Shown: piece by piece, positions 1-64,000 of the stretch | How positions within the stretch are numbered: position 1 is the first letter of the stretch | How the letters are laid out: each line of letters opens with the position of its first letter | DNA from: Myxosarcina sp. GI1 | GTDB taxonomy: Bacteria > Cyanobacteriota > Cyanobacteriia > Cyanobacteriales > Xenococcaceae | NCBI RefSeq assembly: GCF_000756305.1 | Contig: NZ_JRFE01000026.1 | Coordinates: 269,412-333,411, forward strand | DNA: 64,000 nt | Direction of reading: 5' to 3' | Notes under the pieces: model-generated | The model's database searches: none | The model's input: only the letters and a program-made list of their open reading frames with translations | What the model was told of the DNA's origin: nothing | Translations under genes and position numbers: made by a program

Positions 1-21
1 CCAGCCATAAAAAAAGGAGAT

Positions 22-2109
22 TTGGCGATCGCTTCACCCTCAGATAAAGCCGCCGTCTATCAAACCATGTTGGCAGCCGATGCCCTGCGCTATTTAACCC
101 TACAAACTACCGCCAGCAAAGAGTCTGGGCATCCAGGGGGCTTTGCCAGTATTGCCGACACTATCGCCGCTCTGGTAATGTTGGGCTATAAAAATATTAT
201 GACCGAAGTAGGACATCACGCTCCTGGTTTCTATAGCAACGTCTTTTTAGATACTTCCTTAGAAGCGATGGGTATTAGTACCGTCCAGGATATGCGCGAT
301 CGCTTTCGGGAAATGCACGGGCTTTTGGGGCATTTATCGGGACAAATTCCAGGGTTACTCAGCCCCGCAGGACCTTTGGGACAGGGACAACATTTTGCGA
401 TGGCAGCGGCAAAACTCCATCCAGAAGTACTATTTCCCATTACTATTGGCGATGGCGGTATTGGCGAACCTTACGTAATGAGCAGCTTTGGTCATTTTAA
501 AACTGCCTATCCCCAGGTAACTAACTTTTTACCCATCCTGGTGTGGAATGGTTATTCTCAAGAACACCACAGCATGGTTTCGACTCAAACCAATGATGAG
601 ATGATTGCTTACTGGACGGGTAACGGTTTTACCGAAGTTATTCTAGTCGATGCCAAAGAATACGACGACAGTAACCAAACCAGCGATTATGTTGATAGTA
701 CCCTGTTTTCCTTCGAGCAGAGATTGGCGTTTACCCAGGCAATACTAGAAGGTGTAGATAAAGCTGCTAAGTCGGCATTAGGTGGCAAACTAACCGTTTT
801 AATCGTCAAGCAGCTAAAGGGAACTGGAGTACACAAACGTGGCGCACAGTCTCACAACCTGTACTCTGGTGACGACGTAGAAAAAGATTATATAGTTAAT
901 GCTTTAAAAGCCAGGGCTTTAACTCCTGCTGCCTGGGAACTAGTGAGAACTAACTATCTTCGTGCTGGTGGCGGTGCGGCAGTAGACACTGTAGTTACCG
1001 AAGAAGAGTATCCCTTACCAGATTTAGGAGACTTACCTTTAAAAGAATATGAGGTAGGAGGAGAAAAACAAGTCGCTACTACGGCAATGGGCGCGATCGC
1101 GGCTTATGTAGGACAACAAGACCCAGACTTTATCGTTGCCAACGCCGATGGTAATGCGGCATCGGGGATAAATAACATTAATGTCGCCTTAAAAATACTC
1201 CATCCCACTACCGATGAAACTTACTTCCAACAGCCCAAAGGTCAAGTTTACGAACCCCTTAGTGAAGATGCCTGTTCTGGTTTGGCTGCGGCACAAGCTT
1301 TGATGGGGGCGCGAAGTCTCTGGTGTTCTTACGAATCTTTTGCTGTCAACGGTTTACCTATTTGGCAAACGGTTACACAGGCAATGGCAGAATTACGCCA
1401 TCCGACTCCTTCTACCGTTACCTTATTTACCGCAGGGGCATTAGAACAGGGGCGTAACGGTTGGACTCATCAACGTCCCGAAATTGAAAACTATTTTGCT
1501 GCCATGATGCGTAATGGCAATATCTTTCCTCTATTTCCCTGCGATGTCAACAGTATTCAGGCTTGTTACGAGTGGGCTTTGGCAACTAAAAATAAGGGTG
1601 TTACCATTACTGCCAGTAAATCTCCTTTACCCGTTCGCACCACTTTCGAGCAAACTAGAGAAGCTTTAGCTAAAGGCGCAGTTGTCTTACAAGAAACCTC
1701 TGGAGATAAAAAAGTTGTCTTTGCCGTCATTGGTGATATGACTTTGCTTCCCGTTTTTGAAGCGGCAGCGCAGTTAGAGTCACAGGGTATTGGTTCTAAA
1801 ATCGTTTCGGTAATTAGTCCTCGTCGCCTCTATCGTCCCACTGATGTCGCCTGGCAGGAAGCTAGTGAGTCTGAAGGTAACTTCCTCAGCGATGCTGATT
1901 TTGAATCTCTCTTTGCTGGCGACGCTTTAATTGGCGTTACAGGCGGCTCTAGTGCCATGCTAGAACCCGTAATGCTGCGTAGCACTAGCAAGCGCGATCT
2001 CTTTGCCTGGAAACGAGGCGAAACCGCCAGTAGTGCGGGGCAAGTTATGGACTTCAACGGTATCACTGCCGAAAACTTTGTCAAGCGATCGCAAGAATTG
2101 CTCGGTTAA
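22..2109 (+). CDS. ThDP-dependent transketolase/phosphoketolase-superfamily enzyme
   Basis: Probably a thiamine-diphosphate enzyme acting on sugar phosphates in the cytosol. An N-terminal SGHPGG motif lies near residue 35. A ThDP/Mg motif starts with GDGG near residue 143 and is followed by FLPILVWNGYS, which supplies the expected Asn. The second half has YEPLSEDACSG and NGWTHQRPE, closer to phosphoketolase (LSEH, NGFSHQDP) than to classical transketolase. At 695 residues it is longer than transketolase (about 640-670) and shorter than phosphoketolase (about 790). The start is uncertain: TTG at 22 sits very close to AAGGAG, the frame stays open to the window edge, and the first ATG is at 67. 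Superfamily assignment is firm; substrate is unknown. Confidence 0.8.
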   Translation: MAIASPSDKAAVYQTMLAADALRYLTLQTTASKESGHPGGFASIADTIAALVMLGYKNIMTEVGHHAPGFYSNVFLDTSLEAMGISTVQDMRDRFREMHGLLGHLSGQIPGLLSPAGPLGQGQHFAMAAAKLHPEVLFPITIGDGGIGEPYVMSSFGHFKTAYPQVTNFLPILVWNGYSQEHHSMVSTQTNDEMIAYWTGNGFTEVILVDAKEYDDSNQTSDYVDSTLFSFEQRLAFTQAILEGVDKAAKSALGGKLTVLIVKQLKGTGVHKRGAQSHNLYSGDDVEKDYIVNALKARALTPAAWELVRTNYLRAGGGAAVDTVVTEEEYPLPDLGDLPLKEYEVGGEKQVATTAMGAIAAYVGQQDPDFIVANADGNAASGINNINVALKILHPTTDETYFQQPKGQVYEPLSEDACSGLAAAQALMGARSLWCSYESFAVNGLPIWQTVTQAMAELRHPTPSTVTLFTAGALEQGRNGWTHQRPEIENYFAAMMRNGNIFPLFPCDVNSIQACYEWALATKNKGVTITASKSPLPVRTTFEQTREALAKGAVVLQETSGDKKVVFAVIGDMTLLPVFEAAAQLESQGIGSKIVSVISPRRLYRPTDVAWQEASESEGNFLSDADFESLFAGDALIGVTGGSSAMLEPVMLRSTSKRDLFAWKRGETASSAGQVMDFNGITAENFVKRSQELLG

Positions 2110-2120
2110 GCTAGAAATAA

Positions 2121-2159
2121 AAAAAAAGGCAAGAAAGTGGTGTTATCTTGCCTTTTTTT
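2121..2159 (+). terminator. Rho-independent terminator
   Basis: A 9-bp stem, AAGGCAAGA at 2126-2134 with TCTTGCCTT at 2146-2154, is followed by a T run. It lies just downstream of the ThDP enzyme stop codon. Confidence 0.85.
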
Positions 2160-2232
2160 ATGTCCTCTTTTTGTCTTATTGCTTTTTAGAGTAATTCGAT
2201 AAATTCTTTTTTGGCGACTGTCATAAAAGTAA

Positions 2233-2406
2233 GTAGTTGTCAAAATAATTAGTATTATAACTGTCGTTTACACATATCGAGGCGATGGCATCAAATTGAT
2301 TAGTGCGCGTCAGGCAACTAAATATGAACGAAACCTCCTCCTACAGGATATATTACTTAGCGGTAAACCATATCATCGTTCTTTTAGTAAATATAGAGCA
2401 AGTTGA
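2233..2406 (+). pseudogene. BrnT-like toxin C-terminal remnant
   Basis: A short open frame without a credible start reads TVVYTYRGDGIKLISARQAT over 2260-2319 and ends at a TGA at 2404-2406. The stretch YxxRGDxIxxISARxATxxER is the typical C-terminus of BrnT ribonuclease toxins of BrnTA type II systems. The N-terminal half of BrnT is absent, since TAA at 2230 closes the frame, and no BrnA antitoxin is visible downstream. After the SARQATKYER part the sequence no longer resembles BrnT. I read it as a decayed toxin gene filling most of the gap between the ThDP enzyme and the sensor kinase. Confidence 0.55.
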
Positions 2407-2448
2407 TGTGGCAAATTTATTACTTTAACTCCCGATCTGTTAACATTT

Positions 2449-3864
2449 TTATGCTTGAGGTAAAGTAACTGTAAAAGTCGTACCTTTAGCGATCGCGCTT
2501 TCGACTTTAATTTGTCCTCGATGATTTTCGACAATAGCGCAGGCAATTGCCAGTCCCAACCCCGCACCTGTTGATGTGGCAATGTTGCGCTGATTGCTGC
2601 GAGATGAATCGACACGATAAAAGCGATCGAAAATATGGGGTATAGCTGCTTCGGGAATACCGCTTCCCGTGTCTTTTATTTTTACCTGTAAATAATTTTG
2701 ATTTTTGGTTTCTCTAACTCGAATCGTTTTAGAACCTTTTTTAATTAAACTTAATTCTATTTCTACCGCTCCTGTCTGATTTTTCTTAGAAGGATCGGTT
2801 TCGCTTTCTGTATGAGTGTTAGATGAATCAGAAGCAGTGTGTTCGATCGCATTGGCAATCAAGTTGGTAAATAGTCTCGATAGTTGATTCCAATCTCCTT
2901 TAACTGTAAACATCTCTTCATCGACAAGGTTGTTGTCGCTTTCTGGTTCGACAATATGCAAACCTAAAAACAAATGTTTCTGTTCGGCAGCAATTCTCTG
3001 TTCTTCGATGACTTCGATTAGCAGAGCATCTAATGGTACTGTCTGCCACTCTAGCTCGACCATACCGCTATCAGAACGAGCTAGAAATAACAGATCGTTA
3101 ACCAAACTACCTAACTTTTGCGTCAGACGTTCGATTATCTTTAGCTGCCTTTGCTGTAGTTGGGGTTCTGCCTCTGGATAAGCCAGTGCCATTTGGACAT
3201 TGGTTTGAATTGTGGCAATGGGATTGCGTAATTCGTGTGAAGCATCGGCAGTAAATTGCTTGAGACTAGAATAAGAGTTAATAATTGGCTCGATCGCGAT
3301 TCCCGATAACCACCAGCCAATTCCTGCTGTCGATAACACCATCAAACAAATTCCCACTATCAAATCCTGGGTTAACTGACGGATCGGTTTGGTAACTTCA
3401 AACCAGGGATGACTTACTCGTAGATATCCTAGTACTCGATGTTCTAGCTCGACTTGCTGGACGATTTGGCGTAAACTGCGATCGCCAGATAAATAAACTG
3501 TTTCTCCTTTACGATTGGGATGGAGAGGAAAATCAATCGGTTCTTCAAAGGTAGTCCACAGCAATTGTTTTTGAGGATCGAACCATTCTAACTCGATGCG
3601 ATCGTCCTCAACACCGTTGACATTGCGACTAAAGCTGGCATCGACATTAACGCCATAGCTGCCTCTTGTAGCAGCAAGAGGTTGAATTACTAAAGAACGA
3701 TCTACTACTTCGACAACATGATTGAGAGTGTCATCGATGCGATCGATTAAAGTATTGCGGACGTAAAAATATACACCAGTAGCAAACAGCAAAAGTAAAA
3801 CGGCTGTTACCGCTGCATACCACAAAGCCAAACGAATCCGAGTCGAGCGAAATAATACATTCAT
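2449..3864 (-). CDS. Membrane sensor histidine kinase
   Basis: Transmembrane two-component sensor kinase. A first membrane helix (about residues 11-31) is followed by a periplasmic region of roughly 130 residues and a second helix (about 168-190, GICLMVLSTAGIGWWLSG). The kinase core has an H-box ASHELRNP with the phosphorylated His near residue 211, an N-box LIANAIEHT, DTGSGIP (G1), IFDRFYR (F-box) and GAGLGLAIA (G2). The N-terminus (RSTRIRLALWY, then IDDTLNHVVEVVDRSL) reminds me of the cyanobacterial ManS/RppB metal- or redox-sensing kinases, but this is memory only. No response regulator lies next to it, so the partner is elsewhere. An insert of polar residues after the N-box makes the ATP lid long. 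Confidence 0.9.
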   Translation of the reverse strand: MNVLFRSTRIRLALWYAAVTAVLLLLFATGVYFYVRNTLIDRIDDTLNHVVEVVDRSLVIQPLAATRGSYGVNVDASFSRNVNGVEDDRIELEWFDPQKQLLWTTFEEPIDFPLHPNRKGETVYLSGDRSLRQIVQQVELEHRVLGYLRVSHPWFEVTKPIRQLTQDLIVGICLMVLSTAGIGWWLSGIAIEPIINSYSSLKQFTADASHELRNPIATIQTNVQMALAYPEAEPQLQQRQLKIIERLTQKLGSLVNDLLFLARSDSGMVELEWQTVPLDALLIEVIEEQRIAAEQKHLFLGLHIVEPESDNNLVDEEMFTVKGDWNQLSRLFTNLIANAIEHTASDSSNTHTESETDPSKKNQTGAVEIELSLIKKGSKTIRVRETKNQNYLQVKIKDTGSGIPEAAIPHIFDRFYRVDSSRSNQRNIATSTGAGLGLAIACAIVENHRGQIKVESAIAKGTTFTVTLPQA

Positions 3865-4027
3865 TAAATAGCGATCCTACTTTATCTATGAATCAATTAT
3901 TCGATTGCTATACAAGATATTTATTATCTTATTTATTAACATCTGAAGCTCTGCAGCTAATCTGACTGTCTAATAAAAGTTTGAGATATATTGATGGGGA
4001 AAAGTAGATCTAAATGAGAAGTAAATT

Positions 4028-4897
4028 TTGAACGACATTCAACCCGAATTAGCAAACATCCTCGATCTAGCTCGCTCGGTAGCCTGGGGAGCGGCAGATA
4101 TTTTAAGCTCTTACTACCACGACGACACGGAAGGAGACTTAGAAATTAAAGACAAAAAAGACGGTCCCGTTACCAAAGCCGATTTAGCAGCAAATCACTA
4201 TATTTTAGAGCGGTTGCAAACCGAACTGGGCAAAGAAAAATTTGGCTATCTCTCGGAAGAAACTTTTGATGTTAAAAAAGCTGAACCTATAGCTAAATCT
4301 TGGGTCTGGATTATCGATCCTCTAGATGGAACGCGAGATTTTATCGATAAAACTGGCGAATATGGAATGCACCTGGCTCTAGCTTATGAAGGTCGTCCTG
4401 TAATTGGAATTGTGGCTATTCCCGAAGCAGGTAAAATTTATTTTGCTTCCAAGGACAACGGTACTTTTGTAGAAACCAAAGCTGGAGAAGTCAAGCCGAT
4501 AACCGTTAGCGATCGCGCCAAGATTAAAGAACTGTATCTAATTGTCAGTCGTACCCATCGCGACGAACGTTTTCAAAAGTTAATCGATCGCCTTCCTTTT
4601 AAAGGTACCAAACATATGGGCGGCGTTGGGGGCAAAATTTCTACTCTTCTAGAACGCGAGTCTGACGTTTACATCTCTCTATCGGGTAAATCTGCTGCTA
4701 AAGATTGGGACTTTGCCGCACCAGAAATAATTCTTACCGAAGCTGGTGGTGAATTTTCTTATGCCGATGGCAACCCCGTTTATTACAATCAAGGTGATGT
4801 CAAAAAATGGGGCTGTATTGTCGCTACTAATGGACAGTGTCATCAGGCTTTATGCGAAAAAATTACTGCAACTATTGCCGATATAGATCGACAATAA
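4028..4897 (+). CDS. CysQ-type 3'(2'),5'-bisphosphate nucleotidase / inositol monophosphatase family
   Basis: Mg-dependent phosphatase of the IMPase superfamily, probably hydrolysing 3'-phosphoadenosine 5'-phosphate from sulfate assimilation. The metal-binding signature DPLDGTRDF begins near residue 97. The upstream acidic SEE (LSEETFD) and the C-terminal KDWDFAAPEIILTEAGG complete the active site. Length, 289 residues, fits the family. TTG at 4028 is the only plausible start: the nearby ATG at 4014 runs into TGA after five codons, and AGAAG lies at a workable distance upstream. Other IMPase-family activities such as fructose-1,6-bisphosphatase or inositol-phosphate phosphatase cannot be excluded. 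Confidence 0.85.
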   Translation: MNDIQPELANILDLARSVAWGAADILSSYYHDDTEGDLEIKDKKDGPVTKADLAANHYILERLQTELGKEKFGYLSEETFDVKKAEPIAKSWVWIIDPLDGTRDFIDKTGEYGMHLALAYEGRPVIGIVAIPEAGKIYFASKDNGTFVETKAGEVKPITVSDRAKIKELYLIVSRTHRDERFQKLIDRLPFKGTKHMGGVGGKISTLLERESDVYISLSGKSAAKDWDFAAPEIILTEAGGEFSYADGNPVYYNQGDVKKWGCIVATNGQCHQALCEKITATIADIDRQ

Positions 4898-4905
4898 TCG
4901 ATTGG

Positions 4906-4950
4906 AAAAAGAGAGAAAAGTTAATCCCAATTTAGCTGCACTCTCTTTTT
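4906..4950. terminator. Bidirectional terminator
   Basis: A perfect 10-bp stem, AAAAAGAGAG at 4906-4915 with CTCTCTTTTT at 4941-4950, lies between two convergent genes. T runs occur on both strands, so it can serve both. Confidence 0.75.
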
Positions 4951-4985
4951 GTTTACTCCTATTTACCAAATTGCCAGCCAAACGA

Positions 4986-6497
4986 TTATGCTCCTTGTTC
5001 GATGTATTCTATTACTTGTAAGTAGGCAGGTGCGTCTGGGTGAATTTCTCTTGTTTCGATTTCAGTATCGGCATTTAAAGCTTTTTTAGCATTTTCAGCG
5101 ATAACTACATTAGAAATTAATTCCAAAGCGTCTAAGGTGTCGATATTATTTAGAGCATCAGCATACTTTCTTCCCTGGGTCGGTCTGACCGATTCGCGAC
5201 AGTAGTTAGTTAGTTCGCGACTTTCAGTCATTACTTCATAGGCAAAATCTTTTTCGATGTCATTGCCGTATAATCCCTTATAGAGAAGGTTGACCATTGA
5301 AGCATCATGTCCTGGGATACCATACTTCTCTTCAATTTGAGGCCAATATTTCAAAGCTTTTAAACCTTCTAAAGAACCAGTATTCAAGCCAGCTTCACTA
5401 CACCAATGTTCGAGTTCTTCGATATTCGTCGGACAGCGACCGTTTTGGCGCATCCCTCTAGCCAGTGCTTGACCTGCCTGAAAGTTTCTAGTTGGCTTTC
5501 CTGTAACGGGAAGCATCATACTACCGCGAACATCGGCTACTATAGCGGTTAGCTGCGAAAAAGTATGGTCGCGTACTTTTTCCATATAGCTACCTTTGTT
5601 GAGAGTTGCCTCAATTCTCGGTACTGCATAGCCTAATTCTGTCAAAGCAATAGTTTGCTCATTATACAGTTTCTCGCGATCGGGACGCATTATTGAAACC
5701 GTAGCTGCCTGATCTAGACACTGATTTAGCAATAAGGTCAGCAAAGTAGGCAAAACTCCTGGATTGTGTTCGTGCTGTTCGTAGCCAAATCCTGCAAAGA
5801 TTGAAGCCATGTTTTTAGCAGCTTTGAGATATTGTGCTTCGATATTATGAATACCAGGAGAAACTTGAAGATTGGGAGAGAGCTTGTCGAGCAAATACGC
5901 TCCTATTAACGCCGTTAAAGCATTGGGATGGCAAAAATTAGCAGTAAAGCTGTCAACTGGATGACGTAAAGCACCATGTCGGTGAAAACCAGAGAAAAAA
6001 GCTAAATTGGGATTTTTTTCACAGAGAACATAAGAATTATTATCGATCTCATCGTGGTTGAAAGACCCTGCCAAACAACCAAGCACTACATTTTTCCGCT
6101 TGAGTTTTTCTCTAATAGCGCAGGCTTCGGTTAAGTCTTGTTCGACGTATTTACTGTTCGCGCTCAATATTACCAAGTCGCAGTTGGCAATGAGATGTTC
6201 CAAAGTATTGGGTACCGATTTGTCTCCCTCTTTGTGACTAGACATACGATGTAGTTTGCTCACATGTCTGGGATCCATGCCTTTGAGTTCCTCTTCGGAA
6301 AAAGCTCCCAATAGTTCTCTGCCAGGACGAGGGGCTAGCAACAAAGATTTTGCGCTTTTCTGCATTGCTGAATTGTATGCTAAAGAAGCTGGATATAAAC
6401 CAATACTATAAAATCCAATCTTGCCCTGACATAATTTACGTAAACGTTGTTTGAGACTCTTTTTATCTAAGGAATTATCAAAAAAGCTATTGTACAT
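4986..6497 (-). CDS. Glycerol-3-phosphate dehydrogenase-like protein, function uncertain
   Basis: A 503-residue soluble protein. The N-terminal part (GKIGFYSIGLYPASLAYNSA, then LVILSANSKYVEQDL) looks like a modified Rossmann NAD(P) domain, and the central part (GIHNIEAQYLKAAKNMASIF) recalls the helical domain of NAD-dependent G3P dehydrogenases. The usual GxGxxG loop is replaced by SIGLYPASLA, so cofactor binding is doubtful. It is longer than GpsA (about 330 residues), with an extra C-terminal helical region. No operon partner is present; the convergent neighbour is the CysQ-like gene. I regard it as a conserved cyanobacterial protein of unproven activity. Confidence 0.6.
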   Translation of the reverse strand: MYNSFFDNSLDKKSLKQRLRKLCQGKIGFYSIGLYPASLAYNSAMQKSAKSLLLAPRPGRELLGAFSEEELKGMDPRHVSKLHRMSSHKEGDKSVPNTLEHLIANCDLVILSANSKYVEQDLTEACAIREKLKRKNVVLGCLAGSFNHDEIDNNSYVLCEKNPNLAFFSGFHRHGALRHPVDSFTANFCHPNALTALIGAYLLDKLSPNLQVSPGIHNIEAQYLKAAKNMASIFAGFGYEQHEHNPGVLPTLLTLLLNQCLDQAATVSIMRPDREKLYNEQTIALTELGYAVPRIEATLNKGSYMEKVRDHTFSQLTAIVADVRGSMMLPVTGKPTRNFQAGQALARGMRQNGRCPTNIEELEHWCSEAGLNTGSLEGLKALKYWPQIEEKYGIPGHDASMVNLLYKGLYGNDIEKDFAYEVMTESRELTNYCRESVRPTQGRKYADALNNIDTLDALELISNVVIAENAKKALNADTEIETREIHPDAPAYLQVIEYIEQGA

Positions 6498-7009
6498 TAT
6501 TTCGTCACTTCTTATAGAGCTTGACTATAGTAGTTTATCAAGATTAGTTACAAGGACAAAAATTGTATTAGAAATAACTGCAATTTTTGCCCCGGTAATC
6601 TCTGTATTTTGCTACCATTAAGCCTTTAATCTCTGTTTAATATAAGACAAATTTATAATTTATTTTTAAATAGTCAAAAATTGCAATTGAAAAAAATTAC
6701 CCCGTATCGCTATGAAGTTTTAGCTATCTTTAATAGACTGGCATTATAGGCAACAGCAAAAACTAACAGGAAATAAACAATTGTTGCTCGGTTTAATTCT
6801 ATAAAAGTAAAAGTATGGTTTTCTTTTTGCGAAAGCGTGCTTTACGCCTGGCGTATTTGGCTTGGTTCGATTGTTAATTGTAGTGTATATATACGCGACT
6901 GAGAAAAAGCATTTTGCTTTAAGGTTTCGACTTCGCTCAACGTTAGCCCCGAGCGGAGCCGAAGGGCTAAAAATAAAGGATGTTCTCTCGAACATCCTTA
7001 CGAATAAAA
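6498..7009. other. 512-base intergenic region with hairpins
   Basis: No convincing gene; short frames on both strands here look non-coding. The right end holds a REP-like palindrome (TTAGCCC at about 6940 with GGGCTAA at about 6963) next to the terminator of the nfu gene. The rest is AT-rich and without recognisable signal. Confidence 0.5.
6976..7001 (-). terminator. Rho-independent terminator of nfu
   Basis: A perfect 10-bp stem, AAGGATGTTC with GAACATCCTT, encloses a TCTC loop. Read on the minus strand it is followed by TTTATTTTT and lies right after the Nfu stop codon. Confidence 0.85.
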
Positions 7010-7246
7010 TTAAAATGCCTGTTCTACTTCGGCTATTTCAGGAATTTTTTCTCTTAAACGACGTTCGATTCCCATTTTCAGGGTCATAGTCGAACTCGGA
7101 CACGAACCGCAAGCACCCTGTAATCTTAACTTGACGATTGGTCCTTCAATTTCGACTAACTCAACGTTGCCGCCGTCAGCTACTAGGTAAGGACGCAATT
7201 CGTCTAACACGTTTTCTACGTTATCTGTGGTTAATGCTAATGACAT
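7010..7246 (-). CDS. nfu: NifU-like Fe-S cluster scaffold (Nfu/CnfU)
   Basis: Small scaffold that assembles a [4Fe-4S] or [2Fe-2S] cluster and passes it to apoproteins, in cyanobacteria notably photosystem I and ferredoxin. The 78 residues form the single Nfu domain: [19 protein letters not shown] at the N-terminus and the CxxC cluster-binding motif in [16 protein letters not shown]. No N-terminal IscU-like domain is present, as in the short cyanobacterial CnfU type. It is a single gene with its own terminator. The start ATG at 7246 is unambiguous. Confidence 0.95.
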
Positions 7247-7350
7247 AGTCGATCTGTTTGAGTTGTTTGTTATTTCTAGGTTTAAATCGATCCTAGCGCG
7301 ATTGGCAAAGCGATCGCTTTAGTAAAAAGAATTACATTCATAAATCTATT

Positions 7351-8001
7351 TTACGCAACTGCGGCAGGTTCTAATAATTTAGTTTCGCTAAAAATAAATT
7401 CAGTAGTAATAGTGTTATTGTCTTTGTCGATCGCCTCAATTTTTTGACGGTCTGGAAGATAATAGTTACCAAACTTTTCGTAGCTTTCTTCAAATTCGCG
7501 CTTGCCTTTTAATTCGTTGGTTTTAGAATCGCGAAAGATAGCGTTATAGCCTGTAGAAATATAGCCTTCGCCAGTATCCAAACTTTCATTGGTATTAATG
7601 ACAAACGCCATTGGTCCCATAACGCGGCTTACTTGAGTAATTTCTTTACCGCGTATTTTGTAGTTAGATCCCATAGCGTCGCCTTTGACTAAAATTTCTA
7701 CGGCACCTGTAGAATCTTCTTCTCCATAGCTGAAGCTGCTTTTACCATGTGCGTTTTCAAAGCTATTGCGCTTGCGATGCGTGATTACGTCGCGCATGTG
7801 ATTGTAAACGCTTTCGGCTACCTGTTCGTCTTCAATACCCGTAACTTCTACAGATAAATCGGAATTAACTTTAATATTGGCAGTATATATTTCGTCTCCC
7901 TGTCTGAGTTCTAGTTTGGTAGTGTAGCCAGGAAAATTATCGTCCCAGGTATAGCGGTTTTCGTAAGCAGTACGAAAGCGATCGCGTGCAGTATCTGTCA
8001 T
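7351..8001 (-). CDS. DUF3386 family protein
   Basis: A 216-residue soluble protein of a family restricted, as far as I know, to cyanobacteria and plastids; function unknown. The start is MTDTARDRFRTAYENRYTWD and the body is strongly beta, with conserved patches RKRNSFENAHG, VSRVMGPMAFVINTNESLDTGEGYISTGYN-type residues and KFGNYYLPDRQ. There is no signal peptide or membrane segment. It is transcribed in the same direction as nfu, 104 bases upstream, but each probably has its own promoter. The family call is from memory of its sequence pattern. Confidence 0.7.
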   Translation of the reverse strand: MTDTARDRFRTAYENRYTWDDNFPGYTTKLELRQGDEIYTANIKVNSDLSVEVTGIEDEQVAESVYNHMRDVITHRKRNSFENAHGKSSFSYGEEDSTGAVEILVKGDAMGSNYKIRGKEITQVSRVMGPMAFVINTNESLDTGEGYISTGYNAIFRDSKTNELKGKREFEESYEKFGNYYLPDRQKIEAIDKDNNTITTEFIFSETKLLEPAAVA

Positions 8002-8094
8002 AAAAATAAATTACACTTTTAACTAAATTCTTTTATCTAGTGTAGAAAGATTTGACTGCAAACAGTAGAGACGGTAATCCCTACATCTTTTTAT

Positions 8095-8115
8095 AAGTAG
8101 CAAGTAGCAAGTAAA
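8095..8115. repeat. Heptamer short tandem repeat
   Basis: Two exact copies of AAGTAGC (8095-8108) are followed by the variant AAGTAAA. It is one of several seven-base tandem repeats in intergenic DNA of this window, a hallmark of cyanobacterial STRR sequences. Confidence 0.6.
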
Positions 8116-8220
8116 ACTGTAAAGCGTAATTTTGATAACTGGCAAGAATTGGCTTTGGCAAAAAAATAAGGAGTTGCCTAACCAGTAGTGTTTTAACAAT
8201 TAGTTCGAGTCAAAATGACT

Positions 8221-8610
8221 CTATTCTAGAAGGTTAAATCTTTTGACTTTGTTTAATTTGCGGTCGAAAGTGACAGTATACTGGCAATTGTTTTTATTAT
8301 CGATCGCACCGATAAGATAGTCGGCAAAATCTGCATTTCCTTGTTTGGTATCGGAAATTGCTTGGTACACCAGAGATTTATCTTCAAAATCAAATTTAGG
8401 ACTTTGTAACATTAGTTCGATGGTTTTCACGATCTCTAATTGGGAATAATTGTATGGCTTACCTTTCAAGACCCAGACTACTTCGCACAAAACAATATTG
8501 CAGATAAAACAAGATTCGGCTAGCTCGATTACCTCTGTTGCTTTTTGCCACTGAGCTACATCGTCTTTTGTTAAATAGCGCACCACTACGTTAGTGTCGA
8601 GTCCAATCAC
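8221..8610 (-). CDS. vapC: PIN-domain ribonuclease toxin (VapC-like)
   Basis: Toxin half of a type II toxin-antitoxin pair, expected to cut RNA with a metal-dependent PIN active site. Visible acidic residues: Asp5 in MIGLDTNVVVRYL, Glu near residue 43 (ILCEVVW), and Asp in NADFADYLIGA and VTFDRKLNK. Length of 129 residues is normal. Its start overlaps the end of the upstream antitoxin gene by 20 bases, giving translational coupling. The pair sits between DUF3386 and dus with no repeats or mobile element visible, so it looks settled. Confidence 0.88.
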   Translation of the reverse strand: MIGLDTNVVVRYLTKDDVAQWQKATEVIELAESCFICNIVLCEVVWVLKGKPYNYSQLEIVKTIELMLQSPKFDFEDKSLVYQAISDTKQGNADFADYLIGAIDNKNNCQYTVTFDRKLNKVKRFNLLE

Positions 8611-8842
8611 TAGCAGCCTCGGCGATCGATTGTTCCATTTGGGGCAAAGAAGCCGACTCCATTCCTTCTCGATGTAAGATTCCCGATAGCGTTTCTGCCG
8701 TAACGTTTAGCGGAATAACTCTAACATCTCCATTGCTGTCAATCACAAAATCTATTTTACTCCCAGCATTTAGATGTAGATATTCTCTAATTTGTTTGGG
8801 AATTGTCACCTGTCCTTTTTGAGTTACACGAGCCTGAACCAT
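8591..8842 (-). CDS. vapB: SpoVT/AbrB-fold antitoxin (VapB-like)
   Basis: Antitoxin of the adjacent PIN toxin and, by analogy, a DNA-binding autorepressor of the pair. The N-terminal half is a swapped-hairpin AbrB domain: VTQKGQVTIPKQIREYLHL followed by GSKIDFVIDSNGDVRVIPL. The C-terminal 35 residues (SGILHREGMESASLPQMEQS) are the likely toxin-neutralising tail. At 83 residues it is a typical size. The gene precedes and overlaps vapC by 20 bases, the usual antitoxin-first order. Confidence 0.88.
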   Translation of the reverse strand: MVQARVTQKGQVTIPKQIREYLHLNAGSKIDFVIDSNGDVRVIPLNVTAETLSGILHREGMESASLPQMEQSIAEAASDWTRH

Positions 8843-8972
8843 TAATATTAATTCCTTACTATAATTTCTTACATCTGCTCCTTACTAATACAATAATATA
8901 AATCTAGGTCAATACAGGTTCGATGAACCCGAAAACTAGAAAATATTTTGAGCTATGAAGGTTAAACATCTT

Positions 8973-9983
8973 CTAGGTTTCTAGACTGGCGATCGCGCAA
9001 TCTAAAATTTTATAACCATGTTCCAGACTTTCAACGCGAGATAGCTTATCTCTTAGTTCTGCTGCGCCTGTAAACCCTTTACAGTACCAAGCCAGGTGTT
9101 TGCGAGACTGATAGATACCCCGCATTCCTTTATATTCCCACAAACCTAATAGATGTTCTTTGGCACACTGCAATCTTTCCATCGTTGTCGGTGTGGCTGA
9201 GATTTGCCCCGTTTTTAAAAAGCGATCGATTTCTCCCACTAAAAAGGGATAACCGAGAGTACCTCGCGAACACATTACCCCATCGGCATTGGTTATCTGC
9301 AAACATTTGACTGCGGCTTCTACAGAAAATATATCGCCGTTGGCAATGACGGGAATTGACAACACCTGCTTTACTTTACCAATCCATTCCCACTGTGCCG
9401 TTCCATTGTATCCTTGAGCGCGGGTACGGGCGTGGAGAGTCAGCATTTGCGCACCTGCATCCTGCATTCTATGGGCAAAGTCAATAATATTTATTTCTCT
9501 CTCGTCCCAACCGAGGCGCGTTTTTACCGTTACGGGAATATCTACTGCTGCTGCTACAGTTTTAACAATAGCTTCGGCTACTTCTGGTTGACGCAGTAAA
9601 GACGAACCCCCACCTTTTTTGGTAATTTTGTTAACGGGACACCCCATATTAATATCAATGGTGTTTGCTCCCTGGACTACAGCTTTTTGCGCTGCCTCTG
9701 CCATAAAATCGGGGCGACAATCAAATAGTTGAATACTTATCGGAGATTCATCGCGATCGATCTCCATAACGGTTGGCAGGGTTTTTAGATGATGTATTTC
9801 TTTGGCATTTACCATTTCGGTATACATCATTGATTTAGGAGCGTATCTTCTTACCAACCGCCGAAATACTAAATCGGTTACACCAGAAAGTGGTGATTGT
9901 AAAACGCGACTTTCAACTGTAACCGAGCCAATTTTTAACGGTGTTGAAAGTTTAGCTGGTAATGATGGAGATAGAGTAGGCAT
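8973..9983 (-). CDS. dusB: tRNA-dihydrouridine synthase
   Basis: FMN-dependent enzyme that reduces specific uridines in tRNA to dihydrouridine. TIM-barrel core with the family motifs SPLSGVTDLVFR near the N-terminus, the FMN-binding INMGCPVNKI(T/V)KKGGGSSLL segment, VKTRLGWD, LHARTRAQGYNG and IPVIANGDI. The catalytic Cys is that of NMGCPV. At 336 residues it fits the DusB/NifR3 group. It is a lone gene. The DusB subtype is inferred from general resemblance; an exact target uridine cannot be read from sequence. Confidence 0.9.
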   Translation of the reverse strand: MPTLSPSLPAKLSTPLKIGSVTVESRVLQSPLSGVTDLVFRRLVRRYAPKSMMYTEMVNAKEIHHLKTLPTVMEIDRDESPISIQLFDCRPDFMAEAAQKAVVQGANTIDINMGCPVNKITKKGGGSSLLRQPEVAEAIVKTVAAAVDIPVTVKTRLGWDEREINIIDFAHRMQDAGAQMLTLHARTRAQGYNGTAQWEWIGKVKQVLSIPVIANGDIFSVEAAVKCLQITNADGVMCSRGTLGYPFLVGEIDRFLKTGQISATPTTMERLQCAKEHLLGLWEYKGMRGIYQSRKHLAWYCKGFTGAAELRDKLSRVESLEHGYKILDCAIASLET

Positions 9984-10189
9984 ATTGAAAAAGTTGATGT
10001 CTAGTAGATTGGGTGTTAAGTAGTCAGGTGAAATTAAATGTAAAACAAAGAATTCCTCTGTCTCCCCTGCTTGCCTCCATCTTTAACTTAGTTATGCCTA
10101 CCTATTTAATAGTTGGGGCTTAACTCTGGCAATCCACTATTACTCGCTAACAAGTAGCATTAACAGTAACTCAAATATTTCTATCTTGC

Positions 10190-10804
10190 TTAATTATTAC
10201 CCGCCACCGATCGCCAGATACCGACTAACAATCCCTGCACCTCTACCGCCTCGGCTTCAACCTGAATCGGCTGATATTTAGCATTGGATGGTTTGAGGGT
10301 AACACGATCGCGCTCCTGGTAGAATCTTTTTAGAGTCGTACCATGTCCTGGAACTCTGGCGGCAACAATATCGCCATTTTTAACATCTTGTTGGGAAGAT
10401 AGCGATCGCATGATGGCATAATCTCCTTCGCTAATCGAATCTTCAATCATGCTATCCCCTACTACTCTTAATACATAGCAGTCCGAACGGGTAAACAAAT
10501 CGGATAAATCTAGTTTGGCTTTTTCATCGGCAAACGGTTCTACCAAACCCCCTGCGGCGATCGCGCCTTCAATTGACAATCCTTTGTCTGGCTGATGTAA
10601 AATTCTAATAGTTCGAGCTTTACCGTCGATCCAATCGATATACCCTTTGTTACGCAATCTTTCCAAACGGCTTTGCACTGGGGCAGGCGACCGCAAGTTC
10701 ATTGCTTTCATCATCTGTCTGATTGAAGGCGCGTGCTGAGTAGAGCGGATGTATTCGACCAGCCAATCGTATAGCTCTTTTTGGACTGGAGTTAAATTTT
10801 CCAT
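10190..10804 (-). CDS. lexA: LexA repressor
   Basis: Transcriptional repressor with an N-terminal winged helix (TPVQKELYDWLVEYIRSTQ, recognition helix around 27-48) and a C-terminal S24 self-cleavage domain. The cleavage bond Ala84-Gly85 (GAIAAGG), nucleophile Ser118 (VVGDSMIED) and general base Lys159 (GTTLKRF) are all present. Some cyanobacterial LexA proteins, such as that of Synechocystis, have lost these, so this one should still be able to respond to DNA damage through RecA. A site matching the cyanobacterial LexA box lies just upstream, arguing for autoregulation. A single-gene unit. Confidence 0.95.
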   Translation of the reverse strand: MENLTPVQKELYDWLVEYIRSTQHAPSIRQMMKAMNLRSPAPVQSRLERLRNKGYIDWIDGKARTIRILHQPDKGLSIEGAIAAGGLVEPFADEKAKLDLSDLFTRSDCYVLRVVGDSMIEDSISEGDYAIMRSLSSQQDVKNGDIVAARVPGHGTTLKRFYQERDRVTLKPSNAKYQPIQVEAEAVEVQGLLVGIWRSVAGNN

Positions 10805-10833
10805 GACTTTATTATCCAGAAATATGTTTTCTC

Positions 10834-10847
10834 AGAACATAGGTACT
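10834..10847 (-). promoter_or_regulatory. LexA operator
   Basis: The minus strand reads AGTACCTATGTTCT, a perfect match to the cyanobacterial LexA box RGTACNNNDGTWCB as I remember it. It lies 30 bases upstream of the lexA start codon, where a repressor would cover the promoter or early transcript. Confidence 0.75.
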
Positions 10848-11333
10848 AACTATTAGATGCTATTTTTGCCCAGAAAGTCAACTTTTTTGAGAAATAATTT
10901 TTAATCTGCACTTAGGTTTGGGTATATTTAATAGCTTTTTTTCTTATTGCTAAATTTCCCAAACTGGCTCTGGTAAACCATAAATCAATAGTAGAGTTAT
11001 CCTTACCAATTGAAACTGTAGAGTCTCGTTAAAATATTATTAACAATTAATTAATAATAATAAACCAAGACAGTTTTCTCTAGACAGACAAGCACGGTCG
11101 TACACGAATATGTTAAACCCTGGCTGGAGGTACGCTCGACAAGCGGCACGAGTAAACGGCGCAGCATTAGAGCGATTGTATCATATAGTACAGATTGCGA
11201 AGCGGCATTTTCATATCGAATCAAACTATGAATTGTTTTAAATCTAACTATTAGCGAAGATTCACAAGGGTTTAAACACACAATCTATTTTCTAATTTTA
11301 CGAGCATTTTTTTCTACGGGGAGATAATAATAT
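10848..11333. other. Intergenic region before clpB
   Basis: About 490 bases between the divergent lexA and clpB genes. A 76-residue frame on the minus strand (11051-11281) has no recognisable content and is dismissed. I see no CIRCE inverted repeat (TTAGCACTC-N9-GAGTGCTAA). GGGGAG at 11319-11324 is the ribosome-binding site of clpB. Confidence 0.4.
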
Positions 11334-13952
11334 ATGCAACCAACAAATCCACAACAATTTACGGAAAAAGCCTGGGCTGCGATCGTTCGTACGCCCGATA
11401 TCGCCAAGCGTAACAGTCACCAACAAATCGAAAGCGAACACTTGTTAAAGTCTTTAACCGAAGAAGAAGGCTTGGCAACCAGTATTTTAAATAAAGCCGA
11501 CATCAGCGTTCAACGGCTACGGGATAAAACCGATGAATTTATCAACCGTCAGCCTAAGGTAAATAATCCAGGGGAATCAATTTATTTAGGACGCAGTTTA
11601 GATACTTTACTCGATCGCGCCGACAAATTTCGCGAAGACTTTGGCGATGAGTATATCTCGATCGAACATTTGCTGCTGGCTTATGCCAAAGATGACCGCT
11701 TCGGCAAACAGCTATTTAAAGAATTCAATCTAACCGAAAACAAACTCAAAGAGATAATCAAACAAGTGAGAGGGAATCAAAAAGTAACCGACCAAAATCC
11801 AGAAGGAAAATATCAATCATTAGAAAAATACGGCAGAGAATTAACCAAACTTGCCAGAGAAGGCAAACTCGATCCCGTAATCGGACGAGATGAAGAAATT
11901 CGCCGTACCATTCAGATTTTATCGCGCCGTACCAAAAACAATCCCGTCCTGATTGGGGAACCAGGAGTAGGTAAAACTGCCATCGTCGAAGGTTTGGCAC
12001 AGCGGATCGTCAACCGCGACGTACCCGAATCCTTGCGCGATCGCAAATTGGTCGCTTTAGATATGGGCGCGTTAATTGCAGGTGCTAAATATCGCGGTGA
12101 GTTTGAAGAAAGACTCAAAGCGGTATTAAAAGAAGTTACCGAATCTGAAGGTAACATCATCATGTTTATCGATGAGATTCATACCGTAGTTGGCGCGGGT
12201 GCAACTCAAGGGGCAATGGATGCGGGTAACTTACTCAAACCCATGTTAGCCAGAGGCGAACTGCGCTGTATTGGTGCTACTACCCTCGATGAATACCGCA
12301 AATACATCGAAAAAGATGCGGCATTAGAACGGCGTTTTCAGTCGGTTCTAGTAGACGAACCCAACGTTATCGATACGATTTCGATTTTACGGGGACTCAA
12401 AGAACGTTACGAAGTCCATCACGGGGTTAAAATTTCCGATACTGCTTTAGTTGCGGCAGCAACTTTGTCTAATCGCTATATCAGCGATCGCTTTTTACCC
12501 GATAAAGCGATCGACCTCGTAGACGAGTCGGCTGCCAAACTAAAGATGGAGATAACCTCCAAGCCAGAAGAACTAGACGAAATCGATCGCAAAATCTTGC
12601 AGTTAGAGATGGAAAAATTATCTCTACAGAAAGAAGATAATCCCATTTCCCAGGAAAGATTGGGCAGGTTAGAAAAAGAACTGGCAAATCTCAAAGAAGA
12701 ACAGTCCGAACTCAATGCTCAGTGGCAAGCAGAAAAAGAGATTATCGACCAGATACGCCATCTCAAAGAAGAGATCGATCGCGTCAATCTCGAAATTCAG
12801 CAAGCAGAACGAGATTACGATCTCAACCGCGCTGCCGAGTTACGTTATGGCAAATTAACCGATTTACAGCGTCAGGTTAAAGAAATCGAAACCAAATTAG
12901 CCGAAAAACAAACTACAGGCAAATCTCTATTAAGAGAAGAAGTCTTAGAAGCCGATATTGCCGAGATTATTTCTAAATGGACGGGAATACCTTTGAACAA
13001 ACTCGTCGAATCGGAAAAAGCCAAACTGCTGCATTTAGAAGAGGAACTACATCAGCGAGTAATCGGACAAGAAGAAGCCGTAACTGCCGTAGCCGATTCG
13101 ATCCAGCGAGCTCGTGCGGGACTGGCAGATCCTTTGCGTCCGACAGCTAGCTTTATTTTTCTCGGTCCCACTGGTGTTGGTAAAACGGAACTTGCTAAAG
13201 CTCTGGCGCAAAGCTTATTCGATACCGAAGATGCCCTGGTACGGATCGATATGTCGGAATATATGGAAAAACACAGCGTATCCCGTTTGGTAGGTGCGCC
13301 TCCAGGATATGTCGGCTATGAAGAAGGAGGACAGCTTACCGAAGCAATTCGCCGCCGTCCTTATTCGGTAATTTTGTTTGACGAGATTGAAAAAGCTCAT
13401 GCTGATGTATTTAACATCATGCTGCAAATTCTCGATGACGGACGCTTGACCGATTCTCAGGGTCGTACGGTGGACTTCAAAAACACCATCATTATTATGA
13501 CCAGTAATATCGGTTCGCAGTACATTCTCGATCTCGCTGGCGACGACACTCGTTATGAAGAAATGCGATCGCGCGTGATGGATGCCATGCGTAACAGCTT
13601 CCGTCCCGAATTTCTCAACCGTATCGACGAAATTATTATCTTCCACGGCTTGACCAAGGCGCAATTACAGCCAATCGTGCAGTTACAGGTACAAGGCTTA
13701 GAACAACGCCTTGCCGATCAAAAACTAGCTTTGAAACTATCCGATGCGGCAATCGATTATTTAGCCGAACTGGGTTACGATCCCGTATACGGTGCTAGAC
13801 CGTTAAAACGGGCAATTCAAAGATACTTAGAAACTGCGATCGCCAAGAAAATTTTACGCGGTGAATTTCAAGGCGGCGATACGATTTTTGTCGATGTCGA
13901 AGACGAACGTTTGACTCTTAAGCGTTTGGCTGTAGAAATGCTGGCACAGTAA
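11334..13952 (+). CDS. clpB: ATP-dependent disaggregase ClpB
   Basis: Hsp104/ClpB chaperone that extracts polypeptides from aggregates together with DnaK. The domain order is complete: Clp-N domain (1-150), first AAA+ module with Walker A GEPGVGKT (208-215), coiled-coil middle domain (about 410-520, rich in Glu, Lys, Leu), second AAA+ module with Walker A GPTGVGKT (about 611-618), pore loop GYVGYEEGG, and D2-small C-terminus. The coiled coil separates it from ClpC, and there is no ClpP-binding tripeptide. Length of 872 residues is standard. A strong GGGGAG ribosome-binding site and a downstream hairpin frame it as a single gene. Confidence 0.97.
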
Positions 13953-13980
13953 CAACAAGTTGTAAGTTCAATTAATTATT

Positions 13981-14037
13981 AGGGTGCGACGCGATTGGCA
14001 AAGCCACTTCCCTTTGGGCAATCGCATCCTTTTTTTA
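13981..14037 (+). terminator. Terminator after clpB
   Basis: AGGGTGCGA at 13981-13989 pairs with TCGCATCCT at 14022-14030 (one wobble), with an alternative inner pairing GCGATTG/CAATCGC, and is followed by a run of seven T. The GCGATTGGCAAA core recurs near 7295 and 14058, so it may be part of a repeat family. Confidence 0.7.
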
Positions 14038-14114
14038 TTTCTTATTAACTTTTTTAAGCGGATTGGCAAACCCATCACCCTTGAAGAAGTTGCACTTGTT
14101 TTTATTTTCGATAT

Positions 14115-15038
14115 TTAAACACGCTTACCTTGAAGTGCTATAGTCAAATCTTCAATCATTCCCAAGCCATATCTTTTTAGCCACCCTTTCATTGCTAAAT
14201 AGCATTTGATTTGCTCTTGCCATGTCAGAGGAGCTTGTAAAACAGAAGTTATCAGATTCCAGAATAATTGCCAGCGGGGAAAAATTAATTTTCCTTTTGT
14301 CGCCGTATCAAACCAATAAGTATATCTATGAGCGGAAGAATGCGATTTTAAACCTTGTATTGACTGGTGCAAGTGTCTTCTTTGATAGAGAAATTGTTCT
14401 GGAAATTCATAAAATCTACCTTGAAGTGCTAATTGGGCTAGTAAAATTCGATCTGCTCCTGCATAACTACCGAGAAGTGAAGTATTTTTTAAACTGCTGG
14501 AACGAATTAAGCCAAAAACTGGAAAACACGCGTGGGGTCTTATTATGTCGCGGAATCTTACATGAGGTGTTGAAGAAAAAAGATTCAGGTTCGCGGTCAA
14601 AGAACTCACATAGCCATATAGATCGTCTGTTTTATCCATTGTTTGACCGCAAGCATCAATAATTTTGACTCTAGAATTACAAAGAACAATAGAATCATCC
14701 TTCTCAAATAGATGAACGCATCTTTCTATAAATTCTGGTTCGCAAAGATCGTCATGTGCCAACCATTTAAAGTAAGTTCCTGTTGACAATTCATAAACGC
14801 GATTGAAGTTAGGTGCAGCACCAAGATTTTGAGAGTTTCGATAGTAACGTATGCGTTTATCTTTAGTAACGTATTTGCGACAAATTGCTTCGGTTTTATC
14901 GTTTGAAGCATTGTCGGAAATAATTAGCTCGAAATCTTTAAAGGTTTGAGCCAAAATTGAATCTATAGCCTGTTCGATAAAGTTTTCGCCGTTGTATACT
15001 GGCAATCCAATACTAACTAAGGGGTGTTTTTCGCTCAT
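14115..15038 (-). CDS. Family 2 glycosyltransferase
   Basis: Cytosolic or membrane-associated GT-A glycosyltransferase, probably adding a sugar in extracellular polysaccharide or lipid-linked glycan synthesis. The N-terminus has the classic GT2 pattern VSIGLPVYNGENFIEQAI, then DNASNDKTEAI and the DxD-type motif in WLAHDDLCEPEF. The remaining 180 residues carry the variable acceptor region with aromatic clusters. No membrane helices. It is a solitary gene with no polysaccharide cluster around it, so the product cannot be named. AT-rich DNA upstream could signal acquisition, but this is weak evidence. Confidence 0.9.
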   Translation of the reverse strand: MSEKHPLVSIGLPVYNGENFIEQAIDSILAQTFKDFELIISDNASNDKTEAICRKYVTKDKRIRYYRNSQNLGAAPNFNRVYELSTGTYFKWLAHDDLCEPEFIERCVHLFEKDDSIVLCNSRVKIIDACGQTMDKTDDLYGYVSSLTANLNLFSSTPHVRFRDIIRPHACFPVFGLIRSSSLKNTSLLGSYAGADRILLAQLALQGRFYEFPEQFLYQRRHLHQSIQGLKSHSSAHRYTYWFDTATKGKLIFPRWQLFWNLITSVLQAPLTWQEQIKCYLAMKGWLKRYGLGMIEDLTIALQGKRV

Positions 15039-15598
15039 AGTAGATTGTTAATATATCTTTTTTAACTTTCGCAATAAGCCAAATATAAAAAGATAAATAC
15101 CGCTATTTTTGTCTTAACACAACTAGAATTATATATATAACATCTAAAAAGTTTAAAAATAGATAATTTTAAAAGAGGCGGTTTATTTAAAATGAAAATG
15201 ACGTAAAAATAAAAATACTTTTGTTCGATCTAAAATTACTAGTTTAGTATTTTAAAATACCAAACAACATCGATAAAAACGAGAAAAGATATTAGGCTGT
15301 ATATGCACAAATACTTTATTTAACTACATCTTTATGTTCAAAAAAGCCAACAAAATAAACGTTAATGAGAAGTTTAAATTGCAAACGATTCTTTCTAATT
15401 ACTTTTTTGAATTTATTATTTAGTAGTATGCGATCTAACAAAAATGTATAGTATTTTGTTGCAATTATAGTACAGACTATGTCTGAAGCAGTATAGACCC
15501 TAAAGCCCAATTTTAATACTGCTGACAGATGAATTAATGACGGGGGATCGACCTAAATTAAAAGAGTCTCCGTGCGATCGAATAATTTTAAGGTAACT
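15039..15598. other. AT-rich intergenic region
   Basis: About 560 bases between divergent genes, very AT-rich. A 64-residue minus-strand frame at 15316-15510 has no family resemblance and no clear start signal. I see no repeat or RNA structure that I would defend. AAGG at about 15589 is the ribosome-binding site for the next gene. Confidence 0.4.
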
Positions 15599-17119
15599 AT
15601 GACTCTTTCAGGTAAACCCACTTCCTTTTGGTTAGACTCTACTCTAGAAACAGAATATCCTGCATTCACAGAAGCAATAAATGTAGATGTAGCGATTGTT
15701 GGTGCTGGTATTACTGGTTTAACTGCTGCCTATTTACTGAAACAAGCAGGAAAGACGGTAGCAGTTGTCGAAGCAGAGAATATAGCTTCTGGAGCCAGCG
15801 GACATACTACAGCCAAAGTTACTTCGCTACATCAGTTAATTTACAAGGATTTAATCGATAGTATAGGCAAAGAAAAAGCTAGACTATATGGCGAGTCCAA
15901 TCAAGCCGCAGTAGAATTTGTCGCCGCTACGGTAAAAAACGAACAGATAGACTGCGATTTTAGCCGTCGTAGTACCTATAGTTTTGCTGAAAGTTCGGAT
16001 AATTTGAATAAAGTGCGATCGGAATACGAAGCAGCAGTAGAATTAGGTCTTCCTGCTACTTTTGTAGAAGAAACAACTCTGCCGTTTAAAATTGCAGGCG
16101 CGGTAGAATTTAGCAATCAGGTTCAATTTCACGTACGGAAATATTTATTGCGTTTGGCTGAGATTGTGGCTGGTAATGGCAGCTATATTTTTGAACATAC
16201 CAGAGTTAAAACCGTAGAGGAAGGCGAACCCTGTCAGGTAGTTACCGAACGAGGTAATCTTAACGCTACAGATGTTTTGGTAACTACTCATCTACCAATT
16301 CTCGACTTGGGTTTATTTTTTGCCAAAGCTTATCCCAAGCGTTCCTACTTAATAGGGGCGGCAATTTCGCCAGAAAAAGCTCCTGAAGGGATGTACATTG
16401 GTGTCGGTCAAAACTATCACTCAATTCGTACTACTCCCTATGAAAACGGTTTGCTATTGCTTATAGGCGGTGGCGGTCATAAAGTTGGTGCTAAAAATAA
16501 CACCGAAGAAAGCTATTTGGAACTAGAAACCTATGCCCGATCGCACTTTGGCATCGAACCTAACGAAATTAAATATCGCTGGTCATCTCAAGACTATGTT
16601 TCCTTTGATAAATTACCCTATATTGGCAAGTTAACTCCCGCCAACCAACATATTTATATTGCAACGGGGTTTAGTCTCTGGGGAATGAGCAAAGGAACTC
16701 TGTCGGGAATGATGTTAGCCGATCGCGTTTTAGGTATCGATAATCCCTGGGCGGATCTTTACGATTCTCTCCGCGCTACTCCTTTTGTCACTCAAGAGTC
16801 GATTAAAGAAAATCTCGATGTAGGAATGCACTGGATAGGCGATCGCCTCAAAGGGTTACAGTCAAGCTCGGTGTCTGAGGTAACTCCAGGTAAAGCAAAA
16901 TTACTAACTATCAATGGCGATAAAGTTGGGGTATATAAAGATACAGCAGGCTCGGTTCATGCAGTGGCTGCAACCTGTCCTCATTTGGGCTGTATCGTCA
17001 ACTGGAATAGTGCCGAAAAAAGTTGGGACTGTCCCTGTCACGGGGCGAGATTCGATTACGAAGGTAAGTTATTACACGGTCCTGCGGTCAAAGATCTAGA
17101 TAAGAAAATGGTGCAATAA
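15599..17119 (+). CDS. FAD-dependent oxidoreductase with C-terminal Rieske domain
   Basis: Two-domain flavo-iron-sulfur protein of the YhfW/DadA-Rieske type. The DAO-type FAD domain begins with the dinucleotide-binding loop VDVAIVGAGITGLTAAYLL and continues with GASGHTTAKVTS. The last 95 residues form a Rieske [2Fe-2S] domain with CPHLGC and CPCHGARF. Substrate is unknown; such fusions are usually soluble. The frame opens earlier at GTG 15572, but ATG 15599 preceded by AAGG at a good distance is the better start (506 residues). A solitary gene between polar-opposite neighbours. Confidence 0.9.
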   Translation: MTLSGKPTSFWLDSTLETEYPAFTEAINVDVAIVGAGITGLTAAYLLKQAGKTVAVVEAENIASGASGHTTAKVTSLHQLIYKDLIDSIGKEKARLYGESNQAAVEFVAATVKNEQIDCDFSRRSTYSFAESSDNLNKVRSEYEAAVELGLPATFVEETTLPFKIAGAVEFSNQVQFHVRKYLLRLAEIVAGNGSYIFEHTRVKTVEEGEPCQVVTERGNLNATDVLVTTHLPILDLGLFFAKAYPKRSYLIGAAISPEKAPEGMYIGVGQNYHSIRTTPYENGLLLLIGGGGHKVGAKNNTEESYLELETYARSHFGIEPNEIKYRWSSQDYVSFDKLPYIGKLTPANQHIYIATGFSLWGMSKGTLSGMMLADRVLGIDNPWADLYDSLRATPFVTQESIKENLDVGMHWIGDRLKGLQSSSVSEVTPGKAKLLTINGDKVGVYKDTAGSVHAVAATCPHLGCIVNWNSAEKSWDCPCHGARFDYEGKLLHGPAVKDLDKKMVQ

Positions 17120-17289
17120 ACTTCTCGCACGAATCATTATTAATTACTTTTGCCAGGGGGAAAGGGGAAGGTTCAAAGGGAAAAACGACTAAAAAGCAAG
17201 AATTATGTGAGAAAAATATTATATAAGGCGATTGTTGCAAATAAGTTACCAATTTTGAGATTTATCTCTATCTTTGACTCACGTTAGCG

Positions 17290-17355
17290 CGTTATAGTTA
17301 ACTGTGGTCAGAGAGACTCCGCCTTGCGGATTGGAGCGATTGACGGAGCTTCCTC
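17290..17355. repeat. REP-like palindromic element
   Basis: Short GC-rich palindromes (CTCCGC-CTT-GCGGA, then GACGGAG) sit in an otherwise AT-rich gap. They resemble the small dispersed hairpin repeats seen elsewhere in the window, and may extend up to the start of the phytyltransferase gene. No copy number can be given from one window. Confidence 0.35.
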
Positions 17356-17384
17356 TAACTTTGTGCAACAACCACTAAAAATTG

Positions 17385-18281
17385 ATGAACTCGCTTTATA
17401 GTTTTTGGAAATTTTCTCGTCCCCACACAATTATCGGTACTAGCCTCAGCGTTTTAGCATTATATTTTATCGCTCTGGCAACTACCAATAGCGCAATTGC
17501 TCCCAATAATTTCCTACAAATGCTGGCGGTATTAGCTGCCTGTTTGTGCGGCAATGTTTATATTGTTGGCTTAAATCAAATCTGCGATGTAGCGATCGAT
17601 CGCATTAATAAACCACATCTTCCTTTAGCTGCTAAAGAGTTTTCTCCGCGACAGGGACAGTGGATTGTGGGAGTAACTGGTATTTTGGCATTAATTTTGG
17701 CAGGGACACAGGGACTTTGGCTACTAGCGACAGTAGGTATTAGCTTGCTGATTGGAACGGCTTATTCTTTACCGCCAATACGCCTCAAGCAATTTCCTTT
17801 ACTAGCGGCGTTTTGCATATTTACCGTTCGCGGTGTTATCGTCAATTTGGGCTTGTTTTTGCACTTTACTAAAAAACTAGCAGGCAGAGAGTTTTTAAAT
17901 GGCTATGTTTGGGTTTTAACCTTATTTATTATCGTTTTTACTGTAGCGATCGCTATATTTAAAGATGTCCCCGATCTTGAAGGAGATAAAAAATATAACA
18001 TCACTACCTTTACGATAATTTTGGGCAAATCTGCCGTATTCTCTTTTTCTCGCTGGCTGATTACCTGCTGTTATTTGGGTATGGTAATAGCAGCATTTTA
18101 TTTAGCTGCAATTAATACCAGCTTTTTTATCGCCTATCACTTAGTACTGTTAATTTTGTTGTGGTGGCGCAGTCGGCAGGTAGACTTATCTCAAAAAAGC
18201 GCGATCGCTGATTTTTATCAGTTTATCTGGAAACTGTTTTTCCTCGAATATATTTTATTTCCCACCGCCTGTTTCATTTAA
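17385..18281 (+). CDS. hpt: Homogentisate phytyltransferase
   Basis: UbiA-superfamily membrane prenyltransferase joining homogentisate to phytyl diphosphate, the committed step of tocopherol (vitamin E) synthesis. About eight or nine membrane helices. Both Asp-rich motifs are present: NQICDVAIDRINKP (NxxxDxxxD) and KDVPDLEGDKKYNI (KDxxDxxGD). The next gene, two bases downstream, is tocopherol cyclase, the enzyme two steps later in the pathway, which strongly supports the role. ATG 17385 is chosen over the in-frame TTG immediately before it. Length of 298 residues fits the cyanobacterial enzyme. Confidence 0.93.
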   Translation: MNSLYSFWKFSRPHTIIGTSLSVLALYFIALATTNSAIAPNNFLQMLAVLAACLCGNVYIVGLNQICDVAIDRINKPHLPLAAKEFSPRQGQWIVGVTGILALILAGTQGLWLLATVGISLLIGTAYSLPPIRLKQFPLLAAFCIFTVRGVIVNLGLFLHFTKKLAGREFLNGYVWVLTLFIIVFTVAIAIFKDVPDLEGDKKYNITTFTIILGKSAVFSFSRWLITCCYLGMVIAAFYLAAINTSFFIAYHLVLLILLWWRSRQVDLSQKSAIADFYQFIWKLFFLEYILFPTACFI

Positions 18282-18283
18282 TA

Positions 18284-19357
18284 ATGTTTGACGTAAATAA
18301 GCTACAAACTCCTCATAGTGGCTATCATTGGGATCGATTTGCACCCAGATATTTTGAAGGTTGGTACTATCGTTTGACTTTGCCCGAAATCGGTCAAACT
18401 TTTGCCTTTATGTACTCTATTGAAGATCCGATTGGCGAAAGAGCTAACAGTGGTGGTGCGGTACAAATTTTAGGTATTGACGAACAGTATCTCTGTCGTA
18501 CCTTTCCTGATGTAAGAGGTTTTTTTGCTGCTAAAGACAGTCTGAGTTTTGGACATTGGGGCAATAAATTATCGATCGCCCCCCAACTATTATCTACTAG
18601 CGAATTTGAATCTGGGATCGAGCAAGGATATCAGGCAACAGCTACTTTAAATCAAGGCTGTATTTACTATCCAGACAAGCAAAAATACTGTCGCTGGCAA
18701 TATCAAATTAAACCCGTTTATGGCTGGGGTAATCCCTCACAGTTACAACAAGCTACTGCAGGTTGGCTATCTTATCTACCAGTATTTGAACCAGGCTGGC
18801 AGGTTCTAATGGCTCACGGTTTGGCGACGGGATGGATCGACTGGCAAGGGCAAGTTTATAATTTTACCGACGCTCCTGCATACAGTGAAAAAAATTGGGG
18901 CAGTTCCTTTCCTCAAAAATGGTTTTGGATTAACTGTAATAGCTTTAATAATACTAACGATTTGGCTGTAACTGCGGTAGGGGGAATTAGAGACGTTTTG
19001 TGGTGGCAAGAAGAAGTCGGTTTAATTGGTATTCATTACCAAGGACAATTTTATGAATTTGCTCCTGGTAACTCTCAAATTAGCTGGCAGGTACAACCCT
19101 GGGGAAAATGGCAAATACAGACTAGCAATAGAGATTACCAAATAAACCTTACAGGCACTACCAATTTACCAGGCACTTTCGTTCGCGTACCGACGGCAAA
19201 GGGTTTGGTATTTAATTGTCGCGATACCACTAAAGGAAAGTTAACTTTAGAATTGCGATCGCGCTACGGTAAAACTATTGTTATGGCTAACAGTAATCTA
19301 GCTGGTTTAGAAATAGGTGGTTCGTCTTGGGATGAGCCTTGGATAGTTAACGCTTAA
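18284..19357 (+). CDS. Tocopherol cyclase
   Basis: Cyclises 2,3-dimethyl-6-phytyl-1,4-benzoquinol (or the demethyl form) to the chromanol ring of tocopherol. It matches the VTE1/Slr1737 family: PHSGYHWDRFAPRYFEGWYYRLTLP at the N-terminus (residues about 10-34), FMYSIEDP, YSEKNWGSSFPQKWFWI and a C-terminal SWDEPW. No transmembrane helix; the family is peripheral at membranes or plastoglobules. It is two bases from the phytyltransferase stop codon, so both are one operon and probably translationally coupled. Length of 357 residues is normal for bacterial members. Confidence 0.92.
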   Translation: MFDVNKLQTPHSGYHWDRFAPRYFEGWYYRLTLPEIGQTFAFMYSIEDPIGERANSGGAVQILGIDEQYLCRTFPDVRGFFAAKDSLSFGHWGNKLSIAPQLLSTSEFESGIEQGYQATATLNQGCIYYPDKQKYCRWQYQIKPVYGWGNPSQLQQATAGWLSYLPVFEPGWQVLMAHGLATGWIDWQGQVYNFTDAPAYSEKNWGSSFPQKWFWINCNSFNNTNDLAVTAVGGIRDVLWWQEEVGLIGIHYQGQFYEFAPGNSQISWQVQPWGKWQIQTSNRDYQINLTGTTNLPGTFVRVPTAKGLVFNCRDTTKGKLTLELRSRYGKTIVMANSNLAGLEIGGSSWDEPWIVNA

Positions 19358-19370
19358 AGGAGAATACATT

Positions 19371-19628
19371 ATGTCAGACTCAATTATGTACCAGGAAGAT
19401 GCCTATGTAGTTTTAGAGAGCGATCGTGAAGAACAGTTTATGACTGCTGAAGAATTAAAAGCCAAATTAAAAGACTATTTCAATTCTTCAGAGATCGCTA
19501 TTCCTAGAGAGTTAACTAAGTTCGATTCTCTAGATATACAGATACAGCATTTGATCGATAACTATTTTGAATTAGATCTCGGTAAAAATAAATATTTGCA
19601 ATGGTATGTAGTTCGTTTAGAAAAATAA
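19371..19628 (+). CDS. CRR7-like protein
   Basis: An 85-residue acidic soluble protein resembling CHLORORESPIRATORY REDUCTION 7, a factor for assembly or stability of the photosynthetic NDH-1 complex. The matching features are the IMYQEDAYVVLE start, an FMTAEELKAKLK helix, LIDNYFELDLG and the QWYVVRLEK end. GGAGAA precedes the ATG, and the gene lies 13 bases after tocopherol cyclase, so it can be read with that operon. Just past its stop codon lies a second, slightly diverged copy of the last 14 codons. Confidence 0.65.
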   Translation: MSDSIMYQEDAYVVLESDREEQFMTAEELKAKLKDYFNSSEIAIPRELTKFDSLDIQIQHLIDNYFELDLGKNKYLQWYVVRLEK

Positions 19629-19668
19629 AAATAAATATTTGCAATGGTATACAGTTCGTTTGGAAAAT
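19584..19668 (+). repeat. Tandem duplication of the CRR7-like 3' end
   Basis: 19584-19626 (43 bases) is repeated as 19627-19668 (42 bases) with three substitutions and one missing A. The second copy translates as KNKYLQWYTVRLEN plus stop, but in a shifted frame relative to the gene. It therefore looks like an old tandem duplication of the gene end; only the first copy is translated. Confidence 0.85.
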
Positions 19669-19944
19669 TGACTATTCACCATCATAAATAGACGGCAATT
19701 TTTAGGACTAAAGTTACAAAGTTCTTTTTCCTTTATTTCCTTAGATCTTCAAACAATCGCCATAAAAAGTGTTAAAAGGGCTTCAAAATACAAAATTTTC
19801 GGTGGCATCAACTAGCATTTCAATCGTTTTGATATTTGGATAATGCAGTTTAGAATATAGAATGTAAACAATAAGTTGCGATAAAAATTACCTTGTTTTT
19901 GTTTCAAATTTATTGCTCACGATATACCTGACGACTGGCAGTTA
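19669..19944. other. Intergenic region before diguanylate cyclase
   Basis: AT-rich, about 275 bases after the tandem duplication. I see no gene, stable hairpin or repeat; the promoter of the GGDEF gene is presumably here. Confidence 0.35.
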
Positions 19945-20796
19945 ATGAAAAATTTTACAGTTAAAATAGTTAATTACTTAGAGAACCAATCAAAACTGTC
20001 AATTCTAACTCAGGGTTTAATACTTACATTGATTATTGGCACTATAGATTACTTTGTAGTTATAGATTTTTCTCTATCAATATTTTATTTATTACCAACT
20101 GTTCTGGTAGCTTGGTATGCTGGTATCTGGTATGGCTTAGCAATTTCAATTATTAGTTCTTGTAGCTGGCTAATTAATGATTTTACTGTTACCAAAATTT
20201 ATTATCCATATTTTCGTTTTTGGAATATAGTAGTAAGATTTATTTTTTTCTCAAGCATCACTTATCTTCTGGCGGCTCTCAAAACTGCCTATGAAAGAGA
20301 AAAGCGTTTTGCACAAACCGATGCTTTGACAGGAATAACCAATCGCAGATATTTTTTCGACTTACTACAGCAAGAATTAAATCTGGCTTTGAGATATGAA
20401 AAGATTTTTACCGTAGCTTATTTCGATCTAGATAATTTCAAATTAGTTAACGATCGCTACGGACACGCCCAGGGAGACGAGCTATTAAAGTTAATAGCAG
20501 AGATAACAACTCAAACAATTCGTCGGGTAGATATATTTGCGCGCATAGGAGGAGATGAATTTGCTCTGCTGTTGCCCGAAACCGATTTTGCAGCTTCACA
20601 AACAGCTTTACAGCGACTACAAACAGAATTACTAATGGTAATGGAATTTTATTCTTATCCAGTTACTTTTAGCATCGGAGCGATTACTTTTGTGCGTCAG
20701 CTTAATTCTATTGATGAAATAATCAGGAGCATAGATAGTTTGATGTATGAGGTCAAAAGTAGCAGTAAAAATGATATTAAACACGAACTATATTAA
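19945..20796 (+). CDS. Membrane diguanylate cyclase
   Basis: Makes the second messenger cyclic di-GMP. About four hydrophobic helices (residues 22-110) form an N-terminal membrane sensor, followed by a GGDEF domain from about residue 125: DALTGITNRRYF, FDLDNFKLVNDRYGHAQGD and the intact catalytic motif ARIGGDEFALLLPE. No RxxD inhibitory site is visible five residues before GGDEF in the usual form. No EAL or HD-GYP domain follows. The membrane module is short and of no named type that I recognise. Single gene. Confidence 0.92.
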   Translation: MKNFTVKIVNYLENQSKLSILTQGLILTLIIGTIDYFVVIDFSLSIFYLLPTVLVAWYAGIWYGLAISIISSCSWLINDFTVTKIYYPYFRFWNIVVRFIFFSSITYLLAALKTAYEREKRFAQTDALTGITNRRYFFDLLQQELNLALRYEKIFTVAYFDLDNFKLVNDRYGHAQGDELLKLIAEITTQTIRRVDIFARIGGDEFALLLPETDFAASQTALQRLQTELLMVMEFYSYPVTFSIGAITFVRQLNSIDEIIRSIDSLMYEVKSSSKNDIKHELY

Positions 20797-20802
20797 TGAA
20801 CA

Positions 20803-20880
20803 ATTATCATTTAACATTAAACATTTATCATTTAGCATTTATAAATATTTAATGGTCAATGGTCAATGATTAATGTTCGA
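20803..20880. repeat. Heptamer-based short tandem repeats
   Basis: A run of degenerate seven-base units (AACATTA, AACATTT, ATCATTT, AGCATTT, then AATGGTC repeated) fills this stretch. Units of the same family occur near 52255 and 63910-63985. Confidence 0.55.
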
Positions 20881-20936
20881 TGCTCGTTATACTGGCGATC
20901 GATTAAACTAAAAAATAATAAACAATATTAAAGCAA

Positions 20937-21365
20937 ATGGCATCCGAACGAGAAGTAAAACAATATCTTGCCTACTGGTTTCAACTCGGTAAAAAGTTAC
21001 TCTGGCGTAATGGTCAAAAAGAGTTTTTGCCTGGTTCGATAATCAAAGGCGATCGCTACTCTACCGAATTTGAAAACTGCTGGCAAGAAGTGTTGCAAGC
21101 AGGAGGTAAAAATTATGCTCTTGCTGGAACCGATAATACTATTGAAGAGTTGCTTTCTTCTTCCTGGGAGATTAATTCGTGTGCTATATGCGATATGCCA
21201 GTTCCTATAACCAGTATGGGTATACAGCCTCTTTCGTGTATTTGTAGCGATTTAGACAACTGGCCCAATAACGAACTGCCTCAACCGAGATCGCCTGTCG
21301 ATAGTAAACAACAGTTAAATAAAATTAAGTTGCGCCTATCTGCAAAACGCTCTCAAGGGATTTAG
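20937..21365 (+). CDS. Conserved cyanobacterial hypothetical protein
   Basis: A 142-residue soluble protein that I do not recognise as a named family. The N-terminal half is rich in aromatic and basic residues (YLAYWFQLGKKLLWRNGQK); the centre has a CAICDMPVP...SCIC cysteine pattern (four Cys around residues 82-100), which could bind metal. The C-terminus is basic and polar. The stop codon lies inside a perfect 11-bp stem that probably terminates this and the convergent gene. Coding is supported by sensible composition and the fixed ATG. Confidence 0.65.
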   Translation: MASEREVKQYLAYWFQLGKKLLWRNGQKEFLPGSIIKGDRYSTEFENCWQEVLQAGGKNYALAGTDNTIEELLSSSWEINSCAICDMPVPITSMGIQPLSCICSDLDNWPNNELPQPRSPVDSKQQLNKIKLRLSAKRSQGI

Positions 21366-21381
21366 TCATGCTAAATCCCTT
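21355..21381. terminator. Hairpin between convergent genes
   Basis: A perfect 11-bp stem, AAGGGATTTAG (21355-21365) with CTAAATCCCTT (21371-21381) and loop TCATG, overlaps the stop codon of the upstream gene. Outer TCTC/GAGA can extend it. No long T run, so termination strength is uncertain. Confidence 0.6.
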
Positions 21382-21393
21382 AATTGAGATGCT

Positions 21394-22338
21394 TTACACC
21401 AATTTCAAGTTAGGGTAGTAAGCCAAAATATCATTGGTAGAAAGAGTGTCTCCTTCTGCCTGTGGTGTCCATAAAACTTCTACTGCTAACAGGCGATCGC
21501 TACCAACGCCACCTATTTGCTGTAGTGCCTGGCGTAAATCTTCCGAACCGTTAACATCGGGCAGATTTAAGTTTCCCTGTACCCCTACAATAATTGTGGC
21601 AATAATAAATTCTCCCGACTCAGATCTTTGCTGTATTGCCGAGCTTTCTTGGCTGGGAGCTAAATTTTTGTCTTCGGCTTGTCTGAGTACGCTATCGACG
21701 TTACTCAAAGTCTCTTCGGAAAACTTACTGCGTTCTCCTAAAGCCAGCTGATTAAACTTAGCTTCTGCGGCATCGATGTTGGTTTTTTGAGACTCAGACG
21801 CACCATAAACCCAGTATTCTGGATGGCGTAAAAGTGCCAAACTGGCTTCTTGTGCCACTGTAGCGCGACCAGATGCCGAACTAGTGTCCGCTTCTAACGC
21901 CAGACGATTGAGATCTGACTGTAGTTCGCGAGCGTTAGATAACAAACCTACCTGTACCTGAGCTACGGAAACTTGAGAACTGGCGTAGCCAGATTCGCCC
22001 CCACCAGCATTACTAAAGCTTCTAACCAAAAAGTTAGCAATAGCGATAAAAATTAGGATGGAAAATAAACCGCCACCGCCAAAACCAATAAAGGGTAGTA
22101 AGAAGGGAAAACCAAAGCCACCGCCACCATAGCCATAGCCAGGAGAACGATAACCGCCACCGTAACCGCCGCGAGGAGAAGAATAAGTTCGGGGAGTCCG
22201 AAAAGAACCGCCACCAATTCTACCACCGCTACGAGCCGCCAGTGCGCTGCTGGCGTTACCCAGCACCAGAATACAGACCAAGCACAGTGCCAAAATCGAT
22301 TTGAACCAGAACTTACGTTTTAAAAACTTATTTTTCAT
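21394..22338 (-). CDS. DUF1517 family membrane protein
   Basis: Exported or membrane-anchored protein of a family found in cyanobacteria and plants. A signal peptide (SILALCLVCILVLGNASSALAA, cut after about residue 34) is followed by a Gly/Tyr/Arg-rich stretch (GGYGGGYRSPGYGYGGGG), a hydrophobic helix near 80-105 (FSILIFIAIANFLVRSF), and a 200-residue soluble domain ending ILAYYPNLKL. Function is unknown; relatives are plastid or thylakoid proteins. Downstream on the same strand of thiS but with a 60-base gap, so linkage to thiamine synthesis is not implied. Confidence 0.8.
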   Translation of the reverse strand: MKNKFLKRKFWFKSILALCLVCILVLGNASSALAARSGGRIGGGSFRTPRTYSSPRGGYGGGYRSPGYGYGGGGFGFPFLLPFIGFGGGGLFSILIFIAIANFLVRSFSNAGGGESGYASSQVSVAQVQVGLLSNARELQSDLNRLALEADTSSASGRATVAQEASLALLRHPEYWVYGASESQKTNIDAAEAKFNQLALGERSKFSEETLSNVDSVLRQAEDKNLAPSQESSAIQQRSESGEFIIATIIVGVQGNLNLPDVNGSEDLRQALQQIGGVGSDRLLAVEVLWTPQAEGDTLSTNDILAYYPNLKLV

Positions 22339-22398
22339 TAGAAATATTATCGAGAGTCTATATCTTAAATGTTATAAAATGTTAAGCGTGGTCGGCAA

Positions 22399-22602
22399 TC
22401 AACCACCGCCAACGATGGTAACAATTTCCAGGCGATCGCCAGAGTGAAGTTGTGTATCAGTCCAATACTGACGATGAAGAATTTCGCCATTGTATTCTAC
22501 CGCTACCAAACGAGGGTTTAAGCCCATTTGAGTCAACAGTTCGGGTAAGTGTATTGCTTGCGAACAAGAATGGTTTTCGCCATTTATCTGTATATCAATC
22601 AT
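22399..22602 (-). CDS. thiS: Sulfur carrier protein ThiS
   Basis: Ubiquitin-like carrier that delivers sulfur as a C-terminal thiocarboxylate to thiazole synthase in thiamine synthesis. The 67 residues end in IVTIVGGG, containing the Gly-Gly needed for adenylation by ThiF and reaction with ThiG. The N-terminal IDIQINGENHSC is the usual first beta hairpin. It follows thiE at 94 bases on the same strand, an arrangement seen in many cyanobacteria. No THI-box riboswitch is visible upstream. Confidence 0.93.
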   Translation of the reverse strand: MIDIQINGENHSCSQAIHLPELLTQMGLNPRLVAVEYNGEILHRQYWTDTQLHSGDRLEIVTIVGGG

Positions 22603-22696
22603 GTCTTAACCAACGAAGAGCAATATCAATCAATAATTTGTTACTCTTTATTCTCCCTCAAACTTCTCGGTTCTTAAAACTACTAAACTAATAATT

Positions 22697-23707
22697 TTAT
22701 CTGTGTAGTAAAGATAAAAACTGTCTTGCAACCAGACCTGGCTGTTCTGCTTGCATGATAGCGCGAACTACAGCCACTCGTTGTCCTCCTGCGGCAATAA
22801 CCTCGCTAACGTTATTGAGATCGACCCCGCCAATAGCAAACCAGGGAATGGGACATTTAGTAGCAGCATAGTTAATATAATCTAGTCCTGCTGCTGCCTT
22901 ATTGGGTTTGGTTGGGGTTTGATATACAGGACCTACGCCGATGTAGTCGGCACCTTCAGCGATGGCAGCTTCCATTTCCTGCTGATTGGTAGTAGAGCGA
23001 CCGATAATTTTTTGCCAACCGAGCATTTCCCTGGCAAAGGCGATCGGGACATCCTGCTGTCCGAGGTGTACGCCGTCGGCATCTACAGCTAAAGCTAAAT
23101 CTACGCGATCGTTGACCAGAAATAAAGCATTATATTGATGGCAGAGTTGGCAAAGCCGCTCGGCAATCTGAATGCGGAGCATATCGTCAACTTCTTTGTC
23201 GCGGTATTGAACTAAAGTTAAACCACCTTTTAAAGCATCATCTACAATTTGCAGGATCTGTTCGGAAGGTGAAGTAACTAAATATAGTCTGGAATTTTGA
23301 AGCTGTTGGTGGCGATCGCTGTTTAATAAGTTACTTTCTATAGTGTAAACGCGATAGCGCATTTGTTTGCAGGCGATCGCCATTTGTGGGCGATCGAACT
23401 TACTATATTCTTCTAGCACTCGCAGTGCTTCTTGTACTCTGCATAAATTAGCCTGTAATAAACTTTCAATACTGTTACGTGTTTCTTCTCGTTCGTGAGA
23501 CAATTCCGTTCCCACATCTTCTAAAGTATTTCTGGCTTGCCGCAATTCTTTACTATGCCAACTAGCTAATTCCTGGCGTATATGTTTGCACTCCTGGGCT
23601 AATGGCTGATGATTTAAGCCCAGACGGCACCATTCCTCAACAATTCGTATTCCTTCTCTAGCGCGATCTAAATTGGCATCTAAAATACGATAGATAGCTT
23701 GTTGCAT
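22697..23707 (-). CDS. thiE: Thiamine-phosphate synthase with cyanobacterial N-terminal extension
   Basis: Couples hydroxymethylpyrimidine diphosphate with thiazole phosphate to give thiamine phosphate. The C-terminal TIM barrel (from about residue 138, RLYLVTSPSEQILQIV) holds LVQYRDKEV, FLVNDRVDLALAVDADGVHLGQ, IGRSTTNQ and YIGVGPVYQTPTKPNKA, the family motifs. The N-terminal 135 residues form a helical domain (ILDANLDRAREGIRIVEEW) typical of cyanobacterial ThiE and of unknown role. It lies upstream of thiS. The region upstream of this gene is AT-rich and shows no TPP riboswitch. Confidence 0.95.
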   Translation of the reverse strand: MQQAIYRILDANLDRAREGIRIVEEWCRLGLNHQPLAQECKHIRQELASWHSKELRQARNTLEDVGTELSHEREETRNSIESLLQANLCRVQEALRVLEEYSKFDRPQMAIACKQMRYRVYTIESNLLNSDRHQQLQNSRLYLVTSPSEQILQIVDDALKGGLTLVQYRDKEVDDMLRIQIAERLCQLCHQYNALFLVNDRVDLALAVDADGVHLGQQDVPIAFAREMLGWQKIIGRSTTNQQEMEAAIAEGADYIGVGPVYQTPTKPNKAAAGLDYINYAATKCPIPWFAIGGVDLNNVSEVIAAGGQRVAVVRAIMQAEQPGLVARQFLSLLHR

Positions 23708-23837
23708 ATTAAATTTATTTATTAAAATTTCGATTTTAAAAATCTAGTTCACATTGTAGCTTTATCTGTTACTTTTGTTTCTCTTATTTTTTATTTGAAT
23801 TTGAATAGTTAAACTCGCTCTATGGTCACAGTAAAAA

Positions 23838-25634
23838 CTACAATCCATAAAGCCAAATAATTAAAGCAGGAGTAATAATCGACATCAAAATACTTAAGGG
23901 CGTTCCTAACTTTATATAATCAATAAATTTGTACCCCCCAGGACTGTAGATCATCGTATTTGTCTGATAGCCTATGGGAGTCATAAAGCTATTTGAAGCA
24001 GCAAAAGTAACGGCAAACATAATTGCCAAAGCATTTAAATTGAGATCTTGGGCAACTTGAATACTAATAGGAATCATTAACAAAACTGCCGCGCTATTAG
24101 AAAGAATTGCCGTCAAGATCGAAGTAATCAGATAAAAAAACAGCAGCATCCAATAGCCTGATAAATTACTACCAATAAATAGTAAAGGTTTGGCTAATAA
24201 CTCAGTAGCTCCCGATTTTTCCATAGCCGTTCCTAAAGGAATCAAACCCGCTAAGAGAAAAATTACATCCCAACGTACCGCACCATATATTTCTCCAGGT
24301 TTGAGACAGCCAGTTAGTACCATTAATACTACTCCTGCTAAAGCACTAACTAAAATCGGCACCAGGTTAAAAGCAGCAGCTAAAATTACAGCCAGACAAA
24401 TTAATACTGCAACTTTGGCTTTATCTAAGCGTAAATTATCTACATCTCGCTGTTCTAAAACTAATAGTTCTCGTGTAGTTTGCAAACCCAAAAAACTTTG
24501 TCTTGGACCCTGTACTAAAAGTAAATCGCCAAAACGGAGTGGTACTTTACCCAATCTCTCGCGCAGCAGTTCTTGTCCGCGACGAATTGCCAATACTGTA
24601 GCGTTGTAGCGTTGGCGAAAGCGCAAGTCTTTAAGAGTGGTTCCAATTAAGCGGGAATTGGATAAAATCAAAACCTCGCCAATCTTATCTTCTTCTGTGT
24701 TCAGTTCGGTTTCTAGTTCTACCTGATTGAATTTGACATCAGCCAAAATTTCAATACCTCTTTCATCTCTAAGTTGCAGTAAATCTTGACGACTGCCGCG
24801 AACGATTAAAATATCGCCGACATTAATTTTTTTATCTGCAATAGGTTGGGGAAAGTGGCTGCCATCGCGGACTAATTCTAATACGTCTACGTCGAACTTG
24901 CGTTGAATTTCACTTCTACGGATGGTTTGTCCGCTCAAGCTAGAATCAGGACTAACTACAATTTCGGTTACATAATCTTTTAATTGGTAATCTTGACTAA
25001 GACTACTATTGTTGACAGGCTTGCGGCTCGGTAATAATCTGGGAGCAAAAAGAGCTACGTAAGACATTCCTATTACAAAAATAATAATACCCAACTGGGT
25101 AAACTGAAACAAGCCGAACTCTCCCTGTCCGTATTTTTGAGATAAACCGCTAGCCAGAATGTTAGTAGAGGTGCCAATTAAAGTTAGGGTTCCCCCTAAA
25201 ATAGAGGCAAAAGAAAGCGGCATTAATAATTTGGAAGCAGAAACGCTTTTCTTTTTGGAAAAATCTTCAATAATAGGGATAAAAATTGCCACGATCGCCG
25301 TATTATTAATTACCGCACTAATAGGACCGACGATTGTACCCATAACTAAAATTTGCCTGACCGTATTTTTGCCACTCCACTGCAACAAAAAGTCCCTAAC
25401 TACTTGAATAGAACCAGTACGAGTTACTCCCGCACTGAGAATAAACATTGCCATAACGGTAATGGTTGCGGTATTGCCAAATCCTGCAATACCCTCTTCG
25501 GGAGTTACTAACCCCAACACCATCAGCAAAATTGCTGCCATAATTGCCGTTAAATCTACAGGGAACCATTCCCAAATAAAGGCAATTAAAGTTATGCTAA
25601 GAACGCTTAAAGTTAGAACGATGTCAATATTCAT
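23838..25634 (-). CDS. SLC13-type anion permease with two TrkA-C domains
   Basis: Inner-membrane permease of the divalent anion/Na+ symporter superfamily; substrates could be sulfate or other anions. About ten or more membrane helices in two halves are separated by a soluble region (about 205-385) that carries two RCK-C (TrkA-C) domains, marked by SSLSGQTIRRSEIQRKFDVD and IGTTLKDLRFRQRYNATVLA. Residues SNSAAVLLMIPI and NNTAIVAIFIPI are the repeated SNT/NNT-type transport motifs. At 598 residues it matches the cyanobacterial group that includes Sll0640. Single gene, divergent from a GNAT. Confidence 0.85.
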   Translation of the reverse strand: MNIDIVLTLSVLSITLIAFIWEWFPVDLTAIMAAILLMVLGLVTPEEGIAGFGNTATITVMAMFILSAGVTRTGSIQVVRDFLLQWSGKNTVRQILVMGTIVGPISAVINNTAIVAIFIPIIEDFSKKKSVSASKLLMPLSFASILGGTLTLIGTSTNILASGLSQKYGQGEFGLFQFTQLGIIIFVIGMSYVALFAPRLLPSRKPVNNSSLSQDYQLKDYVTEIVVSPDSSLSGQTIRRSEIQRKFDVDVLELVRDGSHFPQPIADKKINVGDILIVRGSRQDLLQLRDERGIEILADVKFNQVELETELNTEEDKIGEVLILSNSRLIGTTLKDLRFRQRYNATVLAIRRGQELLRERLGKVPLRFGDLLLVQGPRQSFLGLQTTRELLVLEQRDVDNLRLDKAKVAVLICLAVILAAAFNLVPILVSALAGVVLMVLTGCLKPGEIYGAVRWDVIFLLAGLIPLGTAMEKSGATELLAKPLLFIGSNLSGYWMLLFFYLITSILTAILSNSAAVLLMIPISIQVAQDLNLNALAIMFAVTFAASNSFMTPIGYQTNTMIYSPGGYKFIDYIKLGTPLSILMSIITPALIIWLYGL

Positions 25635-25761
25635 TCAGTAGAATTGGCTTTTCGTTTGGAAAACTTTTTAGTGAGCATAACTCAGATCGGCTAAAAATGT
25701 GGGAATACATCGCTCGGTAAACGGTACTGCGTCAAAACCAATTAAGTAAGCAATTATTTTA

Positions 25762-26196
25762 ATGAGTCAGTTAGAAATAAGAATTGTTAGCTATAGCCAG
25801 GATTTTCAAGCAATTAAAGACATTAGAACCAAAGTTTTTCAAGAAGAACAGGGAGTGAGTGCCGAACTAGAGTTTGATGGTTTAGATGGGGGAGCAACTC
25901 AACTTTTGGCTTATTTAGACGCTCGCCCCGTAGGAACTACCAGAATTAGATGTATTGCTGCTAAAACAATCAAAATAGAAAGACTGGCAATCTTACCTGA
26001 TGCCAGAAAACAGGGCATTGGCACTAAGTTAATGCTAGCTGCTTTAAAATTAGCTAAAGACAGCAACTATAAAAAGGCTGTCGTTCACGCTCAAGAGTAT
26101 ATCAAAGGCTTATACGAACGTTTGGGATTTGTAGCTACAGGAGACAGTTTCACCGAAGCTGGTATTCCCCATATAAAGATGATTAAGAAGTTGTGA
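25762..26196 (+). CDS. GNAT family N-acetyltransferase
   Basis: Small acetyl-CoA-dependent acetyltransferase, 144 residues, close to the ElaA-type subgroup. The acetyl-CoA-binding motif A is seen as IERLAILPDARKQGIGTKLM (about residues 72-91, with Q/RxxGxG/A), followed by the beta-bulge helix AAVVHAQ-type segment and YERLGFVATGDSF. Substrate unknown. It is convergent with pyrB, with only 10 bases between the two stop codons. Confidence 0.9.
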   Translation: MSQLEIRIVSYSQDFQAIKDIRTKVFQEEQGVSAELEFDGLDGGATQLLAYLDARPVGTTRIRCIAAKTIKIERLAILPDARKQGIGTKLMLAALKLAKDSNYKKAVVHAQEYIKGLYERLGFVATGDSFTEAGIPHIKMIKKL

Positions 26197-26206
26197 TCGA
26201 TACATA

Positions 26207-27193
26207 CTACTTGCTACTACCGATGAGATAGAGTAACGCCATGCGAACTGCTACGCCGTTGGCTACCTGTTGGGAAATTAGGCTTAATTGCGGGTCGTCC
26301 ATTAAATCTGATGTAATTTCTACACCGCGATTTGTCGGTCCTGGATGTAAAATTTTAACTGCTGGCTGACACAATTTGAGGCGATCGCGAGTAATGCCAA
26401 ATAGTTGATGATATTCTCGCAAACTGGGAATAAAATTGGCGGTCATTCGCTCTTTTTGCAGTCTTAAGGTCATGACAAAATCGGCATCTTGCAAGGCGGG
26501 TGCTAGTTCCCAATGTACGAACAATTTGTCCTGGTACTGGCAATTGCTGGCATCTAAAAATAGCTTGGGTAGTAAAGTTGGGGGAGCGGCTAAATGTACT
26601 TCTGCACCTGCGGTAGTTAGGCTATAAATGTTAGAACGTGCCACTCTAGAGTGAAGAATGTCGCCTACAATAGCAATCTTTTTACCATTTAATAATCCCA
26701 ATCGCGGATTTTCTCGGTCTAAAACTGTAGTGAGGGTAAATAAATCTAATAGTGCTTGAGAAGGATGCTGATGCAAACCGTCTCCTGCATTGAGAATGCT
26801 AACGCCAGAATTAAGCCGATCCATTTCGGTAGCGATCGCCTGTGGTACTCCAGCTTGTTGGTGGCGAATCACCATAATATCAGCACCCATTGCCAGATAA
26901 GTCTTAGCTGTATCCAAAATAGTTTCTCCCTTGCTCAATGAGGAGCTACCTGGAGAAAAATTAAGAATATCTGCTGAAAGACGTTTGGCAGCTAGTTCAA
27001 AGCTGCTACGAGTTCTGGTTGAAGGTTCAAAAAACATATTGGCAACTACTTGCCCTTGAAGTGCGGGAACTTTCTTAGTTTTTCTCGATAGCACTTCGCG
27101 GAAACCAACAGCAGTCTGCAAAATGGTTTCGTATTCAGCAGCAGAAAAATTTATTAATGATAATATATGTCGTCGCGTCCAGGTAGTTGCCAT
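26207..27193 (-). CDS. pyrB: Aspartate carbamoyltransferase catalytic subunit
   Basis: Condenses carbamoyl phosphate and aspartate in de novo pyrimidine synthesis. The signature [13 protein letters not shown] (carbamoyl phosphate loop) is present near residue 55, with [22 protein letters not shown] and [14 protein letters not shown] later on. At 328 residues it is typical of bacterial enzymes without a regulatory subunit fused. An in-frame TTG precedes ATG at 27193; the ATG is chosen. No pyrI gene is nearby. Confidence 0.97.
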
Positions 27194-27424
27194 CAAACAA
27201 AAACTAGTGAGATGTAACAGGCAACCACAAGATTATCAGCTAATCTCATTTTCAACAATTATTATTTAGGCACTAGGCACTATGTTTCAGGTATTTCTAC
27301 ATCTGCTTTGAAGTTGAGGCGATCGCACAAAATAGCTTTTAGTTTTTAGTTTTGAATTGACTACTAATAACTAACTACTAACCGAAGGTTAAAATGCGAT
27401 CGCCATACTGGAAAATCAAAAGTT

Positions 27425-27874
27425 TTATTCGTATAGCCAGGATTTTCTAATTGGCTCCCAATCGACTAACTCTTCATCATCAAACCAGAGGGACACTTCT
27501 TGTCGAGCGGTTTCAATGGCATCAGAACCATGAATGAGGTTGCGTCCGATACTTACGCCAAAATCGCCCCTAATCGAGCCAGGAGCAGCAGAAATAGGAT
27601 TAGTCGCGCCAATAATGTTTCTGGCGGCAGCAATGACGCTTTCTCCTTCCCAAACCATCGCAATTACGGGAGCAGAAGTAATAAAATCGACCAGACCAGG
27701 AAAAAAGGACTTGTCTTTGTGAACTTCATAGTGTTTTTCTGCCAGTTCCCTTGACACTTTCATCATTTTCAGTCCTACCAGGGTAAAACCTTTAGCTTCA
27801 AATCGTCTGACTATTTCCCCTACTAAATGACGCTGTACGCCGTCGGGTTTGATCATAATAAAAGTACGTTCCAT
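27425..27874 (-). CDS. ndk: Nucleoside diphosphate kinase
   Basis: Transfers the gamma phosphate from ATP to nucleoside diphosphates through a phosphohistidine. The catalytic His is residue 115 in [10 protein letters not shown]. Other family motifs: [25 protein letters not shown] and [18 protein letters not shown]. At 149 residues it is complete. It stands alone between pyrB and ddl, all on the minus strand with gaps large enough for separate promoters. Confidence 0.98.
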
Positions 27875-27965
27875 ATCATCCCTCCAAATTCGGTTACAAT
27901 TTTTTACAAATCCCAGATTAACTTAAATTCTGGTTTTTTAAACGATATTTTTTAATTGCACATCG

Positions 27966-29015
27966 CTACACTGCGCTGCGTTCTAGTGCCAACTCAATTA
28001 GGCGATCTACCAGTTGGGGAAAAGTTATGCCCGTAGCTTCCCAGAGTCGGGGATACATACTAGTAGCAGTAAAACCAGGTAGGGTATTAATCTCATTTAT
28101 AAACACTTTTCCCGTAGCTTCGACATAAAAGAAATCAACTCTAGCCAAACCCGCAGCATCCACTGCGGCAAAAGCTTGGAGTGACATCTCTCGTAGGCGA
28201 TCGCTCACTACATCGGGTATATTTGCAGGTATATTTAATTGTGCTAATCCTTCGGTGTATTTAGTCTCGTAGTCGTAAAAATCACTGTCAAAGGTAATTT
28301 CTCCCAATACCGAAGCTTGAGGATTATCGTTACCCAACACCGCACATTCGATTTCTCTAGCCACTACACCAGCTTCTACTACAACACGGCGATCGAAACT
28401 GGCGGCATTATCTAAAGCTGCTTCTAGTTCATTGCGCGATCGCACCTTGGCAATCCCGACAGAAGAACCCAAATTAGCAGGTTTGACAAAACAGGGATAT
28501 TCTAAAGTTGCTTCGATGCGATCGCAGAGCTTGGAAAATAAAGAACTAGACCTAATATCGGCGCGATTGACCGCTACATATTTAACTTGCGGTAAACCTA
28601 CTGCAGCAAATGCCACTTTCATAGCAATTTTATCCATGCTCAATGCCGAACCTAAAACACCAGACCCTACAAAGGGAACCTGCATTAGTTTCAGCAAACC
28701 CTGTACCGTACCATCTTCACCATTTGGTCCGTGTAAAATGGGAAACCAAACATCTATTGCTTTAGTTTGTGGGGGAAAGCGCCAGAGATGGTGCTGGCTT
28801 TCAGCTTCTAGTGGTTTGCCCGTAGTCAAAATCTTATTTGCCCGATCTCCACCGTGCCAGACACCATTTTTATCTATGTAGACGGGCAAAATTTCGTATT
28901 TATTAATATTCTCAGACTGACTCAAAGCTAGCGCGATCGCTCTTGCTGAAGTAATAGAAACTTCATGTTCGCCCGAACGTCCGCCAAATAGAAGCCCAAT
29001 TTTTTTCTTAGCCAT
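27966..29015 (-). CDS. ddl: D-alanine--D-alanine ligase
   Basis: ATP-grasp ligase forming D-Ala-D-Ala for peptidoglycan. The N-terminal motif [16 protein letters not shown], then [34 protein letters not shown] and the C-terminal [18 protein letters not shown] are all conserved. The TSMYP end is usual for Ddl of the D-Ala-D-Ala type. The frame begins six codons earlier at a TTG; ATG 29015 ([10 protein letters not shown]) is the better start, giving 349 residues. Confidence 0.96.
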
Positions 29016-29097
29016 TAAATTCAATCGACTCAAAAATTTTATCTAGATGCTACATCATCTTTCTTAATTCTGGTCAATTGTCTATTTAATGCCCGAT

Positions 29098-29307
29098 TTA
29101 AAGTTCGCTACCATCGGTTGTTGGTTCGCTGGGAGAACGCTTGGGGTTTAGTTCCAAACGACTATCATCTCTTTCTTCTAATTTGTCTTTTAAACCCAAC
29201 TCTTCTGCTTCAGACATTTTTATACCTGCCTTTTTACCCAATTTATCGGCATCGTGTCCTTCAGCAAACGGTTCGGTATTGGCAAATTTTTCTTGTCCTG
29301 ATTCCAT
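29098..29307 (-). CDS. Small hydrophilic protein, unknown
   Basis: A 69-residue, charged, probably disordered protein (MESGQEKFANTEPFAEGHDA, then a Lys/Glu-rich middle). It has almost no hydrophobic core and no cysteine. A GGAG ribosome-binding site lies at a proper distance before the ATG, and composition favours coding. It heads a string of stress-type genes on the same strand, including an exported acidic protein and a rhodanese-like protein. It resembles small hydrophilins by composition only; the family is unknown to me. Confidence 0.6.
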   Translation of the reverse strand: MESGQEKFANTEPFAEGHDADKLGKKAGIKMSEAEELGLKDKLEERDDSRLELNPKRSPSEPTTDGSEL

Positions 29308-29471
29308 GTTGTTATTTCTCCGAAGTTGATTTTTGTTGAGAGCTTAATGCTCTTTAGTTATTAACGAGTATATACGCTACAAAGCAAGAGCGTACTAGAT
29401 GTCACTCTTACTTGTAGGTTTATTTATCTATAAGCTATGAAGTTCTATTTCCTAAAACTTAGCTTCTAGTT

Positions 29472-29972
29472 TTAGCTTTCGTTTCTCAAAGTATCTAGCT
29501 GTAGTTCTACGGCATTGACGTATCCTTCGTCTTCCAAAGCTTGGGGGGAAAGTTCTCCAGCATCGATTGCTGCTTGAATTAATTTTTCTGCCGTTAGTTC
29601 GCCACTATTATAATTGCTAACCATAACGGCATAACCGTCAATTCCTTGAGACTCATACTGACCGCGATATGCAGAACTGACTAAATTAAAAGCTTCAGTC
29701 CTTCTAACGTCATACATACTTTCGTTAGAACTACTGCCTGTAGACTGATATTCGTCTAGAGTTTGTTCGGTACGAGTTTCGTCGTTATCCATATCCATAT
29801 CAGAACCTGCTGGCTCTACCTGAGATACGGAATTAGGTTCGGTTTCGGTTCTTTCTTCGTATTTTTCGATTCTAGTGTCTGGATTTTCTTCTTTCATTCC
29901 AGCTACCGCCATTGGTGCAGTAACAGCAGACATTAAAAGTAAAGATAAACTTCCGATTGCTAGTTTATTCAT
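29472..29972 (-). CDS. Exported acidic protein, unknown
   Basis: A 166-residue protein with a signal peptide (MNKLAIGSLSLLLMSAVTA, cleavage likely after AVA near residue 24). The mature part begins with a Glu/Asp/Thr/Ser-rich disordered segment and ends in a helical domain (FNLVSSAYRGQYESQGIDGY, then LIQAAIDAGELSPQ). AAGGAG lies before the ATG. No family recognised; probably periplasmic. It shares direction with the small hydrophilic and rhodanese-like genes, with gaps of 160-270 bases. Confidence 0.65.
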   Translation of the reverse strand: MNKLAIGSLSLLLMSAVTAPMAVAGMKEENPDTRIEKYEERTETEPNSVSQVEPAGSDMDMDNDETRTEQTLDEYQSTGSSSNESMYDVRRTEAFNLVSSAYRGQYESQGIDGYAVMVSNYNSGELTAEKLIQAAIDAGELSPQALEDEGYVNAVELQLDTLRNES

Positions 29973-30146
29973 AAATAATAAAATCTCCTTATTTATTAGT
30001 TAAATTTAGTTTAAATAATTTTTATTTAAAAACCTTCCGACAAGTGACATAATACTTGAGATATATTTACAATTACTACACTTTTTTCTGTTGTAGTTAA
30101 GAGTAAAAATAGCAATTTATCATCACTGCGAGACGATAAACACGAT

Positions 30147-30187
30147 AAAAGGAGCAAGTTGTCAAAAATTCGATCGCTCTTGCTCCC
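30147..30187 (-). terminator. Terminator after rhodanese-like gene
   Basis: GGAGCAAG at 30151-30158 pairs with CTTGCTCC at 30179-30186; on the minus strand it is followed by TTTTAT. A second small palindrome, TGTAGTCAGACTACA, lies at about 30201-30215. Confidence 0.6.
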
Positions 30188-30240
30188 ATACAGTTTGCTG
30201 TAGTCAGACTACAACAAATCTATTAAATTTTTAAAAAACT

Positions 30241-30651
30241 CTAAACATCCCTTTCCGTACCTTCAGTAGGTCCGCCAATTGCTTTCCAACCAGCCAGTCC
30301 ACCCTGTAGTTGAGATACTTTTTTGAATCCCGCACTTCTTAGTTCTTGAGCCGCTTCAGCAGTTTTGTCGTCACTTTCGCCATAAACATAAATAGCGCGA
30401 TTGGGAGCCAGACTATCGGTAATTCTTTGAGAAGTGTTCTCAGAAAACATGGGCATTGCTCCCATAATTCGCTCTTGCAAATAAGCTTCGCGATCGCGAA
30501 TGTCGATAATCGTTAGGGCAGGTTCGCCCCAGTCCAAACGTTCTTTGAGTTCTTGAGCGCTAGCAACTTCATGTTGTTCGGGAGGACTGGGAACTACTTC
30601 TTTTATCTTGTCTTTTGCATTTGAAATAGCTTTAGCTTCTGCTTCTGACAT
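30241..30651 (-). CDS. Rhodanese-like protein lacking the catalytic cysteine
   Basis: A 136-residue single-domain rhodanese fold: ASAQELKERL, LTIIDIRDREAYLQERIMGA (CH2A-like motif), and LQGGLAGWKAIGGPTE at the end. Where active sulfurtransferases have the Cys-containing loop after the central strand, this one reads IYVYGESDDKTA, with no Cys, so it should not transfer sulfur. Such domains often act as binding or regulatory modules. A 37-residue charged N-terminal segment (helical, Lys/Glu/Ala) precedes the domain. Likely transcribed alone; terminator downstream. Confidence 0.88.
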   Translation of the reverse strand: MSEAEAKAISNAKDKIKEVVPSPPEQHEVASAQELKERLDWGEPALTIIDIRDREAYLQERIMGAMPMFSENTSQRITDSLAPNRAIYVYGESDDKTAEAAQELRSAGFKKVSQLQGGLAGWKAIGGPTEGTERDV

Positions 30652-31170
30652 AATTTAAATTTTTATCTTACATTAACTTTATCTAAAATTATGTAATAGC
30701 AATCTGGCAAATTATGCCTCTTACTATAGAAAGAGAAATGCAAAATATCTAACTTTAGCTATAAATTTATTAAAAGCACTTATAGGTTCGACAAAAAGAA
30801 AATTTTTTACTGATAATAAAATAGTAAAAAAACTCAACTGCTAAATTAATCGAGCAAATCATTCTCAAGACTCATTTAAATTTATTAGTTATTTTTTAAT
30901 CTAAAAACTAGTGAACGGTACACCGCCATTTAACGGAGGTGTCTGACGTTTATCGCCCATACGCGGTCATCTCGTTAGAAAGGCTTTGCTGTAAGATGCT
31001 AGAGCTCTATCTAACGCGGTCGAAAGGCAACAACAGCGAGCGAGAGAGCGACTTCATCTACAAGCGTTAAATATTTTGAAGGGCAAATAAAATATTGGTT
31101 CGCTAAGTAATTTTAATAAATTACATAATTGCCACATTTTTTAGACACTCGAATAGTAAGAATTAAGCTA
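30652..31170. other. Intergenic region before the SDR pair
   Basis: About 520 bases. The left part is AT-rich. The right part (about 30915-31060) is noticeably more GC-rich with small inverted segments such as ACACC and GGTGT, and may be a decayed insertion, but I cannot identify it. No RNA gene seen. Confidence 0.35.
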
Positions 31171-32043
31171 ATGCAGAAACAAGAACGCCGTCCGACTCCC
31201 GATGATATTCCCGCTCAAAAGCTAGACTATCCTGCTTCTCAAAGGGATATGGAACCTCAGCCTGATAGCGACCTGTCCAACTATAAACCCGCCGGTAAAC
31301 TGAACGGTAAAGTAGCTTTTATTACTGGTGCCGACTCTGGTATCGGTAGGGCTGTAGCGATCGCCTATGCTTTAGAAGGGGCGGAAGTAGCTATTTTCTA
31401 TAACGAAAATGATGCCGATGCCGAAGATACCAAAAAAATGGTTAAAGATATTGGCAATAAAGACTGTTTGGTAATTAAAGGAGATGTGCGTAACTATGAA
31501 GATTGTGAATCCGCGATCGCCCAGGTAGTAGAGCGTTTTGGTAAGTTGAATATTTTGATTAACAATGCTGCTTACCAAATGACTCAGAAAAAATTTGAAG
31601 ACATTTCCCTCGAACAGTTTCGACGCACGCTGGAAACTAATATATTTGGTTATTTTTATATGGTTAAAGCTGCTCTACCTCATTTAGAAGCAGGAGACGC
31701 AATTATCAACACGGGTAGCGTCGTCGGCAAAATGGGCAAAGCGATGTTGATCGACTATGCTACCTCTAAAGGTGCAGTACATACCTTTACCAAGTCTCTA
31801 GCGTTGAATTTGGGCGAGCGTCAAATACGGGTCAATTCAGTAGTTCCAGGACCAGTTTGGACTCCTAACATTCCTGCCACTATGCCTGTCGAAAAAGTAG
31901 ACAACTACGATACCGACGGCATAATCAAACGCGCTGCCCAACCAGAAGAACTAGCCCCCGCCTACGTTTTTTTAGGTAGTTCTGACAGCAGCTTTGTTAC
32001 AGGCGCGCTTTATGACGTAACTGGCGGACAGCTTTCAGCTTAA
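31171..32043 (+). CDS. Short-chain dehydrogenase/reductase (YghA-like)
   Basis: NAD(P)-dependent oxidoreductase of the SDR superfamily. The cofactor loop TGADSGIGRAV, the NNAAYQ structural motif and the catalytic YATSK are all intact; the N-terminal extension (QKQERRPTPDDIPAQKLDYP) is the one typical of the YghA-type group. Substrate unknown. The frame is open from TTG 31129, but ATG 31171 gives the proper family start (290 residues). It lies 44 bases before a paralogue, so the two form a tandem pair, possibly from duplication. Composition suggests a stress or osmotic-response type. Confidence 0.9.
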   Translation: MQKQERRPTPDDIPAQKLDYPASQRDMEPQPDSDLSNYKPAGKLNGKVAFITGADSGIGRAVAIAYALEGAEVAIFYNENDADAEDTKKMVKDIGNKDCLVIKGDVRNYEDCESAIAQVVERFGKLNILINNAAYQMTQKKFEDISLEQFRRTLETNIFGYFYMVKAALPHLEAGDAIINTGSVVGKMGKAMLIDYATSKGAVHTFTKSLALNLGERQIRVNSVVPGPVWTPNIPATMPVEKVDNYDTDGIIKRAAQPEELAPAYVFLGSSDSSFVTGALYDVTGGQLSA

Positions 32044-32087
32044 TTCGACATCTATTTACTTTTTGCACACACAATCACACAGTATAT

Positions 32088-32954
32088 ATGACTATTTCTC
32101 CAAATAAAATTCCCGCACAATCACAAGAAAGACAACCCGCACTAGAGTCAGAAATGACTCCCAAGCCAATTTACGACCGCGATAGCTATAAAGGTAGCGA
32201 AAAACTCAAAGGTAAAGTCGCTCTAATTACAGGCGGCGATAGCGGTATCGGTCGCGCTACAGCAGTTTTGTACGCTAAAGAAGGAGCAGATGTTGCTATT
32301 TCTTATTTAGACGAACAAGGCGATGCTGAGAAGACTAAAGAACTAGTTGAAGCTCAAGGACAAAAATGTTTGCTGCTGCCTGGCGATATTAGTAAAGAAG
32401 AACTTTGTCAGGAAATAGTTCAAAAAACTGTAAATGAATTTGGCAAACTAAATATTTTAGTTAACAATGCTGCCGAACAGTATCTTGAAGATGCGATGAC
32501 GCTAGAAGATATCGACTCGGCACGTTTGGGTAGCATTTTCAGCACTAATATCTTTGCCATGTTTTACTTGTGCAAAGCAGCAATTCCTCATTTAAAAGAA
32601 GGCAGTTCGATTATCAACACTACCTCGATTAATGCCTACAAAGGTAATGCGGCACTGCTAAGTTACTCTACAACTAAAGGAGCAATTCTGGCATTTACTC
32701 GCTCCCTATCTCAATCTTTAGTCGAAAAAGGCATTCGCGTTAATGGCGTTGCTCCAGGACCTATTTGGACTCCCTTTATTCCCGATGCTTTTGATGCCGA
32801 AATGGTAGAAGGCTTTGGCAAACAAGTGCCCATGAAACGTCCAGGACAGCCAGTAGAAGTGGCTACGGCTTTTGTCTTTTTAGCGTCTGATGATTCGTCC
32901 TATTTTACAGGACAAGTTCTCCATCCTAATGGGGGCGCAGTTGTCGGTGCCTAA
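32088..32954 (+). CDS. Short-chain dehydrogenase/reductase (YghA-like paralogue)
   Basis: Second SDR of the tandem pair, 288 residues. It has TGGDSGIGRAT (cofactor loop), NNAAEQYLED, the catalytic YSTTK and APGPIWTPFIPDAF. The N-terminal extension with QPALESEMTPKPIYD matches the same subgroup as its neighbour. Moderate divergence between the two argues for an old duplication or separate roles. Substrate is unknown. Two hairpins follow between it and the convergent uppS. Confidence 0.9.
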   Translation: MTISPNKIPAQSQERQPALESEMTPKPIYDRDSYKGSEKLKGKVALITGGDSGIGRATAVLYAKEGADVAISYLDEQGDAEKTKELVEAQGQKCLLLPGDISKEELCQEIVQKTVNEFGKLNILVNNAAEQYLEDAMTLEDIDSARLGSIFSTNIFAMFYLCKAAIPHLKEGSSIINTTSINAYKGNAALLSYSTTKGAILAFTRSLSQSLVEKGIRVNGVAPGPIWTPFIPDAFDAEMVEGFGKQVPMKRPGQPVEVATAFVFLASDDSSYFTGQVLHPNGGAVVGA

Positions 32955-32976
32955 ACTTTCTAGCACCGATCGCAAC

Positions 32977-33048
32977 AATTAGAAATACGATATTTCTAAT
33001 TTATTAACAGTTATTTTGATAGGTTGAATAGCTATGTATTCAACCTAT
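32977..33048. terminator. Two adjacent hairpins between convergent genes
   Basis: AATTAGAAAT/ATTTCTAATT (10 bp, 32977-33001) and ATAGGTTGAAT/ATTCAACCTAT (11 bp, 33019-33048) follow each other. The second is flanked by T-rich DNA and probably ends transcription from both sides. Confidence 0.65.
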
Positions 33049-33076
33049 TTCTATAAATTTCAGACAACATATCGAG

Positions 33077-33823
33077 CTATAAAACTTTACCATAACGGCG
33101 ATCGCGTTTTTGATAAGCTCTTAATGCGCGATCGAACTGCTGGCGATCGAAGTCGGGCCAAAAAATGTCGGTAACGTATATTTCTGTATAAGCCAACTGC
33201 CACAACAAAAAATTGCTCAAACGCATTTCGCCACTGGTACGAATTAGTAAATCGGGATCGGGACTGGCGGCAGTATAAAGATAGTTAGAAATCGTATCTT
33301 CATCAATCGTTTCTGGATCTAACTTTCCCTGTCTTACTTTTTCAGAGATAGCCCGACAGGCTTTAACCATTTCGTGACGGCTACCATAATTAATTGCCAC
33401 ATTAAAATGTACATTATTGTTGTTTTTGGTTACTTCCATTGAGTGCTGCATTTCTCGCTGCAAAGACTGAGGCAAAATGGTTAAATCACCAATAAAGTTA
33501 ATCCGAACTCCCTCTTGGTGCATTTCTTTGAGTTCTTTGCGTAACAGTTTTTCAAATAATGCCATCAAAAAACTTACTTCTGTATGAGGACGACCCCAGT
33601 TTTCGGTAGAAAAAGCGTAAGCGGTTAGAGTTTCTATTCCTAAATCCTTACAGTAGCGCAGCGTTTCCTTAAGAGTATTTGCTCCTCGGCGATGCCCTTC
33701 AATTCTGGGCAAGCCCTTTGCTTTTGCCCAACGACCATTGCCATCCATAATTACAGCTACGTGCCTGGGTAAAATTTTTAATTCGGTCTTGTTTGGTAAA
33801 GTAGATAATAATTGCGCTGTCAT
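33077..33823 (-). CDS. uppS: Isoprenyl transferase (undecaprenyl diphosphate synthase)
   Basis: cis-Prenyltransferase making the C55 lipid carrier for peptidoglycan and polysaccharide. The first motif [20 protein letters not shown] holds the catalytic Asp near residue 26; [48 protein letters not shown] and [10 protein letters not shown] complete the five conserved regions. At 248 residues it is of normal size. It stands 62 bases after the ferritin-like gene on the same strand. Confidence 0.96.
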
Positions 33824-33885
33824 GAGACGAGATTTAGTAATAGTTGGTAAGTTGCTAAGCTGGAAATATCTTTATTAAAAAACTG

Positions 33886-34863
33886 TTAATTTGAGGTTAA
33901 TGCGATCGCCGCCTCCTCATCAAAAAACTGCGGCGAAGCACAAAACGGCTGTAAATATTCTGGTGTTAGGCTACTACTCCATTGCGACATACGCTGTAAA
34001 ATCCAGACAAAAGTGTAGATCGTCTCTATTTTGCACAATGAAGACCAGGATTGCCAGTCTAACACCGACATTAGACGATGAAAAGTAGCTACTAAATTGC
34101 TATTTTTATCGGCAGGCTGTAGCAAACTGGCTATTTGACTAAAAATATGTCCGATTAGCTGAGAATTAGCGTTGGGATACAGCCAAAGACCAACCCCCCA
34201 GAATTTAGTCATGTGGTTAATTTCATCCTGTAGCAATTCGGCTAATACCTGCTGAATTGTGCCAGTAGTGCGAGCCATCAACCAGAGATACAGACAAACA
34301 GCACCGTATTCGGTAATAATGCGGTGCAGACCGTGACCATACAAATCTCGATAGGGATCTTTTACGGCTCGATAGCTTCTAACAGTTCGCAATTTGGGAT
34401 TTATTTTTTCTTTGGTAAGCTGTCGGTATACTTTAATCAAAGCTGGAGTATGTTGGCGTTCTTCCCTTTCCCACAAACCGATTTCGATAACTTTGCCATC
34501 TTTGACTACGCCGCCGACAAATCGCGCCATTAGAGAATGAATGGGTTCTAAATACTGTCTGCTGGTTTGCGTATAATCATGAATTGGTGCTTCAGTATCG
34601 ATCGCACCTTTAATTATGCTGAGAAAGATATCTAAATCGATGTCGATTATTTGTTCTGGGTTAATTTTATGCCAGTCTATAGGTTGCCATTTACGGGGTT
34701 GGGGATCTTGAAACTGTCGGGGTAAATCTTCGAGGCGATCGCGTAGTTGTTCGCTGCTAAGATATTTAGCTACTAAATTATCGATCCTCTCTTTAGTTTG
34801 CCAAAAAGTAGGGTTATAAATAACTTCTCCTGCCAAATCTTTAGTCAAACTTTTGTCATTCAT
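33886..34863 (-). CDS. Ferritin-like (diiron-type) protein, unknown
   Basis: Mainly helical protein of 325 residues. Two ExxH motifs in separate helices, EREERQHTPAL near residue 135 and LLQDEINHMTKFWG near 210, match the ligands of ferritin-like carboxylate diiron proteins. This would allow oxygen or peroxide chemistry, for example a desaturase- or hydroxylase-type reaction, but nothing fixes a substrate. A TTG four codons earlier is in frame; ATG 34863 with GGAG seven bases upstream is the better start. Four phased AGTCGG repeats lie 65-112 bases upstream. Confidence 0.65.
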   Translation of the reverse strand: MNDKSLTKDLAGEVIYNPTFWQTKERIDNLVAKYLSSEQLRDRLEDLPRQFQDPQPRKWQPIDWHKINPEQIIDIDLDIFLSIIKGAIDTEAPIHDYTQTSRQYLEPIHSLMARFVGGVVKDGKVIEIGLWEREERQHTPALIKVYRQLTKEKINPKLRTVRSYRAVKDPYRDLYGHGLHRIITEYGAVCLYLWLMARTTGTIQQVLAELLQDEINHMTKFWGVGLWLYPNANSQLIGHIFSQIASLLQPADKNSNLVATFHRLMSVLDWQSWSSLCKIETIYTFVWILQRMSQWSSSLTPEYLQPFCASPQFFDEEAAIALTSN

Positions 34864-34927
34864 CTTTAACTCCAAACTGTAATTTTATTACTTACAAAGC
34901 AGCTTATGAAATTATCTAACTTCTGTC

Positions 34928-34975
34928 AGTCGGTTATAGTCGGGAGTTTTTCGGGATAAAGTCGGAAAAAGTCGG
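34928..34975. promoter_or_regulatory. Phased AGTCGG direct repeats
   Basis: AGTCGG occurs at 34928, 34938, 34960 and 34970. The intervals of 10, 22 and 10 bases match helical turns, as expected for a protein bound on one face of DNA. It lies in front of the ferritin-like gene. Confidence 0.45.
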
Positions 34976-35423
34976 TTTGTTTTATAGCGCGCACACAAAA
35001 TTGCTATTTTCCGAACTTATCTTAATCAGAAATGGTGTTGTTCTTAACCTGAAATTAAATTTGCTTTCTTAAGATTTAATCAAATTAAATGTTTATTGTG
35101 CATTATACTTGGCACAATAAAACTTCAAAAAATCACATTAAAATACTTCTTTGTAGTTTTTGCTTCAAAAAAGAAGTGTTTTTTTGTGCTTGTTTTTAAT
35201 CGAGATTCAATAATTATTTGTTGGCTCAAATATAAAAAATAAATAAGCTGAAGTTTATTGTTTAGACCGACCGCGAAAATTGTGTCACTTTAATTTTTAA
35301 ACTAAAATTTTGGCAAAAAAACTTATATATAAGCCAAACCAGAAAAATGAACTGTATACATGATTATTTAAAACGGCACAATAAAAAACAAACCAAAATA
35401 ATTACTGCAAAGGAAAAGCAAAT
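34976..35423. other. AT-rich regulatory region before the reductase-transporter operon
   Basis: About 450 bases without a gene, strongly AT-rich. It contains the GCACAATAAA motif array (see the separate entry). No RNA gene is recognised. Confidence 0.5.
35092..35385 (+). promoter_or_regulatory. GCACAATAAA motif array
   Basis: TTTATTGTGC (35092-35101) and GCACAATAAA (35112-35121) form a perfect 10-bp inverted repeat with a 10-base spacer. A third exact copy, GCACAATAAA, lies at 35376-35385, 38 bases before the reductase start codon. The arrangement looks like a binding site for a dimeric regulator. Confidence 0.45.
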
Positions 35424-36644
35424 ATGAACAAAATCATGGTTGTAGGAATTGGTTCTATCGGAACTTTGATCGGCGCATCTTTAGTTAAAGCTGGAGTAGA
35501 AGTAACTTTTGCAGGTCGCGATCGTAGTAGCTACACCAAACAAATTAAACAATTCGGTTTGTTTTTATTTAACTCTCGTGGCGAAAAAACGCAAATTTTA
35601 CCTAATACCAAAAAAGTTCGTTTTGTCGATATAACAGAAAAGTTAGAAGAAGTATTTGAAATTATTGTTGTCGCCGTTAAAAGCAATTGCTTGGCAGCAG
35701 TCGCACCCTACATACACGCTCACTCCGATTGCAACTCCATCATTTTTCATGCTCAAAACGGCATTCCCTATTGGTGGTTTGCCGACAATAATTATCTGTC
35801 TGATTTAAATCCTAGTTTGCTCGCTCGAATTGGCTCTCGTCCTTATCTTCATAGTGTCGATCCCGATGGTGAAATTATGGCTTTACTTGGCGACCGTCAT
35901 TTAGTTGGTTGCGTGGTCAAAGCTCCCTGTAGTAAGACTCCTTGGGGACGAGTCGAGGTAAAAAAAAGTCCTAAAATGTCTGTCGGTTTGGTAACACCGC
36001 AACAGTCTTATTTTCAAAAATCGACTGTCGAACAGTTATGCCAGCTTCTTAGCAATAATGGCTTGACAACTACCTACCACGAAAACATTCGTACTGAAGT
36101 AGGTCAAAAACTAGCAATTAATCTTGCTACTAATGTACTTTCGGCATTAACTGATTGTGCGATCGCCGAATTGACCGCTAATGCTTATGTCAATAATGCG
36201 ATCGGTATTATTGTGGCAGAATTACGGCAAATTTTTCTTATTTATGGCATTAAAAAAGCCGATTTACCTTCGGAAGCAAAAGTTTATGCCTATATCACCG
36301 AGCCAGGAAGCCAAAGACATCTTCCTTCTTTAGCCCAAGATTTTGCTCGCAGACGACAGGGAGAAATCAGTCTGATTACCGCGCCTGTAGAAATGGCAGA
36401 AATAGCGGGTATTAAAACTCCAACTCTCGATAGTCTGGCAGTATTACTGCAATTCGGGCAAAGTTATGCGCTTAATAGAGCCAGTAGTAAATTTAATATT
36501 CTTACTTTCGATCCTGCCTTTGGTTATTGTGTGCTTACCGATGAAGCTTGTCAGAGTCCAGCTTTAGATAAAAGTAAAATTTCGGCTTTACTCGCTCGTC
36601 TGATTCAGATCAATGTGTCTGCTTTAGAGCAGAACGTAGCTTGA
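35424..36644 (+). CDS. Ketopantoate reductase-like oxidoreductase
   Basis: NADPH-dependent enzyme of the PanE/ApbA fold. N-terminal Rossmann loop VVGIGSIGTLIG (G8-x-G10-xx-G13), VVAVKSNCLAA and a C-terminal helical half with the family pattern LAINLATNVLSALTDC. True PanE is about 300 residues; this protein has 406, with an insert around residues 115-190 that contains SRPYLHSVDPDGEIM and is not usual in PanE. The next gene, a DASS-type transporter, begins in its last codon, so both proteins likely act on the same acid. Substrate is therefore possibly a 2-keto acid or related dicarboxylate rather than ketopantoate. Confidence 0.75.
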   Translation: MNKIMVVGIGSIGTLIGASLVKAGVEVTFAGRDRSSYTKQIKQFGLFLFNSRGEKTQILPNTKKVRFVDITEKLEEVFEIIVVAVKSNCLAAVAPYIHAHSDCNSIIFHAQNGIPYWWFADNNYLSDLNPSLLARIGSRPYLHSVDPDGEIMALLGDRHLVGCVVKAPCSKTPWGRVEVKKSPKMSVGLVTPQQSYFQKSTVEQLCQLLSNNGLTTTYHENIRTEVGQKLAINLATNVLSALTDCAIAELTANAYVNNAIGIIVAELRQIFLIYGIKKADLPSEAKVYAYITEPGSQRHLPSLAQDFARRRQGEISLITAPVEMAEIAGIKTPTLDSLAVLLQFGQSYALNRASSKFNILTFDPAFGYCVLTDEACQSPALDKSKISALLARLIQINVSALEQNVA

Positions 36645-38116
36645 TGCTAGATGGCAAAGAGAAGTCTAGTCAGGTTTCAAAAGCCAAACTTCAATCGAAT
36701 TACCGTTTCCGCGATCGACAGCTAATTGCCACTTTACTACCAATTTTACTGGGAGCTATTATTTGGTTTGCTCCCGTTCCTAATAATGTCGATGTCCGAG
36801 CCTGGCATTTACTGGCAATTTTTTTAGCAACTGTCAGCGGTTTTATTATCAAACCCCTACCAATTGGCGTAGTAGCCCTTATTGCTTTAGTCACCTGCGT
36901 AACTACCAATACCCTGGAACTTGAAAGTGCATTAAGTGGTTTTAGTAGCACTACTTCCTGGCTGACGCTAAGTTCGTTTCTGATTGCCAGAGGGATTATT
37001 AAAACAGGTCTGGCGACTCGTATTGCCTATTGGTTTACAATCGCTATAGGTAAAAATACGCTGCTGTTGAGTTATGGTTTGTTAGCTACGGATTTAGTTC
37101 TCGCTCCTGCTATTCCTAGCGGTAATGCCAGGGCTGGTGGCGTAATTTTTCCCGTAGTCAGATCTTTAGCTAGTGTCTATGAAAGCGAACCCAGTCGGGG
37201 TACGGCTAATCGTATCGGCACGTTTTTGATGCAGACTGGCTATCAAGGTACTCAAATTACTACAGCAATGTTTCTTACGGCAATGGTAGCCAATCCCTTT
37301 ATGGCTGAATTTGCTGGTGAGATGGGAATTAAACTTGACTGGATGACTTGGGCAGTGGCAGCTAGCGTTCCTGGAGGAATCAGTCTGGCGATTATGCCGT
37401 TAGTTGTGTATTTTTGCTCTCCCCCTGAGATTAAGCAAACTCCTGAAGCCGCAAGCTTGGCAAGAACTAAGTTAACCGAAATGGGTAGAGTAAAACTAAG
37501 CGAATGGTCGATGATGGCTATTTTAGTTTTTTTACTATCGCTGTGGACTTTCGGGAGTAAATGGCTGGCAATTGAAAGTGCGACTACTGCTATTTTAGGA
37601 GTGATGTTATTATTGCTAGCTGGAGTTTTAACCTGGGATGATGTGGTTTCCGAACGCCAAGCTTGGGATATTTTTATTTGGTTTTCAATTTTGCTGATGT
37701 TGGCAACCAATCTCTATCGACTGAATTTGATTGTTTGGGCAACACAATCTTTAGCTAATGCGATCGATAATTTACCAGGACAACTAGCTTTTGTATTATT
37801 GAGTTTAGTTAGTTTTTACAGTAACTATTTTTTTGCCAGCAAGGCAGCTTTTACCAGTGCGATGTATCCTGCTTTATTACCGATCGCCCTTTCTTTTGGT
37901 ACTCCACCTTTTTATGCCGCTTTGATTTTAGCTTGTTCGATGAATTTATCTGGTTGTTTGACTCATTATGCCACTGCCGAAGCACCAATTTATTATGGTG
38001 CTGGTTATATCAAAGCTGCTACCTGGTGCAGAGTCGGTTTAATTCTGAGTCTAATTTATTTACCAGTTTGGCTAGTTATTGGCGGTATCTGGTGGCGCGT
38101 TCTAGGTTTATTTTAA
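36644..38116 (+). CDS. DASS-family dicarboxylate/anion transporter
   Basis: Integral membrane transporter of the SLC13/CitT/YbhI type, about twelve helices. Characteristic patches are RAWHLLAIFLATVSGFI, PIPSGNARAGGVIFPVV, QTGYQGTQITTAMFLTAMVA and SNYFFASKAAFTSAMYPALL. It resembles plastid 2-oxoglutarate/malate translocators. ATG 36644 overlaps the TGA of the reductase gene (TGATG), an unambiguous translational coupling; the in-frame TTG 36641 is rejected. Its 3' end overlaps that of the convergent binding-protein gene by nine bases. Confidence 0.88.
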   Translation: MLDGKEKSSQVSKAKLQSNYRFRDRQLIATLLPILLGAIIWFAPVPNNVDVRAWHLLAIFLATVSGFIIKPLPIGVVALIALVTCVTTNTLELESALSGFSSTTSWLTLSSFLIARGIIKTGLATRIAYWFTIAIGKNTLLLSYGLLATDLVLAPAIPSGNARAGGVIFPVVRSLASVYESEPSRGTANRIGTFLMQTGYQGTQITTAMFLTAMVANPFMAEFAGEMGIKLDWMTWAVAASVPGGISLAIMPLVVYFCSPPEIKQTPEAASLARTKLTEMGRVKLSEWSMMAILVFLLSLWTFGSKWLAIESATTAILGVMLLLLAGVLTWDDVVSERQAWDIFIWFSILLMLATNLYRLNLIVWATQSLANAIDNLPGQLAFVLLSLVSFYSNYFFASKAAFTSAMYPALLPIALSFGTPPFYAALILACSMNLSGCLTHYATAEAPIYYGAGYIKAATWCRVGLILSLIYLPVWLVIGGIWWRVLGLF

Positions 38117-39538
38117 AGCTTGCGTGGGTGGTTGGAGCAAGACAAAATCATAGCCAGTACCCGATCGCGTTCCTGGCTCGACTTTAACTAACGTGCCTTT
38201 CATGTTGCGATCGCCAGAAGGTAGAAATTGAATTAATTCTGTCGCTCCCTCAGTTACAAACTGCGGATCGCTCAATACCATTTGTACCTGTTGGCGAGTG
38301 TTACCTGGCTTTATCGCTGCAACTGCTATTTGTGTCGCGTCATAAGCCATTGCCGTACGCCAGTTTACCGCTCCTCCCCAAAGTTTTTGGGCATCTAGAG
38401 CAAAAGCGTTATTGGTATTCGATTTAGCATCCCAGGCTACAGACAACACCATACTATTTACTTCTTTTTGTCCCTCTTGCAGGGTTTGATAGGTGTTGAG
38501 AGAGTGATTGCCGAGCAAAGTCAGTCTTTCCTGGTTGGCTCTAGCCACTTCAATTGCTCGATTGACGCTGCGAACCGATGGCGCGAGCAGCAAAGCATCG
38601 GCACCAGCACTAATTGCCTCAGAGGGAATTTGACTGGGATTGAAATTTGCTGCCGAAAAATCGCATTCGATGGGATTTATACTACCACCACGACTGTAAA
38701 TTGCCCAGGTAAACTCTTTTTGAAACGATTGGCTTACTTCCGATTGAGAATCGGCACAAACGGCAATATCTTTTTTGCGAGCGATATCGCTCGCATATTC
38801 AGCCAGCGGCTCTGCTAAGGCTCTCGTATTGGGAGTGGCGCGGAAAATATAACTACCAAGGTTTGGTAAATTTTCTGCCGAGCTAGTCGGCGTAATCATT
38901 ACCAACTCTCCTGCTTGATAGATGGGTGCGGCAGCAACAGAAGCATTGCTGTCATTATGTCCGATTACTGCCAAAATGCTTTCATCTTTAACCAGTTCTG
39001 TAGCGATTTGTTTGGCAATTTCTGGAACATTGTCATCATTGGCTATTGTTACTTCTACTAATTTGCCATTGATGCCGCCATTACGATTGATTTGGGTTTG
39101 AGCTTGAGCTACACCCCGCAGTATTTCTTTGGCTACATCCAAATTGCCACCAATTGGCACGCTGGTAGCAAGTTTGACTGTTTCACCTTGGAGTTTGGCA
39201 AGGGAATTATTCCAATAAATTAAGGCTTCGGGATCGTTAGAATTAATTTTTAGGGAAGCCTGAAACTGTTCTACTGCCGTTTGATAGTCTTGGGAGGCAT
39301 AAGCTTGAACTGCAGATTGCTTGACAGGATTAATGTCTGCTGTAATTAAAAGGCGATCGCCACTACTCATTCTGGTAGCTAGAGATTGTTTGGGCTTATC
39401 GTTCTGTTGCTTAAATTGCTCTGTTAACTTGTTACTATTCTGATTGATTACTATTATCAAAGGTCCCAACAAACATAGTATTACTACGTAAACGAACAAA
39501 ACAATATTCTTGCGATCGACCTTTAACTTGTGCAACAT
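38108..39538 (-). CDS. TPR plus type 1 periplasmic binding protein
   Basis: Membrane-anchored or exported binding protein of the leucine/branched-chain amino acid receptor family. An N-terminal membrane helix (FVYVVILCLLGPLIIVIN, residues 14-31) is followed by a TPR-like unit (AYASQDYQTAVEQFQASLKI) and a two-lobed ligand domain (LATSVPIGGNLDVAKEILRG through KGTLVKVEPGTRSGTGYDF). No ABC permease or ATPase gene is nearby, so it may serve as a sensor or partner elsewhere. Its stop lies nine bases inside the end of the convergent transporter gene. Confidence 0.82.
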   Translation of the reverse strand: MLHKLKVDRKNIVLFVYVVILCLLGPLIIVINQNSNKLTEQFKQQNDKPKQSLATRMSSGDRLLITADINPVKQSAVQAYASQDYQTAVEQFQASLKINSNDPEALIYWNNSLAKLQGETVKLATSVPIGGNLDVAKEILRGVAQAQTQINRNGGINGKLVEVTIANDDNVPEIAKQIATELVKDESILAVIGHNDSNASVAAAPIYQAGELVMITPTSSAENLPNLGSYIFRATPNTRALAEPLAEYASDIARKKDIAVCADSQSEVSQSFQKEFTWAIYSRGGSINPIECDFSAANFNPSQIPSEAISAGADALLLAPSVRSVNRAIEVARANQERLTLLGNHSLNTYQTLQEGQKEVNSMVLSVAWDAKSNTNNAFALDAQKLWGGAVNWRTAMAYDATQIAVAAIKPGNTRQQVQMVLSDPQFVTEGATELIQFLPSGDRNMKGTLVKVEPGTRSGTGYDFVLLQPPTQALK

Positions 39539-39945
39539 ATTTATTCACTTTAGAAAAGATTCTTGCCGAGTAAGAGCGAGCTAAATATCGAGGGATATTC
39601 AACCAAAACCTTACTTTAACCTGGTGTGTTTGCGCTTCGTACTATCGAGCTACAAATAAACTTCTAGAGCGCGAGCAACTTCTGTAAAAATATTGAATGA
39701 CCGACAACAGCACTAAATAAGAAAGAGAGTAAAAATACTAAGCTAATAAAAACTTACCGTTATTCCAGCTTAGACCCTCGACTATCCATAAAGCATTGTT
39801 TATTTAGATATATTCAATGTAAATAGTTTATTTAGTGCTTTAATAATACCGATATTAGGATCTCAAAATCAAGTTTTAGATTCAACCGTAGTTTTACGTA
39901 AAAATTGTTACCGAATACTGACTTTAGTTCGGTAATTAATACTTA
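39539..39945. other. Intergenic region
   Basis: About 400 bases between two minus-strand genes, AT-rich. I see no gene, stable hairpin or tandem repeat in it. Confidence 0.35.
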
Positions 39946-40791
39946 TTAATACTTAGAAGTATATTCTGCCTTTTCTTTAGAAAATTCCCAATCGAGAGAA
40001 TCATGAGTTACTATTGCTTGCAAAATATTAGCCAGCGAACCAATTAAATTGAAGTTTTCTTTGATTTCTAGTATCTGAAAATTTACTAATATCTCTACGC
40101 GTTGCGGTTGGCTTTGAAGTTGATGACTTTTAATAGAGTTCAAATCGATCGCTTCTGACTCTAGCAAAAACTCCCACAACTTAGACAATACTTTGCTTTC
40201 ATCTTGAGGATGACAAGTAAAACGACATCGATAGCTATGGCGCGATTGCAACATCATTAATGCTGGCTTTTCATCAAAACCGTATCTTTCGTTATCCGTT
40301 TCCAGAAATTGTTTAGAATTAGAATCGCTTTTAGTTTCAATTGTCCCATTGTTAGTATGGGAAAGATCTAGTTGGCGATCGATTTTTTTTTGAAACACCT
40401 GTACCATAGGTCGTAACATTAAATTTGCCCCAACAACTGCCAGAGTACCAAAGTAAGCTTGAACCAAAAAACCAGCACCAACTAAAGAGCCAATAGCCGC
40501 CGCACACCAAAGCGTAGCTGCGGTGTTGATTCCGCGTACGCTAGCACCTTCGCGTAAAATCACTCCTCCACCAAGAAAACCGATCCCAGAAACCACCTGC
40601 GCGGCAATACGAGTAGGACTAGCATCTCCAGGAGTCATTACCGACAGCATGACAAACATAGCTGCACCCAAAGTTACTAACACATTGGTTTTTAGGACAG
40701 ACCTGGTTTTAAGCCATTGTCTTTCAATACCTATTCCCATTCCCAGGATAAAAGCAACGACCGAGCGAATCAAAAATTCTATCCAGTTCAT
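39946..40791 (-). CDS. MgtC/SapB family membrane protein
   Basis: Membrane protein of the MgtC/SapB family. The N-terminal half has four to five helices with IGIERQWLKTRSVLKTNVLV, GGGVILREGASVRGINTAATLW and FLVQAYFGTLAVVGANLML. The C-terminal 130 residues form a soluble ACT-like domain. Bacterial relatives control the F-type ATPase and help survival at low Mg; the role here is not known. Length of 281 residues is normal. Confidence 0.88.
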   Translation of the reverse strand: MNWIEFLIRSVVAFILGMGIGIERQWLKTRSVLKTNVLVTLGAAMFVMLSVMTPGDASPTRIAAQVVSGIGFLGGGVILREGASVRGINTAATLWCAAAIGSLVGAGFLVQAYFGTLAVVGANLMLRPMVQVFQKKIDRQLDLSHTNNGTIETKSDSNSKQFLETDNERYGFDEKPALMMLQSRHSYRCRFTCHPQDESKVLSKLWEFLLESEAIDLNSIKSHQLQSQPQRVEILVNFQILEIKENFNLIGSLANILQAIVTHDSLDWEFSKEKAEYTSKY

Positions 40792-41196
40792 TATTTTCTT
40801 GGCTGAAAAATCAACCCCTCATTGCTAAATCGCTGGCTCGATCGACTGCAATAGCAAAAGTCAATTGTTCATTATTAATTGAAGAATTGTTCGTTGATAC
40901 AGGGGTATCCTAATTCTTTTGTCCACTGCTATAATTTCGCGTTAATTTACCATAAATTAGGATTCATTTAATGAACTGCAATTATAGTTTTTACGAAATT
41001 TAATTCGATCGAGTGTGTAAATTATGGATTATTAATACAAAACCTGAGATATTATATCTTTCTTTAATTTTATTAAGGTTAACTAGAGATTAACTTTTTT
41101 AGAATTTAAAAAAAACTTAACTGCGCTTATTCTTCGCTGCGTCAATGATGAAACGCTAAACTTGGATCGGGGGTTTAATATTAGAGGAATAAAGCC
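40792..41196. other. Divergent promoter region
   Basis: About 405 bases between divergent mgtC-like and GTPase genes, AT-rich. I see no specific motif except AGAGGAA before the GTPase start as ribosome-binding site. Confidence 0.4.
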
Positions 41197-43116
41197 ATGA
41201 TTCGCCTCAAACCTTGGCAGTTAGCCATATTAGCATTACCGATCGCCACAATTGTCATTTTTTTGTTAGTCGCAGCAGGCTGGCAAATTCATCGTTGGGG
41301 AATTAACTGGATTTGGGGCATAGTAATTTTAATCTTTGCGGTTTGGCGATGGCTATTAGCAAAATGGACAAAACCCCCACTTGCCGAACTCGAAGCGACA
41401 ATCGAGGAAGCCGAACGAGAACTAACTACAGATACAGAAAATTCTTTAAAAGCTGGAAGCAATACCGAGGCTGCTAACCAAGTTCGCACAGCTTTACAAC
41501 AGGTAATAGCAGCTACTAAAGACGATCCTCCTATCTGGGAAGACTGGCAGCTTTTTTGGCAGCGATGCCAGGAATTGGTAACTAAGGTGTCGCAAGCCTA
41601 TCATCCCGAAGTCAAACGACCCCTATTAAATATTTATATTCCTCAAGCATACGGACTGATTCGCGGTACGGTAGACGATACCGATCGCCTGATGCAAAAA
41701 TTAACCCCAGTTTTAGAACGAGTTTCCATCGGACAAGCCTACGAAGCCTATGAGGTATACCGCAAGTTAGAACCATCGGCACGCAAACTAGGTAAAGTTT
41801 TTAATTGGTCGCAGTGGCTGTTAAACCCTGTTGCTGCTGTTGCCAAACGAGCCAGTAAATATTCTAATGTTCAAGCTAACCAACAGTTAGTGGCAAATTT
41901 AGGTCAGCTAATTAGAGAAACGGCTTTAAAAAATCTCTGTCAACAGGCGATCGCACTTTATGGTAAAGAAACTATAACCCTTCCCGAAGTTGTTTCCGAA
42001 CCCACCTTACCTAAAGCCAAAACTAAAACCCTCAAAGAAATTATTGAAACTGCCGAACCCGTTGAAGCAGTCGAGCGAAAACCAGTCAGTATTTTGTTAG
42101 TAGGAAGAACGGGAGCGGGCAAAAGCAGCGTCATTAATACTTTATTTCGAGCCGAAAAAGCAGAGGTAGATGTTTTACCCAGTACCGATCGCATTCAAAA
42201 TTATCGTTGGATGAGTGACTCTAAAGAAACTTTAAACCTGTGGGATACCCCTGGTTACGAACAAGTAAACGGTGCGGAATTAAAACAAGAAGTACTCGAA
42301 TATGCCTCCACTGCCGACTTGTTATTACTCGTTACCCCCGCTCTCGATCCCGCCCTCCAGATGGATGTAGATTTTATCGCCGAACTTAAAGAGACAGTAG
42401 CAGATTTACCAGCGATCGCTATTGTTACCCAAGTCGATCGCCTGCGTCCCATCCGTGAGTGGAATCCGCCTTATAGTTGGCAACAGGGCGATCGCCCCAA
42501 AGAAAAATCGATTCGCGAAGCTACTCAATACCGCGCCGAATTACTCGGAGACATCTGCCAGCCAATTTTACCCCTCGTTACCGCAGACAAAGGTAGTGAC
42601 CGTAACCCTTGGAACGTAGAAGCCTTATCGACAGAAATCTTAAAGGCGATCGACCCTGCCAAACAACTGCGTCTAGCTCGATTCATGCGCGATCGCGAAA
42701 CTCGCAGTAAAGAAGCAGCCAGAATAATCGACCGCTACACCCGTCAAATGTCTACCACTCAGGGATTGACTGCTTTACTCAAAAGTCCCATACTGCAATT
42801 TATCTCCACCATGACTACAGGAAATCCAGCCTTAGCTTATGCTCTAGCAGAACAAATTCCTGTGGAACAGTTACCGTTAGTTATCGGTAAACTCCAAATG
42901 GCATACGATTTATTTGGCTTATTGAGTAATGAACCCAATCTGCGTAACTTCGATTTACTCTCTTTGTGGTCATTACTATTAGAAAACGAAGCCGCACCCG
43001 ATCGCAATGCCTGGGCATTCGGTCACGCTTTGGTAGAATATTGGACTAAAAATTTGAGTGTAGATCGGCTGCGCCAGCGATACCAATATTACTTAGAGGA
43101 AGCGCGATCGAGTTAG
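41197..43116 (+). CDS. Membrane-anchored GTPase (Era/YfjP-like)
   Basis: A 639-residue protein with two N-terminal membrane helices (residues 10-30 and 36-53), a helical region, a GTPase domain from about residue 298, and a C-terminal helical domain. GTP-binding motifs: G1 GRTGAGKSS near 303-311, G3 DTPG, and G4 TQVD in place of NKxD. The domain order is that of the DUF697-like or dynamin-like bacterial GTPases seen in cyanobacteria. Role unknown. Single gene. Confidence 0.82.
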   Translation: MIRLKPWQLAILALPIATIVIFLLVAAGWQIHRWGINWIWGIVILIFAVWRWLLAKWTKPPLAELEATIEEAERELTTDTENSLKAGSNTEAANQVRTALQQVIAATKDDPPIWEDWQLFWQRCQELVTKVSQAYHPEVKRPLLNIYIPQAYGLIRGTVDDTDRLMQKLTPVLERVSIGQAYEAYEVYRKLEPSARKLGKVFNWSQWLLNPVAAVAKRASKYSNVQANQQLVANLGQLIRETALKNLCQQAIALYGKETITLPEVVSEPTLPKAKTKTLKEIIETAEPVEAVERKPVSILLVGRTGAGKSSVINTLFRAEKAEVDVLPSTDRIQNYRWMSDSKETLNLWDTPGYEQVNGAELKQEVLEYASTADLLLLVTPALDPALQMDVDFIAELKETVADLPAIAIVTQVDRLRPIREWNPPYSWQQGDRPKEKSIREATQYRAELLGDICQPILPLVTADKGSDRNPWNVEALSTEILKAIDPAKQLRLARFMRDRETRSKEAARIIDRYTRQMSTTQGLTALLKSPILQFISTMTTGNPALAYALAEQIPVEQLPLVIGKLQMAYDLFGLLSNEPNLRNFDLLSLWSLLLENEAAPDRNAWAFGHALVEYWTKNLSVDRLRQRYQYYLEEARSS

Positions 43117-43150
43117 CAGTTTGTTCGCTCCATTCTTTTCTCAAACTTCG

Positions 43151-43441
43151 TTAAGAAGTTGCCCGTAAGGGTGGTCGCCAGCAAAGATATAAAAGAGAAC
43201 CCAACAGTGGCACCAATGCGAACAGCCAAAACAGTTGAGAATTTCTCAAATAACCGCGACGAGCCATATCGTCACCCAATATAGCGGGAAATAAAAAACA
43301 AAATAAACAGAAAGCTAAACTCATGCCGTTAATAAAGCGATCGCAGATAAAAAGCTGCCAGAATTCTTGCCAGTCTCCAGCTACCAAAGCATAAATGAGC
43401 AAGCCAAGGGTAAACAACATTAACACTATTATCGGTGCCAT
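43151..43441 (-). CDS. Small membrane protein, unknown
   Basis: A 96-residue protein with three hydrophobic stretches (PIIVLMLFTLGLLIYALV, FCLFCFLFPAIL, FWLFALVPLLGSLLYLCW). The start at 43441 lies inside the first 47 bases of the opposite-strand gene; a start at the internal Met near 43420 would still overlap it. Sequence composition and helix pattern look real. No family name assigned. Confidence 0.6.
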   Translation of the reverse strand: MAPIIVLMLFTLGLLIYALVAGDWQEFWQLFICDRFINGMSLAFCLFCFLFPAILGDDMARRGYLRNSQLFWLFALVPLLGSLLYLCWRPPLRATS

Positions 43442-43928
43442 TTTACCCGATGTACCAATATTTATTTTTTATTTTGTTGCCAAATACATTTACAAACTGC
43501 CAGCTAGTAAAATTTGGACGGAAGCTTATTACGAACCTTTCTGGCAAAATATAGTGGCGTTATTTCATTCAATTCCCATCGCGATAATAGGTGCGATTAT
43601 TTTTTATTATCTCGACTGGAAGCCTGGAATGATTTTGTGCATCAGCATGGTATGCCACGATTTATTAGATTTACCAGTTCACAACCATGACGCACATCGA
43701 CACTTTTTCCCCTTTAGCAACTATCGTTTTATCAGTCCCCTTTCTTATTGGGATGCCAACCACTACTCCAAGTATGTAGCCTTTATTGAAATGGCTTTAG
43801 TGTTGGCAGTAAATCCTATAGTTATTAGTTTGTTAAAATCGCCTATTACTAAAGGAATTGTTATCGCGATCGACTTTTATTATGTTTATAGCTACTGTCG
43901 TTTTTATTTGTTCGATAGAGTAATTTAA
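43395..43928 (+). CDS. Membrane protein, possibly shortened at the N-terminus
   Basis: A 177-residue protein with about four helices and a His/Asp-rich loop CHDLLDLPVHNHDAHRHFFP, which could bind metal. Relatives I recall begin with a longer N-terminus (about 15 further residues) before the GAILPDVPIFIFYFVA segment. Here an in-frame TAA lies right before the ATG, so that extension is missing or altered. The 5' end overlaps a divergent membrane-protein gene by 47 bases. Function unknown. Confidence 0.6.
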   Translation: MSKPRVNNINTIIGAILPDVPIFIFYFVAKYIYKLPASKIWTEAYYEPFWQNIVALFHSIPIAIIGAIIFYYLDWKPGMILCISMVCHDLLDLPVHNHDAHRHFFPFSNYRFISPLSYWDANHYSKYVAFIEMALVLAVNPIVISLLKSPITKGIVIAIDFYYVYSYCRFYLFDRVI

Positions 43929-43989
43929 AATATTGTCGATTGATTATTTCGACAAACAAATTGTGACCCAATTTATTATAAAACTGTTT

Positions 43990-44229
43990 TTACTCTAATT
44001 TAATTTCAGCAAAAGCAGAACTAAGAATTTGTCTGCGTCTATCCATGCTTAACTCTAAGCGATTGTCACGTAATGCCCAAGAATTAATTTCTACTTTATC
44101 TCCTGCTTGGCGATCGCGTTCTGTTAATTTTAGCAATCTTTCTACATTACTTTGTTTGACTTCTACTAAGAGAATAGCTTCAATTTTTTTTCTTATAGCA
44201 CGATCATCTGATAGAGAAAAACGCAACAA
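43990..44229 (-). CDS. Doubtful small gene or gene fragment
   Basis: A 79-codon frame starting at TTG, with a stop codon immediately upstream and no clear ribosome-binding site. The translation (VEVKQSNVERLLKLTERDRQ, then DKVEINSWALRDNRLELSMD) has helix-strand composition like a real protein's C-terminal part. It ends only about 70 bases from the left direct repeat that borders the toxin-antitoxin cassette. It may be a remnant interrupted by that event. I do not recognise the family. Confidence 0.3.
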   Translation of the reverse strand: MLRFSLSDDRAIRKKIEAILLVEVKQSNVERLLKLTERDRQAGDKVEINSWALRDNRLELSMDRRRQILSSAFAEIKLE

Positions 44230-44303
44230 CTAAAGTCGATCGATTTCTATCTTTCCAAATGTAATCATCTTAAAACTAAAAATTTGCATAATATGCGATC
44301 GCT

Positions 44304-44364
44304 TTTAGGATGTTTGGCTAGAGCGATTGCGGTTATTAGTAACAAAAGAATGAGTAAAGCGATT
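44304..44364 (+). repeat. Left direct repeat of TA cassette
   Basis: A 44-base core at 44320-44363 (ending in AAAAGAATGAGTAAAGCGAT) is repeated with one change at 45136-45179. The flanking 15 bases upstream are also related. It borders the DUF433/DUF5615 pair. Confidence 0.85.
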
Positions 44365-44407
44365 AGTGAAATAACGCGATCCCCTCAAAAAATCGCAAGA
44401 CCGTTCT

Positions 44408-44743
44408 TCAAATAAATTCGACTTTACCAAACATATCGGATGGCTCTAATAATTCCCAAATTAAAATAAGACCTCTAATAATTTCTCCAATAGACTTATT
44501 ACTTTGTGAACAATAGAAAATACCACAATGAGTAACGCCAGCTTGGTTCATTTTCAAGAAATCTGTATCTTGAGTAAAAACAACTCTATTTTGAGATAGA
44601 GCAAATTTTAATTGTGCTTCGTCAGAGATAACAATTAAAGATTGTTCGGGAGTTGTAGTTACATCAACTCCCCTTCTGTGTAATCCTTCGGCGATAGCAT
44701 TTCTAACATTTTCATCTAGGTGAAATTTAATCTTTTCTACCAT
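44408..44743 (-). CDS. DUF5615 PIN-like toxin
   Basis: Putative RNase toxin of the VapC45-type group. The N-terminal KIKFHLDENVRNAIAEGL carries the Asp-Glu-Asn of this family; the middle VVFTQDTDFLKMNQ gives further acidic residues. At 111 residues it is of normal size. It overlaps the upstream DUF433 gene by 17 bases and is within a cassette flanked by direct repeats, suggesting gain as a unit. Confidence 0.88.
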   Translation of the reverse strand: MVEKIKFHLDENVRNAIAEGLHRRGVDVTTTPEQSLIVISDEAQLKFALSQNRVVFTQDTDFLKMNQAGVTHCGIFYCSQSNKSIGEIIRGLILIWELLEPSDMFGKVEFI

Positions 44744-45053
44744 CTAAATTTTTAAGCTTCTGTTTTACCAAAGAAGGAGTTTTAGCTTGCAACTCTTTGG
44801 CATAATGTTCATCTTCTTTTATTTGCTGTCTAATTTCTTCTAAATGGTCGTGATAATAAGCTAAGGCAGCATATACATCTGACAGAGAAATACTAGGATA
44901 GTTGGATACAATTTCGTCTGGAGACATTCCCATCCTTTCGTGCCAAATCGCAATATCTTGTACTTTAATTCTGTGTTTTGCAATACGAGGTTTTCCTCCA
45001 CATACGCCAGGAGTTATTTCAATGTGTTCTGTAATTAGAGATAGCTGAGACAT
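44727..45053 (-). CDS. DUF433 antitoxin
   Basis: Antitoxin partner of the PIN-like toxin. The DUF433 helix-turn-helix domain begins at HIEITPGVCGGKPRIAKHRI and continues with VQDIAIWHERMGMSPDEIV and LSDVYAALAYYHDH. The C-terminal Lys/Glu-rich tail is the likely toxin-binding part. It precedes and overlaps the toxin gene by 17 bases, giving coupled translation. Confidence 0.88.
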   Translation of the reverse strand: MSQLSLITEHIEITPGVCGGKPRIAKHRIKVQDIAIWHERMGMSPDEIVSNYPSISLSDVYAALAYYHDHLEEIRQQIKEDEHYAKELQAKTPSLVKQKLKNLDGRKD

Positions 45054-45118
45054 TTTATTAATTTGGCATTAAAATATCTTTTATTTTAATTTACAAGCAT
45101 TAATGTAGTGCGAGCGCA

Positions 45119-45180
45119 TTTAAGATGTTCGAGTTAGAGCGATCGCGGTTATTAGTAACAAAAGAATGAGTAAAGCGATC
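45119..45180 (+). repeat. Right direct repeat of TA cassette
   Basis: Second copy of the repeat (core 45136-45179) with one change in the core and a one-base indel at its left edge. In this copy the HIP1 octamer is whole (GCGATCGC) where the left copy has GCGATTGC. Confidence 0.85.
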
Positions 45181-45224
45181 TCACTAAAGGTATGGCGATC
45201 GCTTCCTTATAATTTACAATTTTT

Positions 45225-45353
45225 TTAAAGCCCCAAACAGTATCGAACAGCAGCCTCAATTTCATTCATTTTTTCTATGGTTAATTGTCCTGCTGGTTTG
45301 GGAGGAAATCTAGTTGTATCTAAAGAACGAATTTGAAAGTTGTTCTTTTTCAT
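45225..45353 (-). pseudogene. MazF/PemK toxin C-terminal remnant
   Basis: A 42-codon frame on the minus strand reads QIRSLDTTRFPPKPAGQLTI, then EKMNEIEAAVRYCLGL, and stops at 45225. This is the typical end of MazF/PemK mRNA interferases (QIRxxDxxR, GxLxxxxMxxIExALxxxLGL). The N-terminal two thirds, including the SH3-like active site, are missing, so the gene is dead. It lies 45 bases beyond the right-hand direct repeat of the DUF433 cassette. Confidence 0.65.
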
Positions 45354-45462
45354 TCATATTACTTACAGCTAATTCATTAAAGGAAAAGGAGAGCGATCGC
45401 TTGGCTATTTATCTTAATATTTTCTACGATCCAAACATAACTACAAGTTTAATCAATCATAA

Positions 45463-46404
45463 ATGACAACACCTCAAGTTTCTGTCGGTAATATTTCTCT
45501 ACCCGCTATCGGTATTGGTACTTGGTCATGGGGCGATCGCCTGTTCTGGGATTATGGCAGCGATTACGATGCAGCAGATGTCGAGAAAGCTTTTCAGGCT
45601 GCTGTAGAGAATGGTGCGACGTTTTTTGATACTGCCGAGGTTTATGGGTTAGGAGAGTCCGAAAAATTAATCGGTAGATTTTTAAAACAAACCGATGCTC
45701 CCGTCCAAATAGCGACTAAATATTTTCCTCTACCCTGGAGATTTAACAAACAAGCGGTATCCGATGCTTTGACTGCCAGTTTAGAACGCTTACAAGTAGA
45801 GCAAATTGCACTCTATCAAGTACATACGCCCTTTAGCTTTTTTATGAGTCAGTCTACACTGATGGAAGCTTTAGCTTCAGAAGTCAAACGCGGACGCATT
45901 CTTAGTGTGGGAGTTAGCAACTATTCGGCAGAACAGATGCAGCAAGCGCACTCTCTATTAGCAAAATACGAAGTGCCTCTCGCCGTCAATCAAGTTCGTT
46001 ACTCGTTGATTACACGGCAAATCGAATCAAAAGGTATTCTCGATGCGGCGCGTCAATTGGGAATTACTATTTTAGCTTATAGTCCTCTAGCTCAAGGATT
46101 GCTTACAGGAAAATACACTCCAGATAATTCTCAGCCAATACAGGGAGCGAGAAAACTAGATCGCCGCTTTTCCTCATCGGGCTTAAAAAAAATCGAACCA
46201 GTATTAACTTTATTGCGTCAACTCGGAGAAAAATACGATAAAACACCCGCTCAAGTAGCTCTCAATTGGCTAATCGCTCAAGGCGATGTTATTCCCATTC
46301 CTGGTGCTAAAAACCCCAAACAAGCTAAGGATAATGCTGAAGCAGCTACCTGGCAACTCAGTGACGAAGATGTTCGTCAACTTGATTCCATGACATCTCC
46401 TTAA
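45463..46404 (+). CDS. Aldo/keto reductase
   Basis: NADPH-dependent oxidoreductase with a TIM barrel, 313 residues. The catalytic tetrad is visible: Asp and Tyr in FFDTAEVYGLGESEKLIG, Lys in IATKYFP and His in YQVHTP. C-terminal IPIPGAKNPKQAKDNAEAA gives the NADPH-binding segment. Substrate unknown; similar cyanobacterial genes are general carbonyl reductases. Single gene. Confidence 0.93.
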   Translation: MTTPQVSVGNISLPAIGIGTWSWGDRLFWDYGSDYDAADVEKAFQAAVENGATFFDTAEVYGLGESEKLIGRFLKQTDAPVQIATKYFPLPWRFNKQAVSDALTASLERLQVEQIALYQVHTPFSFFMSQSTLMEALASEVKRGRILSVGVSNYSAEQMQQAHSLLAKYEVPLAVNQVRYSLITRQIESKGILDAARQLGITILAYSPLAQGLLTGKYTPDNSQPIQGARKLDRRFSSSGLKKIEPVLTLLRQLGEKYDKTPAQVALNWLIAQGDVIPIPGAKNPKQAKDNAEAATWQLSDEDVRQLDSMTSP

Positions 46405-46495
46405 ACTAATAGTTGCTGAGATATGACTAAAATTTAAAGATTACTGTTCGATATTAAGCATTTTAGTTTTAACTTTTGACTTCTTGGCGAGCGTT

Positions 46496-46550
46496 CCCTT
46501 GCGTCTTTCGCCGAACAGCGCATTCGCAAGGGCGCGTGGCTTGAATTTAC
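46496..46550 (+). repeat. Palindromic element, left part (split by IS)
   Basis: CCCTTGCG (46496-46503) pairs with CGCAAGGG (46525-46532), and GGCTTGAA (46538-46545) pairs with TTCAAGCC on the far side of the insertion sequence (48304-48311). This indicates a REP-like hairpin element. Confidence 0.6.
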
Positions 46551-48298
46551 CCGACATTCCGCAGAAAAGTTTAAGAGAGCAGATAATATTGACGACAATA
46601 GGAATTAAAAAACTGAAGAATGTGACTTCGTTCACTAGTAAGATTACTAATTTGTTTGACTCCACCGAAGGAAACAAGATGAACCGACATAAAGCATTGA
46701 AAAACCCAACGTAGAGTAGGGGAAGTAGTCGGTTTGCCCAACTGATTAGGAATAGTTTGCCCTGCGGTTGCCAAAGCTAGTCGTAAAGCACGTTGACCCA
46801 GACTATAAACTAAAAGAGATAAGCCCATAACTATTGCCAAAGCAGCAATCCGTTTTGGGGATTTAAGAAAAACACTACTGGTAAAGAACAAAGGCTCTTT
46901 GAGAAATCGAAAACCTCGCTCAGTAGATTGTTGTGCTTTATACTCAATCAACAATTGGTCATTGCTCAACTGATGTTTGTCCAAGACATTAGTTGCCAGA
47001 ATAAATCTTCCTGCTTTTCGTTCTTCTAGAGCAATAGCATTTAGATTAGGAATCAAACTAGCATCAATTTGGTAATGAACCTGAGTTGGGAGTTGATTTT
47101 GAGGGGGTCTACCAGATTTGCCGTGACTAAAATGTGGAATTAGTTTCACATCATCAAGTTGATAAAATCTTAGTTTTTTTCTCAGATTTTGTACTGCCTT
47201 TTCCGCATCAGGCTGACAGGCAAATTTTTGTCGGCATAATTGCTTTAATTGAGTTTGAGCTTGATTTTTCTTTGTTGTTAGACGCTTGGACAATTGATGA
47301 AGGTCTGATTGTTTTCGTTTCTTGCTTTCAACGATTAACCAACGTTGTTTTACACTCCCGTAATAGCTACCACATTCAGCAATCAGGTATCCATCTATAG
47401 TGCTATGGTCAAACAATTCATCGGGCAATGTCAGTAAAGTAGTAGTTTCTTTAACTGTTGCAGGTACTCGTGAAAGCCATTGTAAAGACTGGATTTGCTG
47501 AAGGTTATCCGCGCTATAAAGAGCCGCATCGGCTACGAATAATGTATCTAGATTCCATTCCCGTTTGAATTGTTGAATTAGCTTTGGGAAAACACTTTTG
47601 TCTGCTTCATTGCCATCTGCAACTCTGAGGTACAAAGGTACATCTCCATCTCCACTGCACATCAGATCGATAATAAATTGCTTTAAGTCTGGTCGATGAT
47701 CTCTCGAATAGCCGTATTTGATTCTAATTCTTCCTGGCTCTGGGTCTATTTCTTCTGTTTCAAGATATTCTCCATCGACATGAAATGAACTCGAATCAAG
47801 ATGTAAACTGTTGAGCTTGACTCCCATCTTCTGGGCTGCGGTCAATGCTACTGTTACAAATACTTTGGTTACTCCCTCTTGGTACAATTTATCCAAGGCT
47901 CTACCAAGGCAATCGTCATTAAGATGTTCTGGTAATATTCCTTCCCCCAGTAAATGTTCTGTAGCTTTACCCTCAAAGAATTTTGGGAACAGATATAATG
48001 GAGAGCTAATCATGCCCAAGCCATTGATAATCATGGCTTTCACTGCTTGCCCTGTTGTTACTTTTTGGTTGCCATGAGAAGCGATAATTTTGTCTATTTC
48101 CTCTACTAGCCCAATTTCATCAATTATTCCTGCGATTATTCCACAGTGATTTAGGTCTTTAACTTTTACTTCTGCTGTTGATGGTGTCATGATTTTTAAC
48201 ATACCATCAACTTTTTCTTTAATTTAACTTGATTTGATATCCAGACTTGATTCTTCCGATAATTATTCAGTTATTTTTTTATTTCTGCGGAATGTCGG
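46551..48298 (-). mobile_element. Complete insertion sequence, IS1634-type
   Basis: A 1,748-base element bounded by perfect 17-bp inverted repeats, CCGACATTCCGCAGAAA at 46551-46567 and its complement at 48282-48298. It is flanked by the 5-base target duplication TTTAC (46546-46550 and 48299-48303). It contains one intact transposase gene. Exact ends and target duplication suggest a recent insertion. Confidence 0.92.
46571..48202 (-). CDS. IS1634-family transposase
   Basis: DDE transposase, 543 residues. The N-terminal DUF4277 domain (VKDLNHCGIIAGIIDEIGLV, VTTGQAVKAMIINGLGM) is followed by the RNase H-like core with Asp in SLHLDSSSFHVDGE, Asp in LFVADAALYS and Glu in STERGFRFLKEPLF. No frameshift or stop; probably active. 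The gene fills almost the entire element, on the minus strand, ending four bases inside the left inverted repeat. Confidence 0.93.
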   Translation of the reverse strand: MLKIMTPSTAEVKVKDLNHCGIIAGIIDEIGLVEEIDKIIASHGNQKVTTGQAVKAMIINGLGMISSPLYLFPKFFEGKATEHLLGEGILPEHLNDDCLGRALDKLYQEGVTKVFVTVALTAAQKMGVKLNSLHLDSSSFHVDGEYLETEEIDPEPGRIRIKYGYSRDHRPDLKQFIIDLMCSGDGDVPLYLRVADGNEADKSVFPKLIQQFKREWNLDTLFVADAALYSADNLQQIQSLQWLSRVPATVKETTTLLTLPDELFDHSTIDGYLIAECGSYYGSVKQRWLIVESKKRKQSDLHQLSKRLTTKKNQAQTQLKQLCRQKFACQPDAEKAVQNLRKKLRFYQLDDVKLIPHFSHGKSGRPPQNQLPTQVHYQIDASLIPNLNAIALEERKAGRFILATNVLDKHQLSNDQLLIEYKAQQSTERGFRFLKEPLFFTSSVFLKSPKRIAALAIVMGLSLLVYSLGQRALRLALATAGQTIPNQLGKPTTSPTLRWVFQCFMSVHLVSFGGVKQISNLTSERSHILQFFNSYCRQYYLLS

Positions 48299-48303
48299 TT
48301 TAC

Positions 48304-48375
48304 TTCAAGCCCTTGTGTCGCCCGCGCAAGCGTCGCGTAGCGACTTTGAGCCGTTAGGCTCTGTGGTTCTCGCCG
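48304..48375 (+). repeat. Palindromic element, right part (split by IS)
   Basis: Starts with TTCAAGCC, the partner of GGCTTGAA left of the IS, and contains small hairpins GTCGC-GTA-GCGAC and GAGCC-GTTA-GGCTC. It continues the REP-like element into which the IS inserted. Confidence 0.55.
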
Positions 48376-48392
48376 CTTTTAGCTTTTGACTA

Positions 48393-50147
48393 TTAAATAC
48401 CGTGACTCTTGCCAATTACCCAATGACGGCGGAAAAACCTAGATAGTTCGGTTTCTTCTAGAGAGAGATAAATTGGTCTACCGTGAGGGCAGGTGCGGGG
48501 ATTGCGGGTCGCTTGCCAGCAATTAACTAGATTTTGCATCTCCTCCATCGTTAAAGGCGTACCGTTGCGGATGGCACTACGGCAGGCAGTAGCAACTTGA
48601 GCGGTTCGTAAGTCGCCACCCCAGCTTAACTCCAGTAGAGCATCGCTACAATCTTCTCTACGCGCCAGCATTTGCGGTATGTTTCTGACCGCCCATAAAT
48701 TCTCGCCAAAAGGTTCGATCGCCATACCCAATTTCTCTAGCTGCTCGATTTGTCTGGGAATCAAGTTATTTAAAACCAGAGGAGTTTCTATGGGAACTAA
48801 CTGCCAGTCGTCCTGTAGCTGTTCGTACAATACTCTTTCGTGAGCGATATGCTGTTCGATTAGCCACATTCCAGTAGCGTGTTCGGCAACAATATAGGTT
48901 TTATTGACCTGAGCGACCACTTTTAGAGTAAGAGAGCTAATTTTAGGTTTTTTTATCCCAATCAAAGGCGGATTTAGCTCATTATTGAGATGGTATTTAC
49001 CTCTAGCTTCGGCTACCTGAAGTATTTTACCGATGCGGCGATCGCTCACTACCTGGGGAAGATTATCGCTATCGAACTTTAATGCCCGCTCGATCGCCCG
49101 CGCTACTTCTGTTTGCCAGTAAGTCAGAGAATGCAGATAGATTTCAGTTTTGGCTGGATGACGATTCCAGTCAATCTGGCTGGGACAGGTTTGTAAATGC
49201 AACAAACAGACGGGAAAGCGATCGCGCGGCAGGGTTTTTGCCATACCGTTTAACATTGTCTGTTCTAATTCTGGCGAGCGCACGAAGCGACGATTTACTG
49301 CTACTTTAACCCAGTCGGCTCGATGACGATGACAGCGATCGGGCAAACCAATTATCAATTCTAAGGGAGACTGAGAGTTGTCGTTAGTTTCCGTCAGCCA
49401 TTCGCCCAATCTCTCAGTTTCCGTATCTTCCCGCATTTCACTTTCATTTGAAGGCGTGGGAATTTCTAACTTGAGATAGTGTAAATCGTCGTGTTTGATT
49501 CTTTTTAAAATTTGGGGCAAAATATCTCTGGCATTCTTTCCAGGACTGAGACTAAACCACAATTTTTCTTGCAGTTTAATTTGCCAGGTAACTTGAGGAT
49601 GACACAGGGCAATTTGATAAATTATTTTTTGAATCGTTTTTAACTGCTGGGGAAATGGCGGCAAACCCCGACGACGTACGGGGATTTTCTCAAATAAATC
49701 GATCGCGGTTACAGTCGTACCAGGCGCGATCGCTACAGCTTCTTCTGTCACTAACTTTCCTTGCTTATAGCTAGCTTTCCAGCCTACGCTATCTGCTGCC
49801 GAACTACGGCTACAAATTTCTAACTGTGCTACTTGAGCGATGCTATGGAGTGCCTCACCGCGAAAACCCAGGCTAGTTATGTGCCAGAGATCTTCACGGC
49901 TACGGATTTTGCTGGTACTGTGTGGTTTGACGCAAGCTTTGAGGTCTTTAAGAGACATACCTTTTCCGTTATCTGTGACCCTTACCTGCCAGGATTCGGG
50001 AACTATAGATACGCTAATACGATTTGCCTCTGCATCTAAGGAATTTTCCACCAACTCGCGCACGACTGCTGCGAGAGAATCAATTACTTCTCCAGCAGCA
50101 ATCAGATCGACTACTTCGGCTGGTAAAGCTCGTATCTCGCCAAGCAT
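48393..50147 (-). CDS. mutL: DNA mismatch repair protein MutL
   Basis: GHKL ATPase that links mismatch recognition by MutS to strand excision. N-terminal motifs: RELVENSLDA, TDNGKGM and GFRGEALHSIA. The C-terminal dimerisation domain carries EQHIAHERVLYE, related to the endonuclease motif DQHAxxExxxxE but with Glu for Asp and Ile for Ala, as well as ACRSAIRNGTPL and CPHGRP, which belong to the metal-binding site in nicking MutL types. Nicking activity is thus likely but not certain. At 584 residues the linker is short. Confidence 0.96.
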   Translation of the reverse strand: MLGEIRALPAEVVDLIAAGEVIDSLAAVVRELVENSLDAEANRISVSIVPESWQVRVTDNGKGMSLKDLKACVKPHSTSKIRSREDLWHITSLGFRGEALHSIAQVAQLEICSRSSAADSVGWKASYKQGKLVTEEAVAIAPGTTVTAIDLFEKIPVRRRGLPPFPQQLKTIQKIIYQIALCHPQVTWQIKLQEKLWFSLSPGKNARDILPQILKRIKHDDLHYLKLEIPTPSNESEMREDTETERLGEWLTETNDNSQSPLELIIGLPDRCHRHRADWVKVAVNRRFVRSPELEQTMLNGMAKTLPRDRFPVCLLHLQTCPSQIDWNRHPAKTEIYLHSLTYWQTEVARAIERALKFDSDNLPQVVSDRRIGKILQVAEARGKYHLNNELNPPLIGIKKPKISSLTLKVVAQVNKTYIVAEHATGMWLIEQHIAHERVLYEQLQDDWQLVPIETPLVLNNLIPRQIEQLEKLGMAIEPFGENLWAVRNIPQMLARREDCSDALLELSWGGDLRTAQVATACRSAIRNGTPLTMEEMQNLVNCWQATRNPRTCPHGRPIYLSLEETELSRFFRRHWVIGKSHGI

Positions 50148-50485
50148 AAGCTTTATTATTTATCCTTTATGATATCAACGCAGCCTGCCGAGGAAGCCTT
50201 GGCAGAATGCGTTGATTTTGCTCTATTGTTTATTTTTAACGTGTTTTTAGGTTATTTGTTTGGAAGAACTTCAAACAGATAATCCTGCATCTCTACTTAC
50301 CCTAATTTTATAAAGTTGAAATATTTGTAGACGAGGGCTTTAATAAGCCTACCAGCAAAAAACGAGCGACCAACTTATTTAAATAACAAGTAATAGATAG
50401 TAGATAGCAATTAACTCTTTGCTACTTTGCTGGTAAATCAATAATTTAACTAGAGACATAACTGCTACTTGCTACTTGCTACTCG
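50148..50485. other. Intergenic region with hairpin and heptamer repeats
   Basis: Holds a strong hairpin upstream of mutL and heptamer repeats (AGATAGT/AGATAGC near 50392-50410, GCTACTT units from 50464). No gene seen. Confidence 0.55.
50174..50216 (-). promoter_or_regulatory. Hairpin in the mutL leader
   Basis: ATCAACGCA (50174-50182) pairs with TGCGTTGAT (50208-50216), with inner CTGCC/GGCAG. On the plus strand a TTTT run follows. It lies 27 bases before the mutL start codon, so on the minus strand it could be a 5' leader structure or a terminator of the upstream J-domain gene. Confidence 0.5.
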
Positions 50486-50491
50486 CTACTT
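50464..50491. repeat. Heptamer repeat overlapping a stop codon
   Basis: Four units GCTACTT, GCTACTT, GCTACTC and GCTACTT run without gaps. The last unit covers the stop codon and final codon of the J-domain-like gene on the minus strand, so the gene end is made of repeat sequence. Confidence 0.7.
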
Positions 50492-51211
50492 AAGCGAAGC
50501 GGTACTATTAGTTCCCATATCTTCAAAATACTGTTGAGAAATTTCCCAGGCGGTATTAATTAACTGCATCGAGCGTTCGGAACCTTGACGGTCGGGATGA
50601 AATTTTAAGCCCATCTGCCGATAGGACGACCGCCCAAAAGCAATAAATGCTAGAGAACACCAAATTAAATCCAAACCATCGACCCAAAAATTTTGATAGC
50701 TTTGAAAAGTTTCCACGTGTTTGGCAACTAACTGTTGGTACAGTTTTTCGGCATTGGGTAGATTTTGTTTGATGCGATCGATCGTTAAGGGAAAATTTTC
50801 TTTGCCTTCGTTGCTGAAATTGGTACTATCTGAAGTCTGCCAGTTGTTGTCTCTTTCTGCAACTGATTCTGGCTGAAACTTCAATACCGAAGTATACAAG
50901 GCATCTAGCAAACCTCGATCTTGGCTACACTCCGACTGTAAATCTTGAAATTCTTGAGATAACTGGACAATACGCTCTAACTTGCCGAGTTTTAGTCTTA
51001 AAGTTTCTGCCTGACTGTATAACTGAATTGCTTCTTCATCTAGCTGACTCTGACGTAAATGTTTTTCTTGTATTTCCCGTTCTAGTTGTTGGACGCGCTG
51101 GTTGATGCTGGCTTGTTCTTGTTGATTGGCTTTTTCCCTGGCTTCAACCCGATCTAACTGAGATTTGGTTGTGGCGATCGCATCAGCTAAATTCATGTGT
51201 TTGGCAGTCAT
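50486..51211 (-). CDS. Coiled-coil protein with C-terminal J-domain-like motif
   Basis: A 241-residue soluble protein. Residues about 10-100 form a long coiled coil rich in Gln, Glu and Leu (INQRVQQLEREIQEKHLRQS). The C-terminal region has YRQMGLKFHPDRQGSERSMQ, with the HPD tripeptide of DnaJ-type J domains, but the first helices of a J domain are poor. It may interact with DnaK or be a decayed J-protein. The stop codon lies within a heptamer repeat. Not in an operon. Confidence 0.72.
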   Translation of the reverse strand: MTAKHMNLADAIATTKSQLDRVEAREKANQQEQASINQRVQQLEREIQEKHLRQSQLDEEAIQLYSQAETLRLKLGKLERIVQLSQEFQDLQSECSQDRGLLDALYTSVLKFQPESVAERDNNWQTSDSTNFSNEGKENFPLTIDRIKQNLPNAEKLYQQLVAKHVETFQSYQNFWVDGLDLIWCSLAFIAFGRSSYRQMGLKFHPDRQGSERSMQLINTAWEISQQYFEDMGTNSTASLK

Positions 51212-51335
51212 TACAAAAGTTGACTCTACTTGAGGACAGTCTTACTCCAACCATTTTATCGGGGGAAACTTCGATTGTCTGAAACTAGCTGGCGATCGCA
51301 GGAGAGTTTCAACCAAGAAAATTAATACAAAGTTA

Positions 51336-51369
51336 CAAAAAAGCTCCATCTTTTCATGACGGAGCTTTC
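51336..51369 (-). terminator. Terminator of psaK
   Basis: AAGCTCCATC (51341-51350) pairs with GACGGAGCTT (51358-51367) with one mismatch. On the minus strand a run of six T follows. It lies 29 bases after the psaK stop codon. Confidence 0.75.
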
Positions 51370-51397
51370 TCTATTCTCTAGGCTAAAAAAAATTAAT

Positions 51398-51673
51398 TTA
51401 AAGCGCACCAATATTAGCAAGTCCCAAAATAACTCCAGCACCGATCATGTGACCCAGGCTAGTAGTACCTAGTAATGCTGGTAAGCCCATACCGCCAAAA
51501 AATTGGGGAGAAGGTAAACCTGGTTCTGCGCTGTAGGCACTATAGTTGTTCAAAGCAAATTTGCCTAAAGCGATCGCTAAAACATTACACAGTACCATCA
51601 CTATTGCAACTTTGGGACTCCAGGAAACCGTATTTGGGGTTGAAGTTGCTGCTAATAAAGTTAAATAAGTCAA
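51398..51673 (-). CDS. psaK: Photosystem I reaction center subunit PsaK
   Basis: Small thylakoid membrane subunit at the edge of photosystem I that binds chlorophyll. Two membrane helices (VAIVMVLCNVLAIALGKFAL and LGHMIGAGVILGLANIG) are separated by a loop YSAEPGLPSPQFFGGMGLPA, typical of PsaK. Translation starts at TTG 51673, with GGAG eight bases before it, or less likely further in. At 91 residues it matches cyanobacterial PsaK. Single gene with its own terminator. Confidence 0.95.
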   Translation of the reverse strand: MTYLTLLAATSTPNTVSWSPKVAIVMVLCNVLAIALGKFALNNYSAYSAEPGLPSPQFFGGMGLPALLGTTSLGHMIGAGVILGLANIGAL

Positions 51674-51869
51674 ATCAATTTCTCCACTAAATTTATAATG
51701 TCAAATTGAGGATTATTATATTTCTTAACGCCGTACAAATATCAATTACCAATAGGGGTTGCAATATTTGTTAATTAAGTAAAGTTTTTTATCTAAAAAT
51801 AATTTCCAGCGACAAATTCTGGCTCCCCAGGTAAAATCTGGTTTAAAATCTGTAAATGTGACTCTTCTT

Positions 51870-52240
51870 GGGGCTGTGGCTCAGCAGGATAGAGCAAGCG
51901 CCTCCTGAACAATCGGGCATGATGAAGGAAACTTCATTGATGAATGCGATCTAACTCAAGGAAGCCTAAATTCGCGCTGTCGAACAAGGTAATCTTGAGC
52001 CAAGCTCTATATTTCTTGGTAGAGAAGGTGCAGAGACTAGTTGTAGGTATCAAACAAGAAAAATTTGACAAAATTAATAGTTAAAAAAAATTCGCTCATA
52101 CCTACAACATAACGATCGCCACCTAAAGACATTTATCGCATTTTATAGATCGTGTCCAGGGTGAAGAGATAGTCCAGAGAGTGGGGAAACTCACACCAAT
52201 CTGAAGCGCTAGGTCGTCGGTTCAAATCCGACCAGTCCCG
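51870..52240 (+). tRNA. tRNA-Arg(CCU) interrupted by a group I intron
   Basis: The 5' exon 51870-51906 and 3' exon 52204-52240 join to a complete 74-base tRNA. Acceptor GGGGCTG pairs with CAGTCCC, the D stem is GCTC/GAGC, the anticodon stem AGCGC/GCGCT, the loop CTCCTAA with anticodon CCT, and the T arm GTCGG-TTCAAAT-CCGAC. G73 is the discriminator; CCA is not encoded. The intron follows anticodon position 36. Reading without the intron is needed to see the gene, so usual tRNA scans may miss it. Confidence 0.93.
51907..52203 (+). ncRNA. Group I self-splicing intron (297 nt)
   Basis: It begins after a T (5' exon end) and ends in G, as group I introns do. Core elements are seen in order: a hairpin ATGAAG-GAAA-CTTCAT (51922-51937), Q-like AATCTTGAGCCA (51991-52002), R GTGCAGAGACTAG (52028-52040), and S AAGAGATAGTCC (52164-52175). 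GACTA of R pairs with TAGTC of S to form P7. A perfect 11-bp stem (52040-52050 with 52098-52108) closes an AT-rich loop. No open reading frame for a homing endonuclease fits inside. It resembles cyanobacterial tRNA introns of the IC3 type. Confidence 0.9.
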
Positions 52241-52440
52241 TCATTTCATTGAGCAATTAACATTTAGCATTTATCAATGCTCAACTTGCGCGTTCCTAAG
52301 TCCGCGTTTTTTGAGGAAACCTCGAAAGCTTCAGACGGACGTTTGCTGAGGAAATACGCCGCCGTATGCGATGGCTCCCCTGAAGCAGGGTCGCTCGTCA
52401 ATGTCTAATGTTCGATTAACTGCTGTAATACCAAGCTAAT
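52241..52440. other. Intergenic region with inverted repeats
   Basis: Contains heptamer-like units (AACATTTAGCATTTATC) and a GC-rich stretch with an imperfect inverted repeat, TTCCTAAGTCCG near 52291 against CGGACGTTTGCTGAGG near 52336. No gene. Confidence 0.4.
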
Positions 52441-53103
52441 CTAGCTTTTTTTAGCTTTGGAGATTGCCGTACCGATAATACAGGTTCGCTCCAAATTAAC
52501 GCCGTCTAAATTACTACCATCGGTTTCGGCGCACAGTAAATTGGCACCAGTTAAATTAGCTCCTGCCAGGTTGGTTCCTCGCAAATCAGCTTCTTCTAAG
52601 TTGGCTTCACTAAGATTAGCTCCCTGTAAATCAGCTTGAGACAGATTGGCACCTTTTAAATTAGCACCGTTGAGATTAGCACCTTTGAGATCGGCACCAC
52701 GCAAGTCTACACCCTGAAAATTGACTCCAGATAGATTACTGCCGCTCAAGAAAGCTCCTGCCAGAGAAGCACGAGACAATTTTGCTCCCATAAGATTGGC
52801 ACCGCGAAGATTGCCACCGCGTAAGTCAGCATTACTCAAATCGGCTTGCATCAAACTCGCGCCCAGAAAATTGGCTCTCAAATCTGCTAATTCGAGCCGC
52901 GCCCCTAAAAGATTAGCTCCGTCTAGTCTGGCTCCTTTAAGATTAGCGCGTGATAAATTGACACCTACTAAATTAGCTCCAGCAAAATTAACTTTTTCTA
53001 ACTGGCAGCTAGAGAGATCTTCGTCTTCTAAATCTACTCCTGGAAATTGTTTGCTTTCCCCCGCTCGAATTGTTTCTACTTCAGTTGTCATAATAGTTGT
53101 CAT
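52441..53103 (-). CDS. Pentapeptide repeat protein
   Basis: A 220-residue protein made almost entirely of about 33 A(N/D)LxG-type pentapeptides (NLSRANLKGARLDGANLLGA and so on), which fold into a right-handed quadrilateral beta helix. A short acidic N-terminus precedes the repeats and a basic KAKKS tail ends it. No signal peptide, so it is cytosolic. Function of such proteins is mostly unknown. Reading frames on the other strand here are repeat-driven artefacts. Confidence 0.9.
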   Translation of the reverse strand: MTTIMTTEVETIRAGESKQFPGVDLEDEDLSSCQLEKVNFAGANLVGVNLSRANLKGARLDGANLLGARLELADLRANFLGASLMQADLSNADLRGGNLRGANLMGAKLSRASLAGAFLSGSNLSGVNFQGVDLRGADLKGANLNGANLKGANLSQADLQGANLSEANLEEADLRGTNLAGANLTGANLLCAETDGSNLDGVNLERTCIIGTAISKAKKS

Positions 53104-53151
53104 TTTTTAAATAATTAAAGTTTAAATTTTTCAGCTATACTTCGGTTTGTT

Positions 53152-54534
53152 TTAGGATGATAAGGTCGAACTATCGGCGATTTTTTCGGAATTTATCAGC
53201 CACATACCGCCAGAAATTTTGGGTTGATAGGTTTGTAGGCTCATGCCCTGCTGTAACCCCATAACTAATAAATTTAAAGCTTCTACCAGTTTGGGATCGT
53301 ATCTCCTACCTGCTAAAGTCTGACAATCTTCTAAAGCTTGAGCGTAGTGGTTTTTGTCTTTGGCATATTGCTGGTAAGCTCTCATTTTCTGCTGAAAATC
53401 CGCCAGTAGACCGATAATTCGTGATTCTAAAGGAATATCATCGTGTGCCAAACCCGCAGGAATCCCCGAACCGTCCCAAGCTTCGCGCTGATGGAGCAAA
53501 ATTTTGGAAATTGCGTCGAGTTGGGGCATAACTCGTAACACTGAGGCTTTAGGTAAGGAATCTTCCCGTTGCAAAATTTCTTGTTGGGCAGAAGAATTTC
53601 GATCGTTTCTAGTTAATTTAGGTAAGCCAACACGATGTAACAAGCCAGCTAAATGCAGGCGTTTGGCTTGCCAGGCAGGAAGATCGAGCAGTTGTGCCAT
53701 CGCTTCTGCCATTGCCGTCACTTCCGAAGCCGCCATCGGGTTGTTGACATCGGTGCGATCTAAAAGCTGTGCCATCCGTAAAAAAGCCTGCAAGCCGTTG
53801 GAGACTATGTTGTTATCCAACTCCTGAAACATATCGTGGTCGGCTGCTGTTTCTGGTTGGTGCAGGTTTTCCTGGGAAGCCTGGAGGTATTTAACCACTA
53901 ACGATACTACGGCATCGATATCGTCTCTCCGTCTAGCATTAAATTGGGAGTTAACGGCTCGTGCTTTTTTTGCCAGCATTTCAGCCAGATCGGGTCGATA
54001 ATTTTCAATATGGTCGATAGCTATATCAATCGTTTCGCGAACTAATTTTGGCTCGAATGTCCAAAAACCGTAGAATTTACGTTCTAAATCTTCTTGAGGC
54101 TTTTGTTTTCCATAATCGGCTTCCGATAGTTCTTGACAGAGAACCATCGCCGTATAAGTAGGAGATAGAATTATCAGGTGCCATTCGCGCCCTACTGGAT
54201 CGTCGGGTTGCAGATGAATTAGATCTACATTGTCTTGTTGGCTGGTAGCATGAGTTTCAAAACCAGACTCGGACGCAGCCATAATGACAATGCGATCGGC
54301 TTTTTTAGCGATGTCGCCGTAGCGGTCTGCTTCTTCTAAATACCACTTACCGCGCTGAAAAGCAGTAATCATCAGTGGCGGGCTTTGTTGTGACTCTAAA
54401 ATAAAATCTTCTAAAGCATGACATAAAGCTACCAAAGTGTTTTTATAGTAGACTCCTAAATTCAGGGGTTTTTCGTCGCCGCGATGAGCTTCATTTAATC
54501 TTTGTAATATCGAACCTTTTAACATATTTTGCAA
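53152..54534 (-). CDS. DICT-domain protein with degenerate HD-GYP domain
   Basis: A 460-residue signalling protein. The N-terminal 150 residues carry a DICT sensory domain, found with diguanylate cyclases and two-component proteins (NLGVYYKNTLVALCHALEDF, MITAFQRGKWYLEEADRYGD). The C-terminal half follows the HD-GYP pattern: LAGLLHRVGLPKL, HQREAWDGSGIPAGL, PLESRIIGLLADF. The HD pair is HR and GYP is GIP, so c-di-GMP hydrolysis is doubtful. A GGDEF gene at 20 kb could be a functional counterpart. Confidence 0.82.
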   Translation of the reverse strand: MQNMLKGSILQRLNEAHRGDEKPLNLGVYYKNTLVALCHALEDFILESQQSPPLMITAFQRGKWYLEEADRYGDIAKKADRIVIMAASESGFETHATSQQDNVDLIHLQPDDPVGREWHLIILSPTYTAMVLCQELSEADYGKQKPQEDLERKFYGFWTFEPKLVRETIDIAIDHIENYRPDLAEMLAKKARAVNSQFNARRRDDIDAVVSLVVKYLQASQENLHQPETAADHDMFQELDNNIVSNGLQAFLRMAQLLDRTDVNNPMAASEVTAMAEAMAQLLDLPAWQAKRLHLAGLLHRVGLPKLTRNDRNSSAQQEILQREDSLPKASVLRVMPQLDAISKILLHQREAWDGSGIPAGLAHDDIPLESRIIGLLADFQQKMRAYQQYAKDKNHYAQALEDCQTLAGRRYDPKLVEALNLLVMGLQQGMSLQTYQPKISGGMWLINSEKIADSSTLSS

Positions 54535-54604
54535 TTAGTTATTTTGTAAAAAAAATAGTACGCGATCGCGCGAGTTTTTGATGTGCTGCAAAGTTATATA
54601 TAAA

Positions 54605-56176
54605 TTATCTAACTGTTGTTGTTAATTTTTGCTGATTAGATTTTACAGGAGCAGAAAGTGCTGCTTCTAAGGGGGTATGTCCCAATCTAGCTTCTAAAAT
54701 TTGCATGACTTCTCGTCCAAAGTCGTTGGGATTTTGCTGCCAAGCCTGAAGACAAACTTCTCCAAAAAAAGAACCAAGCGGTTCGGGATTCCATAACAGT
54801 TTTTTTGCCGTCCAGGGCATCAAACTCATTGGGTTATAGCCTGGTTTGAGTACTTTATGCTCGAAAGCATATTCTTCTAAATGGGTATGGGGCTGAAGTC
54901 CGATAAAGAAAATAGCTGGTTCTACCTTATCGGCACCGAAAATTGTTTCTAACTCGCGATGATAGGCTACTGTCTGACGAATGGTTTCATAAGTTTCGTC
55001 GATTACGTTAAACGAATAGTTAACCGAAACCAAATCGTTAAAACCCGCGGCTTTCAAATCCCGACAGTTTCGCAAAACGGTACGTAAATTGTAGCCCATC
55101 CGCATTTTGCGAACTAATTCTTGAGAACCGCTAGTAATACCAATTTCAAAATAGTTCATGCCTGTTTTAACCATCAATTCGCAGAGTTCTGGGGTAAGAT
55201 TATCTGCACGAATATAGGCTGCCCAATGAGTATCTTTCATTCCAGAATCGAGAATTTTCTGCAATAGTTCGATCGCATCTGGTATAAATTTACGGGCGGG
55301 AATAAACTGCGCGTCGGTAAACCAAAAATTACGAATCCCTCTGTCGTACAGCTGACGCATTTCTCTGACTACTTCATCGGCAGGATTAATTCTGACCTGT
55401 TTGCCCTCAACTACGGTATAAACACAGTAGCAACAGTTATGGGGACAGCCTCTTTTGGTTTGTACGCCGATATAAAAGTCGTTTTCCTGAAGATAATAGT
55501 TAAATTCCGACCAAATTTTAGCTATGTAATCGTAGTTACAGGCAGTTTTTTCTAAAGGAGTAGGCCATTCATGAATTAATCCTTCTCTGGGCTGTTCGCC
55601 GACGATGTAACAACGCTCGCCTTGAAGATTTTTTCCCTGCAATAATTTTTCTAATAAGGTTTCGCCTTCGCCCACCGAAACAATCGTTCCTTTGGGTAGC
55701 TGCCGCTGTAATTGTTCGTAAAATACGCTAACTGCGCCACCACCAACTACCATCCGGGCTTGGGGACAATATTTTCGCGCTCGCTTCAGTCCTCGTTTAA
55801 CTAAACCAATATTGCGCCATAGCTCTCCGTAGTAAGCAGTAGCGACTTTGAGTCCACCTAAAGCTCCTCTTAGTTTGATTAAAGGATTTTTAGCATAGTA
55901 AAGTTCAAAGGCATTTTGCAGGGGATTTCCTCCTCTGCCACCTACTGGGGCGTAAATTTGAATATCTCGCCAGGAAAATACTAGTAAAGTAGGCTTAAAG
56001 CGATCGATACAGCTATCTAATGCCCGATTGAAATCTAAAGGCGGTACCGTTCCCAGATCGAAAATTTTTTGTTCTATCTGCGGAAAGAGTTTATGGACGT
56101 GGTCTGCAAGATAGACAACACCAATAGGAAAGATCGGATTGCAGGGCAGTCGAACATATAAAATTCGTTGTGTCAT
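54605..56176 (-). CDS. Radical SAM protein with B12-binding-like N-terminus
   Basis: A 523-residue enzyme expected to use S-adenosylmethionine and a [4Fe-4S] cluster. The CxxxCxxC motif is GCPHNCCYC near residue 247. The N-terminal part (PCNPIFPIGVVYLADHV, VVGGGAVSVFYEQL) resembles a cobalamin-binding fold without a clear DxHxxG. C-terminal elements include YIRADNLTPELCELMVKTGM and the radical SAM barrel end. Some databases have, I believe, a cyanobacterial high-light radical SAM family that may match, but I cannot verify it. Substrate unknown. Confidence 0.85.
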   Translation of the reverse strand: MTQRILYVRLPCNPIFPIGVVYLADHVHKLFPQIEQKIFDLGTVPPLDFNRALDSCIDRFKPTLLVFSWRDIQIYAPVGGRGGNPLQNAFELYYAKNPLIKLRGALGGLKVATAYYGELWRNIGLVKRGLKRARKYCPQARMVVGGGAVSVFYEQLQRQLPKGTIVSVGEGETLLEKLLQGKNLQGERCYIVGEQPREGLIHEWPTPLEKTACNYDYIAKIWSEFNYYLQENDFYIGVQTKRGCPHNCCYCVYTVVEGKQVRINPADEVVREMRQLYDRGIRNFWFTDAQFIPARKFIPDAIELLQKILDSGMKDTHWAAYIRADNLTPELCELMVKTGMNYFEIGITSGSQELVRKMRMGYNLRTVLRNCRDLKAAGFNDLVSVNYSFNVIDETYETIRQTVAYHRELETIFGADKVEPAIFFIGLQPHTHLEEYAFEHKVLKPGYNPMSLMPWTAKKLLWNPEPLGSFFGEVCLQAWQQNPNDFGREVMQILEARLGHTPLEAALSAPVKSNQQKLTTTVR

Positions 56177-56850
56177 TACTTTAAGCTATGGTGTACTTTT
56201 TATAACTTTGGCGAGCGAACTCGCAATTAAGATTAAGTTTGAGTTTATAAAAATTTAATTTGTTTATATAACTTAACTTTAGCGAGATTATCATTCACAA
56301 TCAACTAAGTAAACAATTATTGACCGATTGCCCGATCGGTTATCGAAGTTTTTATAGGCTCTTGTCGCTGTTTATGCAGTGTATTGCCAGCTATATGAAC
56401 CATTGAAGACGAAAGTAATACAAAGATTGCATAACAATGTCTCTGTGTTGTCTATCTAAAGATAGATGACAAAAAACAATACGCAGTTAAACCAAACAAA
56501 TTGTTGACTGCAACGGTTTTTTTATTTTTTCCACACACTGGTTAAATTAATTACTTGAAGCCTTCGAGGCTTTTAAAATTATCTAAATTGGTATTATTAC
56601 CATTACCAACACCAACAGCCAAAATATTGTTGCAGTCTCTATCGAAAGCTCGATCCCTATACTTTGAAAACTAAAACTCTTTAGAAAATCATCAAGCAAA
56701 CTAAATTTTAAAAAAACTATTAAAAGTTATAATAGGCTACAGAATGTTAAGTATATTTTATATTGGTATTCCCTTTTACAGCTACTACGAACTAGAAGTG
56801 TTAGCTTATCAAAAGTAATAACAGAACTAATATAAAACGATTAAATAATT
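56177..56850. other. Long intergenic region (674 bases)
   Basis: No protein gene found. Several small hairpins occur: TCTATCT-AA-AGATAGA near 56452, a GTTG-ACTG-CAAC hairpin followed by a long T run near 56502-56530, and AAGCCT-TCG-AGGCTT near 56559. A small RNA ending at one of these T runs is possible, but the known Yfr1 motif ACTCCTCACAC was not seen. Confidence 0.4.
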
Positions 56851-57225
56851 ATGGCTCAAATACTAGATTCCTTACCTCAAGGAGAAGACAATATTCTTTG
56901 CTGCTACGTCAACTCAACTAGCCGCATTCAGGTGGCTCGCATTACAAATATACCAAATTGGTACTTTGAACGAGTAGTTTTTCCAGGTCAGAGGCTGGTA
57001 TTTGAGGCTCTGGCTTCTGCTTTGTTAGAAATACACTCAGGAATGATGGCAAGTGCAATTCTTTCTGATACAATACCATGCACCAGGCTCTTAGTACAAG
57101 AGCAGCGTCGTGAATCATCTCACAATAGCTCGACTGCCGCTATTGAAAACAAGAATTCCAACCATAGCTTCAAAAACGAATCAACTGTAGAAAACGATAC
57201 ACTTCATTATCAGACTACCGTTTAA
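56851..57225 (+). CDS. DUF1830 family protein
   Basis: A 124-residue protein of a cyanobacterial family. The N-terminal 70 residues, ILCCYVNSTSRIQVARITN and NWYFERVVFPGQRLVFEA, are the conserved DUF1830 domain; the C-terminal tail is polar, low-complexity and poorly conserved. No membrane helix. The function is unknown. Solitary gene after a long non-coding region. Confidence 0.85.
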   Translation: MAQILDSLPQGEDNILCCYVNSTSRIQVARITNIPNWYFERVVFPGQRLVFEALASALLEIHSGMMASAILSDTIPCTRLLVQEQRRESSHNSSTAAIENKNSNHSFKNESTVENDTLHYQTTV

Positions 57226-57458
57226 GCGTAATTGAAATTACCCTCGATCGCGGCGGAGTCAAAATAAAGGTTTATTAGTGGGGTGAGTGTGGAGAGTTAC
57301 CTCGTTGTTTATACTGATAGAAAGTTGGAGAAACTTCGTTATAAAATAGAGCGTCGCTTCAGAAAATAGCGTTTAGCGCAAATACTGCTCGAATGTATTT
57401 TGATGTTAAAATTGCTACTTTTATAATGCAGAGTTGCTTCTAACTTCGTCAACAGCAA

Positions 57459-57908
57459 TTGTGGGGACTGAGTTTGGACTTACCTTCGTTTTTATGGCTG
57501 TGGAAAATTGCCGCCTGGTCTATGGGTGGTGCGATTTTAGCCTATAGCTTACTACTGTTTTCTGGCAGTTGGTTGTTTTACAGTCGAGCCTCAAAAATTG
57601 GTCGTCCTTTATGGCTGGGTACAGTTCACTGGTGGCTGGGAGTAGTCATAGTCTTTCTGGTGCTGTTACTACTAGCAATTGGAGTGGTTGGTACTGTTGG
57701 TTACTATGGCAGTCTGGGACATTCTAATCATTTATGGGCGGGAATATTTGTAGTAGGTTTAGTCTTGCTATCTGCCTGGAGTGCGATGCAGATTGAGGCA
57801 GGAGCTAGCTGGGCGCGATCGCTCCACATTAGCAGCAATTTAGTGTTATTTATCGGCTTGGTTTGGGTTTCTCTTACTGGCTGGGAAGTAGTGCAAAAAT
57901 ATTTATAG
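57459..57908 (+). CDS. DUF4079 family membrane protein
   Basis: A 149-residue membrane protein with four hydrophobic helices (IAAWSMGGAILAYSLLLF, WWLGVVIVFLVLLLLAIGVV, LWAGIFVVGLVLLSAWSA, NLVLFIGLVWVSLTGWEVV). It matches the cyanobacterial DUF4079 family (LPSFLWLWKIAAWSMG, YGSLGHSNHLWAG). The start is not firm: no ATG lies in the open frame, and TTG 57459 or TTG 57474 are the candidates. Conserved His residues in the family recall a haem-binding cytochrome b561-like fold. Confidence 0.8.
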   Translation: MWGLSLDLPSFLWLWKIAAWSMGGAILAYSLLLFSGSWLFYSRASKIGRPLWLGTVHWWLGVVIVFLVLLLLAIGVVGTVGYYGSLGHSNHLWAGIFVVGLVLLSAWSAMQIEAGASWARSLHISSNLVLFIGLVWVSLTGWEVVQKYL

Positions 57909-57959
57909 GACAATTGATAATTGATAATTATTTAATTCCGTTTGAAGCCTCTGTATCAA

Positions 57960-58005
57960 TAAACAGTAAACAGTAAACAGTGATAATTGCTAATTGCTCA
58001 TTGAA
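57960..58005. repeat. Heptamer short tandem repeats
   Basis: Units AAACAGT occur three times, then GATAATT, GCTAATT and GCTCATT. Another intergenic member of the seven-base repeat class. Confidence 0.6.
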
Positions 58006-58170
58006 AAGTTGCTCATAATGCCCTAATATTACCAATCGCGGCTATAATTGCTTTACAATCGAATCAAAATTAGATGAAGAATAGCGATCGCAACGGGTAC
58101 AGAGCGAGTTGATTTGAGTTTTCTCATTCATCTCGTCTACAGCAATTGACTATTAATTTCGAGCGTAAAT

Positions 58171-59424
58171 ATGGTAGAAAGACCGATCGCCGTCGATCTA
58201 TTTGCAGGTGTAGGTGGTTTTAGCCTGGGTTTCGAGCAGGCTGGCTTCGATATTAAACTGGCTGTAGAAATCGATCCAGTTCATGCAGCCGTTCACAAAT
58301 ATAATTTTCCTGCCTGTGCGGTAATACCTCGTTCGATAACTGAGTTAACGGGAGGTGAGCTTCGTACCCGTTCTGGTATTGGCGATCGCCCAATAGATTT
58401 AGTTTGTGGTGGTGCGCCCTGTCAGGGCTATTCTTTAATTGGCAAACGTGCTTTAGACGATCCGAGAAATTATTTGGTCAAAGATTTTTTCAGAATAGTT
58501 ATCGAACTTCAGCCTGCTTATTTTGTGTTTGAAAACGTTAAAGGTTTTACTTTAGGCAGACATAAATATTTTTTAGAAGAATTAATTGCCGCTTTCGAGT
58601 CATACGGCTACTCTATTCGTAAACCATGGAAGGTTCTCAATGCCGCTCATTACGGAGTGCCACAAAAGCGAGAAAGATTATTTTTACTTGGTTCTAAAAA
58701 GGGATTGCCCCTGCCTCAATATCCCAAGCCATTGACAAAACTATCTAGTAACTGCTGCGATCGGCTAGTTGACTTACCTCTCACACCTACTTGCAAAGAA
58801 GCTCTCGACGATCTGCCAGAACTAGAAAGCTTTGAAGATTTACTATATGGCGACTGTGTAGAAACGGCGACTTGGGGACAATTAAGCAGTTACGGGCAAA
58901 GAATAAGATGTTTGAGCGATGATTCCTGGTATTTTGCCTATAAACGACGTTGGAACCCAAATTTATTAACTAGTAGCCGTAGAACCAATCATTCTGCTAA
59001 TTCACGTAATAGATTTCAGGCAACGGCAGCAGGTAAAATAGAGCCGATCTCCCGCTTTTTCAAACTTCATCCCGATCGCGTAGCCAATACCCTGAGAGCG
59101 GGAACGGATGCCAAACGCGGCGCACATACCAGCCCTCGTCCAATTCACTATAGTAGTCCTCGCTGTATTTCTGTCAGAGAAATGGCAAGACTTCATGGTT
59201 TTTGGGATTGTTTTCAGTTTCACGCTACCAAATGGCATGGAGCCAGGCAGATAGGTAATTCGGTGCCGCCTCCAGTAGCCAGGGCAATTGGGGTCGAAAT
59301 TATGAAATGTTTGGATATTACCCCCAGCATTCCTAATGATGTCTTGGATTTGGGCGATCGCAAACTATTGACAATGAATATGAAACAAGCAGCTAAATAT
59401 TGGCAAATTTTGTGTAACTATTAA
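58171..59424 (+). CDS. C5-cytosine DNA methyltransferase
   Basis: Transfers a methyl group from SAM to C5 of cytosine. The SAM-binding FAGVGGFSLGFEQAGF (motif I), catalytic GGAPCQGYS with Cys84 (IV), FENVKGF (VI), PQKRERLFLLG (VIII) and GNSVPPPVARAIG (X) are all intact. Target specificity cannot be read from the variable region. Size and pattern suit Slr0214-type solitary enzymes that methylate CGATCG, the centre of HIP1. No restriction gene is recognised beside it. Confidence 0.93.
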   Translation: MVERPIAVDLFAGVGGFSLGFEQAGFDIKLAVEIDPVHAAVHKYNFPACAVIPRSITELTGGELRTRSGIGDRPIDLVCGGAPCQGYSLIGKRALDDPRNYLVKDFFRIVIELQPAYFVFENVKGFTLGRHKYFLEELIAAFESYGYSIRKPWKVLNAAHYGVPQKRERLFLLGSKKGLPLPQYPKPLTKLSSNCCDRLVDLPLTPTCKEALDDLPELESFEDLLYGDCVETATWGQLSSYGQRIRCLSDDSWYFAYKRRWNPNLLTSSRRTNHSANSRNRFQATAAGKIEPISRFFKLHPDRVANTLRAGTDAKRGAHTSPRPIHYSSPRCISVREMARLHGFWDCFQFHATKWHGARQIGNSVPPPVARAIGVEIMKCLDITPSIPNDVLDLGDRKLLTMNMKQAAKYWQILCNY

Positions 59425-59429
59425 AAAAA

Positions 59430-59579
59430 TTGTTATGGAATCTATTATTTAACTCACCAGTCGGTTTGGGTAATCTGTTCTATCGTTGTGCCCATGGTCG
59501 TCAGTTTATCGAGCTTCCTTATGAATCTACTTCAAAATTTGTAAGTGTTGTCAGCGATTTTGTTAATAAAGTCAACTAG
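59430..59579 (+). CDS. Possible small gene after the methyltransferase
   Basis: A 49-codon frame from TTG 59430 (or upstream) to TAG 59577-59579 reads NLFYRCAHGRQFIELPYEST and then KFVSVVSDFVNKVN. The amino acid pattern looks protein-like rather than random. It begins five bases after the methyltransferase stop, so could be co-transcribed. It may be a small conserved protein or a remnant. Without an ATG or a clear Shine-Dalgarno I keep confidence low. Confidence 0.3.
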   Translation: MLWNLLFNSPVGLGNLFYRCAHGRQFIELPYESTSKFVSVVSDFVNKVN

Positions 59580-59612
59580 ATTAAAATTCTTGAAAAACCC
59601 TATAAATCTAGA

Positions 59613-59678
59613 AGGTAGATTATCGATCTACCTCTTGTTACTTTAGCGATCGCACTTTTTAATAGTAAGTGCGATCGC
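59613..59678. terminator. Hairpins after ispG, one built from HIP1
   Basis: AGGTAGAT/ATCTACCT (59613-59633) is followed by a perfect 12-bp stem GCGATCGCACTT (59646-59657) with AAGTGCGATCGC (59667-59678). The second hairpin consists of two inverted HIP1 octamers. Either could end transcription from both converging genes. Confidence 0.6.
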
Positions 59679-59686
59679 CCTACAAA

Positions 59687-60907
59687 TTATTCAGGATCGT
59701 TCCAGCGTCCGTCGGCTTTAATCAAGTTAATCAATTCTTCTACACCCCGATCTTCAGGAACTTTTTTTATTTCTTCTCGACCGCGATACAGTGAGATATA
59801 TCCTGGTTGCTTGCCCACGTAGCCATAGTCAGCATCCGCCATTTCCCCAGGACCATTGACGATGCAACCCATAACGGCAATATCCAAACCTGTGAGGTGT
59901 TTGGTTGCTTCACGCACCTCGTGCAAAACGTCTTCTAAATTAAACAATGTGCGTCCGCAGGAAGGACAAGCGACGTATTCTACCATCGTTTTCCGCAGTC
60001 CTAAAGCTTGCAAAATACTGTAGCAAACGGGAATTTCTTTTTCGGGAGATTCGGTAAGAGAGACGCGAATGGTATCGCCAATTCCCTGGGCTAGTAACGT
60101 GCCAATTCCTGCTGTAGATTTAATTCTGCCGTATTCCCCATCACCCGCTTCAGTAACTCCCAAATGTAGGGGATAATCCATACCCAATTCATTCATCCGT
60201 TTGACCATCAGGCGATATGCTGCCAGCATTACGGGAACGCGAGAAGCTTTAAGAGAAATAACTATATTATAAAAATCTAAAGATTGGCAAATTTGGATAA
60301 ACTCTAATGCCGACTCCACCATCCCTTCTGGGGTGTCGCCGTAGGTAAACAGCATTCGTTCGGCGAGAGAACCATGATTGACCCCGATTCGCATTGCCTT
60401 ATTTTGATCGCGGAGGGAAACAACCAACGGTTCGAGGGTTGCTTTGATTTTATCGCCAATTTCTTCAAATTCTGTCTTGCTATACTCGGTGCGATCGCCC
60501 TTGGGTTTTTCAAAGACGTATAATCCTGGATTAATCCGTACTTTATCAACGTGCTTGGCAACTTCTAAAGCAATTTTCATGCCGTTGTGATGCACGTCGG
60601 CAACTAGAGGAACATTTTGGTAGGTTTGCTTCAGCTTTTGTTTGATGGTAGCTAGAGCTTTAGCGTGTGCCATACTCGGCACAGTTACCCGCACGATTTC
60701 ACAGCCAATTTCATGCAGACGGCGAATTGCAGCCACAGAAGCATCAATATCTAACGTATCTTCATTGATCATCGACTGAACCACTACGGGATTGTTACCG
60801 CCAATGGTAATGTCTCCTACCTTTACAGGACGAGTTTTGCGTCGATGAATTGTAGTGTCAAACGCTGCTGGAGTGCTAGCGAGATTGGGATTATCCAGTG
60901 TTTGCAT
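59687..60907 (-). CDS. ispG: 4-hydroxy-3-methylbut-2-enyl diphosphate synthase
   Basis: [4Fe-4S] enzyme of the MEP pathway (GcpE), making HMBPP for isoprenoids; in cyanobacteria the electron donor is ferredoxin. Family motifs include [24 protein letters not shown]-type residues, [23 protein letters not shown] and the cluster cysteines in [11 protein letters not shown] and [11 protein letters not shown]. At 406 residues it is the short bacterial form. Its products feed carotenoid, chlorophyll phytyl tail and tocopherol synthesis. Confidence 0.97.
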
Positions 60908-61151
60908 GAGTATTAACGGTTTTTATAGTAAATCGATTCGTAGTTCTTATTGTAAATTCAAATCTTTCACCATTTCCCATCAGGAAAACATTATAGTGGA
61001 AAGAAACACAATTGTAGTTAATTTTGAGAAATGTGAATAAAACGTCCATTTAGAATTCGTTCCAATAAAAAATATTAGTTGGAATAATTCTTGATATTAT
61101 GTTTTACAAAATAAATATTAAGAAAATTTTTGTCTAACAATATAGTTAGGC

Positions 61152-61580
61152 TTACGTCGTCCAATCTTCTGTAACTAATTCTGGAACTTTGCTGAAATCG
61201 CTGACGTTACGAGTCAACAACACTAAGTTACGAGACATGGCGATCGCTGCAATTCTTAAATCCATCGTAGACACTCGAACTCTTTGCCCTCTAAACTTAT
61301 CAAAGATAGCGCTCGCTTCAGCATCAAACGGCAAAACAGGAGCTGACGCAAATCCTTGAAGGATTTCTAATAGTAGAGTGTAGCCGCGAATTGTATCTAT
61401 ATTTGTCCGAGCGCGGTTAATGAAGTTGTGGGCACCAAGCACCTGCTCGTGAAAACTGACAATAGACAAAGCAAAATCTGCTGAGGAGTATTGACCTATC
61501 CGAATAGTTAAACGAGTAAATTCTATCCCCGATCGACGCTGTAGCAAACTAATGTGGTCGGTGTCGAACAGATACCTCAA
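61152..61580 (-). CDS. PIN-domain toxin (VapC-like)
   Basis: Putative RNase toxin of 142 residues. PIN acidic residues: Asp6 and Asp8 (MRYLFDTDHISLLQ), Glu near residue 45 (VSFHEQVL), Asp near 107 (VSTMDLRIAAIA) and Asp near 127 (NVSDFSKVP). The start overlaps the end of the upstream small gene by four bases (ATGA), a typical toxin-antitoxin junction. Confidence 0.88.
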   Translation of the reverse strand: MRYLFDTDHISLLQRRSGIEFTRLTIRIGQYSSADFALSIVSFHEQVLGAHNFINRARTNIDTIRGYTLLLEILQGFASAPVLPFDAEASAIFDKFRGQRVRVSTMDLRIAAIAMSRNLVLLTRNVSDFSKVPELVTEDWTT

Positions 61581-61783
61581 GATTGTTCGTCACTTCGATC
61601 GACTTGACGGAAAGCACGCCCATATTCTAAGGATTCGAGAAAAGCGGCTTCATCAGAAATTGAGCCAGTGAGTTTTTCCAACCAGTTTTCAGAAGTAGGC
61701 TTAGTCTCAACCTTTTGTTGAAGTTCCGAAACCGCCTGTTCGAGAGTTATCAAACGTTGTTCGAGTCTTGTTTTATCCAGCAT
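61577..61783 (-). CDS. Likely antitoxin of the PIN toxin
   Basis: A 68-residue acidic, helical protein. The N-terminus is a short coiled coil (DKTRLEQRLITLEQAVSELQ) and the C-terminus has FLESLEYGRAFRQVDR, likely the toxin-binding part. No AbrB, RHH or Phd domain that I recognise. The overlap with the PIN toxin and small size make it the antitoxin by position. Confidence 0.75.
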   Translation of the reverse strand: MLDKTRLEQRLITLEQAVSELQQKVETKPTSENWLEKLTGSISDEAAFLESLEYGRAFRQVDRSDEQS

Positions 61784-62086
61784 GGACTTTTCTTTAAAGT
61801 ATAAGCTATCTCAAAGTTAGAAAAAGTATCAAAGTTTTATCGTCAAAGTCTGGATTTTCAATCGCAGTAATTATAGAATGCGATCGCTTTCTGCGCTTTG
61901 CTAAGTATGTCTGGAATGCAGCATTATTGTTTCGATGAAGATGAAAATAATGTCTTAATTCGCGAGCGCACATTAGCTTCGTAATCAACCGAACTCATTA
62001 CAGCTTTTCTAAAATTAACTGTGTTTAGATTGCTCGAAAAGTTTTTGAATTAGTTGTGCGATCGGGTCACAGCTGAGATCGATCCT

Positions 62087-62413
62087 TTACATCTTAGACA
62101 GCATAGAGATTTTGGCTAACTTCTCTGCCGCTAAACCCTCTAATTCCTCAATTTTTAGCCACTCTTCTTTAATCAGATTGGCAAAGGTAAAGACCAGACT
62201 AGATTCATCAAAATCGTACTTGCCTTCAAGATCGTGTCTTCTAGCACTTAAATAATCGTTCATCTGCCATAGATCTTGAAGTTCGGTAATCTTGCTGGCT
62301 TCTTGCCGAACTGCCTGGAGAATAAAGTCGGTTTCTCTTTTATAGGCTTTGTCGAAGGCAGATTTAGCTATATTATGTTCTGTTTGAGACCAACTAAGAT
62401 TAGTTGCTTGCAT
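62087..62413 (-). CDS. frp: Fluorescence recovery protein
   Basis: A 108-residue helical protein that speeds conversion of red, active OCP to its orange form and detaches it from the phycobilisome. Patterns match FRP: WSQTEHNIAKSAFDKAYKRE, DLWQMNDYLSARRHDLEGKY and FANLIKEEWLKIEELEGLAA. The last region contains the conserved residues contacting OCP. It lies 119 bases after OCP on the same strand, separated by a terminator-like hairpin. This context confirms the call. Confidence 0.92.
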   Translation of the reverse strand: MQATNLSWSQTEHNIAKSAFDKAYKRETDFILQAVRQEASKITELQDLWQMNDYLSARRHDLEGKYDFDESSLVFTFANLIKEEWLKIEELEGLAAEKLAKISMLSKM

Positions 62414-62469
62414 CGTCTATTCTGAGATCCTTGTAAACTTTTGTTATCTAAATTAGTATTTTAACGCAA

Positions 62470-62502
62470 AAAAAAGAGAACTCTCTCATTTAGGAGAGTT
62501 CT
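62470..62502 (-). terminator. Hairpin between ocp and frp
   Basis: AGAACTCTC (62477-62485) pairs with GAGAGTTCT (62494-62502). On the minus strand it is followed by a run of eight T-type bases. It probably ends most ocp transcription before frp. Confidence 0.75.
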
Positions 62503-62532
62503 TCAATTAATGTTTTTAGTTTTTTTACGTTT

Positions 62533-63492
62533 TTAGCGAGCGAAATTCATTAATTCTTTGGGAGATGCCAGTAAATCGATCGCGACAAAGAAAATTTTAT
62601 TTTCCGAATTAAGTAAAAATCTCCAAGCAATATTCATACCAACACCAGCACCAAACCAGGGAGTTTGCACGTTACCAGTAACTTTAATTTGAGTGTAGCC
62701 TTCTTCTGCGGGTTCGGAAACACCGCGTTCGGGAATTAGTTTGAGGTTTTGACACTCTTCTCTAAAAAATCTGAGAACTGCCTCTTTACCGACAATTGGT
62801 CTACGGAAAGGAGGCTGTAAGGCACCGTCTGGTGCGAATAATTCGATCAAAGCATCAAAATCATTAGCGTTTAAAAGATTCATGTATTTAAGAACGGTGG
62901 GATTGGTGACTCCCGAAATAGCAACCTCAGTGCGCTGTGACATATCTTTAGGTGGCGCGACTGGTTCGCTAACTCTGTCGTATTCACCTAATTTGTCGGA
63001 GTCGAATCCCATGTTTACTACACAGTTACGTAGAACCGTGATTTGTTGCCCCGATTCTAACTGTTGAATTGTAGATAATACCGCATTAGCATTAGCAGAA
63101 AGCTTATAGCCTTTGGGAATAGGGGCGACTACTCCTTTTTCCATCAATTCTCCCAACTGAAACCAGAAACCTAGCTTGATGTTCGGCGACCAGGTAGCAT
63201 AGGTGCGACAGATAGGAGTATCAGCATTATTAGCAAGGTCGCACATTACCTGAGATTGCTCTTGAAAACTCATTTTTTTGATTTCGTTGAGAGTCGGTTC
63301 GGCAAACTGCATACTTGCCGCCCCAGGCGCAGCTACGGTAATACTTTTACCCATCTCTAAATATGCAAACCAGATGAGTGCCAGGCGATCTTCAGCACTC
63401 AATTGATTGAATCTGGCAATAGTTGCGGGTACTGCATCGGCTGACATCGTGTTAGAGAAGATGTTACGTGCTGATTCAATGGTAAATGGCAT
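62533..63492 (-). CDS. ocp: Orange carotenoid protein OCP1
   Basis: Water-soluble photoreceptor that binds a keto-carotenoid and, when photoactivated, quenches phycobilisome energy. Both domains are complete: an all-helical N-terminal domain (20-160) with Tyr44, Trp110 and Arg155 (ITVLRNCVV), and a C-terminal NTF2-like domain (195-317) with the carotenoid-binding pair Tyr203 and Trp290, equivalent to Tyr201 and Trp288 of Synechocystis OCP. Presence of FRP next door supports the OCP1 group. Several TTGTTA motifs lie upstream in the probable promoter. Confidence 0.97.
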   Translation of the reverse strand: MPFTIESARNIFSNTMSADAVPATIARFNQLSAEDRLALIWFAYLEMGKSITVAAPGAASMQFAEPTLNEIKKMSFQEQSQVMCDLANNADTPICRTYATWSPNIKLGFWFQLGELMEKGVVAPIPKGYKLSANANAVLSTIQQLESGQQITVLRNCVVNMGFDSDKLGEYDRVSEPVAPPKDMSQRTEVAISGVTNPTVLKYMNLLNANDFDALIELFAPDGALQPPFRRPIVGKEAVLRFFREECQNLKLIPERGVSEPAEEGYTQIKVTGNVQTPWFGAGVGMNIAWRFLLNSENKIFFVAIDLLASPKELMNFAR

Positions 63493-63645
63493 AAAGCTAC
63501 CTCTGATTGTTATTAAACGTTGTTGTCTGTTGTTAAGTCTTGTAACAAAGTCTCAAAACTTTAACAATTTTATGTTAACACTATTTTGTAACAATTCTTA
63601 ATAAGTTTATTCAATAGTAGCGATAAGCCTTTGGCGATCGCGCCT

Positions 63646-63885
63646 TTACCATTTCAACACCGCCGCATCAATACCCTGTTCGCGTCTTACCTTAGAATCG
63701 TTTTCCATCCAAGTGATTACTTGTTTGGGAGTTAGTTCTTCTACTGCTACGCCAGTATCTTTAGCGATAATTGTCAGCAGTCTTAGAGAGGAAATAGTCA
63801 AACGAGTGAGAAATTTTTCCGAATTGGATAACAAAGCTGCATCGACATCTGCTGATTCTTCTGGAGATAAAAATTGAGGTTGCAT
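63646..63885 (-). CDS. Conserved cyanobacterial hypothetical protein
   Basis: A 79-residue soluble protein with SNSEKFLTRLTISSLRLLTI, VAVEELTPKQVITWMENDSK and the end IDAAVLKW. It is helical, without cysteines or membrane segments. I recall similar short proteins in many cyanobacteria but no assigned role. Upstream of ocp on the same strand but with a 150-base gap, so probably independent. Confidence 0.7.
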   Translation of the reverse strand: MQPQFLSPEESADVDAALLSNSEKFLTRLTISSLRLLTIIAKDTGVAVEELTPKQVITWMENDSKVRREQGIDAAVLKW

Positions 63886-63891
63886 AGATAG

Positions 63892-63985
63892 TAGTTAGTA
63901 GTTAGTAGTTAGTGGCAGGAAACATTGACCATTGACCATCGAACATCGAACATCGAACATTATTAAATGCTAAATGTCTTTTTCC
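63892..63985. repeat. Heptamer short tandem repeats at the window end
   Basis: AGTAGTT repeats (63894 onward) are followed by GACCATT, GACCATC, GAACATC, GAACATC and GAACATT in strict seven-base register. It is the clearest of the STRR arrays. Confidence 0.75.
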
Positions 63986-64000
63986 TAAAGCCTAAAGCCT

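Follow-up and report, generated by a model that had tools for sequence, protein, structure and literature searches.

How does a cyanobacterium come by a tRNA-Arg(CCU) when the sole gene found for it is interrupted within the anticodon loop? The question is raised by a locus in a 64,000-nucleotide stretch of the Myxosarcina sp. GI1 genome – the window, as we call the whole of the DNA analysed here – for which an initial annotation, made from the letters of the sequence, had proposed a tRNA gene split by a small group I intron. Among cyanobacteria, tRNA-Leu(UAA) is the classic host of a group I intron, and the tRNA-Arg(CCU) of Agrobacterium, an alpha-proteobacterium, carries a group I intron too. 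For the locus described here, we consider it highly probable that a group I ribozyme interrupts the sole tRNA-Arg(CCU) gene found, with its insertion point behind nucleotide 36, and that a normal tRNA results from splicing. This reading is founded on the anatomy of the gene, the covariation of the intron core and the finding of no second copy; transcription and the two splicing steps are predicted.

When introns are allowed, ARAGORN reports in the 64 kb window a tRNA-Arg(cct) with an intron length of 297 and the junction 'ctcct-Intron-aagcg'; the insertion site thus lies after the third anticodon base (position 36), between CTCCT and AAGCG. The gene consists of three parts:

51870..51906, forward strand: 5' exon of tRNA-Arg(CCU), 37 nt, ending at anticodon position 36 (CCU); from the sequence and ARAGORN with introns
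51907..52203, forward strand: group I intron, 297 nt, with terminal G; from RF00028, ARAGORN with introns and the list of open reading frames (ORFs)
52204..52240, forward strand: 3' exon of tRNA-Arg(CCU), 37 nt; from the sequence and ARAGORN with introns

These boundaries coincide exactly with those initially annotated, namely two 37-base exons around a 297-base insert ending in G. Joined, the exons 51870–51906 and 52204–52240 form a complete cloverleaf with the anticodon CCU, as read by ARAGORN. Run without introns, the same program finds no continuous tRNA in the 64 kb window, just as had been foreseen in the warning that tools expecting an uninterrupted tRNA would overlook this gene. The flanking ORFs, at 51398–51673 and 52441–53103, both lie on the opposite strand and were read by eye as a putative photosystem I PsaK and a putative pentapeptide-repeat protein, respectively. 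Promoter-like matches around the split gene are no more numerous than in shuffles (2 found, 1.9 expected), and the terminator scan is likewise uninformative.

The initial annotation had made its proposal depend on a match to the Rfam model of group I introns, and such a match exists: RF00028 (Intron_gpI) is found at 51894–52196 on the forward strand, over model positions 1–253 of 253, with 70.4 bits against a cut-off of 50 and an E-value of 7.5e-16. It is the only Rfam match in the window at the gathering threshold. The helices of the intron can be placed as follows:

51904..51917, forward strand: P1, exon CCU with intron GA...UC GGG, with a U-G pair at the 5' splice site; from the minimum-energy fold
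51922..51937, forward strand: P2, with a GAAA cap; from helix placement and covariation
51946..51951, forward strand: P3 5' strand, GCGATC, pairing with 52114–52119; compensatory changes relative to related introns
51956..52029, forward strand: P4–P5–P6 domain; from RF00028, helix placement and covariation
52035..52039, forward strand: P7 5' strand, GACTA, pairing with 52170–52174 (TAGTC); from RF00028 and covariation
52040..52108, forward strand: hairpin between P7 and P3, with an 11-bp stem and a 47-nt AT-rich loop; from helix placement and covariation
52114..52119, forward strand: P3 3' strand, GATCGC, pairing with 51946–51951; from the alignment and covariation
52121..52162, forward strand: P8; from RF00028, helix placement and covariation
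52170..52174, forward strand: P7 3' strand, TAGTC, pairing with 52035–52039; from RF00028 and covariation
52181..52194, forward strand: P9, with a GAAA cap; from RF00028, helix placement and covariation

The P7 pairing GACTA/TAGTC is thus the one recognised at the outset, now placed at 52035–52039/52170–52174, and the strands of the 11-bp stem that follows its 5' strand are GTTGTAGGTAT/ATACCTACAAC at 52040–52050/52098–52108. The predicted fold of the unspliced precursor (-111.7 kcal/mol) is more stable than that of 100 dinucleotide shuffles (mean -88.1; z -4.15, with no shuffle as low) and contains the cloverleaf, P1–P6, the hairpin after P7, P8 and P9; P7 itself is absent from it because P7 forms a pseudoknot with P3. 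P1 appears in this minimum-energy fold as CCUGA/UCGGG, which gives the U-G pair at the 5' splice site and led us – together with the fact that the anticodon would otherwise be deleted – to dismiss a 5' splice site after nucleotide 33, as the complementarity of GCCU and GGGC might have suggested. Both intron T7–C12 and the terminal G (52203) are invariant across the 69 introns aligned for the covariation analysis. For P10, the pairing of the 3' exon with the guide sequence, no clear pairing was found, as judged by eye only. No ORF of at least 60 aa in the ORF list overlaps the window's intron, which consequently encodes no homing endonuclease.

The alignment comprises 69 of 113 unique introns, omitting 8 long ones and 36 of another type, five of which were assigned there by eye, against the sorting made by the script. 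Among the 69 introns of the window's type, standard pairs occupy 91.9% of 4234 cells, and in 30 of the 62 pairs both partners vary; on none of five measures is the observed value reached in any of 500 shuffles, and pairing in slid controls is 26–43%. These figures overstate the number of independent events, since kinship among the introns is not taken into account by the shuffles. P3 and P7 are each paired in 100% of cells, with three pairs changed on both sides in P3 and variation in a single pair, on one side only, in P7. In P3, nearly all other introns have GTGGTC/GGCCAC, as against GCGATC/GATCGC in the window: both partners differ in two of the pairs and a single partner in a third, with pairing kept. 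Chance pairing was dismissed on the grounds of the Rfam score, the covariation and the shuffles.

Whether the split gene has an intact counterpart was asked of the whole genome (7.07 Mb in 76 contigs; completeness 100, contamination 2.29), which has one RF00028 match, the window's intron. None of its 57 RF00005 matches lies at the split tRNA-Arg(CCU) locus. ARAGORN names 55 of these 57 loci, with ACG, CCG and TCT as the only arginine anticodons; the remaining two belong to a tRNA array on contig C43, have lengths of 117–120 nt and lack CTCCT. The joined tRNA, used as a query, recovers both exons at 100%, and all other matches in the genome stay at or below 36.5 bits. By these means – the RF00005 and ARAGORN readings and the joined-tRNA query, over 76 contigs – no uninterrupted tRNA-Arg(CCU) was found, an intact gene elsewhere in the genome, with no spliced product from this locus, being what the initial annotation had held would speak against it. 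Its central claim, that of a tRNA-Arg(CCU) gene split in the anticodon loop by a group I intron, is upheld by the RF00028 match, the joined cloverleaf, the covariation and the lack of an intact genomic copy. A tRNA-Arg(UCU) is present in the genome (ARAGORN, anticodon TCT) and could read AGG, so that splicing of tRNA-Arg(CCU) need not be essential. As for the array on contig C43 (G000:C43:31232-32527, L117), it is a dense one: a single strand bears fourteen RF00005 matches in the space of 1.3 kb, and the two places unnamed by ARAGORN, 31741–31860 and 32104–32220, carry extra sequence.

The same arrangement recurs throughout the family. All 32 RF00028 places of 26 other family genomes were fetched, and in 25 of them, from 25 of the 26 genomes, ARAGORN finds a split tRNA-Arg(CCU). 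The other seven comprise a second intron in each of six genomes and the single place of genome G014; Rfam names a host gene for none of these seven introns, L091 being without a match at the cut-off. At another of the seven (L063, genome G001), a group II intron match at 15–91 lies approximately 110 bases upstream of the group I intron at 201–536. A split-gene (junction) pattern, made of the intron end and the 3' exon, is found in 26 of 27 family genomes and in all 22 of the good ones, while the intact-gene pattern is found in none of the 27. The initial annotation had called the occurrence of such introns sporadic, which does not describe a family sample in which this one is near-universal.

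At the level of the order, for which short patterns with up to three mismatches were used, 201 of 388 sampled genomes have the split-gene pattern, single false matches among the 201 being possible. The intact-gene (anticodon arm) pattern is found in 133 of the same 388 genomes, or in 130 once three (G185, G326 and G382) are set aside that matched a CTCCA sequence and not tRNA-Arg(CCU); none of the 133 has the split-gene pattern as well (0/76 and 0/57), and 54 genomes (388 less 201 less 133) have neither. Among the matches listed, carriers include Pleurocapsa, Hyella, Xenococcus, Microcoleus, Okeania, Crocosphaera, Prochloron, Planktothrix, Nostoc and Calothrix, and two genera, g9 (family f2) and g122 (family f8), have species with either pattern. 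ARAGORN, set to introns of 150–900 nt and thus missing longer introns and those at stretch ends, did not find a split gene in 14 of 116 stretches from the matches listed. In the phylum sample, the junction pattern occurs in 26 of 292 genomes, all 26 from the window's order, which lends no support to a spread outside the order, a narrow pattern being one that would miss divergent introns. Nor is a link to phages or plasmids supported: the 371 bases of the split gene have no match at E 1e-5 in 50,697 phage and 72,556 plasmid records. In short, the window's intron is genuine and rather ordinary: its kind is known, and it is common in the order.

Group I introns are excised in two steps – a guanosine attack at the 5' splice site, then exon joining after the terminal G. 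In the case considered here, the precursor of the split tRNA-Arg(CCU) would be transcribed and the intron would fold, with P1 pairing the 5' exon end CCU with intron GGG and with P3–P7 forming the catalytic core. An external guanosine would attack after U36; the freed 5' exon would then attack after the intron's terminal G, and the joined exons would constitute a normal tRNA for AGG codons (the group I splicing pathway is set out in part in PMC3984707, in the portion available). Self-splicing is predicted; the strongest indirect evidence for splicing is that almost the entire family retains the split gene, with no other copy found, and that its core has undergone compensatory changes.

Two other accounts of the locus have to be weighed against this one. 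The gene might be a decayed pseudogene whose intron no longer splices, AGG being read by tRNA-Arg(UCU) alone; that tRNA does exist in the genome, and the long end branch of the window's intron in the tree described below (0.29) would fit such decay. Yet the exons give a complete cloverleaf, the changes in P3 retain pairing and the split gene persists in 26 of 27 family genomes with the intact-gene pattern in 0 of 27, so that we regard decay as highly unlikely. Alternatively, the intron could be removed not by its own catalysis but by a protein tRNA-splicing endonuclease, as in archaea and eukaryotes, whose tRNA introns share its position in the anticodon loop (PMC4033280, in the section available). 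The same section describes those introns as relatively short, below 100 nt, whereas the insert has a full group I core with covarying helices, and the chance that a protein splices it is, in our view, vanishingly small.

Among the 113 unique introns, the P7–P3 stretch is either 4 nt long or, where parsed, 36–84 nt long with a hairpin (a first parsing left out 16 of the 113, the window's intron included, and misparsed L132, and a second expression and inspection were then used). Sorted accordingly, the set contains 36 short introns, 69 with the hairpin and 8 longer than 600 nt. Within the 26 family introns, 10 of the 11 stem pairs change on both sides and 86.0% of cells are paired, compared with 28–48% in slid controls; none of 500 shuffles is as high on any measure, and only a few rows retain the two innermost pairs. 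Across the 69-intron alignment the stem occupies one position and is 69.4% paired, a value lowered because the 3' strand is shifted in some rows. Conserved and covarying, the 11-bp hairpin distinguishes one of the two types of intron present at the tRNA-Arg(CCU) site – and is, judging from its covariation in the 26 family introns, no oddity of the window's copy, as its initial description as an unusual extension would have had it. An inverted repeat with an AT-rich loop, in a stretch of such variable length (36 to 84 nt among the introns parsed), might also be seen as a mobile palindrome that was inserted there and has no part in the function of the ribozyme; the covariation of the stem within the family and its single position in the aligned introns leave that idea only a slim chance.

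In a quick tree of 112 introns, from which the P7–P3 stretch was removed, the types part at a branch with 100% SH-aLRT, with one short-loop intron (L143) placed inside the hairpin type. The window's intron lies among introns of its own family, on an end branch that is long (0.29) among its relatives, but outside every starred set, and this family does not form one clade. Since records named Microcoleus are found in both types, introns at the tRNA-Arg(CCU) site have probably been swapped. Two introns of genus g9, L097 and L095, belong to different types at this same site; alike in P1, P2 and P9 and unlike in the P4–P6 part, they may reflect an intron swap or recombination.

The eight introns longer than 600 nt all have long ORFs. 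In six of hairpin type (L138, L162, L173, L184, L210 and L225) the ORF is located in the P7–P3 stretch, and five of these ORFs extend across the P3 3' strand to a TAA stop codon directly behind it. The L138 ORF, the one of the six run against Pfam, is LAGLIDADG_2 (E 9.7e-34), and the other five look alike by eye. In the remaining two (L223 and L236), of the other type, the loop of P5 contains the ORF, which runs on the opposite strand; the L223 ORF, the one of the two run, is HNH_2 (E 1.5e-10). Given that six related introns have an ORF at the hairpin's place, the AT-rich loop of the window's intron may be a remnant, or a landing place, of an endonuclease gene. More specifically, the P7–P3 hairpin could be a reusable docking place for homing endonucleases and the window's loop a leftover after gene loss – a tentative proposal, to which we give somewhat less than an even chance. 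If it is true, the tRNA-Arg(CCU) introns of the order would stand at different stages of a cycle of gain, homing and loss, and the ribozyme stem would be kept by selection.

Extensions called P7.1 and P7.2, placed between the P7 5' strand and the P3 3' strand, are typical of subgroup IA; bacterial tRNA introns usually belong to subgroup IC3, of which a P7–P3 hairpin is not typical. The hairpin described here resembles P7.1/P7.2 in being an extra hairpin between the same two strands, whereas its bearer is a tRNA intron whose P2 and P9 end in GAAA caps; an rRNA intron with both P7.1 and P7.2 is described in a section of PMC1995217, which also puts the number of bacterial tRNA genes containing group I introns at four. 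With the cyanobacterial tRNA-Leu(UAA) intron the window's intron shares the nature of a small ribozyme in the anticodon loop (PMC5733544, PMC4033280 and PMC8450103, as far as the available sections go), but differs in its host, tRNA-Arg(CCU), and in its insertion after nucleotide 36. The Agrobacterium intron has the same host tRNA and anticodon and is likened to it by host gene alone. In Myxosarcina sp. GI1 itself, tRNA-Leu(UAA) is complete and without an intron (ARAGORN; G000:C3:143600-143950, L102, and other tRNA loci).

According to the available part of PMC5733544, Leu(UAA) and fMet were the only cyanobacterial tRNAs in which previous studies had recorded introns; the same part reports short introns (22–49 nt) in cyanobacterial Arg(ACG), Gly and Lys tRNAs, and mentions tRNA-Arg(CCU) group I introns, their host unnamed, as kin of the Leu intron. 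A description of a cyanobacterial group I intron in tRNA-Arg(CCU) or tRNA-Asn was not found in those portions of the open-licence literature, and an earlier mention is possible. In practical terms, a split gene explains why a cyanobacterial genome may appear to lack tRNA-Arg(CCU). Split and intact genes, introns with and without endonuclease, and two ribozyme types – all at one site – make a natural series for intron gain, homing, replacement and loss, to which the window's copy adds an endonuclease-free example with compensatory P3 changes. The wider setting – the two types, the hairpin endonucleases and the tRNA-Asn introns – is of more interest than that copy.

The tRNA-Asn introns were seen in three genomes, G027, G058 and G080, where RF00028 introns (L094, L096 and L098; 84.9, 77.9 and 84.7 bits) interrupt tRNA-Asn(GUU) directly behind its second anticodon base. 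Of the 61 genomes in the carriers' family, 19 show the corresponding junction pattern. Five carriers of this junction were checked and have, by pattern, no intact tRNA-Asn arm; in four of the five there is only a two-mismatch match, reading as tRNA-Lys. Their only asparagine tRNA thus seems to depend on splicing. Genome G098, which is without the tRNA-Asn junction, has an exact intact tRNA-Asn arm.
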